Below are positions 1 to 64,000 of a stretch of 64,000 bases of DNA, one piece after another. The notes beneath the pieces are model-generated. The model did no database searches and had not been told where the DNA came from. It was given only the letters and a program-made list of their open reading frames with translations. A program made the translations under genes and the position numbers. Source of the DNA: Diphasiastrum complanatum (lineage: Eukaryota > Streptophyta > Lycopodiopsida > Lycopodiales > Lycopodiaceae); NCBI GenBank assembly GCA_029204225.1, contig CM055105.1:52255047-52319046 (forward strand), read 5' to 3'. Every line of letters starts with the position of its first letter. Position 1 is the first letter of the stretch.

Positions 1-816
1 ATCGACCAGCACACTTAGAGAATTGTGGACATACTCTAAGTACTTGACTAGAAAAATGAAGTTTGTTTGGTAGTCCCTTCCTAAATCTCCCTCCGCAGAA
101 AAATGAAGTCTGTATGGTAGTCCCTTTCTATCTTGTCGCATCCAGACAAGAGTCTCCACAAGGTTCCATCTTTCCTCCCATTAATATTGTTCCGTTGTGG
201 AACGTTCAAAATCATGATTTGTCCTATGTGGACTACTCTCATGCCCCCAAACTTTCATCATCAGAACACAAATAATCTTCAAGGACAGTCTTATTCGCAT
301 CTGAATTAGAATATGTAATATCCACAAAGAATATGTAACTACCTCTCCTCCTGATGAATTTTTTCATGCGTCAGTATTCCAAAGATCTTCACCCCTGTAT
401 AGTTGTTTTTCAAACATCCTCAAAGAAAGTCTTGGTAAGAAAGCTTTGCCACCATGCTGCCATGGAAGCTTCCTACAGGTCCCATTGGTATTCTCAAGAT
501 AGATATTGATGCTATCCATTTTGTCTTTGCATGTATGTTTCTTTCTGAATAGTTTCGGTGCCAAAATGATCTTTTCAATTTGTTTTCAGCTGTTCTCCCA
601 CAAGTACAAGGATATTGTGTGCTGTTCTATGACTCTTTTCTTGTCTTTTGAATCAAAATTCGAATACGGGTCCCAAGAAATCCAACTTTGAGTTCTATTG
701 GTTCCCTCTCCAACGAATTATTGTGATATGTTAAATAAATTTCATCTCTTTTTAATCTATGGTTATATTCTCTCATATGCAGTCAATTTTGACTTTACAA
801 TAATTTATTTCATTTA
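1..816. other. AT-rich DNA, no recognisable gene
   Basis: Short open frames occur (for example about 70 codons from 63), but none resembles a protein family I know, none has a credible gene context and they overlap on both strands. I see no LTR, hairpin or RNA gene here. Confidence 0.5.
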
Positions 817-847
<31 letters not shown>

Positions 848-854
848 TCTCTCT

Positions 855-946
<92 letters not shown>
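817..946. repeat. (CT)n microsatellite
   Basis: About 130 bases of nearly pure CT with a few TTCT and CCT interruptions in the first half and a pure run in the second half. Reading frames through it encode Ser-Leu repeats and are not genes. Confidence 0.97.
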
Positions 947-949
<3 letters not shown>

Positions 950-1040
950 TAACTTTTTTGATTCTCTTTTACTTTCGATTTAGTTTTTATTATTTTGGTA
1001 TATTTAATGTTTTTTAATCTTTTTCTTAAAATTTTTATCT

Positions 1041-1805
1041 ACATGCTCTCTCTCCTCACTCTCTCTCTCCTTCGCATAAAAAAAAATGGCTAGGCCTTTA
1101 AACTTTAATTACCTATGTTACTTTAATTAACTATGTTACGTTGATTAACTTTATTTCAGTTTATTTTAGGCAACGATAATTTGATCACTAAGAATTTAGG
1201 TATCTTAAGATACTTACAATTTTGGACATGACCTACATATGCATCAATAGGAAATCTTGTCCTCCATGGCTATTCTGATGATAATTTGGGCTACCAATGT
1301 AGAGTACTTGAATATCATTGAAGAATGTCTATCAAAACAGGCTTATTAGTAAGATGGTAGTGACAAGAAAAACTTGAGTAAAACTTACACAATGTGGTTT
1401 TTATTTTTTTTTAACAATGTGGTTTATTTTTTATTATTTGATTTATTTAATTTTTATTCTTTTTTTTTATTTTTTTCTTCATGCTCTCTCACTCTCTCTC
1501 CTCCCTTCGTATAAAAAAACGGCTAGGCCTTAACTTTATTACCTATGTTACTTTAAACAACTCTTAATTTCAGTTTATGTTAAGCAATGATAATTTGATC
1601 ACTAAGAATTTAGGTGTGTTAAGATACTTACAATTTTGGACATGCCTACATATGGATCATTAGGAAATCTTGTCCCCCATGGCTATTCTGATGATAATTG
1701 GACTTGATATCATTGAAGAACGTTAAGAGGTCCTATTAAAAGTAAGGTAGTGACAAGAAAAACTTGAGTAAAACTGAAACAATGTGGTTTTATTTTTTTT
1801 TAACG
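1041..1805. repeat. Imperfect tandem duplication, two copies of about 350 bp
   Basis: The segment from about 1041 to 1413 recurs from about 1479 to 1803 in the same orientation. Shared landmarks include the CTCTCT leader, GGCTAGGCC, AATTTGATCACTAAGAATTT, a CCATGGCTATTCTGATGATAA block and the final GACAAGAAAAACTTGAGTAAA followed by T-rich DNA. The copies differ by many substitutions and small indels, so the duplication is old. No coding potential is seen in either copy. Confidence 0.85.
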
Positions 1806-1932
1806 ATAAAACTTTTTTTTTTTTCTTCCCTCGAATCCCCTCCCTCGGGGAGAAGCCGCTCACATCTTGCGAGCACGGTTCCCCCTTTGGCCACGGTGCC
1901 CTGCTGACCACATCTTTTTTTAAAAAAAAAAT

Positions 1933-1969
1933 ACTGGCTACCTGAACGCCACGTGTCCAGGTAGCCAGT
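1933..1969. other. Perfect 12-bp stem hairpin
   Basis: ACTGGCTACCTG at 1933-1944 is matched exactly by its reverse complement at 1958-1969, with a 13-base loop that contains CACGTG. A short A-run lies just upstream and TTTTAA follows. It could be the end of a small mobile element or a transcript hairpin; no target duplication was recognised. Confidence 0.75.
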
Positions 1970-2039
1970 TTTAATCCCATAAGCAATTTTGCAAGGGAAC
2001 TGGGAGGGAATATATAGAGAAACCCACCCTCAGTTCCTT

Positions 2040-2584
2040 GCGTGTATTTGTGTGTCGTGAGCCTAGTGCCACGACGCCGGTGCCCATGTTCCCACCCCCG
2101 TGTTCGGGACCCCCTGGCCCGCGCGCCACCCCGGTGCCTTGCCTGTCACGTCGCCTGCCCGGCGTCACTCCACTGCCCGGGACGCAGCCTGGCGCCACCC
2201 GCTGCCCCGGACAGTGCTCGGGCGTGCGCCCGTCAAATTCGCCGCCGCCCTTAATTTTGGCCGGGCACCCTGAGCATGGGCCACTCACGCCTGTCGCAGT
2301 GCTGCTGGGGCGGCACCGGGGCCAAACCCCACCTCCCACTGGAGTCGAAGGGCTCCTCTGTTATTATCATGCACCACTATATGACAATGAAATTGAGGAA
2401 CTCCTCCACAACACTTTTCAGATTGGGGACCCCATGTGGCACTTCGAAAATGAGGAGTTCCGAGGTTGACCTTGCAAGAAGCCCAGAGTAGGTCCCATTT
2501 GAGAAAAGAAGATGTTTTTTTTTGTCTAGGATGGAACAACAGATTGAGAGCATTTATGTCCAAGATCAAAGAAGGCAAGATTGA
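2040..2584. other. GC-rich patch and unassigned DNA beside gypsy1
   Basis: From about 2060 to 2350 base composition changes sharply to CCCG/GCC-rich sequence, with open frames on both strands as expected from low stop-codon density. A TATA-like GGGAATATATAGAG lies at about 2007-2020, just upstream of the patch, so it may be a remnant of an LTR promoter and leader. No LTR ends were defined. From 2350 to 2584 nothing is recognised. Confidence 0.4.
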
Positions 2585-3008
2585 TTTCATGTTGTCCTTA
2601 TGAAGCGTAGGCCATCAACAATCGGATTGCAAAAGTTTGCAAACAGTTATATCTGTAGAGAAGTGTCCTCCACTCATGCCATCATGTGAAAACCTGATTA
2701 GATCTCGTACTTCATGCGGTAAAACACATCTTCGTAAAATATTATCTGATTCACGACGATACAATTGTCTTGCAATTAATTGATAAGGTTGAGCCTTATG
2801 AATCAATTGTCTTTTCTGTACTTTTGTCAAAGAGTCATTCGGTTGTCCTAGCATCAGGTACTCACAATATCTGCCGCCCACTCAAGTACTGCTTCAACAT
2901 AGAACAATGCAGCATCTGGCAGTTCATCATCCACTTCAGTATTAACTGGTGTGGATTCAGTCCCATATACATTGGATTCGCACATCGATTTCAAGTGATC
3001 TTCTATAG
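2585..3008 (-). pseudogene. gypsy1 integrase zinc-binding (H2C2) region
   Basis: The minus-strand reading contains the linker that follows RNase H (acidic TPVNTEVDDELPDAALFY), a frame break, then a tract with LIARQLYRRES and CVLPHEVRDLI followed by HDGMSGGHF and LLQSDC. This matches the histidine/cysteine zinc-binding module at the N-terminus of gypsy integrases. The catalytic core that should follow is absent. The corresponding linker in gypsy2 lies at 40385-40555. Homology to the family continues to roughly 2585 (WWPTLHKDN-like residues). Confidence 0.85.
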
Positions 3009-3012
3009 TAGG

Positions 3013-4129
3013 CAATCATGTTACCATCTCCAATTTCTCATCAAACTGAGGCTTCCCAAGTTCAAGTGACCAAGCCTCTTATGCCACAACTCAGTTTGCG
3101 ATGGAATGGACGATACAAGTCCGTGTGTTGCCCCTTAATTGTAGCATTCAACTTGTACAATTTTGTATTGGGCTCTCTTACTCCATCCGCAATAACTTTT
3201 TACTTTTGGTTCACATCCTTCACAAAGCAACGATCATGGGCGAATTCTATTTTCAACTTTTGATCAGTAATGACTCCAACAGAAAGTAGATTTTTCTTCA
3301 AACCTGGTATGTAAAGTACCTCCCTAATCATCCTGCTTTTGCCAACAGGTAGTTGGATTGAAACGGTGCCTATCCCCTTGATCTTGCACACCGCACCATT
3401 TGCTTGTGAAACAGATGTTCCATTATCCAACACCTTCAAACTACTGAACCAATTCTTGTTACCTGTCATGTGTCTTGTGGCTCCCGACTCAATATACCAT
3501 GCTTGATCATCTTGATTGGATGACAATGTAGATATGAAGATGCTAGAGTCTTCAATCTCACCCTCATCGACAAGGTTACCTGCTTGTTTTGGTTTTCCCT
3601 TGCCTTGGTCTGCCAGGAATTTGCGACATTCACTCTTCCAATGGCCCTTTTTACCACAATGGAAGCACTTGTCTTTCTTCTTAGTTTTACTGGAAGATCC
3701 CTCGTCCTCCTGAGACTTGGCAGATTGTTGTTTAGACTTCTTCTTGCCCTTGCCCTTGCCTTGTTTTTGGTGTGTCGCAAGTGCCTGATCGTCAGTATTT
3801 TGACGTCTAGCTTTCACCATTTCTCACCGTTACTCTTCCTGCATCAAGATTCCTGTGAGCTCATCAAAGGTAGGGTTTTGGAATGCCGCACAATGCATTT
3901 TGCACTAGCTCCACATCACGTATGCGCTCACCAATAGAATGCAGTTCATCTCTCATTGTCTTTATTCTGGTCATGTACATCTGAATGTGCTCTCCTTGTT
4001 CCATGCGGGCACCATTCAACTTTGACTTCAAAAACATGATTCTTGACGGATTTGACGTCTCAAACTACTCCTTTAGCACATCCCATGCCTGTCTGGGTGT
4101 AATAGCATCACAAATGTGGGTAATGATGT
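3013..4129 (-). pseudogene. copia4 fragment: gag, CCHC knuckle, protease, pre-integrase
   Basis: Minus-strand frames give, in order, a Ty1/copia gag core (about 4120-3840, with stops), a lysine-rich linker, the CCHC knuckle CFHCGKKGHWKSEC (about 3650), a protease motif WYIESGATRHMT (the usual D of D-S-G-A replaced by E) and LYIPGLKKNLLSVG. A second frame at about 3070-3130 resembles the pre-integrase motif WHKRLGHLN. The longest open stretch is 3200-3820. There is no RT, RNase H or LTR. The fragment lies inside gypsy1 in the same orientation, and together with the LTR piece at 4130 it separates gypsy1 RNase H from integrase. The protease change and the truncation make it inactive. Confidence 0.88.
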
Positions 4130-4445
4130 TGTTACATACCTATGTAACTAGCAGTACCTCAGACCCCTTATAGTCCATTTAGTGTTGGGGGCTAAATGGC
4201 AAGGTACCCTTAGGATTAAGGGTATGTGCCCTTGGATAAAGACAGGCAAGTGACTATACCTTAGTTGGAGGTATGGAGTCACATGACCCTTGGATAAGGG
4301 GTACCCGTAGTATTAAGGTAGGTGCCTTAGATTAAGGTACTAGTGTCCTTGGTTAAGGGCAGGTAGGTGTCTATGCCTTGGATGGAGGTATAGAACCTAG
4401 TGAGGTGTTAGAAAGTCATTGGATGACTATTTTTTCTAAACCTTG
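4130..4445 (+). mobile_element. Partial gypsy LTR (5' portion), same family as gypsy3
   Basis: It begins TGTTACATACCTATGTAACT, exactly the sequence that starts the gypsy3 3' LTR at 38295, and follows that LTR with a few percent difference for about 315 bp until about 4445, where gypsy1 sequence resumes. It contains the same series of short palindromes of the type CCTTGGATTAAGG. It is oriented opposite to the surrounding gypsy1 and copia4 sequence. Only one LTR portion is present, with no internal region. Confidence 0.85.
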
Positions 4446-5172
4446 GGCCTCAATTTTGAACTAGATAATGTTGCTTCCCCTTTCTGACCACAATTCGAAA
4501 GTCAAATTCAGTCAATAATAATAACCATCTTGCAATACGTCCAGTATTACACGTCTTATTTACCAAGTAAAGTAACGGTTGATGATCCGTATAAAATGCA
4601 AAGTGCGTTTCCATGAGATAGTGACGAAATTTCCGAACAGAAAAAATCATGGCTAGCGCTTCACGTTTTGTTGTTGAATAATTCTTCTATGGATCTGTAA
4701 GTTGTCTGCTTGCAAATCGTATAGGATAATCCTTCTTCTAGTCACCTGGCTGCGTCAAAACTGATCCCATGGCGTATTTTGAGGCGTCCATATAAACATG
4801 AAACTCTCATGTCCAATCTGGAGAACGCAGTATTGGTGCTAAAGATAATGCTTTTTTTAACTTTTCAAGGGCTTCTAACGCCACTACTGTCCAAATAGGA
4901 ACAACAGTTAATTTGTATATAGGTCGTGCTAAATCCGCGAAGAAGATAATAAAAATTTGATAGTAGTTCGCATGACCCATAAACACATAAACTTCTCGAA
5001 TTGTTGCTGGCGGTGGCAATTCCACAATAACTTTGATCTTAGAATAATAGGTGGCAATACCATGTCTTGATATCACATGTCCAAGCACCACTCCGTGAGA
5101 AACCCATATTTGGCATTTTTTTGGATTTAGAGAAATCTGATATTTGCGGCATCTTTCAAAGACTTTCTCCAA
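4446..5172 (-). pseudogene. gypsy1 RT C-terminus and RNase H
   Basis: An open stretch at 4807-5172 encodes the RT thumb/connection region (NPKKCQIWVSHGVVLGHVIS, then a YYQIF variant of the usual YYRRF). After a stop, the RNase H region shows DASKYAMGS, then the open stretch 4450-4650 with FAFYTDHQPLLYLV and FDFRIVVRKGKQHYL. The acidic RNase H residue in DAS is retained, unlike the Y found in gypsy2. The reading ends where the foreign LTR piece begins. Confidence 0.85.
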
Positions 5173-5448
5173 TCAATCCAGGTGGTCTGCATCTGTATAA
5201 TGAACTCCCAAGTCCTCCAAGTAAATTTCAAGGAATTTTTGCAGATAATATTTAAAGGCAAATTGCATTACTCTTTGGAATGAACTTGGTGCATTACAGA
5301 GTCCAAACGACATTACTTTGTAAGCATAAGTGCCCCATTCTGTTGCAAAAGCAGTTTTGTGGCGATCGGCAGGTGCAATCTTAACCTGGTTGTAACCACT
5401 AAATCCATCCAGGAAACTATAAGCTTCCGCTCCAGCAAGGCGATCCAA
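5173..5448 (-). pseudogene. gypsy1 reverse transcriptase palm; YLED instead of YLDD
   Basis: The frame contains FLDGFSGYNQVKIAPADRHK, the TAFATEWGTYAYKVMSFGLC tract, NAPSSFQRVMQ and then IYLEDLGVH. This is the palm and fingers of a gypsy RT. The second aspartate of the polymerase Y/F-x-D-D box is glutamate here, while the related gypsy2 copy has IYLDDLGVH at the same place. The frame is displaced from the upstream ORF by a deletion of about 16 bp near 5450, seen by comparison with 39430-39465. A stop follows at 5173 and the next part continues at 5172. Confidence 0.9.
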
Positions 5449-8224
5449 AAAATGGAAAGTGATCCTTCCGTGTCACTTTATTCAATGCTTTGAGATTCAC
5501 ACAGATTCGCAATTTTCCATTTTTCTTAGGAACAATGACAATCGGTGAAATCCATTCGGTATGCTCGATCTCATAAATGAAATCGGCGTCAAACAATCTC
5601 TGAAGTATTTTCTTTATCAGATCTGCCACATTAGGATTACAACAATAGAACTTTGTAACCTTTGGTACTGCATCAGGTACTAAAGGTATGGTATGTTCAA
5701 TGACTGATGTCGGAATACCCTTCAAATCTTGATAAGTCCATGCAGAACAATCTTGATACTTAATAAGTAGCAAACAGAGTGCTTGATACTGTTCAGGAGT
5801 AAGTTGTGATCCCACTTGTACAATCTTTTCTGGTTTCCCTGGTTCTGCAAGATTCATTGGCTGCGTCCTAGTTGGGCCATCGTAAACCTCTTTAGATTTC
5901 GGCATGTGTTCTTCAGGTTCACGATGTGCTTTAGGTAACATGATAACCACATCATCCAGTGTATAACGTTTAAAATGCTCTGGCATATCATGCTGGACTA
6001 CATTTGCTTGTTCTTTTTCGAAAGGACTTGTCTTGGATCTTCGTTTAGTCTTCTTAGCAGGAATTGATCGTGGAGGTGATGAGTTCCGGGATGATAAATC
6101 TTTCTTCTCAGGTGAAGACTTCCTAGACGATGATGTCTTGCTGGAGATCTGACTTGAAGAATCATTCTTGACTTTTCTTTTGTCTTTATCCAATAGAGGT
6201 AGCACTTCCTTTAAATCAATCTTTTGAGGGGGATTTTTCCATTTCAGGACCATATTATAATGTTGCTTTGCTTGTTTCTTCATCATCGAACCTGTCATCC
6301 TATCTCCCTCCAATATAACTGCTTTGGGTAATTTGATTGTTGGTTCATCGGGAACATTACGCACTCCAAATCTGGTCGGATCCATATGATGTAAAATCTG
6401 TTCATCCGTAAGTTCTGCATTGCCATCATAAGTTAAGACATGGCTCATTGGTATGAGATCATCCTCAATTGAATCTGGTATAGGTTTCGTTGATATCCAG
6501 GCTACATTCAGCACATTTAGTGGAAACGTGATTGGCGTATCCAAAGTTCGATCTAACAAGGAAATCTCGCTCATCTTTGATTGAATATCTTGTTGACACA
6601 TATATCCTGCTATACAATCAATTGTTGCAAGAGCTTTGTTCCAATTGACAGTATCCGTTTGAGAATCATAGTGAACTCCCAATTTTTTCTCTGGTCGATC
6701 ACAAGTGTGATCCGTTGTTGATGAATCGTCATCCGCTTTTTGAACCACTGGCTTGATAGTCCAAGTCGTAGGATCAATTTTAACTGCACGTTCACGATTT
6801 TTAAAAGTGATTTTGCCGGTACCCCAGTTATGAATTACTTGCGCAACTCGTAACCATGGACGTCCTAAGAGAACTCGGTAGACATTTGGTGCTTCTGGTA
6901 ATTCCATCATGACGAAAGTAATGACGAACTGTAATCCTGCAATCCTGACAAGTATATCTTCCACCATTCCTCGTGGACGAACCGTCGTTTGATCAGCTAG
7001 CTTAATAGCAAAAGTAACAGGCTTAATCTTTGTAAGGCCCCATTTTGTACATAGCTTTGTAGAAATCAGGTTAACTCCTGAACCGCCGTCTATCACGACT
7101 GCTTCTTTAGAAAATTGTCTATGTTGTATTGGCAGAGTCATATTCTTTTGTTCACTTTCCCAAGCTGCTCCAACATGTAGTACATCATTAGATTCTTCAA
7201 ATCCAGCACAAAAGAGTGGCTTCTGATGGTTTTCTGATTCTTCTTGAGCTAACTTTTGCACTAAGACTTCTTTTGCTTTTGGCGCCAACTTTAGGAGCTC
7301 TCCCAATGAAATATTGATCTTGCTAGACAAAATATTCATGAGTAATTCTGTATGCGGTGCTTCCGGTTCTGTCATCTTGAAGGGTTCTTCGTGATGATGT
7401 AATTGATCATTCATATCCATATGTAAATTTCTTGGAGGCTGCAATGGTGAAGACTGAATTTCAACTGCTACTTTAGCAGCCTCAAGCTCCTCTTCTTCTT
7501 GCATATGCTTAATCCACTGTCTCATATTCTGATATCTTCGTTTTTTTGCATTAAGATTTGGATAAACTTTCGATGTTGTTGGTGTATCATTCAATAGTAT
7601 AGAATCAGCAGGTACTGAATCCACTACTGGTTTTTTTTGTTTTTGTGCTCTGGTGACCACCATCAAGGGTGCACTTGGTTTATTATGAGCTATCGATCTT
7701 TGCTTGATTGTTATAGAATTTACAGGTGCTGTAGCTGATGGTGGCTTCGGTCTTGCTGGACAGTCTTTATAGCAATGCCCATATCCACAATCATGACAAA
7801 ATGGTACAAATTTTCCTTTATTTGGACATTCTGCAACTCTGTAATTTTCTCCACATGCAAAGCATCCAAGTGGTGCCCTGGCCCAATTTCTCGAGGCTTG
7901 TTGTTGAGCGACAACATAAATGGCATACTGTTCTGAAGATCCACCTCCCTGATCATTACCATAGCTCCATTGCTCAGCACTTCCGTAAGGTTCTGGTTCC
8001 ATCAAATTGGGAGGAGGAGCGGAGTGCTTTGGTGGGGCAGACAAGGCTAGACGCTCCGGGTATCCAAGAGTAGATTGTCTTAGTCTTGCTGCTGGATTGC
8101 CTCCATATTGTGGATCTCGATATCCCATCTGGGCATACCGTTGCTGAATCATCCGTGGTTTGAAGTTGCAAAAGGCAGTCTCATGGTCAGGTGAATTATA
8201 CATATGGCAAACACTGATTTCCAT
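5417..8224 (-). pseudogene. gypsy1 gag C-terminus, protease and RT N-terminus (935 codons)
   Basis: This is the longest open frame in the window. Near residues 119-158 it has two cysteine clusters, CFACGENYRVAEC (the zinc-knuckle His is missing) and CHDCGYGHCYKDC (C-x2-C-x3-H-x4-C). Around residue 375 is VIDGGSGVNLIST, the retropepsin active-site segment of the DGGSG type used by some plant gypsy elements. A long lysine/serine-rich linker (about residues 690-740) follows, then the RT entry EHTIPLVPDAVP, WISPIVIVPKKNGKLRICVN and ALNKVTRKDHF. The frame then runs out through the deletion near 5450. It is preceded in the same frame by a single TGA at 8225-8227, so the original gag-pol ORF started further upstream. 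Confidence 0.92.
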
Positions 8225-8577
8225 TCATTTTTTCAATTGAGGACACTCGTTCACTGTGCGATTTCTTGTACAAATAGAACACCAGACATTTTCCCTGGTA
8301 GGAAAAGTCTTTGCAAACTTCTCAGGTTCCTTGTTCGCTTCTCCGTGGAAATTTTCCAATGCTTTGATCTTCTCATCAAATTGCAAATGCAACTTTTCCA
8401 TCTGTTTCTGCTGGGTCTTCCCAAGTTTCTCGAACTCATTGAGCATCATTTCTGCAGTAGCAAAGGCATTCGTTGATGCAATAGTGGTGGATGTCGTAGT
8501 AGTCTACCCTGCTGTATAAGGCAACATACTAACATTCGGCTCATCATCTGAATCTTCATCCTCCTCCCGAATTGGCA
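8225..8577 (-). pseudogene. gypsy1 gag N-terminal remnant
   Basis: An acidic tract (IREEDEDSDDEPNVSMLPYT) near 8577-8515 is followed by a TAG, then an open stretch 8225-8449 with a likely coiled-coil (NEFEKLGKTQQKQMEKLHLQ) and CSICTRNRTVNEC, a cysteine pair that begins the metal-binding region. A TGA separates this from the 935-codon frame without changing phase. Upstream of about 8577 the sequence switches to copia1 RNase H, so the gag start and gypsy1 5' LTR are missing. Confidence 0.85.
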
Positions 8578-8578
8578 T

Positions 8579-8811
8579 ATCTCAATGTGCTTAGATCTTG
8601 CATGGAAGATTGGGTTAGATGCAAGGTGTTGGGCTGATATATTGTCATTGTAGATGATTGGTGCCTCCTCTGAATCCATGATCTTTAGTTCCACCAATAA
8701 TCTCTTGATCCAAAGTACCTCCTTTGTAGTGGTTGTCAAAGCTTTGTACTCGGCCTCGGTTGAAGATAGAGATATAGTTTCTTGCTTTTTTTGAAAGCCA
8801 TGAAACCACAC
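8579..8811 (-). pseudogene. copia1 RNase H C-terminal part, frame-shifted and truncated
   Basis: The frame contains SLSSTEAEYKALTTTTKEVL, WIKRLLVELKI, a DNISA motif and NPIFHARSKHIE, a typical copia RNase H C-terminal region. In copia2 (22710-23222) the text continues VAHHFVREKL, but here it breaks off at about 8579 and runs into gypsy1 gag. It is out of frame with the main pol ORF because of a change near 8800, where the main frame reads VVSWLSKKARNY and then nonsense. Confidence 0.9.
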
Positions 8812-10804
8812 CTTCTCCTATGAAAGTTGAATAGGAACTTGTTGATTTCCTATCCCTCTTGTCCCCTGCAAAATCTGAATCACTAAATGCATGAAGGTTA
8901 ATCACATCTCCTCTATATAGAATCCCAAAATCCAATGTACCCGAGATGTATCTTAGAATCCACTTAGCCTTTTTCCAATGGATATCCAATGGCTTTTGCA
9001 TGGATTGGCTCAACCTACATACACTAAAGCTAAGATCTGGTCTAGTTATAGTGATCCACATTAAGGAACCTATAAGTTGCCTAAACAAAGTGATGTCCAT
9101 GAAGGATCTTTCATCATCTTCATTTGGCACTTTTACATCTTGCTCCATTGGTGTGTCAACACTTTTGCATACTTCCATCTTAAACTTCTTCAAAAGACTT
9201 TGAGAATAGTTTACTTGACTTATAAAGATAAAATCAGACCCTCTAAGTACTTCTATGCCTAAGATGAAGTGAAGACACCCTAGATCTACCATCTTGAACT
9301 CTAAGGATAGATCTATCTTGATTTTTTCAATACCATCAACACTATTTCCACTAATGATGATGTCATCTACATAAATGAGTAAAAGTACAATACCAACATC
9401 ATCAAACTTAATGTAAAGAGTAGGATCATATTCACTTTGAACAAAAGAAAGTGAAATAAGATAGCAATGTAGTCTTGAATTCCAAGATCTCGAGGCTTGC
9501 TTCAAGCCATAGATGCTTCTTTGGAGATGGCATACTTTGTTCTCCATTCCATGCTTGATGAACCCTTGTGGCTGCTCCATATAGATATCCTCTTCCAAAA
9601 AACCATTCAAGAAAGCATTAGAGACATCCATTTGACATAGAATCCATCCAAAATGTGATGCAAGTGCAATGATTAGTCTTATTGTGACCATCTTGGCCAC
9701 GGGTGCAAAAGTTTCCTCATAGTCTATCCCTCTCTCTTGAGCATAACCTTTTGCAACTAATCTTGCTTTATGTTTGTTAACACTCCCATTTGCATTCAAC
9801 TTAAGCTTGAAGACCCACTTGCATCCTATTACATTCCTTTGAGGTCTCTCAACAAGCAACCAAGTTTCATTCTCAATCAAGGCATCATACTCATCCAACA
9901 TAGCTTTATACCATTCTTTGGAGTTCAATGCATCTTCAACATTAGACGGTTCTTCAAAACTAGATAAAGCATAAGAAGTGGATGAGATACCCTCAACTTG
10001 CTGTCCTTTGCCTTGATATGTGAGCCTTGATGGCTCCACTTTTGCCCTTGAAGATCTCCTTGGTGTGATAGGTGGGTTTGTTGCTTGCTCCTCCATGAGC
10101 TCCTCCTCAAAACCAAGATCTTGCTCCTCGGCCATCTTCTTCTTGATTGTTGGAGCACTTGAGCCTTCTTCAAGCATATGCATATGATGTTCATCAAAGA
10201 TGACATCCCTTGAAATAACAAATTTGTTCAAGGATGGGAGATAGACTTTGTAGCCCTTGCTTGAGCTTGCATATCCAAGCATGATCCCTCTTGTGGAAGA
10301 TGGATCCTCCTTGGTTCTTGTTTCCAATGGTACATGCACATAACATATACACCCAAAAACTTTCAAGTGATTAAGATCGGGATTCTTTCCATACAACATC
10401 TCATAAGGAGTTTTGCCTTCAATTGCTTTGCAAGACACCCTATTCATCAAGTAGTTTGCACATACAAGAGACTCACCCCAAAAGGATTTGGGCAAACAAG
10501 CATCTAATCTTAAAGCCTTAGAACATTCACATAATGTTCTATTCCTTCTTTCAGCAACTCCATTTTGTTGAGGAGTGTAAGGACAAGAAGTCTCTTTCTT
10601 GATCCCTTCCTCCTCACAAAAGGCCTTGAACTCATTGGAGATGAATTCTCCACCATTGTCACTTCTAAAAATCTTGATGCTATGATTATGATGCTTTTCC
10701 ACAAACAAATTGAACTTTACAAAAGTATCAAATACTTGAGACTTGAAGGAAAGTAAGAACACCCAACAATATCTTGAGTAGTCATCAATGAAGGTTAAAA
10801 ACAT
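8645..10804 (-). pseudogene. copia1 integrase, reverse transcriptase and RNase H N-terminus
   Basis: The 719-codon frame starts in the integrase core: FIDDYSRYCWVFLL, then the second acidic motif RSDNGGEF and YTPQQNGVAERRNRTL with the catalytic glutamate. RT follows with WVFKLKLNANGSVNKHKARL, QMDVSNAFLNG, IYGLKQASRSW (P changed to S) and the catalytic LLIYVDDII. RNase H starts at SDSDFAGDKRDRKSTS. The first residues of integrase (zinc-binding HHCC) are in the preceding frame. The last part is shifted and encodes unrelated residues. Apart from the two frame breaks, the main catalytic motifs are intact, so the element is younger than its gypsy neighbours. Confidence 0.93.
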
Positions 10805-12375
10805 GGATGAACCTCCATTAATTTGGTGCTAGCAATGTGCACATCCGAGTGTATGAGTTCAAGAGGATGAGATGACTTTGTGATGGAGTTAGGAAACACC
10901 TTCTTATGTGCCTTGGATAAGGCACAAGCTTCACAAACCTTGTCTTCCTTCCCAATAGACCTTGGTAGGCCTAAAGCATACTCCTCCTTGATCATAGCCT
11001 CCATGGAACCCGAGTTGACATGTCCAAGTCTTTTGTGCCATAAAGTAAAGATAGATATCTTGCTCTTCTCGGCCAACATGACAACATTAGTATCCACAAA
11101 TGCATCCAGCTTATAAAGTTTGCCAAGTCTAGTGCCCTTAGCCACTATCTTACCCTTCTTCTTGATGAAACATTCATTTGAAGCAAAGCCAACATTGAAA
11201 CCATTGTCTACCATTTGGCCAACACTTAGTAGATTCTTTGTTATTGTAGGAATGTACAAAACACCTTCTATGTTGATCTTTTTGGAAGATCCTAAGCAAA
11301 GGGGAATGCTACCAACTCCTTCAATCTTACAAGCTTCATCATTTGCTGTATAGATAGACTTTATAGGTCCATCATAAGGTAAGAGAGAAGAGAAAAACTC
11401 CCTTTTACTAGTCATGTGTGAACTAGCACCCGAGTCAATCCACCAAGGATCTTCTCCTTTGAAGCTTGTTGAAGAAAATATGGACATCATGAGAGAGTCC
11501 TCATGTGAACTCTCCTCCTCCTCCTCTTTGCTCATGTTGGCTTGGCTTTGATCTTGCTTCCTCTTGAAGCATTCCGAGGCATAATGCCCCATCTTGCTAC
11601 AATAGTAGCACTTTACCTTTGATTTGTCCTTCTTGACTTTGGTGGTTGATGGAGATACCTTTGGGGGTCCTTCTTGATCCTCAAGCTTTGTAGACTTCTT
11701 GAATGTTGATCCTTTGCCTTTGGACTTGCCTTTGCCTTTGGTGAAGAGAGCTTGGTCATCTCCACCTTGGATGGAAAGCCTATCCATCCTCTCTTGCATT
11801 TGGCTCCTTCTTGATTCCTCGGCCATGAGTGTGCCTTGGAGTTCTTCAAGTATGGGTAGCTTACCCATAATTGCATATCCCTGAACCAAATTGTCAAATT
11901 CAAAGCTTAGTCCATTCAATATGAGTTGAACAAGCTCTTCATCCTTGATAGGGTCACCTATAAAGGCTAGCTCTTTGTTCAATTCCTTTACTCTTAGGAC
12001 AAAAGTATGTGCACTCTCTCCTTTCTTTTGATAGCTTCTATAGATTTGATTCTTCAAAGCTAACATTCTAGTTTGGTTCTTGGATTCATAGACCTTTTGC
12101 AAAGTCTCCCAAGCATCTTGAGCTGAAGTGCAATCTCGTACCTCTCTTAAGAGTTCATTTGCAACATTCATTTTTATGCAATGTAGTGCAACATTGCACC
12201 TCTTGATGTATTTGGCTTTTTCTTGAGGATGAATAGGTTCACCCTCCTTACCATTTACAATTTCCATCAGATCTTGCATGATCATGATAGATTCCATTCT
12301 AACTTTCCATATGGAATAGTTAGTTTTGTTGAGCCTTTCATTAGTATCCAAAAGATATGCATTTATAGATGCCAT
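10795..12375 (-). CDS. copia1 Gag, protease and pre-integrase (526 codons)
   Basis: The ATG at 12375 begins MASINAYLLDTNERLNKTNY, the usual start of plant copia Gag (UBN2-type core, residues about 1-190). A basic linker and the CCHC knuckle CYYCSKMGHYASEC follow (about residue 250), then the protease WWIDSGASSHMT with intact D-S-G-A (about residue 310), LYIPTITKNLLSVG, and the pre-integrase WHKRLGHVN with CEACALSKAHKKVF. The frame overlaps the integrase-RT ORF by about 10 bases but in another phase. Whether this is a programmed frameshift or simple decay cannot be told from one copy; single-ORF relatives make decay more likely. Confidence 0.9.
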   Translation of the reverse strand: MASINAYLLDTNERLNKTNYSIWKVRMESIMIMQDLMEIVNGKEGEPIHPQEKAKYIKRCNVALHCIKMNVANELLREVRDCTSAQDAWETLQKVYESKNQTRMLALKNQIYRSYQKKGESAHTFVLRVKELNKELAFIGDPIKDEELVQLILNGLSFEFDNLVQGYAIMGKLPILEELQGTLMAEESRRSQMQERMDRLSIQGGDDQALFTKGKGKSKGKGSTFKKSTKLEDQEGPPKVSPSTTKVKKDKSKVKCYYCSKMGHYASECFKRKQDQSQANMSKEEEEESSHEDSLMMSIFSSTSFKGEDPWWIDSGASSHMTSKREFFSSLLPYDGPIKSIYTANDEACKIEGVGSIPLCLGSSKKINIEGVLYIPTITKNLLSVGQMVDNGFNVGFASNECFIKKKGKIVAKGTRLGKLYKLDAFVDTNVVMLAEKSKISIFTLWHKRLGHVNSGSMEAMIKEEYALGLPRSIGKEDKVCEACALSKAHKKVFPNSITKSSHPLELIHSDVHIASTKLMEVHPCF

Positions 12376-13173
12376 CTAGTCTCCTAATCAAGGACTTGAC
12401 ACAAATGAAGGTTACTTCTATTGATTTGATTGAAGGTCTACCTTATCCCACTTCTTAGGGACCTGAAAAGATCAGTAATAGAATTCCTATAAAGATCTAA
12501 GAATGATCTCTAACAGAATCAAATCATAGAATACTAGAAACAATGCACTTGCTTGATTGAAGTAGACAATACTAGTAGAATTGTCCCTCTTTCTATAAAG
12601 AACATTAAAGCTTCCAAATGATCTGATCAAGAGTGAATTTCAACAACCTAATATACTTTCAAAATCACTTGTAAAAGATCTAAATGGAACTTAATGAGGA
12701 TGCAACACAATCTACTATCCAATCACAAGCAAAAAATGATCAAAATTGATGAAAAATTGATCTAATTTGGTGCATAAGTCAAGCAATGGTTGGACTGAAC
12801 CTAAATCACTTTAGAAGGTGTCTACTACACCTTAGAACAACCTTGAAGAGTCCCCAAAACTCTGATCTTCCCTCTCCTTGAATGCTAGAAAGCCTCCTCT
12901 ATGAAATCACCTCCAAAACTTGCTTAGAAATCAATGCTTGGAGCAAGCAAAACTTGCTATCTTGGTAATGTGAATTGAATTCAACTTTGCCTCTAGTTTT
13001 AGACACCTAAACACCTGCAAATGAAGTCACACAACACCAATCTCCAATGTATTTGACTCACTTTGAGTTCTAGAATCAATACTAGATGCTAAGATCCAAT
13101 CTACACAAGATTTAGATCAAAAATTGTGATCAAATTGAATGAAAACCAAGGATTTAGCTCATTTCAGCCTTTA
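12376..13173 (-). other. copia1 untranslated leader between LTR and gag
   Basis: About 800 bases separate the primer site from the gag ATG. No credible ORF, hairpin or inserted element was recognised. Long leaders of this kind occur in plant copia elements and usually hold dimerisation and packaging signals; none is individually identified here. Confidence 0.7.
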
Positions 13174-13186
13174 GGCTCTGATACCA
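13174..13186 (-). other. copia1 primer-binding site
   Basis: On the minus strand this reads TGGTATCAGAGCC, the match to the initiator-Met tRNA 3' end used by most plant copia elements. It directly follows the LTR terminus ACA, which fixes the inner LTR boundary. Confidence 0.95.
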
Positions 13187-13867
13187 TGTAAAAATTACAG
13201 CAAATAAGGATCCTAAAACACTTGAAATGATGAGGGAAACAATAAATTATGATTTCATAAGATTAGCACAAGTTGAACCATCAAAATCCATCAAAAAACT
13301 ATGCTTGAACCTCACTAAATGGCCCAAATCCTTGAAGAAGGCTTCACACGTGTGAAAGTCGGCCTCCCACAGTCTGAGTATTGTACACCAGACCTACATT
13401 CAATCCTATAATCATTAGTAATCACAAGTACTCAAACAATTATGAACATAGAGAGCAATTGCACCATTATGAGAGAAAAAACATGAAATTGCTTGATTGA
13501 TTTTGGTGAGATATCATCACCTATATATACATGATCCATCACAGTTTTGGGCAGGTATGAGTAGCCCTAAACCAATCCCTAATGCTAATTTTGGTGGATC
13601 TTTCATCCCTACCAGGTTAGGGTTGGAATCTTGGAGATCCCTTAACAATGCAAAAATTACCAAAAATAGCTCCTATTTTTTCTCCCTTGTATCTAAGCAT
13701 AATTTGGACTCATTCCAAAGGTTCTAACACTTAGGTCTACTTGAGAACATCCTTATGAATGAAATCCTATGCTATTTGGCACGTGTGACAAGCCACATCA
13801 TGACCATCTAACTATTTACAAGTCATATGACCAAAACTAGTCAAGCTGGAATTGTGAATTTTTAACA
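13187..13867 (-). mobile_element. copia1 5' LTR (681 bp)
   Basis: On the minus strand it begins TGTTAAAAATTC and ends GTAATTTTTACA, giving the short TG...CA inverted ends of an LTR. A TATATATAGG promoter-like box lies at about 13521-13530 on the minus strand. It also contains two CACGTG-centred sites, GGCACGTGTGACA near 13779 and the palindrome CTTCACACGTGTGAAAG at 13342-13358. No partner LTR is present in the window. Confidence 0.9.
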
Positions 13868-13879
13868 AACCTGGGTTAA

Positions 13880-14050
13880 AATCCCTAAGGATTTGAAGGT
13901 ACTCCGGACGAAAAAAATGCCATAAGCTATCTCCTCGATATAGCAGACCTTATAAGGTTGTAAAGAAAATCAACCCGGTCGCGTTTCAGCTAGATCTTTC
14001 GATTGGGGTTGGGGTTCATCCTATTTACCATGTAAGTCGTTTAAAAGAAC
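13880..14050 (+). pseudogene. gypsy integrase C-terminal fragment
   Basis: With one frame adjustment the plus strand reads SRPYKVVKKINPVAFQLDL followed by GVHPIYHVSRLKERPY. This matches the end of chromovirus-like integrases and resembles gypsy3 at 37930-38030 ([29 protein letters not shown]). It is only about 170 bp long and lies immediately before sequence that belongs upstream of it in an intact element. Confidence 0.8.
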
Positions 14051-14054
14051 GACC

Positions 14055-14131
14055 TTATAATATTTTAATAATATAAACTACATCTTGCACGAATTCGTAA
14101 AAGGTCTTTTTGGAGCTCAAAACTCCTCTAA
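14055..14131 (-). mobile_element. Fragment of the 26751-27123 MITE family
   Basis: About 77 bp matches, in reverse orientation, the left terminal part of the MITE at 26751-26830, from the TTAGAGGAGTTTTGAGCTCC end through the TGCAAGATGT and TTATATTATTAAAATATTATAA region. Only one terminus is present. Confidence 0.75.
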
Positions 14132-14329
14132 TGTTCTTTTATTGAGTATAGGACAAGAATCCGATGAATTATGATTGACGAATTATAGTTCAGATTCTAG
14201 TTATGCTTGATCGGTTAAAAGTAAGGATTACCTGCATGATCAAAAGATTAGTTAAGATATGTATTCATATTTTAGCAATCTCCTCGGAGAGGATGTTACC
14301 TTTGATGGAGATTGAGTTATAGTAAGCAT

Positions 14330-14560
14330 TTGGCTACCGGTTATAGCTCGTTTATGCTTATGTAGGGATATGAGCCTAAGTCACCCATTGCGGTTGAGAC
14401 TCGGTCGATCAAGTTTCAGAAAGTAGCGGATTTTCTACATGATAAATAGGAAATGCTACAGATTGCATGTGAGAATGTCTAGTGTACCCAGGATGGGAAT
14501 CGACATTATGCAAGTCTGAAAACATTACCGAGAGACTTCCAAGTGGGGGGTTGGGTATTT
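14330..14560 (+). pseudogene. gypsy integrase fragment out of order
   Basis: With in-frame stops the plus strand reads FMLM, GYEPKSPIAVETRS, KVADFLHDK and EMLQIACENV, matching gypsy3 at about 37650-37800 (FMLMYGFQPRSPISVG and following). In an intact element this part precedes the segment at 13880-14050, so a rearrangement has swapped their order. The fragment ends at a (GA)n tract. Confidence 0.78.

Positions 14561-14563
<3 letters not shown>

Positions 14564-14600
<37 letters not shown>
14564..14600. repeat. (GA)n microsatellite
   Basis: An uninterrupted GA run of about 37 bases directly after the gypsy integrase fragment. Confidence 0.97.
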
Positions 14601-14602
<2 letters not shown>

Positions 14603-15097
14603 AAATAAAATAAGACTATATATTATCTATATATAAATTTTTTATTCTATGAGTTTTCGTATTAATATTTTTTATTACATTTTTAATATTTAAAATAGCT
14701 CAATTATCAATTTATAGTTATATGATTATATATATACATATATATATTTGTTATGGTTTACATTAGTTATAGTTTTATTTAATTTTCATATTTTTTTGAA
14801 TTTTCTATACATATAATAATTGTCCCAAATTTGTTTTTGATTTTTTAATATTTTTATAGTTTTTTTAAAATGCTGTTATATTTTTATAAAAGTTTATAAT
14901 GATGTATCTAATTTGTAATATGTTGTTTAGTTAAATTTTTAGTTTTAAATTTTTATGATTTCAAATGATCTTTTACAAATCTATGTATTAAATGCTACTA
15001 ATTTTTCTAATTTAAATTGAATCATTTTTTGAATTACTTTATTTAATTGATAATTTGTACATACATTAGAATTGATTAGAATTTATAAATAACAAAA
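14601..15097. other. Very AT-rich spacer before Helitron A
   Basis: About 500 bp of T- and A-rich DNA with no ORF, hairpin or repeat that I can name. Its last base before the Helitron end is A (15097), as expected for Helitron insertion between A and T. Confidence 0.6.
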
Positions 15098-15162
15098 TCT
15101 ATATTAATTAAAATAATAGCGTTTCGCGGGCAGCTCACGCTGCCCGCTAACGCGTGACGGGC
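15098..15162 (+). other. Helitron A 5' terminus with subterminal palindrome
   Basis: TCTATATTAATTAAAATAAT is followed by the perfect 9-bp palindrome GCGGGCAGC-TCAC-GCTGCCCGC and then TAACGCG. The same arrangement occurs at 20646 with a few substitutions. Shared termini at two places with different downstream content mark a transposon end rather than chance. Confidence 0.85.
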
Positions 15163-15406
15163 CCGTGTAACACGCTGCCCGTGTAACACCTTCGTTTACA
15201 TGTAACACGTTCATTTATTGCATGTCACGTCCGTCACGTCCATTTACTGCATTTCGCCTTTCGCCTCGTCATGTTGGTTGTTGTTTCAGCTGTCGCTGCT
15301 CCTGTTTTTGATTTGAAGGTGCATCAAAACTTTTGTCATGCATCGTATCAGAGATCAAGAGGTCATCTAATCGTTCTAACTTCCGATCAACAATGTTGAT
15401 GACGTC

Positions 15407-15862
15407 TCAAAGTTGATCGTAAGCACTTCGGAGTTCGGAGTTGAACATACCCAGACGTGTTTGCTGACTTGTCAAACTCTGCAAATAGGACCCCAGAAAG
15501 ACCTGCTCGTTGAAAACCCCTGGTGAGATTTGAAGAGCTCTGTATGAGCCATTGTTGAAAGCCCATGTCCGACCTACATTGAGGCCCAGTTTCACAGCTT
15601 GATCCATCAACGTGCTCACTTGAGCTCTGGATTGCGTCTCTGCAGCGAAATACATCATCCAGTACGCATTGAATCCATTCACGTACAGTGCACGCCCATG
15701 TACAACAAATTGGATTCTCTTGGTTTGCACAAAACCTCCTTGGGAATAATAAGAAGCGAGAGAACCAAGAGCTCTGCTCCCGAAAAGAAGAATAGCTAGC
15801 AAAATAGATCGGAGTAAGCTCCTACTCTCATTGATAGAAAATTTGAGAGTTGGTTTTCCCAT
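15407..15862 (-). pseudogene. Endo-beta-1,4-mannanase N-terminal fragment (GH5)
   Basis: The 151-codon minus-strand frame has an N-terminal hydrophobic segment (about residues 16-35, SLLRSILLAILLFGSRALG), consistent with a secretion signal. It then has the plant mannan endo-1,4-beta-mannosidase signature VQTKRIQFVVHGRALYVNG, FNAYWMMYFA, LGLNVGRTWAFNNGSYRALQ and SPGVFNEQVF. Plant mannanases hydrolyse cell-wall mannans and are about 400 residues long. Here only the first quarter is present; after VFNEQVF the residues no longer match and a stop follows, so both catalytic glutamates of the GH5 barrel are missing. The sharp end of similarity may be an exon edge. It lies inside Helitron A in the opposite orientation, which fits gene capture. 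Confidence 0.85.
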
Positions 15863-16343
15863 TTTGAGCTGCTGCTTTTTTTTGAACCGAGGTTGTTTCT
15901 ATAGTTTGATCATATCCAATGGTGTACGTAGCTCAATACAACGGTGTTCACGCACTCTTCTGATGTATATTTTATATACCCAACAGCACTAACGCGTCTA
16001 TAGACATCCTTTATGGTTGAATTAGGCAGTATTTCTTGGGTAGGAGATTTAACTTACACACGTTAGTTCTTCTGCAGTATGCTTTTTGAACTTCTAGTTT
16101 TGGTGAGAGCTTAAGTAGAACTCAGCTGGCCCACAATTTTGGGCAAGCGTGAGCACTTCAGGTAGCACAATATGTTGATTTAATCGTCAATATATAAAAC
16201 CTTGTCTTGATATTTACATGAAACAAGTAGTGAACAATGTTACACCAATGAAGGTGGAATTGTTTGTTTGAGAACCCTGATAGTTCGGGATTAGACAAAA
16301 AAGAAATATACATGATGTTAAATGAACCCCCACCCTTCCCCTT

Positions 16344-16348
<5 letters not shown>
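15863..16348. other. Helitron A interior, upstream of the mannanase fragment
   Basis: No ORF of note. It may be captured promoter sequence of the mannanase gene, since it lies upstream of that ATG and contains a TATA-like run near 15970, but this cannot be shown from sequence alone. Confidence 0.4.
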
Positions 16349-16384
<36 letters not shown>

Positions 16385-16394
16385 TCTCTCTCCC
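16349..16394. repeat. (CT)n microsatellite
   Basis: About 46 bases of CT with two short interruptions, inside Helitron A. Confidence 0.95.
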
Positions 16395-16499
16395 TAGAAC
16401 TCATTTACAGGTTCAAGTGCATTTTCACATCATGCACTAAGGTTGCAGCAACAACATACATGAGGATGGATGATGTAAATCTACAAGGGCTAATCAAGA

Positions 16500-17400
16500 G
16501 AGAGCCATAGATGAGGAGCTGGAGCTGCAAACGGAAATTATGCTGGAGCTAGAAATGGAGATGGAGTTTATGCGCCTGAAGCTGGAGTTGGAGCTGGAGA
16601 AAATTACATTTATGTTTTTTATGTTTCTTTGTGTATGTCTTTATGTCCAGAGCGCCCATCACCCATAGGCTTTCTCCCTCATTTGTTTACAACATCAAAG
16701 AAACCATAGGCATGTGTGTGCAATGGCTTCTCCCATGTACAAACCTCTGTAAACAATGTTAAGTATTTTTTATGTTTATGTTTTTTATTTGTTCGTGTAT
16801 GTGTTTAAGGTAAAGCGCAGGCAATGCTTGGCAAATATGTGTATCCAACATTAGATGTACCAATGCATATCTAATGTATCCATACACATCAAATCCCCTA
16901 TCCCCTGTTGGGCACCAGTGGTGCACCACACAAAATATGTACAGTAGAATACAAGGTGGGAGCTCAATCCATATGCAAACAAGTAAATAAGTGTGTAACA
17001 TATACAATTGTAAAGGTAAAAAGTGGGTTGCAATGAACTGCGAAAATATCGAAAACCATATGAGTACACGGTCACAACCCGTAGAACCCGTAGTAGGCCT
17101 AGAAGTCTAAAACCTAATGTGTCGGCAACCTACTAATATTGTTTTGAGGCAATTAAAAATATTTCATCATCCACAAGTCTAAGAACCTATTTTACGTTGT
17201 CTACAACTTAGCCATTAATTATCTAAATTCTATGGTCCTATCATACTTCCAATGGTATCGGGTGGTAAGATCGGGTGTGTTAGAATGATGAATGACTACA
17301 ATTGAAGTTTATTGGCTGGTATAAAAAATAGACTACACACAGATGTTCAATTGGGTATTTGATTTGATGTGTTGCAATATCCTACAGTACGTGAAAATGT
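16500..17400. other. Helitron A interior, low-complexity start, otherwise unassigned
   Basis: At 16510-16605 the plus strand carries repeated GGAGCTGGAG-like steps that would encode a Glu/Leu-rich helix (DEELELQTEIMLELEMEMEF); no start or family can be assigned. From 16600 to 17400 only short frames are present and nothing is recognised. Confidence 0.4.
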
Positions 17401-17499
17401 CAGAAACAAGCAACAGTGTGATTAATTTGGAACCACGGCAAATGGAAGACATCTATAAGAGTCCAGAATATGAAGACGTAATGTATGGGAGAATGAGAA

Positions 17500-18445
17500 A
17501 ATGAGGGATGATGACATCGGTATTCAATGCACGAGGAATGCACTGCAAAAGAGAGGTTTAGCTACTTCAGAAGGAGTGCATATAAATTCCCCCTACCAAA
17601 CGCTAGAAATGGAGTCAAGATGTGAGAGGATAAAGAGGCTTGCACGACAAAGAAGTGCCAAAAGAAGGATAATGAATGATAATATGCCAGATATGAGAAT
17701 ATGTTCAACCACTGCAAGTGTAACGCCAGAGCAAATACAAAGCAACCCCTCTTATACAACACCTGATGTGGAATCAAGGTCGGAAAAGAGGAGAAGACTT
17801 GCTCGCTGACGACAAGTGAACCATAAGGTTCTAAGATCACTATTTCATGTAGAAAGTAGAACAATGGAAATGGGCAATGTAGCGAACTTGGTTCAAGAAG
17901 TCTCGCCCAAAGAGACATCTTCTACTTTTCAACGAGATCAACGTTGGGATATTAGAAACAAGAGTGCACTCTACAACGACAATGGCGACACTAGAGCAAA
18001 TATGATACCATCCTTCCTACAAAATGTCTGATGTGAAATCAAGGTTGGAAAAGAGGAGAAGACTTGATCGCCGATGACAAGCAAAGCATAAGGTTCTAAG
18101 ATCACTATTTCATGTAGAAAATAGAACATTGGAAATGGGCAATGTAGCGGACTTGATTCAAGAAGTCTCGCCCGTAGAGACATCTTCTACTTTTCAAATA
18201 ACACCTTCAATTGGTTCTGAGGTCAACGTTGGGATATCAGAAACAAGAGTGCACTCTACAATGACAATGGTGACACCAGAGCAAATACGATACCATCCTT
18301 CCTACAAAACGCGTGATGTGGAATCAAGGTCGGAAAAGAGGAGAAGACTTGCCAGACGTAGGTGTGCAAAGCAAAAAGTTTTGGAATCACTCTTTCGATT
18401 GGAGAGTATGACAGAGATTGGTGTAAGAAGCACAGATCCTTGTAG
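17500..18445 (+). pseudogene. Helitron Rep-type N-terminal region with internal tandem repeats
   Basis: Three imperfect copies of a unit about 260-285 bp long start near 17731, 17993 and 18278. Each encodes TPEQI, then DVESRSEKRRRLARRR or a variant, then a tract containing NVADLVQEVSPVETSSTFQ. Arg-rich repeats of the type ESRSEKRRRLARRR are common in the N-terminal part of plant Helitron proteins. Frames break between repeats (stops near 17809 and 18031). No Rep HUH motif follows; the sequence passes almost directly to helicase motif II, so the replication-initiator nuclease is deleted. Confidence 0.65.
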
Positions 18446-18447
18446 TC

Positions 18448-19490
18448 TTGACCTTGCTCTTCAAAGAGGAAGAAGAAGTGCAATGCCTAGAATGTTTAAA
18501 GTTGCTCGCTCTAGGGAAACTGCCACATATCATGATTTTGATAGTATGGGATGAGCATCCAATAATGCACAAACACTCATTAGAGAGTGTTGATAGAAAT
18601 CCTCGTGATCTGTTATCATCAGATGCTCCTTTTGGTAGAATAACAGTTGTTCTTGGTGAAGATTTTCGGCAAATTTTGCCAGTGGTAAAAAGAGGTAGTC
18701 ATGCACAAATAGTAACAACATCACTTACGTTTTCACAACTGTGGAAAGATGTTGAAGTGCATCGGTTGAAAACAAACATGAGGGTAATGGGATTGGAAGG
18801 GAGTGATGTAAATGAGCAAGTTGACTTTGTTGAGTTTCTCTTGAGAGTTGGAGATGGTAGAGAGGAAACCTATATGCATCATGATTTGGAAAGTATTTGT
18901 TTACCAACTAATATGTGTCTTGGTATTCAGTCCTTGGATGATTTGATATCATTCACCTTTCCAAATATCATAGAGAATTTTAAAGATGTCGATTTTTGGA
19001 AGAATCTTGCAATATTGACTTGGTGAAATACAAATATACTCAAAATACAAATATTTACCCTGTTGAGTTCTTAAACATGTTACAACCAAGTGGTTGTCCA
19101 CCACATGTGTTGATTTTGAAGGTTGGCATGATAATAATGTTGTTGCGCTCATTGGCTTATCAACAAGGTCTTTGTAATGGCACAAGGCTTATTGTATGTA
19201 GATTGGGATGACAAATAATTGAGGTAGAGACTGTGAGTGGAAGAGAATTTGGGTGAAAGAGTTTTAATACCGCGTATTCCACTGGTTCCTACAAGCTCTG
19301 ATATGCCTTTTGATTTTGAGAGGTTGCAATTTCCTATACGAGCTGCCTTTGCAATGACCATCAACAAGGCCCAAGAACAGATGATGGAAGTGATTGGACT
19401 CTTTTGCCACGTCCAGTTTTTAGTCATGGACAACTATACATTGCACTATTGAGAGTGAGAAAGGCATCTTGCATACGAGCATTGGTGAAG
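18448..19490 (+). pseudogene. Helitron PIF1-like helicase remnant
   Basis: The open stretch 18448-19026 reads VWDEHPIMHKHSLESVDRN (motif II), then FGRITVVLGEDFRQILPVVK (motif III) and LTFSQLWKDVEVHRLKTNMR, which are diagnostic of plant Helitron helicases. After frameshifts the sequence continues with [40 protein letters not shown], then PIRAAFAMTINKAQEQ (the SQGQ of motif V/VI is AQEQ here) and a C-terminal YIALLRVRKAS. Walker A (motif I) and everything before motif II are missing. The helicase cannot function. Confidence 0.9.
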
Positions 19491-20425
<935 letters not shown>

Positions 20426-20617
20426 CATCGGTTGCCCACCATCGGCTAATTGTCACTGACAACTTTTGACCCAAACCATTGACCTTCGACCCAAACCATC
20501 GGCCATAATGGCCATTGCCCGTCCATTGTCCGCCTTCAATCATCAACTGCCCGCTCTGAGCATCATCCACATGTCTTGACCACAAGCCACCACCTAGATC
20601 GTCGGCCGTCCATTGCC

Positions 20618-20645
20618 CCCGTCATCGACGGGCACACTTTACTAG
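20618..20645 (+). other. Helitron A 3' terminus: hairpin and CTAG
   Basis: CCCGTC (20618-20623), loop ATC, GACGGG (20627-20632), then CACACTTTA and CTAG. Hairpin, spacing and tetranucleotide match the conserved Helitron 3' end that signals termination of rolling-circle transfer. Confidence 0.85.
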
Positions 20646-21014
20646 TCTATATTATATAAAATAATAATGCTTCGCGGGCAGCTCATGCTGCTCGCTAACG
20701 CGAGTAGCGTGAGCGGTGCCCGATCACTTTTTTTTTGAAATTTTTTTAGTGGCTTAACCAAAAAAAAGGGAGGGAGATCGCCTACGAACAATCATCGCTA
20801 TCCTTATTGTTAGCTCCAGCGTGAACATCTGCTGCAGTGCCGCGTTGTTTTTTCTGATTGATCTGGATTCTTCTTCTTTCGTATGTATGTCCTACTTCAG
20901 GAGCCTTGCTCTCCGCTGCACCATTGCCTACAGACGCTGCTTTGCGAGGAACATGACCATCTCCGACACAGCTCGCCCTCTGGATATGCGTTGGATGCAG
21001 GATGCCAGTAGACG

Positions 21015-21790
21015 GATGCATTGGCTGCTTTGGATAAGCTCAAGACTCCCGTCTGCATAGTGGGCTTTGGACTTGCTGCTCACACTACGGCAATCCACGC
21101 TTCCAAAGCTGAGTTGTGGCCTCTTCTCTTTGAAGAATGGATGGCAAATGCCATTGCTGCTGGTGGCCAACTCATCAGGTAGAAGCAGACACTATGATTG
21201 TGGCCACTGGTGCCGTTGCAAAGAGGCTCAACTTTCCAAGTTATGGAGAGATAGGTGGGTTTTTGTCGTCTATGATGCGGCTGCTCCGATCTTCAGAGGC
21301 AAGCCCCGGGCTGTGATTGGGGGTGGAGATTTAGCCATGGAGGAAGGCACTTTTTTAACAAAGTACGGATCCAAGGTTTACATTATTCATCGGAGGGATC
21401 AATTTTGTGCCAACAAGATCATGCAAAATAGAGCATCAACACACCCTAAGATCGAGGTTTTGTGGAATAGCGAAGTACAGGAGGCTTATGGAAATGAGAG
21501 AGGTCTTCTTGGGGGATTGAAAGTTAGAAATGTGCTAGCTGAGACCATCACAGATTTTCCAGTTGCTGGCCTCTTTTTTGCCATCGGCCGTGAACCTGCT
21601 ACAAAGTTTTTGAATGGGCAATTGAAGGTTGATGCTGATGGTTATGTGCTGACAAAGCCAGAGACTACACAAATAACTGTGTCAGGCGTATTTGCGGCAA
21701 GCGATGTTCAGGATAAGAAATGGTGACAGGTCGTCACTGTTGCTGGCATTGGTATATGTGGTCCTTCAGTCACTACCTCATCTTTTCTTG
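21015..21790 (+). pseudogene. NADPH-thioredoxin reductase (NTRA/NTRB type) fragment
   Basis: Across several frames the strand gives [20 protein letters not shown] (FAD-binding GxGxxA region, altered), [14 protein letters not shown], then after a large deletion [20 protein letters not shown]. The longest frame contains [20 protein letters not shown] (NADPH site), [52 protein letters not shown] and [12 protein letters not shown]. In functional enzymes the redox site is CAVCDGAAP; here the equivalent is FVVYDAAAP, so both redox cysteines are gone. A TGA follows KKW, where relatives have an arginine codon, consistent with CGA to TGA. No introns are visible, and an internal block after GGQL is missing. 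It is non-functional and probably Helitron cargo. Confidence 0.9.
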
Positions 21791-21897
21791 ATTGTTGGTA
21801 GGAGTGGGCTAAGAAAATGATAATTTTTTTATAAATGAAATGTACATTAACTGGACGATGAGAAACAATAAGTTCAAAATAAAATGGGATTCCCTAT

Positions 21898-22692
21898 TGA
21901 CAAAATTTCCAGACTTCACACGTGTGGGGAATGTCCACAAGTATGATTGATCTTAATTAAACTTTGTGATAAGCACAATAACCTGATTCTAGATTGTTTA
22001 GCAAGATCTAGTTCAGAAGAAATGGCTTAACCACAATCTAACATGCTAAGCATCAAAATATGATAACAATGAATCAAAGAATGAACAAAAGTACAAGATT
22101 TCAGTGTATTAGCATTAGCTTCAACATGAGTTAGAGAGAGAAAACTAGAGAGATAACAAGCAAAATAGTTTAGGTCCAAAATGGCATGAGGTAGCTACAA
22201 AACTTTGGTTCTTCATCATTAATTGTGGGGAGAGCTACACATATTTATGGAGTTTGAGGTAGCTCGAGGTAGAACCACATCTATCCATTCCGAAATGACA
22301 ACTAAAGTGACATCTAGAGTCTATATGACATTTATCACTTTCCATGCATGAAATTCTACCAACTTTTTACAAGTGTACTAGTTCTAAGTAACAAAGTACA
22401 AATCATCATGCATGTGTCCATTATACTTTGTGCGTGCCTTGCATGTCACTATGGATCACTTAAAATTAATGCATGTGAATTGCCACGAGTTTTTACAAGC
22501 ATGAATTTGCCAATTCTATGTCTACAAACTATATGCAAGTTGTATTCTTCAATCTAGACATTACATAACCATGTAGCTCAAGTTCTATGTAGGCCAAACT
22601 TGGCATTTTGCATTTATGAGCTACATACTTGCATGGTACAACATTTGTAGCAAGCCAAGAAATCGATATGATCTGTTTTTTCAATTTTAACA
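21898..22692 (-). mobile_element. copia2 3' LTR (795 bp)
   Basis: On the minus strand it begins TGTTAAAATTGAAAAAACAG and ends GGAAATTTTGTCA. It aligns along its whole length with 27756-28550 with scattered substitutions. A CTTCACACGTGTGGGG site lies near its 3' end (21913-21928). Confidence 0.95.
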
Positions 22693-22707
22693 CTCCTCCT
22701 AAAAATA
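22693..22707 (-). other. copia2 polypurine tract
   Basis: The minus strand reads TTTTAGGAGGAG immediately before the LTR TGTTAAAA. This is the expected plus-strand primer position. Confidence 0.85.
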
Positions 22708-22709
22708 AT

Positions 22710-23222
22710 CTATATTGATTTGAACATGGATCTTGGTATAACTCCAAGATTGGCTCTATGCTTGATGAAGGAACTTTTGCTCAAAGGTTTGGTGAGCATA
22801 TCAGCAATGCAAGATGATGTGTCGATGTGCTCCAAATTGATTTCCCCTCCAATGAGCTTCTCTCTCACGAAGTGATGTGCAACTTCGATATGCTTGCTCC
22901 TTGCATGGAATATCGGGTTGTTGGCAAGGGCTTGGGCTGAAATGTTGTTACACATGATCATAGGTAGATCCTCTTCCAGGATTATCTTTAGTTCCACTAG
23001 TAACCTCTTGATCCAAAGCACTTCCTTTGTTGTTGTAGTGAGTGCCTTGTACTCAACTTCACATGATGAGAGTGATACAGTATCTTGCTTTTTTAAAAGC
23101 CAAGATATCAAGTTTCCTCCAAGATATATGACATAAGCACTTGTAGATTTTCGATTTGCTCTATCACTTGCAAAATCCGAGTCAGAATAACCAATAATAG
23201 AAAGATTTTCACTTTTATACAA
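22710..23222 (-). pseudogene. copia2 RNase H
   Basis: The frame holds GYSDSDFASDRANRKSTSAY, SLSSCEVEYKALTTTTKEVL, WIKRLLVELKI, NNISAQALANNPIFHARSKH, HHFVREKLIGGEI and ADMLTKPLSKSSF, a full copia RNase H through the C-terminal ADxLTK motif. It is separated from RT by stops. Confidence 0.92.
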
Positions 23223-23232
23223 TAAACCAAAA

Positions 23233-24391
23233 TCAAAAGTTGAAGATATTTCTCTTGGCCATTTTCCAATGATAGATAGTAGGATTTTGCGTAGCCTGGC
23301 TCAACTTATGAACACTAAAGCTTATGTCAGGTCTAGTTATTGTGAGCCAAATTAAGGAGCCTATAAGACTTCTAAAAAGTGTGATGTCCACGAAGGATCT
23401 TTCATCACCTTTGTTAGAATCCTTTACATTTTTCTCCATAGGTGTTTCTATACTCTTACAATTCAACATATTGAACTTCTTTAACATTGAAAGAGCATAC
23501 TTGGATTGACATACAAAGCTTTATCTTTAAGAAAGTGAATCTCTAATCCTAGAAGATAGTGAATTTTTTCAAGATCTTGCACATGAAATCTTTTCCAAGT
23601 GCAATCTTGGTTTCCTCAACTAACTTGATACTACTTTCTATCAGAATGATATCATCAACATAAATAAGAAGAATGACAATATCTTTATCAAAAAACTTGA
23701 CATATAAGGAAGGATCATAGTTACTAAGATTAAATCTTAGTGACTCAAGAAAGGTGTTAAGTTGAGAATACCATGACCTTGGAGCTTGCTTCAATCCATA
23801 TAAACTTTTGAAGAGCAAGCAAACTTTTTCTTTATCATGGATGAATCCAATAGGCTGATCCATATAAATCTCTTCTTCTAGATACCCATTTAGAAATGCA
23901 TTAGAGACTTCTAGTTGAAGAACTTGCAAATTGAAAAAACAAGCAAGAGAAATTATGAGTCTAATTGATACCATCTTTGCAACTGGGGCAAAGGTCTCCT
24001 CATAATCAAGTCCATAAACTTGAGCAAAACCTTTAGCACAAAGTCTAGCCTTGTACTTGTTGATTGTGCCATCTTGATTATACTTGACTCAAAAAACCCA
24101 CTTGCAACCAATGATGTGCTTGTTGGATGGAAGATCCACAAGCTCCCATGTCTTATTGGCCATCAAAGCATCATATTCTTCCTTCATGGCAAGGTACCAT
24201 TCCTTCGAGTTGAGTGCATCATATACATCCTTCGGCTCCTCATGAGAAATAAAATAGGCATAATTAGTGGAGTTGATTTCCACTTGCTTGCCTCTATCTT
24301 CATAGGTAAGCCTTCTAGGCTCGGATCTTTCTCTTTGAGATCTCCTTGATGAAAAGATTCGAGGTGACTCCTCCTCAATTCTCGGTCCCAT
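23233..24391 (-). pseudogene. copia2 reverse transcriptase, broken into several frames
   Basis: Pieces in order on the minus strand: SKEWYLAMKEEYDALMANKT and HIIGCKWVF (24391-24089); then the open stretch 23974-23549 with VSNAFLNGYLEEEIYMDQP, LYGLKQAPRSWYSQL and LLIYVDDIILIESS (intact YVDD); then 23487-23233 with KSIETPMEKNVK, FRSLIGSLIWLTITRPDISF and VHKLSQ. Stops and frameshifts separate the pieces. Confidence 0.92.
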
Positions 24392-24407
24392 CTCTCCATG
24401 ATAATCT

Positions 24408-25166
24408 TCAAGGGTGATGATTGGAGTATCTTGTGAGAATCTTTGAACTCGGCCTCCTCAAGAATGTATTTTTGATCTTCATGGAATATAACATCCTACT
24501 CTCAATTGTAGTTGAGGTAGAGGGAACATAGATTCTGTAAGCCTTCTTGTTGGATGCAGATCCAACCATGATCCCCAATTCTACCAACCATGATCCCTTT
24601 AATAGAATTAGGATCATCTCTTTTCTTTGTTTCCAAGGGCATATTAACAAAGCAAGCACAACCAAAAATTCTAAGATGATCTACCTTAGGTTTCTTCTTA
24701 AACAAGACTTCAAAATGTGATTTTCCGCATTGTGAGGTAATCTATTGCACAAATAGTTTGCACAATCTATACCTTCACCCCAATGATCAATAGGCCAAGA
24801 AGCTGCTACTCGAATTGCTTTAGCACATTCACATAAAGATCTGTTTTTCCTCTCAGCTACTCCATTTTGAGATGGAGAATAAGCACAAGAAAACTTTCTC
24901 TTTATTCCTTCACCTTCACAATATACATGAAACTTGTTGGAGATGTATTCACCTCCTCCATCACATCTTAAAGCTTTAACTTTAAAAGAAAACTGTTTCT
25001 CAACATAAGCTTTGAAGATTAAAAATTGATCAAAAACCATTTCCTTTGAAGAAAGTAGATACAACCAAGTATATCTAGTAAAGTCATCAATAAAGGTGAC
25101 AAAACATGTTGCACCACCAATACTTTTAGAAGAGGAAAAATGTACATATGAGTGTATAAGCTCCAA
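24408..25166 (-). pseudogene. copia2 integrase
   Basis: The frame at 24681-25166 has MELIHSYVHF (D of the usual HSDV changed to Y), FIDDFTRYTWLYLLSSK, LRCDGGGEYISNKF and YSPSQNGVAERKNRSL, which is the integrase core with the first catalytic aspartate replaced. Frames at 24408-24705 continue with KVDHLRIFGCACFVNMPLET and GIMVG. It is broken by frameshifts. Confidence 0.9.
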
Positions 25167-25204
25167 ATGATGAGTAGTCTTTATAAAAGACTTCTAATAT
25201 GGCT

Positions 25205-25782
25205 TTATGTGTGACTTTGCAATGGCACATGCCTCACAAGACTTGAATCTTTAGAAAGAGATTTTGGAAGACCAATAGACTTCACTTTCTTAACCATAGA
25301 AGACATAGATTTAAAGTTAGGATGACCCAACCTTCTATGCCACAACTCCTCCTTAGATAACAAAGCAACTTCACAAAGGTTTGCATTCTCATAAGAATTC
25401 AACTTAAAAATTCCACCACATCTAGATCCATCAGCAAGGATCTCATCTTTCTCTTGATAAAACAAGTGTTGGAGTTGAACTTTACATCACAACCATTATC
25501 AAGCAACTTTCCCACACTAATTAAGTTCTTTGTGAGTTTTGGAATGAAAAGAACATTAGAAAGTGGAAGAACTTTTGAAAAAGCAAGTTTCAATGGAATG
25601 TTGCCAATTCCTTCTATTGGGCACTCATGATCATTAGCTATGTAAATAGATCTCTTGAGTTCTTTGAAAGGTAAGATTGAGTCAAATGACTCCTTTGAAC
25701 AGGATATATGTGAAGAGGCTCCACTGTCTATGTACCAAGCTCCATCTTTCTTGAAAGGTGATGAAGAAAAATTGGACACCAT
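25205..25782 (-). pseudogene. copia2 protease and pre-integrase region
   Basis: The frame 25399-25782 starts in MVSNFSSSPFKKDGAWYIDS, GASSHIS (intact D-S-G-A), and continues VLFIPKLTKNLISVGKLLDN. The overlapping frame 25205-25465 gives EELWHRRLGHPNFKSMSSM, the pre-integrase zinc motif. The two are offset by a small indel near 25440. Confidence 0.9.
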
Positions 25783-25849
25783 AAGTCATCCTTCTCCATC
25801 ACTTGCAACAGAATCTTCTTCAATCTCTTTGGAGAGATTAGCTTGCTTC

Positions 25850-26684
25850 AGTTGGTTTTTCTTCTTGAAGAAATTAGAGACATCGTTCCCCTTCTTGCCA
25901 CAGAAGAAACACTTCACTTTCTTCTTCTTGGACTTTGAGTTAGAAGGATGAGATGTATCATCCTCTTCACCATCTTTGTCTCGATCTTTGGCTTTGTCTT
26001 TGTTGGATGCTTGAGAGAACTGATTCTTACTCCTTCATTTATGCTTGCCTTTGACAAAGAGGGCTTTGTCACTTCCACCATGCTCGAGTTGTTCATCCTA
26101 GAGAGTTTATAGCTCTGTCTAGATTCTTCATAAATAAGAATTCCTTGGAGAGTTTCTAGATTAGACACCTCCTCTTTAATAGCAAAAGACTGAACAAGAT
26201 TATCATAGTCATATCTCAAGCCATTCAGTATGACTTGAACTAGCTCATCTTGGTTAATAGTAACATTAACACATGAAAGCTCTCTATGTAAATCTTTAAT
26301 TCTCAAAACATAGTTAGATGCACTCTTTTCATTTCTTTGAAAACTTTGAAAAATCTAATTCCTAAGAGTGAGTATTATAGAAGTATTCTTTGCTTCATCG
26401 ATGGTCTTTAGTGCATCCCAAGCTTCTTAGGCTGTAGTGCAAGATCCCATCTCTCTCAAAATTTTATTAGATACATTCATCTTAATGAAATGTAGAGCCA
26501 TTCTAGCTCTTTTCTTGTACTTAAGAATTTCAGCCTGTGCTTGAGGCTCCTCCTCAACACCAAGCACAATATCCATAACATCCTGGAGTATGAAAATAGA
26601 CTCCATTCTGAACTTCCAAATTGAGTAATTAGAAGTATTTAGTCTTTCACTCGCTTCTAGAAGATATCCTCCCTGAGATGCCAT
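25850..26684 (-). pseudogene. copia2 Gag, broken
   Basis: The ATG at 26684 starts MASQGGYLLEASERLNTSNY and continues IWKFRMESIFILQDVMDIVL, very close to the copia3 array Gag. A TAA-type stop after the CTTA tract at about 26427 and a frame break separate it from 25914-26306 (IKDLHRELSCVNVTINQDEL and VQVILNGLRYDYDNLVQSFA). The CCHC knuckle region near 25880-25930 is out of frame. Confidence 0.9.
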
Positions 26685-26750
26685 TTTAATGAAGACTTCT
26701 TAGTTATTGGACTGAGATATGTTTGAGCTTGTTCCAAATAGACTTAAACA

Positions 26751-27123
26751 TTAGAGGAGTTTTGAGCTCCAAAAAGACCCTTTAAGAATTTGTGCAAGAT
26801 GTGGTTTATATTATTAAAATATTATAACACTAATACATTTGACTTGCCATAACTTTTTAATCATAGCTCAAAAGTATGTCATGTAACATATCATTGGAAA
26901 GTCCTTGTCAAGCGCTTTCCAATGCACCAAACTCCGCTAAATTCGGACTTACCACTAAAAAGTTATGCCATTTTAGTGTGGAATCAAAATGTGGACTCAA
27001 AAAGTTACGTTACGTAGATTTCAAATTTGAGTGTTTTGATTGGTCCATGTGTAAGAAAAAATTGAGAAAAAATATAAAAAAAATCTTTACAAAGGGTCTT
27101 TTTTGGATTTAGAACTCCTCTAA
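26751..27123. mobile_element. 373-bp MITE with about 33-bp terminal inverted repeats
   Basis: The left end TTAGAGGAGTTTTGAGCTCC followed by AAAAAGACCCTTT is mirrored at the right end by AAAGGGTC, TTTTTTGGATTTAG and AACTCCTCTAA. No ORF spans it. If the outermost TA on each side is the target dinucleotide, it would be a Tc1/mariner-like (TA-inserting) MITE; no longer flank repeat is visible. It sits in the copia2 leader between the LTR and gag. Partial copies of the same family occur at 14055-14131 and 29502-29672. Confidence 0.85.
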
Positions 27124-27741
27124 TGGTTGCTGCTCTCTTTCACTATAGGTATTTTCAAGGATGTACTACCTTCCTATGTGAAACACTTGCAACTGTATTT
27201 GAGATGACTCTCAAATATTCCACAAAACAAGTAATCTAGATCAGACACACAAAGTGGATTGAGACACTTTGGCTAGTTTGAATCCTACTTTTTGGCACGT
27301 GTGAAATGCATCAAAAGAAAACACAATTGACTCTCGATTCAGAACAAAGCAAGATTGAATCAAATCAAAATGCTATCACTTAGATTTTGGACCTATCCCT
27401 ATCCTCTTTAAGAGCTTATAACTCTTGCTAGACACATCAGATTGATTTGGTTTCAATTTCTATGAAAAGTGTAGATCATAAGCTTTCCATTAAGCTATAA
27501 CACTCATATCTTTGGATCTATTAGCAAGGAGAACAAAAGGACTGAAAACCTCTTATTTTCACACGTGCGGAATTCCAGAATTCCGTACTACCACTTTTCA
27601 GGTCTGAAAATTCAGTTCCAATCTGATTTGATCCAAATACACTTCAGAGAAAGGTGAGAAAAAGTGTAAAACTATTTTTTTGCTTGATTTAGCTCTCAGT
27701 TTCTTGTACAATCAGAGATGTTAGCATGCAAAGCTTAATTT
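27124..27741 (-). other. copia2 leader
   Basis: Untranslated region between primer site and MITE. It contains two further CACGTG-type sites, GGCACGTGTGAAATG at 27295 and TTTTCACACGTGCGGAA at 27556. No ORF. Confidence 0.7.
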
Positions 27742-27755
27742 GGCTTTGAATACCA
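27742..27755 (-). other. copia2 primer-binding site
   Basis: The minus strand reads TGGTATTCAAAGCC, a decayed form of the usual TGGTATCAGAGCC, directly after the LTR end TGATCA. Confidence 0.85.
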
Positions 27756-28550
27756 TGATCAAATTTCCAAAATTCACGTGTGTGGGGAATGTCCACAAGT
27801 ATGATTGATCTTAATTAGGCTTTGTGATAAGCACAGTAACCTGATTCTAGATTGTTTAGCAAGATCTAGTTCAGAAGAAATGGCTTAACCACAATCTAAC
27901 ATGCTGAGCATCAGAATATGATAGCAATGAATCAAAGAATGAACAAAAGTACAAGATTTTAGTGTATTAGTATTAGCTTCAACATGAGTTAGAGAGAGAA
28001 AGCTAGAGAGATAACAAGCAAAATAGTTTAGATCCAAAATGGCATGAGGTAGCTACAAAATTTTGGTTCTTCATCATTAATTGTGAGGAGAGCTACACAT
28101 ATCTATGGAGTTTGAGGTAGCTCGAGGTAGAACCACATCTATCCATTCCGAAATGACAACTAAAGTGACATCTAGAGTCTATGTGATATTTATCACTTGC
28201 CATGCATGAAATTCTACCAACTTTTTACAAGTATACTAGTTCTAAGTAACAAAGTACAAATCATCATGCATGTGTCCATTATACTTTGTGCATGCCTTGC
28301 ATGTCACTATGGATCACTTACAATTAATGCATGTGAATTGCCACGAGTTTCTACAAGCATGAATTTGCCAATTCTATGTCTACAAACTATATACAAGTTG
28401 TATTCTTCAATCTAGACATTACATAACTATGTAGCTCGAGTTCTATGTACGCCAAACTTGGCATTTTGCATTTATGAGCTACATACTTGCATTGTACAAC
28501 ATTTTAGCAAAGCCAAGTAATCAATATGATTTGTTTTTCCAATTTTAACA
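27756..28550 (-). mobile_element. copia2 5' LTR (795 bp)
   Basis: On the minus strand it begins TGTTAAAATTGGAAAAACAA and ends AATTTGATCA. It is collinear with the left LTR over its entire length. Confidence 0.95.
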
Positions 28551-28552
28551 CT

Positions 28553-28574
28553 TGTGTGTGTGTGTGTGTGAATG

Positions 28575-28640
<66 letters not shown>
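28553..28640. repeat. (TG)n(GA)n compound microsatellite
   Basis: About 18 bases of TG, a short AATGAAT interruption, then about 64 bases of GA. It begins two bases outside the copia2 LTR, which may explain why no exact target duplication can be read. Confidence 0.96.
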
Positions 28641-28644
<4 letters not shown>

Positions 28645-28733
28645 TAGAAGCTGGAGGGAAGTGATACATGAATGCAAGGCAGCAGGATATAGTGCACACA
28701 CAACGAACGGAAGCATTCACAAAATCGGGTGCC

Positions 28734-29408
28734 ATGTCTTTCAGCAACGGCCTCACATTTAAGCTCCATCCTCTGGTGATCGTGAATGTCTCAGATCATT
28801 TCACTTGCATCAAGGCCCAGTGGTGTCGGCACCACAAGCTCTCGGCCTCATCCTTGTGTGTATGGCTATGTCATTGGGATTCAATCCGGACTCACGGTCA
28901 AAATCTTGAATAGGTTTGAGCTTCAGTACGATTCTGACTTGGATTCCATACATAGACCATTTCTTGAACTGAAGCAGGAGTAGTACAAGAAGATGTTCCC
29001 TACGTATGATATTCTGGGATGGTATTCCATAGGCAGTGATATTCAGAACAATGATATGCAGATCCACAAGGCATTGATGGACATTAATGAGAGTCCTATC
29101 TATGTGCCTCTGAATCCGGTCATCAATCTCAGAAGGATTTGCCTCTTACAATTTTCAAAATCGAGTTGCATGTAATTGATGGAGTGCCTTCTATGATATT
29201 TGTCAGGTCCGTGTACACGATCGAGACGTTGGAAGCAGAGCACATTTTTGAGGACCATGTTGTGCATATAAAACCTTCGGATGGAAGCTCGGCCGTCACT
29301 CAATTGGCTGCACATTTGATGGGAATGCACAATGCCATCAAAATTAACAACCACATCAAGGTCTTCTAAAATCTTTTGTCGGCCATTCAAAGGAGAATCC
29401 CCATATGA
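28734..29408 (+). pseudogene. COP9 signalosome subunit 6 (CSN6) fragment
   Basis: The ATG at 28734 gives MSFSNGLTFKLHPLVIVNVS and DHFTCIKAQ; after frame changes come VYGYVIGIQSGLTVKILNRF, DILGWYSIGSDIQNNDMQIH, KALMDINESPIYVPLNPVIN, IELHVIDGVPSMIFVRSVYT, IETLEAEHIFEDHV, HIKPSDGSSAVTQLAAHLMG and NLLSAIQRR. This is the MPN domain of CSN6, a non-catalytic subunit of the COP9 signalosome that removes NEDD8 from cullins. The order is collinear without introns over about 220 residues, but there are several frameshifts and stops (for example TAG after ELKQE and TAA after HIKVF). The C-terminal half is absent. The lack of introns suggests capture of spliced sequence or a retroposed copy later picked up by the Helitron. 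Confidence 0.92.
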
Positions 29409-29501
29409 GCATGCACTGTTGAAACAAAAAAAAAATTGGATTTGCAAAAGAGACAAGACACTTTTTTCAAATGCGGGAGTGGATGCAGAGGCAAGTTGCC
29501 A

Positions 29502-29672
29502 TTAGAGGAGTTCTAAATCCAAAAAAGACCCTTTGTGAAGATTTTTTTTATATATTTTTCTCAATTTTTTCTTACACATGGACCAATCAAAACACTCAAA
29601 TTTGAAATCTACGTAACATAACTTTTTGAGTCCACATTTTGATTCCACACTAAAAATGGCATAACTTTTTAG
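29502..29672 (-). mobile_element. Half copy of the 26751-27123 MITE
   Basis: It matches, in reverse orientation, the right half of that MITE from its terminus (TTAGAGGAGTTCTAAATCCA) to the AAAATGGCATAACTTTTTAG region. The other terminus is missing and a different repeated sequence begins at 29673. Confidence 0.85.
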
Positions 29673-30261
29673 CTCTAACTCGCCTCGACTATATATCTTT
29701 ATATATCTAGTATCCATCTACTCTCCACTTTATGATCCCGATCTCCTCTCCACTCCACCCTATCCCAATTGGCCCTACTCGACTCTACTCGACTTTGTTT
29801 TCGACCCGACCCGATATTCAGATGGGTCTCCACCCGGCTGCCATGGCGGGTGACAGAGCACATTTATTTTCAAAAAAATTAGATGGGTCTCCACCTACCA
29901 TGACCCATCAAAAAAATCTTCAAAAAAACAGTTCTAACTCGACTCGACCCTACTAACTATCTTTATACATCTAGTATCCATCCACTCTCCACTTTATGGT
30001 CCCGATTCCCTCTCCACTCCACCCTATCCACTTTATGGTCCCGATTTTCTCTCCACTCCACTCCACCCTATCCCACTTCACCCTACTTGACTCTATTCGA
30101 CTTTGTTTTCGACCCGCCGACCCAATGTTCTGATGGGTCTCCACCTGCCGAGGCGGGTGGAGACCAATCAGACCACATTTTTTTATCGAAAAAATTTAGA
30201 TGGGTCTCCACCCGCCGTGGTCTCCATCGTTCCCGATCCCCTCTCCACTCCACCCATATAA
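29673..30261. repeat. Tandem duplication with GGTCTCCACC palindromes
   Basis: Two diverged direct copies (about 29673-29935 and 29936-30261) share CTAACTCG, ATCTAGTATCCATC, CTCTCCACTTTATG, GACTTTGTTTTCGACCCG and GATGGGTCTCCACC blocks. The second copy has an extra internal repeat of the CTCTCCACTTTATGGTCCCGA part. Each contains inverted pairs of GGTCTCCACCYGCC and GGCGGGTGGAGACC. No ORF of merit and no element ends are seen. Confidence 0.8.
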
Positions 30262-32087
30262 GGGTATAATATCGCAATATTTGAGTATGTATTCGAGATT
30301 TTGAATATTTATAAAATGCATGGTATTACATATCTCTTCCTCAAATGTGAAACAAAGAGTTTGTCATGGTGAACCAATTTGAATAATTTTTTCATTAAAT
30401 CTTCGAGCTTAGGTCATGTGTTAAGATATTTTTTGTCTGAATTGATTATATGAGGTAGGTTGAGGTAGATTGATTGAGTTTATTTGATTTTGCAAAATTA
30501 GCAATTTGTAACAGCATCAGATACAAAAATAGTATAAAAAGTTCATAAAGTATCCATTTCTGCCTATAATTTCAGAGCCAATTCCAGATCCTCCTGGGCT
30601 TCAATCAACATCAATTGTTCTGAGTATATCGACCAATTGGCAGATTACCAAATTCTTCTAATTTAACTAGTAGCAAACTTCCATCAAAGAGAGTTTGAGC
30701 TAAACCTTCATCTTCTTTGAAATCTAATCGTAATGTAATTTCTTTAAAGAAACGAGGTGAAAACTGTATAAAATTACATTTAACATATAACTACTATACA
30801 AAAAATAAAGGCTTTGGTGTAAAAGTTCTGAACTACTGATAAGAATATGTACAAAATGGACGATGTTGCGGAGATCTTTGTCTGTCCTGAATATTGTGTC
30901 TAACTTCCGCAAAGTAATCTGCAAAATTGCTCTCCCAATCGATATATAAACCGAATACGCCAGAAGACCTGCATTGTCGAAGGAGACAAAATTTGTGCTA
31001 ACGAATGGTATAAACAAATAGAAGTCCGACTTCTTCTTCCAAAATTGTCGCTTTCGATATTCATCCTCAAAAATTTGATATTCTTTAGGTTTTATATACT
31101 GTAGAACATACATACAAGTGGATCCTATATAAAATTCTACTATTCCAAATGGAGAGATCTTAAATTTTCTCTATAAGATTCTCCAACACATATAACCCTT
31201 CTGTTCTACTGAAAACTGTTCCCATAACCATACAAATTCTCTTTGTCCGAAACTGACTCCCAAGCCTCCCATGAAATTCCTATGCTCTCTGGTAACATCG
31301 GATAGTCGACACGCCATTGCAATTCGATATTAAAATGGTGTGGCAACCATGTCTTTAATCTTCGACAAGAAGTTTTAAATCTTTCAGCACATACCTTCGA
31401 AACTTGTTGCAAGTGCGCTTCCCTTTCGACTGTGCTTTTGCTAGGGCTTGATTGTAGAGGTTAGTGGCCAGCTTTTGATCATCGACATACTATTTTTGAT
31501 CCGCGATTTCCTTCAACAACTCAACTATCTTTTTGACGGACTCTACATATTCCGAATGTGTTGTCACATCCGAACAGATAGGTACAGAGAGCAATCGCTA
31601 CTGGAGGACTTAGATTTGCTCAAGGGCCTGTGTATATTCGGCATGTGAGTCAGGACCTCCGCAAGGAAGAGTTCTAGAGGATAACTCTTTTAACTCAGCG
31701 AACTCCTCTTCAAGCAATGTCTTCTTGATTTTGAGAGGCTCCAAGAACTCGTTGCTACGTCTTCTTGAGCTATGTCTTCTGCTACTTCTTCCTGTGTTGT
31801 GTCTTGTGCTCTGGCATCTATAGTGACTACCTGAGAGGAGATACCATCAACATCCATGGCAGTAGTCCTAGAGAGTTGGTGGTGCTGTGGAAGTGGGTTG
31901 CAGGATGATCAAAAGATCTATTGTCGTGGAAAGTGTTGGCCTTCCCTCAAGCAACCTTTTATCTGCATTTGTTAGCACACCAATGTGCTCACACAGGCGT
32001 GAGATATGTGTGCCAAACACATCCAAAATGCATCCAAAATTTTGGACAAAAATAGTGGCATCCACATCTATAATAAACAGAACTTGA
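30262..32087. other. Unassigned degenerate region
   Basis: Minus-strand frames exist at 30724-31113 (129 codons) and 31206-31412 (68 codons, with a Trp/Glu-rich tail). Together with the frame at 32088-32624 they lie on one strand in a plausible order for a decayed multi-kilobase coding region, but I recognise no family and found no start, splice sites or terminal repeats. Nothing else is seen. Confidence 0.35.
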
Positions 32088-32624
32088 TTAGCATATTTGC
32101 AAAAAAAATTGAATTGCTAGTCCTTGATCATGGTGATTTTGTACCCCTTGTTGGACACAACAATTGGCTAGGAAGCACTTGGCCTCGTAGATCTCGTTCT
32201 CGGATTTCTGATGTGCAACTCCATCCCGGGGCAATCCAAGAGCAGTTGAAAAAGTGTTCTTGTTGAAGAGATAAGACACACCCCGGATCTGCAATGTGAT
32301 ATATGTTTCAGTAACCGAGTTGATTGAATTCACAAACTTGTTACTGACTTCAGCAAACACCACTGATGGATCAATTTTGAGATGATTCAGATGGTAGCAG
32401 GGCTTGAATTGCTGAAAGTCTGATAGAAGCACACGCTTTTCAATTGATAGTCGAGCTTGTTCCAGCATCCATGATGAATAGTGTAGTATTTGAGTCAACA
32501 TCCAAGAAGCTAGGTCGAATGCGAGAGCATTGATGATGGCGAGAGCAATGAGAGCAAGAGTAAGCAACGAGCATGAACGCAAGAAAACATAAGGAGAGTG
32601 TAAGTGGAAAAAGAAAAATGACAA
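32088..32624 (-). CDS. Unrecognised 178-codon ORF
   Basis: The first 40 residues are hydrophobic (SLLTLALIALAIINALAFDL) and may be a shadow of upstream DNA. The rest is soluble in character and contains FNKNTFSTALGLPRDG, which vaguely recalls the helical motif with LGLP seen in N-terminal regions of some plant retroelement proteins. That is a weak resemblance and no function is proposed. It might be a remnant of the same element as the minus-strand frames at 30724 and 31206. Coding status is uncertain. Confidence 0.3.
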   Translation of the reverse strand: MSFFFFHLHSPYVFLRSCSLLTLALIALAIINALAFDLASWMLTQILHYSSWMLEQARLSIEKRVLLSDFQQFKPCYHLNHLKIDPSVVFAEVSNKFVNSINSVTETYITLQIRGVSYLFNKNTFSTALGLPRDGVAHQKSENEIYEAKCFLANCCVQQGVQNHHDQGLAIQFFLQIC

Positions 32625-33180
32625 TGTTATAACAATGAAATAGAATGAGAATCAGAACTGGGCAAAAGTGATGGGACAACAAGCAATGTTTAAACAGGTG
32701 TGGTGGATGGACACGTGGTCAATCAATGAATGAAAAGACAGTCTAGGACTATAGACCATTTACACACACTGGATTCAAGCGTGTATAATAATGTAGATAC
32801 ACTTCAAAGCTATAGGTTCTATATTTATAGACCCTAGGAATAAAGAATAAATTCATTTGTACAACCAAATAATTAATAATTAAAGCAAAATAGCTAATAG
32901 TTAATAAACAATAAAAGTGTAGAACAAATAAATGTTAAAAAGTATCCTCTGATATGACCGTCGATAGATTTAAAAGCATGTCGCTTCATCGAATAGTATA
33001 AACCAATAATTAGTTAGCATGTACATATAACTTACCTTAAGCGTATAGTTAACTATAAGTTTACATTACTCTAGTTAAATGTATCCATTCAGAATGAGTC
33101 GATTCGAGTAGGTGACTCGGATAAATTTATGCAAGGCATCACTTCACCTTTAAAGACTGAGGGAGAGGGAGAGAGATCGA

Positions 33181-33182
<2 letters not shown>
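32625..33182. other. AT-rich DNA, nothing recognised
   Basis: Short frames only, no repeat or hairpin that I can support. Confidence 0.5.

Positions 33183-33251
<69 letters not shown>
33183..33251. repeat. (GA)n microsatellite
   Basis: About 69 bases of uninterrupted GA, preceded by a short impure GA-rich stretch. Confidence 0.97.
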
Positions 33252-33254
<3 letters not shown>

Positions 33255-33374
33255 AAGTGCCCCTACCATCCTAGAAATGCGATAAATTGACCCTCCCCTC
33301 CCTTCGGCGCCTCTTGACAAATGAGAAAAATGTGAAACCATCGGCCCAAATGGCTACAAATGCCCTCAATGGAT

Positions 33375-33404
33375 TAGCCCATCGTTGATTCAACGACGGG
33401 CTAA
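33375..33404. other. 15-bp-arm palindrome
   Basis: TTAGCCCATCGTTGA is followed immediately by TCAACGACGGGCTAA, its reverse complement except for one base. A related CCCATCAACGACGATGGGC hairpin lies near 34055, on the other side of the minisatellite, so the two may bracket one element. Confidence 0.75.
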
Positions 33405-33539
33405 CCCTCCCTCGGCCCCTCCCTTCGGCCCCTTCCCGACCTCAAAATGCAACAAATCCTAAAGACCCTCCCCTCTCATCTCAAAAAATGCCACGCCCTC
33501 CTTCGGCCCTCCCTTCGACCCTCCCGAAAATCCCATTTG

Positions 33540-34021
33540 AGGGCACTTGCGGCCCTTTGAGGGCATTTGGACCACAATGGACCACAAATGGATTGCAAAG
33601 GGAGTAGTTGCGGCCCTTTGAGGGTAGTAGGACCATAATGGACTGCAAAGGGAGCAGTTGCAGTCCGTTTGCGGCCCTTTGAGAGTAGTAGGACCGCAAT
33701 GGACCACAAAGGGAGCAACTGCAGTCCGTTTGCAGCCCTTTGAGGGCAGTAGGGCCACAATGGACCGCAAAGGGAGTAGTCCATTTGCGGCCCTTTGGGA
33801 GCACTTGCGGCCCTTTGAGGGCACTTGTAGCCCTTTGAGTGCATTTGGACCGCAATGGACCACAAACGAGCTGCGAAGGGAGCAGTTGTGATTCGTATGA
33901 AGCCCTTTGAGGGCACTAGGACCACAATGGACCGCAAATGGACTGCCAAGGGAGCAGTTGCAGTCCGTTTGCGGCCCTTTGAGGGCACTGGAGGCCATTT
34001 GAAAGCATTTGGACCACAATC
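33540..34021. repeat. GC-rich minisatellite, unit about 61-72 bp
   Basis: The phrase GCGGCCCTTTGAGGGCA recurs at about 33549, 33611, 33672, 33735, 33788, 33807, 33828, 33900 and 33977, usually followed by GGACCACAATGGACCGCAAA and GGGAGCAGTTGCAGTCCGTT. Units vary by small indels; two very short units occur at 33788-33827. All three minus-strand frames stay open through most of it because the unit lacks stops, so the long frames here are a composition effect. Confidence 0.92.
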
Positions 34022-34092
34022 TACATCCGACGAGAAAATCTACATCGGCCACCCATCAACGACGATGGGCTTTCCTCCTAAGCCATCATAAA

Positions 34093-34802
<710 letters not shown>

Positions 34803-35494
34803 TTAAGGTTCAGGCCATTTCATAACTGCTCTCTGGGACATAGTCCTTCCTTTAGATTTATTTATGTACATATCTTTATCTTCGATGTATCGTTGAATAA
34901 CCTTGTCATTGCCGCTTCCATTAGATATTTCTTCACATAAAATGGTTATCTTCATGAATTGAGTAGGTTCATTGGGGTTTTGCATCAAAAAGTGATAATT
35001 CATAACAAATATGCATGTAATAGGGTATTACATTGGAATTGACCGATAACATGGTTGCCAAGATCGGCAAAACATGTCCTAAAGAAGGTTCTCTTATAAA
35101 CAGATGCTACAACAATAAAATCTTTAGGCATTCCCTTCCTAGGTATGACATTTTTTAACAACTCAGCATTTATTCGGACAAAGGAACCATCCAAATAGAG
35201 AATCTGCATTGCTGTAAGTGCATGGCCGATAAAGTTGCCAAAATTTATCACTAAATAGGTAACGAACTTTGCATGATCTTTATGAGCTCTTTTATCTTTA
35301 AGGTAGCAGACAACATTCTCATAATGAAGCTGGTAACCAGCTTCCCAATTGACATACAAATCCCACAGTCTGGATAAGAGACATCCATATCTTGCGACAA
35401 GTTCTCTTTGTCGAACCTTGCAAAATTTGGCTCTAATTCCTTGTGCCAATACAAATCAAATTGACAACGTCTTCTCCAATAATCAATTTCTCCT
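34803..35494 (-). pseudogene. Unrecognised decayed coding region
   Basis: Minus-strand pieces are continuous across frame changes: CQFDLYWHKELEPNFARFDK and YPDCGICMSIGKLV (35500-35330), RELVARYGCLLSRLWDLYVN and LTAMQILYLDGSFVRINAEL with VIPRKGMPKDFIVVASVYKR (35449-35000), then FLMQNPNEPTQFMKITILCE and NDKVIQRYIEDKDMYI (35003-34803). Residue use looks like real protein rather than a shadow, and a retroelement gag-like region is possible. I do not recognise the family. It is cut by gypsy3 at about 35495. Confidence 0.4.
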
Positions 35495-35504
35495 GGTAAT
35501 ACTC

Positions 35505-36575
35505 GGACAACGTCCTTATAGGATGAGTGCATCGGAAGAGGCTGAGGTAAATAGGCAATTACATGATTACCTGAAAAAGAGGTGGGTACAACCTAGTAAG
35601 TCTCCTTAGGCATCACCAGTAGTTCTGGTGGCCAAGAAGGATGAGACTATAAGGTTTTGCGTTGACTATAAGAAATTGAACAAGGTAACCGTTAAGAATA
35701 GATATTCACTGCCGCGGATGGATGATCTAATAGACTATTTTGGTGGTGCTGGGTACTTTACCAAGATAGATTAAAGATCGGACTACCATTAGATACACAT
35801 TAAGGCAGAAGATATACCAAAAACCGGGTTTCAAACTCGCTTTGGTCACTACGAAGTTTTGGTGTTGCCTTTTGGTTTGATCAATGCACCGACAACTTTC
35901 CAACAAATGATGAATGATTTGTTCAGGCCATATTTGGGAAGATTTGTAGTGGTATTCTTAGATGATATCCTAGTATTCAGTAAGACTTTGGCGGAACACA
36001 AAGAGCATCTTAGAATTGTCTTGGACATTCTAAGAAGGGAAAAGCTCTTTGCCAAGGAGTCTAAGTGTGACTTTTTTGCTAAGGAATTGTCCTTCTTGGG
36101 ACATAAGATTTTCGAACGGGGGGTGGAGATTGAGGCTGATCGTATCCAAAGGGTTATTGATTGGCCTATTCTCACCACAGTTCGGGAAATCAAGTCTTTC
36201 TTGGAGTTTGTGGGATTTTTCCGTCGGCATATTCCCCAATTTGCTCAATTGGCATTTCCCCTTACCCAGGCCTTGAAAGGCTATAAGAAGCTAAGCCGGA
36301 GGGCTAAGAGTCCATTAGTGGTGTGGACGGAGGATATGAATAATTGTTTTGAGTTTCTTAAGAAAAGTGTCACTTCGGCACCAATACTAATCATTGGCTA
36401 TCCTAATAAGACTTTTGTGGTTAGGACCGATGCCAGTGATTATGCTATTGGAGCTGTTTTGATGCAGGATGGACATCTTGTGGCTTATGAAAGCAAGAAT
36501 CTCAATCATGTTCAATCTAGGTATTATATCTATGAGAAGGAACTGTTTGCAATCGTTCATTCCTTGAAAATTTGA
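35505..36575 (+). pseudogene. gypsy3 reverse transcriptase and RNase H N-terminus
   Basis: The sequence begins PYRMSASEEAEVNRQLHDYL, then after a TAG reads [20 protein letters not shown] and [18 protein letters not shown]. Two stops fall in the KIDLRSGYHQI region. The main open frame (35859-36575) has VLPFGLINAPTTFQQMMNDL, VVFLDDILVFSKT (intact polymerase box), KSFLEFVGFFRRHIPQFAQL and RNase H FVVRTDASDYAIGAVLMQDG and YYIYEKELFAIVHSLKI. It ends at a TGA where relatives have Trp (KIWRHYL). Confidence 0.93.
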
Positions 36576-36584
36576 CGACATTAT

Positions 36585-37438
36585 TTGTATGGAGCCAGAT
36601 TTGAAGATTTGACGGATCATCAGACTCTTCGATATTTCTGTGATGCTACAGATTCAAAGGGGAGGCAAGCTAGATGGGCTGAGTTGATGCAAATCTTTGA
36701 CTTTTTTATACATTATTGTAAAGGAAGTCAAAATACTCTGGCAGATGCTTTGAGTCGGTTACCGATTATTAATCAATTGTGCTTTACTGTTATAGAACCG
36801 GAGTTGTTTCAGTCTCTTCAAGGACTATATGAATCCGATCCTTTTTTTGGAAAGCATTGGCAACAAGTACTTTCGGGGGTCGATTCAGGTTTGCAAGATT
36901 CCTTGAATCAGGGAAAGACTGAAACGGATTACCTAATTCGAAACAAGATTTTGTTTCGTAAAGGAAAGGTGTGTGTACCGGAGAATGACACTGTAAGGGC
37001 CCAAATCTTGCATGAGTGTCATGATAGTCCATGCGCAGGACATCCGGGTATACAAAGAACACTTGACTTAGTTCGAAGGCAATTTTGGTGGCCTAAGATG
37101 AAAAGTCAGGTAGAGGCAATGTACTTAAATGTACTAAGTGCCAGTTAAATAGAGCCAAGAGGCTAAAAGCTAGTGGCCTATTACATCCTTTAGATATTCC
37201 TACCGGAAAGTGGGAAAGTATATCTATGGATTTTGTGGTCGGGCTTCCACGTACAAGGAAGGGCCACGATTCGGTTTGGGTCATTGTTGACAGACTTACG
37301 AAGTTTGCTAAATTTATCCCAACGAAAACTACTGTTAAAACTTCAGAACTAGCTCAACTGTTTGTTGAAAAGCTTTTTCAACTGTACGGGCTACCTTGCG
37401 ATATTGACCGTGACCCAAAATTCACTAGGAATTTTTGA
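36585..37438 (+). pseudogene. gypsy3 RNase H C-terminus and integrase
   Basis: The frame has LTDHQTLRYFCDATDSKGRQ, GSQNTLADALSR (end of RNase H), the integrase zinc domain with ILHECHDSPCAGHPGIQRTL and RQFWWPKM, a frame break near 37130 in the cysteine pair, then the core at 37226-37438: SMDFVVGLPRTRKGHDSVWV, IVDRLTKFAKFIPTKTT, YGLPCDIDRDPKFTRNF. First and second catalytic aspartates are visible; the frame ends at TGA for Trp in NFWQAIF. Confidence 0.92.
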
Positions 37439-38270
37439 CAAGCAATATTTGAAAAGTTGGAAACAACTTTAAGTTTGAGTTCTACAAATTATCCGGAATC
37501 AGATGTTCAAACGGAAAGGACCAATCAGACGATGGAGGATATGCTTCGTGCATATGTGGGCCATCGGCTGTCTGATTGGGAATAGTACCTTCCACTCGTG
37601 GAATTTGTATATAACAGTGCAAAACATTTAGCGGCCGGATTCAGCCCTTTCATGCTTATGTATGGTTTTCAACCTCGATCACCAATTAGTGTTGGCATGA
37701 AAAACCTACGAGTGCAAGCCGCAGCTGATTTCCTTGTGGATATGCAAGAAATGTTACAGTTGGCTAAAGATAGCATAAGAAGTGCCCAGGACAGGGCAAG
37801 ACACTATGCTGATCTATCTCGGAAGCAGAAGGTATTCATGGTCAACGACTAGGTGTTTTTGAGAATCCCTAGTCAATCTAGGGGCTTGAAAACTATTAAG
37901 TGTGCAAAGTTGGCACCTAGGTATTGCGGTCCTTTTAAGGTTATCCAAGTGATAAACAAGGTTGCATACAAACTAGAACTTCCAGCTACCATTGGAATTC
38001 ATCATGTTTTCCACGTTAGTAAGTTGAAACCCTCGTTGGGGGTTGGGGAGACCCTGGTCCCTGTGGAAGATCTAGTGGAACTTCTTCGTGATGAGTCTGT
38101 AAGTGGACCACCTGAAACTGAGGCGATTGTTAATTGCTGGTAGAGAACTCTACGGAGTAGAGTGCTTTGGGAATTTCTAGTCAGGTGGAGGGGCAAATCA
38201 GAAGAGGAGGATACCTGAGAAAAGGAGGCTTATCTCCAGAAGAATTTTCCAAATTTTTCCCTACAAGGAA
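37439..38270 (+). pseudogene. gypsy3 integrase C-terminus and chromodomain
   Basis: After the TGA the text continues with VQTERTNQTMEDMLRAYVGH (third catalytic Glu region), a TAG for Gln, then YLPLVEFVYNSAKHLAAGFS, PFMLMYGFQPRSPISVG, a TAG for Trp, then [20 protein letters not shown] and [17 protein letters not shown]. At 38120-38270, with stops, [27 protein letters not shown] and KEAYLQKNFPNF match a chromodomain (LVRWRG, then D-T-x-E). That places gypsy3 among chromoviruses, whose chromodomain guides integration to marked chromatin. Confidence 0.9.
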
Positions 38271-38279
38271 AAATTTAAG

Positions 38280-38294
38280 TTTAGGGGGAAGGAA
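38280..38294 (+). other. gypsy3 polypurine tract
   Basis: TTAGGGGGAAGGAA lies directly before the LTR start TGTTACATACC. It fixes the LTR boundary. Confidence 0.88.
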
Positions 38295-38600
38295 TGTTAC
38301 ATACCTATGTAACTAGCAGTACTTCAGACCCCTAATAGTCCATTTAGTATTGGGGGCTAAATGACAAGGTACCCTTAGGATTAAGGGTATGTGCCCTTGG
38401 ATAAGGACAGACAAGTGACTATACCTTAGTTGGAGGTATGGAGTCACGTGACCCTTGGATAAGGGGTACCCTTAGTATTAAGGTAGGTGTCTTAGATTAA
38501 GGTACTAGTGTCCTTGGTTAAGGACAGGTAGGTGTCTATGCCTTGTTAGAAAGTCATTATATGACTATTTTTTCTAAACCTTGGGTCTCAACCTTGAACC
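38295..38600 (+). mobile_element. gypsy3 3' LTR, 5' part only
   Basis: It starts TGTTACATACCTATGTAACT and aligns with 4130-4445. It contains six short palindromes of the form CCTT(A/G)GNTTAAGG or slightly shortened versions between about 38370 and 38525. The LTR end with CA is not found before gypsy2-like coding sequence starts near 38730. Confidence 0.85.
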
Positions 38601-38729
38601 ATATTACTTTATTGGTCTAGGACCAAAGTATACTTGCACAACTTGGGCAATGGGACCTAGTAGGAGGGCGCCCTTCTAAAGTGTCCATTGAGTTCCCAAC
38701 TCCCACAAGAAAGGCATTCAAAGAGTCAT
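38601..38729 (+). other. Junction sequence between gypsy3 LTR and gypsy2
   Basis: About 130 bp that could be the remainder of the gypsy3 LTR or gypsy2 sequence not preserved in gypsy1. No feature recognised. Confidence 0.4.
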
Positions 38730-40563
38730 AGGTTATGGAAGGAGGTAAAGGAAAAGTCAAGGATGATTCTACAAGTCAGAGTTCTAGCAAGACATCATCG
38801 TCTCAGAAGTCATCACCTCCATGATCAATTACTGCTAAGAAGACTAAGCGAAGGTCCAAGACAAGTCCTTTCGACAAAGAACAAGTAGAGGTAGTCCAAC
38901 ATGATATGCCCAAACATTTCAAACGTTATATACTGGATGATGTGGTTATCATGTTACCTAAAGCACATCGTGAACCCGAAGAATACGTGCCAAACTCGAA
39001 AGATGTTTATGATGGCCCAGCTAGGACACAGCCAATGAATCTTGTTGAACTAGGAGAGCCAGAAAAGATTGTACAAGTTGGATCACAACTTAATCCTAAA
39101 CAGTATCAAACACTCCAGAAGTTACTTCTTAAGTATAAGATTGCTTCGCATGGACTTATCAAGATCTGAAGGGTATTCCGACGTCAGTTATTGAACATAC
39201 CATACCTTTAGTACCTGATGCAGTTCCAAAGGTTACAAAGTTCTATCGCTGTAATCCTAATGTTGCAGATCTGATAAAGAAAGAACTTCAGTGACGTCGA
39301 TTTCATTTATGAGATTGAGCATACCAAATGGATCTCACTGATGTCATTGTTTCTAAGAAAAATGAGAAATTAAGTATTTGTGTGAATCTCAAGGCTTTGA
39401 ACAAAGTGACGTGGAAGGATCACTTTTCATTACCTTTTACTGAAAGCATTTTGGATCGCCTTGCTGGAACGGAAGCTTATAGTTTCCTGGATGGATTTAG
39501 TGGTTACAACCAGGTTAAGATTGCTTCTGTCGATCGCCACAAAACAGCTTTTGCAACAGAATGGGACACCTATGCTTACAAAGTAATGTCGTTTGGACTC
39601 TGTAATGCACCAAGTCTGTTCCAAAGAGTAATGCAATTTGCTTTTAAAGATTATCTTCAGAAATTTCTTGAAATTTACTTGGATGACCTGGGAGTCCATA
39701 GTATAGATACAGACCACCTGGATCAATTGGATAAAGTATTTGAAAGATGTCGCAAATATCAAATCTTTCTAAATCCAAAAAAATGCCAGATATGGGTTTC
39801 CCACGGAGTTGTGCCTGTGCATGTGATATCGAGACATGGCATTGCCACAGATTATTCTAAAATCAAGGTTATTGTGGAACTGCCACTGCCAACAACGATT
39901 CGTGGAGTTTATCTATTTATGGGTCATGCGAACTACTATTGAATTTTTATTATCTTCTTTGCGGATTAAGCACGACCGATATGCAAACTGGCTAATGTTC
40001 CTATTTGGACAGTAGGGGCGTTAGAAGCCTTTGAAAAATTAAAAAAGACATTAACTTCAGTACTAACACTGCGTTCTCCAGATTGGATGGTTGAATTTCA
40101 TGTTCACACATATGCCTCAAAATACGCCATTGGATCAGCTTTGACGTAGCCAGATGATTATAAGAAGGACTATCCTATACGATTTGCAAGCAAATAGCTT
40201 ACAGATCTAGAGAAAAATTATTCAACAACAAAACGTGCGATTTTTTGTGTTTGAAAATTTCGTCATTACCTCATGAAAACTCATTTTGCATTTTATACGG
40301 ACCACCAATTGTTGCTTTATTTGGTAAACAAGACATATTGCAAGATGGTTACTGTTATTGACTGAATTTGACTTTCGAATTGTGGTAGCCGACCACGTTT
40401 CGCGAATTGAATCTGCACCAGTTAATACTGAGGTGGATGATGAATTACTAGATGCTGCATTGTTTTATGTAGAAGCAGTACCTGAGTGGACAACGGATAT
40501 TGTTGAGTACCTGATGCTAGGACAATCGAATGACTCTTTGACAAAAGTACAAAAGAGACAATT
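38730..40563 (+). pseudogene. gypsy2: protease-RT linker, RT, RNase H and integrase linker of the gypsy1 family
   Basis: It is collinear with gypsy1. Pieces: KTKRRSKTSPFDKEQ and HDMPKHFKRYILDDVVIMLP (38830-39169); RT at 39328-39942 with ICVNLKALNKVTWKDHFSLP, SFLDGFSGYNQVKIASVDRH, MSFGLCNAPSLFQRVMQ and IYLDDLGVHS (intact YLDD); RNase H at about 40000-40360 with HTYASKYAIGSALT, where the acidic residue of TDAS is Tyr; then DHVSRIESAPVNTEVDDELL and EYLMLGQSNDSLTKVQKRQ. It stops inside the integrase linker at 40563, exactly where the copia3 LTR starts, so copia3 probably inserted here; the flank CAATT has no surviving partner. Confidence 0.92.
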
Positions 40564-41177
40564 TGTCAAAATATTGGAAAAATCTATCTAATGTTGTGAG
40601 TAGGGGTCCTAAAAATGCCAAAGATGAATTGAGCTCTTTTGGCTTAGTAAAGACCCATCTTAGAATAGAATATTCAAGGTAAGTAGAAGTAGAAACTCGA
40701 GCTACCATAGGAATTTCCATTTGTACTTTACATGCCACATTTAATGCATGAAAAGACTAGATGGCACAATTAGACATAGTGAGGTGGCTTGAATAAGTCT
40801 AGATAGCTTGAGAGGTGGATCCACAATTCCAATTCAACTCAAAGTAGGAGGAGAGTCCATGGATCTATATATATGTGATGTACTCTCATTGAGAAGATGA
40901 TGAAATTTGTGTGTAATGCAAATTTGGAGACAAGCTCTTTGTGCCCTCTCTCTCTACACGAGTTTTATACTTTCTATTTTCTCTCTCTAGCCGAGTTGAG
41001 ACATTTATGATGCTTAGTCTTATGTTTTGTTGACAGATCTTGCTTGTAACACACTAATATTTCTTGTATGATCAGCTTTCCTATTGACAACCAATGCTAG
41101 TCTAATCTTTATGGTATTATTGGGCTTAGGAGATCAAAAGTACATGTGTAGGGCGTCCCACACATGTGAATTCAGCA
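40564..41177 (+). mobile_element. copia3 5' LTR (614 bp)
   Basis: It starts TGTCAAAATATTGG and ends GAATTCAGCA next to the primer site. A TATA-like CTATATATATGTG lies at about 40863-40875. The start was chosen by comparison with the copia2 LTR and because gypsy2 homology ends at the preceding base. Confidence 0.85.
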
Positions 41178-41190
41178 TGGTATCAGAGCC
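41178..41190 (+). other. copia3 primer-binding site
   Basis: TGGTATCAGAGCC, an exact match to the initiator-Met tRNA site of plant copia elements, adjacent to the LTR end. Confidence 0.96.
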
Positions 41191-41933
41191 TACCTAAGTT
41201 TTAGAAGCAAATCTAATCAAAAAATTTGCAGATTTGATCAAATTTCAAGCTAGGAATTGTCTAGATTGTACTTTCTAGCTAGTTTGCAGTTTTTTGATGA
41301 TTTAGAGCTTCAAACCACTTTGAATAGTCCAGATCAGGTACTGTACAGAATTTCAGGTGCTGGCACGTGTGAAATCCGCCCATTTTCAGTTTGGTGGTTA
41401 TCTCTCACCTTACATCCAAATTTCATGCAAATTAGCCCACTAGAAAGCTAGAAATGTGTAGAATTTGATGCAATTTGAATCATGACAGTTGGATAAGCCA
41501 ATCAAAAGCTATAAGCTTTTGGAGAGTCATAGGCAGGGTGCCTAGACCTGTGGCAAATCGTGTGTACATGTCATTTATTGCCTGAATGATAATAAAAATC
41601 ATGCAGAAGTTGAACAATCTCATCTATATGTGATTTAGACAAAATTTATAGGTTCTAGGCAAATCGTTTCATAGAAATAGATTGTATTTGAGTCAATTTG
41701 ACATTTTTGGAATATTTCACACGTGTGAAATTTAGAGAACCATAACTTTTTCCATACTTCATCTTTTTTGATGATTCAAATCTTGTTTTAGAGAGATTGT
41801 CAAGCTAGTGAGATCTATCTCACAGTTATTTGCTAAGTCTTACATAGGATTTGGTTTTTTGCCCTTGATTGGTTCCTATAGTGAGAAGATAAGCAACTTT
41901 TTCATCCATCTTTTTTGATTCCCATCAATCTTT

Positions 41934-42383
41934 ATGACTTCAATGGGTGTCTTTCTATTAGAAGCTAGTGAAAGATTGTCAACCTCCAAATACTCAATTT
42001 GGAAGGTTAGAATGGAATCTGTCTCAATACTACAAGATGTGATGGATATTGTACTTGACATTGAAGAAGAACCACAAATTCCTCAAGAAATTCCAAAGTA
42101 CAAAAAGAGAGCTAGGATGGCTCTGCATTATATTAAGATGAATGTCTCGAATAACATCTTAAGAGAAATTGGTGCTTGTACTAATGCCAAAGATGCTTGG
42201 GATACTCTCAAGTCCATCTATGAGGCAAAGAATACTTCTAGACTTCTAGCACTAAGAAACCAAATTTTTCAAAGTGTACAGAGAAGTGATGAATGTGCTT
42301 TAGCTTATGTAATGAGAGTTAAAGACCTCCATAGAGAATTGTCATGCATAGGAGACTCCATCAACCAAAATGAACTTGTTTAG
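41934..42383 (+). pseudogene. Truncated copia Gag, array unit 1
   Basis: 149 codons starting MTSMGVFLLEASERLSTSKY, the N-terminal UBN2-type copia Gag core; it stops at TAG formed by GTT-TAG-GG of the first telomeric junction. This unit's leader (TTTTTGGAATATTTCACACG) is joined to the true element leader upstream. Variants: SNN, NAKD, LALRNQIF, CALAYVM, NQNELV. Confidence 0.9.
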
Positions 42384-42645
42384 GGTTTAGGGTTTAGGGT
42401 TGAGTCAGTTTGACATTTTTGGAGTATTTCACACGTGTGAAATTCAGAGAACCATAACTTTTGCCATACTTCATCTTTTTTGATAATTCAAATCTTGTTT
42501 TAGAGAGATTCTCAAGCTAGTGAGATCTATCTCACAATTTTTTTGCTTTGTCTTACATAGAATTTGGTTTTTTGCCCTTGATTGGTTCCTATAGTGCGAA
42601 GATAGCAACTTTTTCATCCATCTTTTTTGATTCCCATCAATCTTT

Positions 42646-43095
42646 ATGACTTCAATGGGTGTCTTTCTATTAGAAGCTAGTGAAAGATTGTCAACCTGCA
42701 AATACTCAATTTGGAAGGTTAGAATGGAATCTGTCTCAATACTACAAGATGTGATGGATATTGTACTTGACATTGAAGAAGAACCACAAATTCCTCAAGA
42801 ATTTTCAAAGTACAAAAAGAGAGCTAGGATGGCTCTGCATTATATTAAGATGAATGTCTCAAATGACATCTTAAGAGAAATTGGTGCTTGTACTAATGCC
42901 AAAGATGCTTGGGATACTCTCAAGTCCATCTATGAGGCAAAGAATACTTCTAGACTTCTAACACTAAGAAACCAAAATTTTCAAAGTGTACAGAGAAGTG
43001 ATGAATGTGCTTCAGCTTATGTAATGAGAGTTAAAGACCTCCATAGAGAATTGTCATGCATAGGAGACTCCATCAACCAAAATGAACTTGTTTAG
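42646..43095 (+). pseudogene. Truncated copia Gag, array unit 2
   Basis: 149 codons. Variants: STCKYS, QEFSKYK, SND, NAKD, LTLRNQNF, NQNELV. The following junction has TTTAGAG as its first telomeric repeat, but the in-frame stop TAG is kept. Confidence 0.9.
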
Positions 43096-43367
43096 AGTTT
43101 AGGGTTTAGGGTTGAGTCAGTTTGACATTTTTGGAGTACTTCACATGTGTGAAATTCAGAGAACCATAACTTTTGCCATACTTCATCTTTTTTGATGATT
43201 CAAATCTTGTTTTAGAGAGATTGTCAAGCTAGTGAGATCTATCTCACAATTTTTTTGCTTTGTCTTACATAGAATTTGGTTTTTTGCCCTTGATTGGTTC
43301 CTATTGTGAGAAGATAAGCAACTTTTTCATCCATCTTTTTTTATTCCCATCAATCTTTATGACTTGA

Positions 43368-43808
43368 ATGGGTGTCTTTCTATTAGAAGCTAGTGAAAGA
43401 TTGTTAACCTCCAAATACTCAATTTGGAAGGTTAGAATGGAATCTGTCTCAATACTACAAGATGTGATGGATATTGTACTTGACATTGAAGAAGAACCAC
43501 AAATTCCTCAAGAAATTCCAAAGTACAAAAAGAGAGCTAGGATGGCTCTGCATTATATTAAGATGTATGTCTCAAATGACATCTTAAGAGAAATTGGTGC
43601 TTGTACTAATGTCAAAGATGCTTGGGATACTCTCAAGTCCATCTATGAGGCAAAGAATACTTCTAGACTTCTAACACTAAGAAACCAAATGTTTCAAAGT
43701 GTACAGAGAAGTGATGAATGTGCTTCAGCTTATGTAATGAGAGTTAAAGACCTCCATAGAGAATTGTCATGCATAGGAGACTCCATCAACCGAAATGAAC
43801 CTGTTTAG
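43368..43808 (+). pseudogene. Truncated copia Gag, array unit 3 (start shifted)
   Basis: The usual ATG (43359) is followed by ACT-TGA here, so only the internal ATG at 43368 gives the frame (146 codons). Variants: LLTSKYS, YVSND, NVKD, LTLRNQMF, NRNEPV (type B). Its palindrome is CACATGTGTG rather than CACACGTGTG. Confidence 0.9.
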
Positions 43809-44071
43809 GGTTTAGGGTTTAGGGTTGAGTCAGTTTGACATTTTTGGAGTATTTCACACGTGTGAAATTCAGAGAACCATAACTTTTGCCATACTTCATC
43901 TTTTTTAATGATTCAAATCTTGTTTTAGAGAGATTGTCAAGCTAGTGAGATCTATCTCACAATTTTTTTGCTTTGTCTTATATAGGATTTGGTTTTTTGC
44001 CCTTGATTGGTTCCTATAGTGAGAAGATAAGCAACTTTTTCATCCATCTTTTTTGATTCCCATCAATCTTT

Positions 44072-44521
44072 ATGACTTCAATGGGTGTCTTTCTATTAGA
44101 AGCTAGTGAAAGATTGTCAACCTCCAAATACTCAATTTGGAAGGTTAGAATGGAATCTGTCTCAATACTACAAGATGTGATGGATATTGTACTTGACATT
44201 GAAGAAGAACCACAAATTCCTCAAGAAATTCCAAAGTACAAAAAGAGAGCTAGGATGGCTCTGCATTATATTAAGATGAATGTCTCGAATAACATCTTAA
44301 GAGAAATTGGTGCTTGTACTAATGCCCAAGATGCTTGGGATACTCTCAAGTCCATCTATGAGGCAAAGAATACTTCTAGACTTCTAGCACTAAGAAACCA
44401 AATTTTTCAAAGTGTACAGAGAAGTGATGAATGTGCTTCAGCTTATGTAACGAGAGTTAAAGACCTCCATAGAGAATTGTCATGCATAGGAGAGTCCATC
44501 AACCAAAATGAACGTGTTTAG
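44072..44521 (+). pseudogene. Truncated copia Gag, array unit 4
   Basis: 149 codons, type A variants: NVSNN, NAQD, LALRNQIF, SAYVT, GESINQNERV. Confidence 0.9.
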
Positions 44522-44784
44522 GGTTTAGGGTTTAGGGTTGAGTCAGTTAGACATTTTTGGAGTATTTCACACGTGTGAAATTCAGAGAACCATAACTTTT
44601 GCCATACTTCATCTTTTTTGATGATTCAAATCTTGTTTTAGAGAGATTGTCAAGCTAGTGAGATCTATCTCACAATTTTTTTGCTTTGTCTTACATAGAA
44701 TTTGGTTTTTTGCCCTTGATTGGTTCCTATAGTGAGAAGATAAGCAACTTTTTCATCCATCTTTTTTGATTCCCATCAATCTTT

Positions 44785-45234
44785 ATGACTTCAATGGGTG
44801 TCTTTCTATTAGAAGCTAGTGAAAGATTGTCAACCTGCAAATACTCAATTTGGAAGGTTAGAATGGAATCTGTCTCAATACTACAAGATGTGATGGATAT
44901 TGTACTTGACATTGAAGAAGAACCACAAATTCCTCAAGAAATTCCAAAGTACAAAAAGAGAGCTAGGATGGCTCTGCATTATATTAAGATGTATGTCTCA
45001 AATGACATCTTAAGAGAAATTGGTGCTTGTACTAATGTCAAAGATGCTTGGGATACTCTCAAGTCCATCTATGAGGCAAAGAATACTTCTAGACTTCTAA
45101 CACTAAGAAACCAAATGTTTCAAAGTGTACAGAGAAGTGATGAATGTGCTTCAGCTTATGTAATGAGAGTTAAAGACCTCCATAGAGAATTGTCATGCAT
45201 AGGAGACTCCATCAACCGAAATGAACCTGTTTAG
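44785..45234 (+). pseudogene. Truncated copia Gag, array unit 5
   Basis: 149 codons, type B variants: YVSND, NVKD, LTLRNQMF, SAYVM, NRNEPV; also STCKYS as in unit 2. Confidence 0.9.
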
Positions 45235-45497
45235 GGTTTAGGGTTTAGGGTTGAGTCAGTTTGACATTTTTGGAGTATTTCACACGTGTGAAATTCAGAG
45301 AACCATAACTTTTGCCATACTTCATCTTTTTTGATGATTCAAATCTTGTTTTAGAGAGATTGTCAAGCTAGTGAGATCTATCTCACAATTTTTTTGCTTT
45401 GTCTTATATAGGATTTGGTTTTTTGCCCTTGATTGGTTCCTATAGTGAGAAGATAAGCAACTTTTTCATCCATCTTTTTTGATTCCCATCAATCTTT

Positions 45498-45947
45498 ATG
45501 ACTTCAATGGGTGTCTTTCTATTAGAAGCTAGTGAAAGATTGTCAACCTCCAAATACTCAATTTGGAAGGTTAGAATGGAATCTGTCTCAATACTACAAG
45601 ATGTGATGGATATTGTACTTGACATTGAAGAAGAACCACAAATTCCTCAAGAAATTCCAAAGTACAAAAAGAGAGCTAGGATGGCTCTGCATTATATTAA
45701 GATGAATGTCTCGAATAACATCTTAAGAGAAATTGGTGCTTGTACTAATGCCCAAGATGCTTGGGATACTCTCAAGTCCATCTATGAGGCAAAGAATACT
45801 TCTAGACTTCTAGCACTAAGAAACCAAATTTTTCAAAGTGTACAGAGAAGTGATGAATGTGCTTCAGCTTATGTAACGAGAGTTAAAGACCTCCATAGAG
45901 AATTGTCATGCATAGGAGACTCCATCAACCAAAATGAACGTGTTTAG
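45498..45947 (+). pseudogene. Truncated copia Gag, array unit 6
   Basis: 149 codons, type A: NVSNN, NAQD, LALRNQIF, SAYVT, NQNERV. Nearly the same as unit 4. Confidence 0.9.
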
Positions 45948-46210
45948 GGTTTAGGGTTTAGGGTTGAGTCAGTTAGACATTTTTGGAGTATTTCACACGT
46001 GTGAAATTCAGAGAACCATAACTTTTGCCATACTTCATCTTTTTTGATGATTCAAATCTTGTTTTAGAGAGATTGTCAAGCTAGTGAGATCTATCTCACA
46101 ATTTTTTTGCTTTGTCTTATATAGAATTTGGTTTTTTGCCCTTGATTGGTTCCTATAGTGAGAAGATAAGCAACTTTTTCATCCATCTTTTTTGATTCCC
46201 ATCAATCTTT

Positions 46211-46660
46211 ATGACTTCAATGGGTGTCTTTCTATTAGAAGCTAGTGAAAGATTGTCAACCTCCAAATACTCAATTTGGAAGGTTAGAATGGAATCTGTC
46301 TCAATACTACAAGATGTGATGGATATTGTACTTGACATTGAAGAAGAACCACAAATTCCTCAAGAAATTCCAAAGTACAAAAAGAGAGCTAGGATGGCTC
46401 TGCATTATATTAAGATGTATGTCTCAAATGACATCTTAAGAGAAATTGGTGCTTGTACTAATGTCAAAGATGCTTGGGATACTCTCAAGTCCATCTATGA
46501 GGCAAAGAATACTTCTAGACTTCTAACACTAAGAAACCAAATGTTTCAAAGTGTACAGAGAAGTGATGAATGTGCTTCAGCTTATGTAATGAGAGTTAAA
46601 GACCTCCATAGAGAATTGTCATGCATAGGAGACTCCATCAACCGAAATGAACCTGTTTAG
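46211..46660 (+). pseudogene. Truncated copia Gag, array unit 7
   Basis: 149 codons, type B: YVSND, NVKD, LTLRNQMF, NRNEPV. Nearly the same as unit 5 apart from STSKYS. Confidence 0.9.
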
Positions 46661-46923
46661 GGTTTAGGGTTTAGGGTTGAGTCAGTTTGACATTTTTGGA
46701 GTATTTCACACGTGTGAAATTCAGAGAACCATAACTTTTGCCATACTTCATCTTTTTTGATGATTCAAATCTTGTTTTAGAGAGATTGTCAAGCTAGTGA
46801 GATCTATCTCACAATTTTTTTGCTTTGTCTTATATAGGATTTGGTTTTTTGCCCTTGATTGGTTCCTATAGTGAGAAGATAAGCAACTTTTTCATCCATC
46901 TTTTTTGATTCCCATCAATCTTT

Positions 46924-47376
46924 ATGACTTCAATGGGTGTCTTTCTATTAGAAGCTAGTGAAAGATTGTCAACCTCCAAATACTCAATTTGGAAGGTTAG
47001 AATGGAATCTGTCTCAATACTACAAGATGTGATGGATATTGTACTTGACATTGAAGAAGAACCACAAATTCCTCAAGAATTTCCAAAGTACAAAAAGAAA
47101 GCTAGGATGGCTCTGCATTATATTAAGATGAATGTTTCAAATGACATCTTAAGAGAAATTGGTGCTTGTACTAATGCCAAAGATGATGCTTGGGATACTC
47201 TCAAGTCCATCTATGAGGCAAAGAATACTTCTAGACTTCTAACACTAAGAAACCAAATGTTTCAAAGTGTACAGAGAAGTGATGAATGTGCTTCAGCTTA
47301 TGTAATGAGAGTTAAAGACCTCCATAGAGAATTGTCATGCATAGGAGACTCCATCAACCGAAATGAACCTGTTTAG
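46924..47376 (+). pseudogene. Truncated copia Gag, array unit 8 (one extra codon)
   Basis: 150 codons because of an in-frame GAT insertion giving NAKDDAWD; this also explains the 716-bp spacing to unit 9. Other variants: QEFPKYKKKA, NVSND, NRNEPV. Confidence 0.9.
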
Positions 47377-47639
47377 GGTTTAGGGTTTAGGGTTGAGTCA
47401 GTTAGACATTTTTGGAGTATTTCACACGTGTGAAATTCAGAGAACCATAACTTTTGCCATACTTCATCTTTTTTGTTGATTCAAATCTTGTTTTAGAGAG
47501 ATTGTCAAGCTAGTGAGATCTATCTCACAATTTTTTTGCTTTGTCTTACATAGGATTTGGTTTTTTGCCCTTGATTGGTTCCTATAGTGAGAAGATAAGC
47601 AACTTTTTCATCCATCTTTTTTGATTCCCATCAATCTTT

Positions 47640-48089
47640 ATGACTTCAATGGGTGTCTTTCTATTAGAAGCTAGTGAAAGATTGTCAACCTCCAAATACT
47701 CAATTTGGAAGGTTAGAATGGAATCTGTCTCAATACTACAAGATGTGATGGATATTGTACTTGACATTGAAGAAGAACCACAAATTCCTCAAGAAATTCC
47801 AAAGTACAAAAAGAGAGCTAGGATGGCTCTGCATTATATTAAGATGAATGTCTCGAATAACATCTTAAGAGAAATTGGTGCTTGTACTAATGTCCAAGAT
47901 GCTTGGGATACTCTCAAGTCCATCTATGAGGCAAAGAATACTTCTAGACTTCTAGCACTAAGAAACCAAATTTTTCAAAGTGTACAGAGAAGTGATGAAT
48001 GTGCTTCAGCTTATGTAACGAGAGTTAAAGACCTCCATAGAGAATTGTCATGCATAGGAGACTCCATCAACCAAAATGAACGTGTTTAG
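47640..48089 (+). pseudogene. Truncated copia Gag, array unit 9
   Basis: 149 codons, type A with NVQD: NVSNN, LALRNQIF, SAYVT, NQNERV. The following junction has one altered telomeric repeat (TTTAGGA). Confidence 0.9.
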
Positions 48090-48352
48090 GGTTTAGGATT
48101 TAGGGTTGAGTCAGTTAGACATTTTTGGAGTATTTCACACGTGTGAAATTCAGAGAACCATAACTTTTGTCATACTTCATCTTTTTTGATGATTCAAATC
48201 TTGTTTTATAGAGATTGTCAAGCTAGTGAGATCTATCTCACAATTTTTTTGCTTTGTCTTACATAGAATTTGGTTTTTTGCCCTTGATTGGTTCCTATAG
48301 TGAGAAGATAAGCAACTTTTTCATCCATCTTTTTTGATTCCCATCAATCTTT

Positions 48353-48802
48353 ATGACTTCAATGGGTGTCTTTCTATTAGAAGCTAGTGAAAGATTGTCA
48401 ACCTCCAAATACTCAATTTGGAAGGTTAGAATGGAATCTGTCTCAATACTACAAGATGTGATGGATATTGTACTTGACATTGAAAAAGAACCACAAATTC
48501 ATCAAGAATTTCCAAAGTACAAAAAGAGAGCTAGGATGGCTCTGCATTATATTAAGATGAATGTCTCCAATGACATCTTAAGGGAAATTGGTGCTTGTAC
48601 TAATGCCAAAGATGCTTGGGATACTCTCAAGTCCATCTATGAGGCAAAGAATACTTCTAGACTTCTAACACTAAGAAACCAAATTTCTCAAAGTGTACAG
48701 AGAAGTGATGAATGTGCTTCAGCTTATGTAATGAGAGTTAAAGCCCTCCATAGAGAATTGTCATGCATAGGAGACTCCATCAACCAAAATGAACCTGTTT
48801 AG
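48353..48802 (+). pseudogene. Truncated copia Gag, array unit 10
   Basis: 149 codons. The most diverged unit: IEKEPQIHQEFPKYK, NVSND, LTLRNQIS, RVKALHRE, NQNEPV. Confidence 0.9.
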
Positions 48803-49065
48803 GGTTTAGGGTTTAGGGTTGAGTCATATTGACATTTTTGGAGTATTTCACACGTGTGAAATTCAGAGAACCATAACTTTTGCCATACTTCATCTTTTTT
48901 GATGATTCAAATCTTGTTTTAGAGAGATTGTCAAGCTAGTGAGATCTATCTCACAATTTTTTTGCTTTGTCTTATATAGGATCTGGTTTTTTGCCCTTGA
49001 TTGGTTCCTATAGTGAGAAGATAAGCAACTTTCTCATCCATCTTTTTTGATTCCCATCAATCTTT

Positions 49066-49515
49066 ATGACTTCAATGGGTGTCTTTCTATTAGAAGCTAG
49101 TGAAAGATTGTCAACCTCCAAATACTCAATTTGGAAGGTTAGAATGGAATCTGTCTCAATACTAACAGATGTGATGGATATTGTACTTGACATTGAAGAA
49201 GAACCACAAATTCCTCAAGAAATTCCAAAGTACAAAAAGAGAGCTAGGATGGCTCTGCATTATATTAAGATGAATGTCTCGAATAACATCTTAAGAGAAA
49301 TTGGTGCTTGTACTAATGCCAAAGATGTTTGGGACACTCTCAAGTCCATCTATGAGGCAAAGAATACTTCTAGACTTCTAGCACTAAGAAACCAAATTTT
49401 TCAAAGTGTACAGAGAAGTGATGAATGTGCTTCAGCTTATGTAATGAGAGTTAAAGACCTCCATAGAGAATTGTCATGCATAGGAGACTCCATCAACCAA
49501 AATGAACTTGTTTAG
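49066..49515 (+). pseudogene. Truncated copia Gag, array unit 11
   Basis: 149 codons. Variants: SILTDVMD, NVSNN, NAKDVWD, LALRNQIF, SAYVM, NQNELV. Confidence 0.9.
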
Positions 49516-49778
49516 GGTTTAGGGTTTAGGGTTGAGTCAGTTTGACATTTTTGGAGTATTTCACACGTGTGAAATTCAGAGAACCATAACTTTTGCCATA
49601 CTTCATCTTTTTTGATGATTCAAATCTTGTTTTAGAGAGATTGTCAAGCTAGTGAGATCTATCTCACAATTTTTTTGCTTTGTCTTACATAGAATTTGGT
49701 TTTTTGCCCTTGATTGGTTCCTATAGTGAGAAGATAGGCAACTTTTTCATCCATCTTTTTTTATTCCCATCAATCTTT

Positions 49779-50228
49779 ATGACTTCAATGGGTGTCTTTC
49801 TATTAGAAGCTAGTGAAAGATTGTCAACCTCCAAATACTCAATTTGGAAGGTTAGAATGGAATCTGTCTCAATACTACAAGATGTGATGGATATTGTACT
49901 TGACATTGAAGAAGAACCACAAATTCCTCAAGAAATTCCAAAGTACAAAAAGAGAGCTAGGATGGCTCTGCATTATATTAAGATGAATGTCTCGAATAAC
50001 ATCTTAAGAGAAATTGGTGCTTGTACTAATGCCCAAGATGCTTGGGATACTCTCAAGTCCATCTATGAGGCAAAGAATACTTCTAGACTTCTAGCACTAA
50101 GAAACCAAATTTTTCAAAGTGTACAGAGAAGTGATGAATGTGCTTCAGCTTATGTAATGAGAGTTAAAGACCTCCATAGAGAATTGTCATGCATAGGAGA
50201 CTCCATCAACCAAAATGAACCTGTTTAG
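49779..50228 (+). pseudogene. Truncated copia Gag, array unit 12
   Basis: 149 codons. Mosaic of type A in the middle (NVSNN, NAQD, LALRNQIF) with SAYVM and NQNEPV at the end. The frame is also open upstream to 49680, but the MTSMGV start shared with all units is preferred. Confidence 0.88.
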
Positions 50229-50491
50229 GGTTTAGGGTTTAGGGTTGAGTCAGTTTGACATTTTTGGAGTATTTCACACGTGTGAAATTCAGAGAACCAT
50301 AACTTTTGCCATACTTCATCTTTTTTGATGATTCAAATCTTGTTTTAGAGAGATTGTCAAGCTAGTGAGATCTATCTCACAATTTTTTTGCTTTGTCTTA
50401 CATAGAATTTGGTTTTTTGCCCTTGTTTGGTTCCTATAGTGAGAAGATAAGCAACTTTTTCATCCATCTTTTTTGATTCCCATCAATCTTT

Positions 50492-50941
50492 ATGACTTCA
50501 ATGGGTGTCTTTCTATTAGAAGCTAGTGAAAGATTGTCAACCTCCAAATACTCAATTTGGAAAGTTAGAATGGAATCTGTCTCAATACTACAAGATGTGA
50601 TGGATATTGTACTTGACATTGAAGAAGAACCACAAATTCCTCAAGAAATTCCAAAGTACAAAAAGAGAGCTAGAATGGCTCTGCATTATATTAAGATGAA
50701 TGTCTCAAATGACATCTTAAGGGAAATTGGTGCTTGTACTAATGCCAAAGATGCTTGGGATACTCTCAAGTCCATCTATGAGGCAAAGAATACTTCTAGA
50801 CTTCTAACACTAAGAAACCAAATGTTTCAAAATGTACAGGGAAGTGATGAATGTGCTTCAGCTTATGTAATGAGAGTTAAAGACCTCCATAGAGAATTGT
50901 CATGCATAGGAGACTCCATCAACCAAAATGAACCTGTTTAG
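50492..50941 (+). pseudogene. Truncated copia Gag, array unit 13
   Basis: 149 codons. Variants: NVSND, NAKD, LTLRNQMFQNVQGSDE, NQNEPV. It is followed by the last telomeric junction (near 50937-50957). Confidence 0.9.
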
Positions 50942-51204
50942 GGTTTAGGGTTTAGGGTTGAGTCAGTTTGACATTTTTGGAGTATTTCACACGTGTGAAA
51001 TTCAGAGAACCATAACTTTTGCCATACTTCATCTTTTTTGATGATTCAAATCTTGTTTTAGAGAGATTGTCAAGCTAGTGAGATCTATCTCACAATTTTT
51101 TTGCTTTGTCTTATATAGGATTTGGTTTTTTGCCCTTGATTGGTTTCTATAGTGAGAAGATAAGCAACTTTTTCATCCATCTTTTTTTATTCCCATCAAT
51201 CTTT

Positions 51205-51762
51205 ATGACTTCAATGGGTGTCTTTCTATTAGAAGCTAGTGAAAGATTGTCAACCTCCAAATACTCAATTTGGAAGGTTAGAATGGAATCTGTCTCAATA
51301 CTACAAGATGTGATGGATATTGTACTTGACATTGAAGAAGAACCACAAATTCCTCAAGAAATTCCAAAGTACAAAAAGAGAGCTAGGATGGCTCTGCATT
51401 ATATTAAGACGAATGTCTCAAATGACATCTTAAGAGAAATTGGTGCTTGTACTAATGCCAAAGATGCTTGGGATACTCTCAAGTCCATCTATGAGGCAAA
51501 GAATACTTCTAGACTTCTAACACTAAGAAACCAAATTTTTCAAAGTGTACAGAGAAGTGATGAATGTGCTTCAGCTTATGTAATGAGAGTTAAAGACCTC
51601 CATAGAGAATCGTCATGCATAGGAGACTCCATCAATCAAAATGAACTTGTTCAAGTCATACTTAATGGGTTAAAAGAGGAATATGACAACCTTGTTCAGA
51701 GTTATGCCATTAAGGAGGAGCTACCAAGTTTGGAAGCACTCCAAAGTGTGCTCATTTTTTAA
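51205..51762 (+). pseudogene. copia3 Gag, array unit 14, reading on into native gag
   Basis: The frame starts at MTSMGV (51205) and passes the point where the other units stop, continuing VQVILNGLKEEYDNLVQSYA and EELPSLEALQSVLIF before TAA at 51760-51762. Relatives continue with EESR, so this stop is a mutation in an otherwise normal Gag. It shows what every array unit lacks: the C-terminal half of the Gag core, the zinc knuckle and beyond. Variants include KTNVSND and HRESSC. Confidence 0.92.
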
Positions 51763-51786
51763 GAATCAAGACAAGAGTATAAACTC

Positions 51787-52767
51787 TTGAAAATGGAGAG
51801 ATTGTCTCTCAACATTGATGGTAAATCTCTCTTTACCAAAGACAAGCACAAGACAAGAAGTAAGAATCAACACCAATCCTCTTCAAGCAAGAACAATCTT
51901 ATTTCCAAGGAGAAAGGAGAAGAGGATGAGTCCTCTCAAGCTTCCACATCCAAGAAGAAGAAGAAAAACATCAAGTGTTTCTTTTGTGGCAAGAAGGGGC
52001 ATTATGCCACCGATTGCTTCAAGAAGAAGAGTCAATTCAAGCAAACCAACATTTCTAATGAAGAGAAGGAAGATGCTCATGCAAGTGATGGAGAGGGATC
52101 TCTTATGGTCTTGAGTTTTTCTTCATCACCTTTCAAGAAGGATGGTTCGTGGTATATCGACAGTGGAGCTTCTTCACATATGTGTAGCTCCAAGCATTCT
52201 TTTTCATCCATGTCACCTTATGAAGGAGCCAAGAAGTCCATCTACACAGCAAATGATCATGAGTGTGCTATTGAAGGCATAGGGACTATTCCCTTAAAGC
52301 TTTCTTTATCAAAAGTTCTTTCTCTGTCTAAAGTACTTTTTGCTCCTAAGTTAACAAAAAATCTTATTAGTGTTAGGCAATTCTTTGATAGTGGACTAGA
52401 TGTGAATTTCAATGTTGATACATGTACAATCAAGAAGCATGATGAAATCCTTGCATTTGGGTCTAGATATGGTGGAATCTACAAGCTTGATCCCAAAGAG
52501 TATGCTAACTCTTGTGATGGTGCTTTTGCTTCTCATATTTCTTTGGAGGAACTCAAGAGACAAGAGCTGCAAGCACTCCCCGCCCTCCGATCACAACCAG
52601 AGTGGTGTCAACAGCTGTTTGAGCGTGACCCTGTGGCTATCAGGGCGTACATGACAAGTCCACAACAACTCCGAGTGAATGCACATTTCTTGCCATGCAC
52701 ACGTAGAACAAAATGGGTGGAATGTGGCACTCCACTGGACAAGATCACACTCAATAATCTGAATTGA
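51787..52767 (+). pseudogene. copia3 Gag end, CCHC knuckle and protease fused to unknown sequence
   Basis: The frame begins MKMERLSLNIDGKSLFTKDK, has a Lys/Ser linker, the zinc knuckle CFFCGKKGHYATDC (about residue 65), protease SWYIDSGASSHMCSS with intact D-S-G-A (about residue 122), VLFAPKLTKNLISVRQFFDS and ISLEEL. At about 52551 (residue 255) copia homology stops and about 70 codons of unrelated sequence follow in frame (PEWCQQLFERDPVAIRAYMT, VECGTPLDKITLNN) to the stop at 52765-52767. Confidence 0.9.
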
Positions 52768-53246
52768 CTGAGAATCTCAGCAGAGCATGGTTGGAATACG
52801 GATGTCGACGCCCGAAGGGCTCTCACCCAATTCTCAAATAAGTATTTCAACTGCCCTAACCCCACAGTCCACGCGACAACAACTTTCGCCTAGGACCTGG
52901 AATATCTGATGGGTATCGAGACCAAGTGGGACAATTTTCTCTCATCGATATTCTTTGATCCAAACATGGCATTGGCCTCCGAAAAAATAGATGATCGGCT
53001 ACTAGTAGCTCGTGTGTACTACCGAGCAGCATTGCTAGGCCATTTTCAAACATGGGTCGATCAACGACGATTAATCGGCATCCACAAGTCCCTTCACACT
53101 AACAAGGACCTGAAAAATATCGATTCAATCACCTTTATGGAAGACGTCACCACTTACCTGATCAACCCAAGATGCACCAAGAGATCACTATACTGAATTG
53201 CCAAAATGTCGAGGGACCGGCACTACTTCAGGCCATGGGTCCTGTT
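52552..53246 (+). pseudogene. Unrecognised coding-like region after copia3
   Basis: The plus strand encodes CQQLFERDPVAIRAYMTSPQ and, after a TGA at 52765, LTQFSNKYFNCPNPTVHATT, a stop, then GIETKWDNFLSSIFFDPNMA, DDRLLVARVYYRAALLGHFQ and LHTNKDLKNIDSITFMEDVT to 53196. Charged and hydrophobic residues are balanced as in a real globular protein, and the frame is kept across the two stops, so this is probably a decayed gene or element ORF. I do not recognise it. Confidence 0.4.
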
Positions 53247-54379
53247 GGGGGTATTCCCAACACAGAGCAAATAAATAAAGTTGGTGAATAAATGTGTTGT
53301 GAGGGCATGGCTTCCTGTGCGTATAAGCCCATGGCCCAATGAGCACAAGTAGCAAGTTGAGCATAGATAGAAATAATAGACTTAGGCCCTTTTATAATTA
53401 AAATAAAACTTGAGGCCCAAAGTCAAATTAGAATTTAGTATTAAACCTTTTTAAGTTGGGTCCAATTTTGGACTCACATGAATCTTGTGATTTCTAATGT
53501 ATGTTTTGTGGACCCTTGGAATAAGTTGGGTCCAAGATGAGTGGATAGGATCAATGTACATATTAGCCAATAGGATTTTGGGACAAGGGCCTTCCCCATT
53601 TATACAAAGGCACCATTTGTACTCCTATTTTCATGCTTATTGAGAAGGAGAAAACTCTACCAAACTTTAGAGAGGAGCATCCTCAATTGCTATTCACTAC
53701 TTGCTAATGCCTTTTGATTGTGCTTCCTATTTGCTTCTAGTTTACATGTTTTTGGTTGTGATAATGAATGTTTTTCCATTAGCAAGCATAAGGAGCAATT
53801 GAGCCTCCTCTATTTCTTCTACTCTTCTCTTCATGTGGAATGTTAGTTAGTGGTGTAGAGTTATAGTGGGTGGTGTTAGCGGAGAGTAGAGTTAAGGGAG
53901 GAAGTAGAGAAGCAACTACAGAAGATCTACGTCCCTACAAGAACATTGGAACTTAAGCTAGTCTAAATAAGTTCAACTTAAGTTATTTCAGTTATTTATG
54001 GTCCATTGGGGGTTTGTCCCATGACACCAATTTAATTAAAAGTTAAGTTAAGCCTGTGTGGCCTACTTGTCCCGTAGTGCCTTTTTGTAAGTGACCGCCA
54101 CTCCAAGTATATATAGGAGTGGAAGAGTCCATTTTGCCAAAAGAACCTGATTTGCATAATAGAGCTTTATCTTCTTCCATTGAGAGTTCTCCTCTATGAC
54201 GATTTTATAGTTGTTACACTGTGTATTATAATTTCTCCCTATGAACCAAGCTAATTAGTTCTATTTTATCATTGGGCCTTTCACAAATAGCTTAAGCCTT
54301 TGTGAAGTTGGGTTTTAGGTTAAGCCGTCATTTGAGTTTAGTTCCTAAGTAGAGAAACGAGAGAAGAGCGGATCTTACA
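53247..54379 (+). other. Possible LTR remnants
   Basis: At 53247 TGTTGGGGGTATTCCCAACA, a palindromic start typical of many plant LTRs, is followed by 0.7 kb with a TATA-like TTTATACAAAGG (about 53599) and an ACGTCCCTACA end near 53937. A similar CATTGGGGGTTTGTCCCATG occurs at 54003, followed by a TATATATAGGAG box near 54107. These could be two related LTR pieces, but I could not match them to each other in full or find target duplications. No ORF. Confidence 0.3.
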
Positions 54380-54685
54380 CGAGTAGTGCTTTCCATAGTA
54401 GATTCTTGAGTGACTTGAAGGAAGAGTGTGTGGTAGAAACAAGTATTTTTTCTAAAGAAATAGGATTGAAACATAATCTTACTATTCTGCCACCAGAACC
54501 ATGATACTAGTAGAATAATGACCACTTATAAATAGTTAACTTACAAAGAAAAGTGTAGGGACGCATGTGTTATTGCTAAATTGACAAAATAGAACAAATC
54601 TTCTACATATCTCTCTCAGCTAGCTGCGACAACAATCTTCAAATCTTTTATTTCAAACTAGCAGATATTTGTGTTTTACTTCAAA

Positions 54686-55169
54686 CTAGCAACACCCGAC
54701 TATGTAGCATGGGTCCCAACATTCATTGAAGAAAGATGGACAACCTCTACATAAAGTGCAAGTGGGAAGATCACATGCAAAAAATTATTACTTGAAAAAT
54801 AAGAAGATTCATAGATGAGTAACTCACACAATGGATGATGATCATGAGATAAAAGCTAATACATTGGAAATGAAAAACAAGAAGTAATTGGCATGCAATC
54901 ACTAGAACTTGTTATAATGACTAAAAAACAACAAGTACTTTTTTGAAAATCGTTAACATACAATATGTTTGATGAATTTCAAACTATACTAATGTATACT
55001 GGTAAAACGTTTTCAAGAGTTATGTGAATTATTTACAAAAAAAAGAGCTTTTCTTGACTCCTAGAATGGAGCCCATTAGATCATGTTGCCATGTTGTTGC
55101 CAATTGGAGATAAATGCTAAAGATCATGAAGAAAAGAGCCATGGACCATATTTTGGTGCATACTGTCAT
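54686..55169 (-). pseudogene. Left-arm copy of the cysteine-rich peptide gene, splice site damaged
   Basis: Exon 1 (55169-55037, 133 bases, same length and phase as the right copy) starts at ATG and encodes a hydrophobic leader (SMALFFMIFSIYLQLATTW). The donor is GTAAAT rather than GTAAGT. At the acceptor, the right copy's TTTTTCAG is TTTTTCAAG here and the start of exon 2 carries extra bases, so splicing at that AG reaches a stop after six residues. The cysteine-bearing part of exon 2 (to the TAG at 54688-54686) is still readable and keeps seven or so of the cysteines and the RGCP and CWDPC motifs, with the CC pair of CWDPCC changed to CY. A downstream AG could give a shorter in-frame product, which is untested. 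I call it a probable pseudogene. Confidence 0.75.
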
Positions 55170-55192
55170 TTTTTGTTTCTTTGATTTGATGA

Positions 55193-55193
55193 A

Positions 55194-55226
<33 letters not shown>

Positions 55227-55228
55227 TT
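55193..55228. repeat. (GA)n microsatellite upstream of the left peptide gene copy
   Basis: About 36 bases of GA with one GGA interruption. On the gene's strand this is a CT tract shortly before the ATG, matching the longer CT/CA tract before the right-arm gene. Confidence 0.93.
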
Positions 55229-55456
55229 TGTCATTCATATATTAGGTGTACTAGATATTCTTGTTTGCTTCATTTGCACAATTGACAAGGCTTATAATCC
55301 AAAATAAGATTCATTTTGTACATTCTCCTTTTGTCCATTGATAGCTACTCTTGTGAACTATACCTTTTTGTTTCTTCCTCATGCCTTCGTTATATATTGA
55401 GCATCTTTTGATGCGGCCCTTTTTTATTTACCTTCATCTTGTTTTCACATCAAATA

Positions 55457-56110
55457 TGTGAAAATTGTCAACATTTCCTAGCTAGTTTGAGGCCTAAATT
55501 GGCTAAAATTGTAAATAGTTTTGGTTCTGGAGTTTCACACGTGTGAACCAGGCCACAATGTTTTTATTTACTGTATTTTTTCAGTATGATGAAGTGTCAA
55601 ACTTCATACCCTTCAAAATGAGACCATTTTGATGTATTTTGGTCATATAAGCCATTTTTAGCTATTTTTCCTATATAGGGAATATCTAGGGTCAAGTACC
55701 TTCTAGAGAGAGGAGAGAGAGTCATCTTCCTCATCCATAGATAGTAGGGAAGTCGTGGAGAACAGGTGGAGAAACCTTTTGTATGCTTCATTGAGATCAA
55801 TAGATCATTGTCATTGTTTCTTCCTCCATTGAGAGCATTGTTGTGTGTATTGCCTTCAAGCTATTGTGTATGATCTTAGGTGCTTTCCAAAAGTGGTAGG
55901 CTGATGTATTATGGACTGTATAATGCTATTTTGGGCCGCACTTGATGTTTATGGAAGTTTCCATTTGTGATAAATGCTTTTTGATCAAGTTCTTTGCATT
56001 CTAGGTAGCATAGAATGTGTTGCCAATTCCTAGCTTATGTAGTTTGGAGTGCAAGCATTCAAGCCAATGATCTTGGAGTTTAGATCCACTTAGGATCTGT
56101 ATTTTTCACA
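55457..56110. mobile_element. Solo LTR (654 bp) with 5-bp target duplication AAATA
   Basis: TGTGAAAATTGTC...TGTATTTTTCACA, with inverted ends TGTGAAAA/TTTTTCACA, is flanked on both sides by AAATA (55452-55456 and 56111-56115). The other arm of the inverted duplication has the empty site (CATCAAATGCGAATTTGAGG in reverse complement), with one copy of the pentamer (AAATG). A TATA-like CCTATATAGGG lies near 55672 and a GTTTCACACGTGTGAACC palindrome at 55532. Only one LTR is present, so it arose by LTR-LTR recombination. The insertion postdates the inverted duplication or reached only one arm. Confidence 0.93.
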
Positions 56111-56589
56111 AAATACAAATTTGAGGTCACCACAAAAATCAGGAATGAAAAGTAGTCATTCTTGTATATGGTCTAGTTTTCATATTGCAATTTTTCAAAA
56201 TGTGTCTTCAAGAGCTTGTAATCACGTAATATTATTTTCATTATTTTTGAAATTTTATCCAAATTTCTGTAACATTTGGAATACTATAGCAGATTGAATT
56301 GAGCATACTATTAGTTTGAAAGACATGTATATGTATAACTTCTTTTGTAAAAGTAGAATCCTCAAAAGACTTCATGAAAAAAAAAAATCTTTCAATTTGA
56401 ATTTTATATTTTTAATTTAGTTCATTCATAGTCCTAAATAGCTTACTAAATAGTAAGCTCCAATATCTTGGACGAAAGTTTAAGTCTCAAATTTCCTATC
56501 TTTAGAGACCAAATTCATACCAAAAAGTATGAATCTTAAAGTTTCTTTTTCTCACAAAGGAGCTCAACTTAAAGAACTTAAACAAAAGT

Positions 56590-57240
56590 TTAGGGTTTAG
56601 AATTGAGGGTTAAGAGTTCAGCGTTCAAGATTGCTCAGGGTTGAAGGGTCTAGGTTCTAGGGTCTCAGGTCACAGGTTTGGGTCTGGGGTCTCGAGTCTC
56701 GGATTTTGGCTCTCGGGTCTCGGATCTTGGGTCCAATTTTAGGGTCTCAGATTTAGGGTCTAGAGTTTAGGGTTTCAGATTGAAAGATTAGGATTTACTT
56801 TTGAAGGATTAGGATTGAGGGTTTATGGTTTAGGGATTAGGGTCTATGGTTTAGGGTTTAGGAATTAGGATTTAGGAATTAGGGTTGAGGATTTATGGGG
56901 GAGGGTTGAAGGTTGAGAGTTGAGGGTTGAGGGTTGAGGGTTGAGGGTTTAGTGGTGAGGGTTGAGGGTTGAGGGTTTAATGATCCTCAACCCTCAACCC
57001 TCAACCCTCAACCTAATTCCTAAATTTCAATTCCTAAATCCTAAAACCTAGATCCTAATCCCTAAACCCTAAATCCTAATCCCTCAACCCTAATCTTTCT
57101 AACCTAAACTCTAAATCCTAAACCCTAAACCCTAAAACCGAACTCTAGACTTGAGACTCGAGACACCATATCCAAGAGCCAAGACCCGAGACTCAAGATG
57201 AACGTTGAATTCTCAACCCTAAATCCTAAATCCTAAACTT
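56590..57240. repeat. Head-to-head degenerate telomere-like repeats at the palindrome axis
   Basis: From 56590 to about 56981 the plus strand is built of TTTAGGG, TTGAGGG, TCTAGGG, ATTAGGG and TCTCGGG-like heptamers, purest next to the axis (TTGAGGGTTGAGGGTTGAGG). From about 56985 to 57240 the complementary CCCTCAA and CCCTAAA units follow. The arrangement G-strand then C-strand is that of two telomeric tracts joined end to end. The repeats are impure, so they may be a telomere-like satellite rather than true telomeric DNA. Confidence 0.85.
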
Positions 57241-58041
57241 TTGATTAGAAGTTGTTTAAGTTGAGCCCCTTTGTGAGAAAAAGAAACTTTAAGATTTCTT
57301 TTTCTTGGTACAATTTGGTCTCTAAGCATAGGAAAATCGAGATTTAAATTCTCGTCCAAGATATTGGAACTTACTATTTAGTTAGCTATTTAGGACTATG
57401 AATGAACTAAATTAAAGAATATAAAATTCAAATTGAAGAAAAAGAAAATTCTTCATAAAGGCTTTTGAGGATTTTACTTTTACAAAAGAAGTTATACATA
57501 TACATGTCTTTCAAACTAATAGTCTGCTCGATTCAATCTGCTATAGTATTCCAAATGTTGAGGAATTTGAATAAAATTTCAAAAATAATGAAAATAACAT
57601 TAAGTGCTCATAAGCTCTTGAAGACACATTTTGAAAAATTGCAATATGTAAACTAGACCATATACAAGAATGACTATTTTTCATTCTAGATTTTTGTGGT
57701 GACCTCAAATTCGCATTTGATGTGAAAACAAGATGAAAAGAAGATAAATCAAGAAGGGCCACGTCAAAAGATGCTCAATACATAATGAAGGCACGAGGAA
57801 GAAACAGAAAGGCATAATTCACAAGAGTAGCTATCAATGGACAAAAGGAGAAGGTGCAAAATGAATCTTATTTTGGATTATAAGCCTTGTCATTTGTGCA
57901 AATGAAGGGGATGAGGATATCTAGCACACCTGATATTTGAATGACAAAGAGGCCTTATTTGGATCATATATAGTAATGCGGGACTATTGAAACATTCAAG
58001 TCAAATACTAGAGAGATAGATCATGGTGCACCTTATGGAGT

Positions 58042-58159
<118 letters not shown>

Positions 58160-58378
58160 ACTAGAGAAAAAAACAAGCAATGACATTATACACCAAAAAG
58201 TCAAGAATAGTTGGGTCTATTAATCTTGTTGACCTTGGAAAGGTCATAGTAAAGGAATCATTTTTCATCAAATTTTATCTTGTCAAAAGCATAACAAGCA
58301 TCCCAAGCTAACAAAAGCCAAGACAAAGGGTCGTCCCTTGAAAGAAATGTGGGAGGAGTCTTTTCCATCAAACCATTT

Positions 58379-58396
58379 CATATATATACATATAAA
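58379..58396 (+). promoter_or_regulatory. TATA-like box upstream of the peptide gene
   Basis: TATATATACATATAAAGG lies about 170 bases before the ATG and just upstream of the CT/CA tract, a normal position for a core promoter if that tract is in the 5' untranslated region. Confidence 0.5.
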
Positions 58397-58414
58397 GGCA
58401 TCACATCCTTCCTT

Positions 58415-58531
<117 letters not shown>

Positions 58532-58567
58532 CACACACACACATTCATCAAATCAAAGAAACAAAAA

Positions 58568-59049
58568 ATGGCAGCATGCACCAAAATATGGTCCATGGCT
58601 CTTTTCTTCATGATCTTTAGCATTTATCTCCAATTGGCAGCCACATGGCAACATGATATAATGGGTTCCATTCCAGGGGTCAAGAAAAGGACTTTTTTTT
58701 GTAAGTAATTCACATAACTCTTGACAATTTTTTACTAGTATACATTGGTTTAGTTCGAAATTCATCAAACATATTGTATGTTAATGATTTTAAAAAAAAA
58801 ACTGGTTGTTTTTTAGTCATTATAGCATGTTTTGGTGATTGCATGCCAGTTCGTTCTTGTTTTTCATTTCCAATGTATTTACTTTTAGCTCATGAGTATC
58901 ATCCATTGTGTGAGTGACTCATCTATGAATCTTCTTATTTTTCAGGTGGTATGATTGCGTGTGATCTTTCCGCTTGTAATTCGTGTAGGGGGTGTCCATA
59001 TTTCTTCGATGGATGCTGGGACCCATGCTGCTTAGCCGAGTGCTGCTAG
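58568..59049 (+). CDS. Spliced gene for a small secreted cysteine-rich peptide (78 aa)
   Basis: Exon 1 is 58568-58700 and exon 2 58946-59049, with a 245-bp phase-1 intron bounded by GTAAGT and TTATTTTTCAG. Residues 1-27 form a hydrophobic secretion signal (WSMALFFMIFSIYLQLAATW). After a short basic linker (GVKKRTFF) the exon-2 part is packed with ten cysteines in about 34 residues, spaced C-x4-C-x4-C-x2-C-x2-C-x6-C-x3-CC-x3-CC, the first cysteine being split by the intron. The stop TAG is followed within 15 bases by AATAAA. Such architecture (signal in exon 1, Cys-rich domain in exon 2) is typical of plant defence or signalling peptides, but this spacing matches no family I can name and no activity is proposed. 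The left-arm copy preserves the same exon lengths and most cysteines, which supports a real gene. Without the intron, translation would stop two codons after the exon (CK-stop). Confidence 0.8.
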
Positions 59050-59214
59050 TTTGAAATAAAAGATTTGAAGATTGTTGTCGCAACTAGCTGAGAGAGACAT
59101 GTAGAAGATTTGTTCTATATTGTCAATTCAGCAATAATGCATGCATCCTACACTTTTCTTTGTAAGTTGATTATCAATAAGCGGTTATTATTCTACTACT
59201 ATCGTAATTATGGT

Positions 59215-59520
59215 TGGTAGCTTATTTGGTTTGGTGTGGAATGAATGAGCCTAGAAGCCTCAATATGTTCATAGGTATAATTTGCTTCAGCCTAGTAATG
59301 ATGTTGTGATTACAACATATGCGCTTTAGATCCGATCATAAAAAATAGCTCAGATAATATATTCTTGTTTTCATATTTGAGCTGCTAATTCCCCAAGGTC
59401 AAGGTTCATGTTCTGGTCTACATATGCTCTTTGCTCTCAAAAGATTCATTTCGTATGCATATCTGTAGATCTTGGAGGAAAGCATACAAGGCTTTTCTGA
59501 CATTATTAACAAGAGTAGTA
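59215..59520. other. Right-arm-specific 0.3-kb segment
   Basis: This stretch interrupts homology with the left arm (between the parts matching 54510 and 54483). It has no ORF and no clear terminal repeats; it could be an insertion here or a deletion in the left arm. Confidence 0.7.
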
Positions 59521-59622
59521 AGATTATGTTTCAATCCTATTTCTTTAGAAAAAATACTTGTTGCTACCACACACTCTTCCTTTAAGTCACTCAAGATTCT
59601 GCTATGGAAAGCACTACTCTAC

Positions 59623-60391
59623 TGCCTGTTGTATGGTCCACTTGGTAGTTCCTTCCAATATTCCTATTTTTACCAACAATAGGTCCACCAACTCACCCTC
59701 GCCTTTGTCATCTTTAACAAAAATGAGATTTTTCATATGTCAACTTATCACATTTCTAAGTTCATAATAAGATCAAGCTGATCACAACCCACAATGAACA
59801 AATTTCAACAAACCATTTATTATAGTAGAACTCTCTAGTTTTGGTACAAATTGATTGGCTTTGTAGTCAATAACATTTTTTTTGCTACAAGAATGTTTTC
59901 TCATTTTTCTTCTCTTACCTCTTCTAACTAGATATTGTCACAAAACACATGAATCTCCGATTTCCTTGAAGGTTGACACACACCCCATATTAGTGATGAC
60001 GCACTGTATCAGCCCATTTGTAGGGTCATTACCAATCAACCCCCATGCACTGGGGCTATCGACATCATCATGCCTAGTCAAGCCTCCTCCCATACCACCA
60101 GCCATCGCCCTTGGCTCTCCCTAGCACACATCTCCTAGCCTAGAGATACATCCTGGCCAATGCACATGATCTCCGTCCACCGACTCCCGGGTAGATTGAG
60201 TGAATGGCAAAAGGGAAGTCTCACCACTATATAGGCATAGCATAGTGGGTCCCATCAAGCATGGTCCTGCTGGTGACATGTGACCACCTAGGATGGTGAC
60301 GTGTGGCACCAAAACATGTCAATAACACCAGACCTGCATCATGTTTCTTGTGAGGCCGTCACTGAAGGGCGTACCCTTATGGTACATAACA
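59623..60391 (-). mobile_element. Probable gypsy5 3' LTR and flank
   Basis: On the minus strand an LTR-like start TGTTATGTACCATAAGGG lies at 60391, directly after a polypurine tract (60410-60392, ATGGGGGAGGGAA). The outer end was not identified, so the left limit is simply the end of the inverted duplication. TGTTATGTACC resembles the gypsy3 LTR start TGTTACATACC. Confidence 0.6.
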
Positions 60392-61275
60392 TTCCCTCCC
60401 CCATAAAAACTTCCTTCTATGGGAGAAAACTAGGGAATCTAAGTCTCAAATCATCTTCCTTCTTCTAGGTGTCCTCATCATCTGACTTACCTTTCCAATG
60501 AATTAGATGTTCAAAAATCAAAGGATTTCTCAACTGATGACGTCGGGTATCCATGATTTTGTCTGGTTCATGGGGTACAAAGACAGTCAAATCCTCCAAC
60601 AATACTAGATCATCTAATGAAATCATGTTATCCTTTCACCAAGTCGTTCTTTTATACGACTAACATGGAATACATGATGGACCTTTAGTTCCAAAAAGAA
60701 GTTCTAGTCAATACGCAGCCCTACTAATCATGTTAACGACTTTGAAAAGACCGATATATCATGGAGATAACTTTGGACATTTTCCCATTTGAAGTGTCTT
60801 GGAGTCCTTTGGAATTCTAAGATACTTCCAATCATCGATCTCAAATTCTAGAGGAGAGTGGCTTCGGTTAGCACAAAATTGGACTCGATCATAAGTCGAT
60901 CTAATGCTTTCTGTAGTCACCTACAACATTTCCTGCATATCTTGCAAGAAATCAGTTGCAGCTTGCACCTTGAGACCTTTGACTCCAACCAAGATTGTAG
61001 AATGAGACTGAAAGTCGTACAATTAGCATCAAAGGACTAAAACCAGTGGCAGAATGTTGAATACTATTGTATGCAAACTCAATCATTGGGAGTACGTTTT
61101 CCAATCAGATTGTCTTTTGGAAACATATGCCGGAAGCATATTTTCCATCGACTATTTGACATGTTCGGTCTGACCACCGGTTTCTGAGTGATTTGTAGAA
61201 AAAAGACTTAAGGTAGTTTCTAGTCTCTCGAAGACTGCCTACCAAAACTTGCCAATGAACTTGGAATAAAAAGAA
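60392..61275 (-). pseudogene. gypsy5 integrase C-terminus and chromodomain
   Basis: With stops and frame changes the minus strand reads SETGGQTEHVK, SMENMLPAYVSKRQSDWKTY, then VGVKGLKVQAATDFLQDMQE, MLQVTTESIRSTYDRVQFCA, a PRYVGPFKV-like tract and the chromodomain LIFEHLIHWKGKSDDEDT with DDLRLRFPSF. It is about 0.9 kb of the 3' coding end of a chromovirus. RT and everything upstream are missing; the right end lies near 61275. Confidence 0.88.
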
Positions 61276-61888
61276 CAGAAGTACACAGCTTGTATTTGTG
61301 TGGGTCTTCTTCTCCTCTCTTTTGGCCTCTTTGTTGGCCTTAACATCCTCCTTGTTAAAGCTCCATCTACAAACACAAACTTTTTTTTTGGCTATTCTAC
61401 CATCCTCGTTACTTTTTGAGAGAAAAAGTGAAATTTATTCCTCCACCTCCTCTTCTTGAACGTACAATTGTACCTATACCTCCTCCTAAGTCTAAGGACA
61501 AGCCTTAGTGGAGTTATGGGTGCTTTCTTGGGCCATAAGGCCAAGAGCTCTAGGTGGTGACCCAAAAGGTGGGTGGGGACGTGACCCAAGTGACTCTTGG
61601 GTGAGGTGGCATGGGAGGATGGTGGCCATGTGTTTTAAGGGTAGGTGGCCCCCATAAGGAGATGCCACTTGGTATTTGGCCCGTGTGCTTGGTAGGTGGC
61701 GTCCATAAGGCCTGCCACCCAACAAGGCCATTTAGGAAGGAAAAGTTGTGAGATGAGGGTAAAGGCTCCATTTCCACCATTGAGGAGCTTAATTGTGGCC
61801 TAGTCTCCTTGAGTAATAGTCTCAAGCTCTCTAAGCCATTTTGTTGCAAAGCCCTTGCAATATTAATTCCTTTGTCTTTTTTCTTAGT
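61276..61888. other. Unassigned DNA, possible gypsy4 LTR or leader
   Basis: It holds GGTGGC/CCCATAAGG-like repeats between 61500 and 61720 and lies directly upstream of the gypsy4 gag start. No LTR ends or primer site were recognised with confidence. Confidence 0.35.
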
Positions 61889-61891
61889 GTG

Positions 61892-62400
61892 CCATGGACC
61901 CTACTATGCCCTCGGGTGAAGGACCATCTCTATTGCCTCCTCCTGATGAAGATACCAAACAACTTGTATAGGCCTTAAATGTGTTGCAAGACCAAATTCT
62001 TGAGATGCCATCTAAGCATGCCACGACCGAGCAAGAGTGGCATTCTTCGATGCACTCACGACTCTCATGACCCACTGTCCTTTATCCAATGTTTAATCCG
62101 AAATTATTTTCAGGTAAAAAGAAGTACCGACATCTTGATGTGGTATTGTCATGGCTCGATCAGTGAAATAGTCACTTTTCCATGCATGATGTGCATGATA
62201 GTACAAAGATTGCCTCTACCCTCATGTTTTTACGTGGCAAGGCGTTTACATGGTGGCAGGATTTGAAGGAAAGGTCGGATAGCATAGATCCATGGCCTAC
62301 CAAGCAGCATCTCATATGCCTCCTTGCCAGTCTACATCCGCACAACTGTCAGAGAAAGGCAACGATGGCTAACCAACCATTTGATGATGCTAGTTGAGTA
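61892..62400 (+). pseudogene. gypsy4 gag remnants
   Basis: ATG at 61892 gives MDPTMPSGEGPSLLPPPDED and KQLV before a TAG, then LNVLQDQILEMPSKHATTEQ. Later frames contain the gag core with TLMFLRGKAFTWWQDLKERS, the conserved G-x-A-x-x-WW region of gypsy Gag. Frames are broken in between. Confidence 0.85.
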
Positions 62401-62464
62401 GGAGATTAGGAAAATGCGTGATGTGGGGCTGATCTTTCTGGTCTATAATACTGAATGGTTTTCG

Positions 62465-63250
62465 ACCATTGTGCAAAAAATCAAAAAGAGTGGCCAAGTC
62501 AAAAATAGACTTCAAGCCCCTTAACAAAACAGCTGTTAAGGATTATTACCCTCTGTCTTTCATTGATCAGATGTTTGACCAATTGGTAGGTAAGAGGATC
62601 TACACTTTCATGGATTGTTTTGCTAGTTATAACCAGATCGCAATCGCTGCTGAGGACAAGCTTAAGACAACTTTTACTACCCCGTTTGGTACGTATGCAT
62701 ACCATGTTATGCCTTCCGGATTGTGTAATGCTCCAGCAACTTACCAAAGGTTCATGAATGAAGCTTTTGGTAATCTAATTTCTGATTCCACAAAAATCTT
62801 TATGGAATACATTTTGTATAGCAATGAACACAATGGAGGAGCATGTAAAAGCATTGAAACTCTGCTTGTCAGTTTGCAAGGCTAAATCTATAGCTCTGAA
62901 TCCACAAAAGTGCATGTTTGTGGTGCCTTATGGGATCCTCTTGGGTCATGTCATCAATAAAGATGATATATCTACAGACCCTACTAAGGTTGAAAAGGTT
63001 ACAACGATGCTACCCCCGACTGATGTGAAGGGAGTTCGTTTCTTTCTTGGTAGCATTGGTTACTATCGACGGTTTCTAAAGGATTATAGCAAGATTACAC
63101 TACCATTGTCCACCCTCCTTGCTAAGGATGCACCTTTCGTTTGGACAGAGGAACACCAATAGGTATTCAAATACTTAAAAGCAGCCTTGAGTAATTCACC
63201 TATTTTAGAGCCAGCTAATTGGACCCAAGAGGATGCTGAGACGTAGTATA
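62465..63250 (+). pseudogene. gypsy4 reverse transcriptase with altered catalytic box
   Basis: The frame at 62469-62885 has DFKPLNKTAVKDYYPLSFID, YTFMDCFASYNQIAIAAEDK, TTPFGTYAYHVMPSGLCNAP and KIFMEYILYSNEH, where relatives have FMDDILVYS: both catalytic aspartates are replaced (E and Y). A frame change leads to 62824-63162 with NPQKCMFVVPYGILLGHVIN, GVRFFLGSIGYYRRFLKDYS and PFVWTEEHQ. RNase H is missing: ILEPANW is followed within about 10 codons by the post-RNase H linker. Confidence 0.92.
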
Positions 63251-63264
63251 GTTATGGTGAGCGA

Positions 63265-64000
63265 GTGTGCTTGGCTAAAGGTGTGTTGTTGGACGAGGAA
63301 GTTGATCATAATTTATTTAGACTTGATACCGAAGCAGTGCCTCAATGGTACCAGATCTTAGCTGAGTATTTGACCTTCTTAGAGCTGTCGAAGGGCCTCA
63401 CCAAAGCAGAGAAAAAGAAGATCAGATTGCGGGCTTTACGTTTCAAAGTCATTGATGGGAGGCTCTATCGAAAAGGCATTGAGGGTATCTATCAAAGATG
63501 CGTGTTGCCAGTCGAGACTCCTTTTGTCATGGAAGAATGCCATGATTATGCATGCGGTGGCCATTTTGCTGGTAATACTACTGCTCAAAAAATCCTAAGA
63601 GCGGGATACTAGTGGGCTAAACTATTCAAATATTGTCATGACTATTTCATGAGATGTAATCTCTGTCAGAGGGTTGGCCATGTTGACAAACGAATAAGAT
63701 CCCTGATAACTTTGACAACGTAGTTACCATTCAAAATTGGGGCATTGATTATGTTGGACCCATTAAGCCCTCCTCTATCGGCCAGAAGGGCTATATCATT
63801 GTTGCAACAAACTATTTTACTAAATGGGCAAAAGCAAAGGCGGTGAAACTGGATAATGCAACAGAGATAGCCAAGTTCCTAATGGAGAACATTGTGTGTC
63901 ATTTTGGAACCCCATGTGAGCTAGTGCCTGATAGGAGCACTCTCTTTTTAAATAAGGTGATACAGGATTTGACCAAAAGACTTGTTATTAAGCATAATAA
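63265..64000 (+). pseudogene. gypsy4 integrase
   Basis: 63265-63612 holds the linker and zinc domain (RRKGIEGIYQRCVLP-like, ECHDYACGGHFAGNTTAQKI), then a TAG for Tyr or Trp and CNLCQRVGHVDK with the cysteine pair. In another frame from 63738 comes WGIDYVGPIKPSSIGQKGYI, VATNYFTKWAKAKAVKLDNA and HFGTPCELVPDRSTLF, the catalytic core with two acidic residues visible. The element leaves the window here. Confidence 0.9.

Follow-up and report, generated by a model that had tools for sequence, protein, structure and literature searches.

Tandem units separated by telomeric repeats are known from worms, fungi and yeasts. The TALT1 array lies at the right end of chromosome V in the C. elegans strains CB4856 and DL226, and its copy number, five versus six, differs between versions by duplication of the unit together with its telomeric repeat (PMC9066243; PMC4595603); its unit contains a gene's promoter and first exon, and use of TALT in telomere maintenance has been reported. 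In Magnaporthe (PMC7367193), MoTeR retroelements insert into telomeres and form head-to-tail units with telomeric tracts between them near chromosome ends; one such array has identical seams throughout, with expansion and contraction by recombination. TelKO of Naumovozyma castellii and Y′ of S. cerevisiae are, according to PMC12408736 and PMC5354574, likewise subtelomeric tandem units with telomeric joins, which amplify at chromosome ends in telomerase-negative cells. Satellite-like expansion from within an LTR retrotransposon is described for the Ogre-derived FabTR repeats of Lathyrus sativus, which grew from short arrays of tandem repeats that lie downstream of gag-pol in the genome-dispersed Ty3/gypsy Ogre (PMC7004042). 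Finally, short interstitial telomeric inserts are left by break repair, and a study in the horse reports bases in telomeric register at the insertion sites, describing such inserts at single loci (PMC7215372).

In the window (the whole 64,000-nt stretch of Diphasiastrum complanatum DNA analysed here) we find an array of this build, in which 14 head-to-tail units of 712-716 bp, each consisting of the leader and N-terminal gag of a Ty1/copia element, are joined by telomeric fillers. The initial annotation, which knew of no described satellite of this build, was thus too strong given TALT1, MoTeR and TelKO; what is new is the plant version inside one retrotransposon copy. As in TALT-type arrays, non-telomeric units are split by telomeric repeats in one orientation, at 13/13 junctions in the window and 18/18 in a second version, and the window's array (on C14) is subtelomeric. 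However, its unit derives from a retrotransposon, and the array was born inside that element, in a plant. With MoTeR it shares the head-to-tail retroelement units, the telomeric tracts between them and the place near a chromosome end, but the seam in the plant is foreign and lies between two internal copia breakpoints; the unit ends being internal and both edges native copia, we see no MoTeR-type insertion into telomere repeats here. It differs from TelKO and Y′ in its unit and kingdom, from FabTR in involving the leader and gag of a single Ty1/copia copy with a telomeric seam, and from break-repair inserts in that the seam has been amplified with a 713-bp unit. Among titles and abstract beginnings, which covered little of the subscription literature, we recognised none that described retroelement fragments arrayed with telomeric seams in a plant.

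The unit starts are marked by TTGAGTCA, which occurs 14 times in the window, and the mapped starts and periods (Table 1) confirm the 14 units of about 713 bp that had first been counted. Also confirmed is that the last unit keeps uninterrupted native sequence: it ends at the gag breakpoint and runs on into native gag (GAACTTGTTCAAGTC), and native leader precedes unit 1, both outer edges of the array being native element sequence. Pairwise divergence among the window units is 0.3-3.4%. Units 4 and 6, and likewise units 5 and 7, are 0.3% apart, which suggests a recent two-unit duplication; unit 1 we take to be the original left edge because, among 33 units of both versions, it alone agrees with the native type at alignment column 9. 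The host is assigned to Ty1/copia by its LTR and its copia-type gag domain (PF14223). The array unit comes from an LTR retrotransposon and has been expanded in tandem. Directly after the 5′ LTR, at 41178, stands TGGTATCAGAGC, which we take to be a typical initiator-tRNA-Met primer site. The element is truncated at 52553, with pol beyond this point missing, and the complete truncation joint was seen at just two places, this one and the block that carries the second version.

Table 1. Features of the array and its host element, in window coordinates.
Feature	Position	Strand	Basis or remark
Junction of C16-identical segment (left) and block common to C3 (right)	35503..35504	+	sequence comparison
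5′ LTR (TG...CA, 614 bp) of host Ty1/copia	40564..41177	+	BLAST to native loci, LTR pairs, sequence
Native leader upstream of array	41178..41687	+	alignment with native copies
Tandem array, 14 units, period 712-716 bp	41688..51651	+	unit-start and junction mapping
Unit starts 1-7	41688, 42400, 43112, 43825, 44538, 45251, 45964		
Unit starts 8-14	46677, 47393, 48106, 48819, 49532, 50245, 50958		
Unit 1	41688..42399	+	read as original left edge of array
Units 4-7	43825..46676	+	recent two-unit duplication, from pairwise divergence
Unit 14, ends at native gag breakpoint	50958..51651	+	junction mapping
First intact gag frame, 146-147 aa class	41943..42383	+	ORF ended by TAG of filler
Gag frame starts 2-7	42655, 43368, 44081, 44794, 45507, 46220	+	ORFs
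Gag frame starts 8-13	46933, 47649, 48362, 49075, 49788, 50501	+	ORFs
Filler 1	42381..42399	+	telomeric, 19 nt
Filler 2	43093..43111	+	one substitution
Filler 3	43806..43824	+	telomeric, 19 nt
Filler 4	44519..44537	+	telomeric, 19 nt
Filler 5	45232..45250	+	telomeric, 19 nt
Filler 6	45945..45963	+	telomeric, 19 nt
Filler 7	46658..46676	+	telomeric, 19 nt
Filler 8	47374..47392	+	telomeric, 19 nt
Filler 9	48087..48105	+	one substitution
Filler 10	48800..48818	+	telomeric, 19 nt
Filler 11	49513..49531	+	telomeric, 19 nt
Filler 12	50226..50244	+	telomeric, 19 nt
Filler 13	50939..50957	+	telomeric, 19 nt
Host-element remnant: rest of gag, zinc knuckle, Pol beta-barrel domain	51652..52553	+	Pfam, BLAST

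Every one of the 13 window junctions carries TAGGGTTTAGGGTTTAGGG, or TAGGGTTTAGGGTTTAGGG with one substitution, between GAAC(T/C/G)TGTT on the gag side and TTGAGTC on the leader side. The same three repeats had been claimed for every junction; the filler is indeed at all 13, but perfect (TTTAGGG)3 stands at 11, junctions 2 and 9 each differing by one substitution. The exact 21-mer occurred in 0/100 shuffles. The net addition amounts to 19 nt, and together with bases of the native ends 24 nt stand in telomeric register; the bases in register at the break are GTT on the gag side and TT on the leader side, short enough for chance to be possible. Taking both versions of the array together, 31/31 fillers are three repeats long and 29/31 are perfect, on which ground we reject repeated telomere addition at each junction. 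That all 31 seams are of one three-repeat type suggests that the later copies derive from one founder junction and were most likely made by recombination inside the unit, not by new telomere additions. Filler diversity on C14 is 1.6% versus 2.1% for the rest of the unit, and so the fillers are not more conserved there; in the second version, on C3, they are invariant (0 versus 1.8%).

For comparison with native elements, 24 copies were fetched, of 38 places scored among 2,647 DNA-search candidates. None of these 24 has the filler; all are uninterrupted through the gag breakpoint and 23 through the leader breakpoint. We can thus reject the idea that the telomeric block is native to the element, and its earlier description as foreign filler is borne out. 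In addition, the 33 units of both versions, edge units included, form one clade against 23 native copies (support 100/99), which speaks for a single founding junction, as had been proposed, and indicates that the array arose in situ. At seven alignment columns the 33 units all differ from 21-23 of the 23 native copies, suggesting that the duplication happened in one already diverged copy.

An assembly-wide search for the leader-side junction pattern (<=3 mismatches), a check which the initial annotation had proposed, gave 13 matches on C14, 18 on C3 and 0 in the control, and hence one further place: a C3-placed block with 19 units, against 14 on C14. Long arrays at many loci were not seen in this search. 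The counts rest on it rather than on the first DNA search because the latter, with 38 of 2,647 candidates scored, listed neither array. Outside the array, 39,861 bases of flank align between the two versions and show 11 substitutions (~0.03%), and the arrays differ in unit number and partly in order. C3 units 14-19 correspond one after another to C14 units 9-14; C3 units 10 and 12 have the same substitutions; and C3 unit 11 is a one-crossover mosaic of C14 units 9 and 10, with 1 mismatch versus 8 for the best single parent. For C3 units 7, 10 and 13 one crossover between C14 units is insufficient, leaving 3-4 mismatches, and divergence is lower at even lags on C3, not clearly on C14. The array has therefore changed lately, and judging from the order and substitutions of the units this change is by duplication or loss of several units at a time and by crossing-over within the unit. 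The C3 block is bounded by runs of N and has a length of exactly 65,000 bp, which makes its placement doubtful; it could be the other haplotype of the C14 array. It ends in N, and a terminal telomere tract is seen on the C14 side only.

The first interpretation of this locus is thus partly supported. Expansion by unequal exchange gains support from the unit number and order of the second version and from its one-crossover mosaic unit; ‘young’ must be read on two clocks, unit divergence being ~2% but the two versions having parted within ~0.03% flank divergence; and the subtelomeric locus, the 19-unit version and the closing of an intact gag frame by the filler had been missed.

We propose that this is probably a young subtelomeric array, which began with a break in the gag of a truncated Ty1/copia copy, followed by telomeric fill and amplification by recombination. 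The filler would, we infer, have entered at a double-strand break, which would leave a 3′ end ...GTT with three bases in telomere register. About three TTTAGGG repeats could then be added to the broken end, most simply by telomerase or, alternatively, by copying of telomeric DNA or RNA, and a two-base overlap, TT, might serve to join the filled end to the leader (TTGAGTC) of another copy, sister or homologous. The first product would be a segment of 694 bp duplicated once in tandem, the two copies being joined by a 19-nt telomeric seam, and unequal recombination within the unit would amplify it, such turnover being favoured by the subtelomeric position and perhaps by fragility of the three-repeat telomeric tracts. 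Whether telomerase added the repeats, a template was copied or a telomeric fragment was captured, the resulting sequence would be identical, and these routes are indistinguishable here. A one-unit or two-unit ancestor was not found in the assembly, where the junction is known at two places.

We consider it unlikely that the fragment instead became an extrachromosomal circle closed by a telomeric seam, was copied by rolling circle and recombined into the copia copy, in which case many units would have come in together. In favour of this, rolling-circle copying should yield seams that are the same at every junction, the native sequence at both edges would fit a circle integrated by homology, and the route has been put forward as an alternative for one MoTeR array whose interstitial telomeres are identical (PMC7367193). 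However, the units diverge by 0.3-3.4% and bear traces of duplications that took in several units, so that a rolling circle is unneeded and cannot be the sole process; and since the edge units share the private substitutions of the array, the circle would have to come from the same copia copy. With the break-and-fill origin that we prefer, this is a satellite-like array near its birth, in which one can read the founder junction as well as the source element, the native edges and two versions that are diverging; the sequence of events, from break through telomeric fill and duplication to unequal exchange, is therefore testable in relatives and individuals. With it, an arrangement described from worms, fungi and yeasts is seen in a plant as well, and with a seam made inside a retrotransposon.

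The contig ends in a 1.02-kb TTTAGGG tract, 35.5 kb past the array and in the same orientation as the fillers, with no N from the window through to the telomere; the array itself lies inside the retroelement, not at the chromosome tip. At 35503 the block common to C3 meets C16-identical DNA with a 2-bp overlap (TC). A 231-aa frame across the C3 side of this junction has no Pfam match, and we read it as part of a gypsy element because reverse-transcriptase and RNase H matches lie just downstream. This chromosome end shows signs of recent interchromosomal exchange. It is conceivable, if quite doubtful, that we see a plant counterpart of TALT and Y′, in which a break-repair seam in a retrotransposon fragment gave a recombination-prone subtelomeric array that spread, along with its chromosome end, onto another chromosome by break-induced copying; if true, such arrays could be a reservoir from which the ends of plant chromosomes are rebuilt. 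That the present array serves as a template for telomere repair, rebuilding ends by recombination like TALT, Y′ and TelKO, seems very unlikely. It does have the build and place of TALT1 in wild C. elegans (PMC9066243), and the end may have been copied, given the 11 substitutions in 39,861 bases between the C14 and C3 blocks and the joint with C16-identical DNA, but the array is not terminal, its junction is at two places only in the assembly pattern search, and the C3 block could be simply the other haplotype.

Reverse transcription of retroelements can duplicate segments, and template switching might have made an array that was inserted ready-made. This is highly improbable and we reject it, the junction pattern search having found no second insertion site: one insertion is known, both places share flanks and truncation joint, and all 33 units have the same private substitutions. 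Tandem repeats are hard to assemble and the exactly 65,000-bp C3 block is doubtfully placed, yet an assembly artefact is scarcely credible when two assembled versions carry unit-specific variants within common flanks and the sequence runs from the window through the telomere without N; the exact copy number is to be taken as provisional.

All 13 filler-bounded window units keep an intact 146-147-aa gag frame, each closed by the TAG of the filler, and over both versions a 145-147-aa frame is present in 30/31 units, one C3 unit being frameshifted; Pfam PF14223 (Retrotran_gag_2) was found in the frame at 43368, the one tested. The distinct derived gag substitutions observed (9 synonymous, 32 nonsynonymous, 0 stop) compare with 10.5, 28.4 and 2.1 expected from random placement, and 10% of random sets have no stop. 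Selection on the gag frame is rejected, the counts giving no sign of it; the substitutions look neutral, and the preserved frames would fit neutral drift. That the unit is kept for a truncated gag protein, for example one interfering with the intact element, might be suggested by the preserved frames and missing stops, but has next to no likelihood beside these near-random counts and a comparable rate of change in the leader (31 changes at 256 sites, versus 41 at 438 in gag).

The 14 units of the array run head to tail with a period of 712-716 bp, and all 13 junctions between them have the form GAAC(T/C/G)TGTT-TAGGGTTTAGGGTTTAGGG-TTGAGTC; the array edges are native, with leader on the left and gag on the right. 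The initial annotation had the same three telomere repeats at all 13 junctions: a filler is indeed present at every one, but at two of them it carries one substitution. In the window we counted 11 exact copies of the 21-mer; none of 100 shuffles contained one. When the whole assembly was searched for the junction, as had been advised (leader-side pattern, at most 3 mismatches), we found 31 matches, 13 on C14, the contig carrying the window, and 18 at a second place, on contig C3, with 0 control matches. The fillers of both versions are all equal in length (31/31) and 29 are perfect, and thus the telomeric seam most likely has a single origin.

The array lies within a Ty1/copia copy whose LTR is followed by the leader, gag (Pfam PF14223), a zinc knuckle and a Pol beta-barrel domain, in that order, and which ends abruptly; a query over this end joint matched in full length at two places, on C14 and C3, among the 40 scored out of 4,574 candidates. 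That the telomeric block is foreign to the element was borne out by native copies (24 taken out of 38 scored places): the filler was found in 0/24, all 24 cross the gag breakpoint uninterrupted, and 23 do so at the leader breakpoint, the exception (locus L007) having other DNA in the leader's place. A tree without L007 groups all 33 array units in a single clade, apart from the 23 natives (support 100/99). In five alignment columns, also counted without L007, 33/33 units differ from 23/23 natives, and in two further columns from 22/23 and 21/23. Because the edge units also carry these array-private changes, the duplication was, on this sequence evidence, most likely born within this single copia copy, after its divergence, and not in a circulating element.

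Coordinates of features in and around the window (C14:52255047-52319046)
Feature	Window position	Other location
Stretch resembling C16	1-35504	C16:19182665-19218128, reverse strand
Piece identical to C16	35250-35504	C16:19182665-19182919
C16/C3-shared joint, 2-bp overlap (TC)	35503-35504	
C3 block	matched from 35503 on	C3:81749164-81814163
LTR of host copy	40564-41177	
Array	41688-51651	C3:81767614-81779778 (junction matches)
End of host copy	52553	
Inverted repeat, 5.2 kb	54381-59619	
Inverted-repeat centre	56801-57136	
Two 703-bp direct repeats		L031, 1.0-5.1 kb right of window end
(TTTAGGG)5 tract		L032, ~8464-8498

The C3 block is exactly 65,000 bases long with N runs on both sides, so its placement is uncertain; it may be a contig that scaffolding cut and put in place, and could represent a further chromosome end or the alternative haplotype. 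From window 35503 onwards it follows C14 right up to its own end, 1.8 kb short of the C14 terminal telomere tract, with 5 substitutions in 6,178 aligned bases left of the array and 6 in 33,683 right of it (combined 0.03%, plus 12 gap openings); a previous count, restricted to the first 12,337 right-flank bases, likewise gave 6.

The C3 array has 19 units against 14 on C14. Units 14-19 on C3 correspond to C14 units 9-14 with order kept, C3 units 1-6 are closest to C14 units 3, 4, 5, 4, 5 and 6, and C3 units 10 and 12 differ by zero substitutions. C3 unit 11 is a mosaic of C14 units 9 and 10, with 1 mismatch against 8 for the best single parent, and is direct evidence of recombination inside a unit; for C3 units 7, 10 and 13 the best two-parent mosaics leave 3-4 mismatches, and these have no such simple origin. 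The proposed expansion by unequal exchange is therefore supported both by this mosaic and by the differing number and order of units. C14 unit 1 alone carries the native base at column 9, marking it as the original left edge. The first C3 unit has the array-type base at that column and corresponds to C14 unit 3, so loss or conversion of the initial units has probably occurred in the C3 version.

Units differ from one another by a mean of 2.1% (C14) and 1.8% (C3), against 0.03% between the flanks. At 7e-9 and 1.3e-8 substitutions per site per year, unit divergence gives ~0.7-1.5 million years, a rough guide only because of conversion between units. The earlier flank count (0.06%) gave 23-42 thousand years and the fuller one halves this to ~11-20 thousand, which would be an allele age if C14 and C3 carry two haplotypes of the array.

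The gag start is retained in 13/13 filler-bounded window units, the frame being closed by the filler's TAG after 146 codons (147 in one); across both versions, 30/31 such units keep a 145-147-codon frame and one C3 unit is frameshifted. The gag-frame substitution counts (9 synonymous, 32 nonsynonymous, 0 stop; expected 10.5, 28.4, 2.1) show no sign of selection.

How might such a seam arise? The gag end (...GTT) offers three bases in telomere-repeat register and the leader end shares TT, the net addition being 19 bases. In-register bases at the break are described for horse interstitial telomeric inserts, and the authors read them as favouring a role of telomerase in the repair of breaks (PMC7215372). 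On these two grounds we favour a route in which a break in gag would have been healed with a few telomeric repeats, the healed end rejoined to a leader on a sister or homologous copy, and the product amplified by unequal exchange. For amplification, a circle route of rolling-circle type is a possible alternative: a Magnaporthe array with identical seams is attributed to D-loop or rolling-circle copying (PMC7367193). The same paper holds interstitial tracts of at least three telomere repeats in Magnaporthe to be enough for stalling and breakage (PMC7367193) and, with three repeats per seam here, seam fragility may plausibly drive turnover.

The initial annotation knew of no described satellite of this build. 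The build itself is shared with TALT1 of wild C. elegans, in which five or six copies of telomeric repeat plus unit form a subtelomeric array whose copy number changed by unit duplication (PMC9066243), as copy number varies between versions here, and with MoTeR, TelKO and Y' arrays; plant satellites born from retrotransposons are also already described (PMC7004042). What appears new is the combination: the fragment comes from a copia element of a plant, its seam probably stems from break repair within that element, and two stages of the turnover can be read.

C14 is 52,343,242 bases long, and its last 1,020 bases form a tract of 95% TTTAGGG; as this tract starts 35.5 kb past the array, the locus is subtelomeric. 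A (TTTAGGG)5 tract, also present in the C3 block, lies 18.5 kb past the window's right end and 4.7 kb before the terminal tract; its orientation and that of the fillers is that of the terminal telomere. A CCCTAAA-rich stretch of opposite orientation immediately precedes the terminal tract (L033, ~1.1 kb before the C14 end).

Over its left 35.5 kb the window resembles a third contig, C16, almost unchanged in sampled pieces (eight, ~5.7 kb; 1 mismatch, 7 gap openings). Past the joint C16 diverges and the C3-shared block starts; a 231-codon open frame spans this point in the C3 block and is broken there on C14. At 21.9 kb left of the window, where a further C16 piece was expected, that piece had no match, which puts the C16-like stretch at 35.5 to 57 kb. 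Either the chromosome end is a recent interchromosomal patchwork, or the joint is a misassembly; we think that the joint is real in the sequenced DNA, since a 2-bp join is hardly the product of an overlap assembler.

Beyond the window, the 703-bp repeats are 98.6% alike, lie 3.4 kb from each other and are probably the LTR pair of a further recent element within the block common to C14 and C3. Inside the window, the inverted repeat, with arms 84-95% alike in blocks and degenerate telomere-like DNA head to head at its centre (TTTAGGG-like, then CCCTAAA-like), is either a foldback element or the trace of an old fusion between telomeres.
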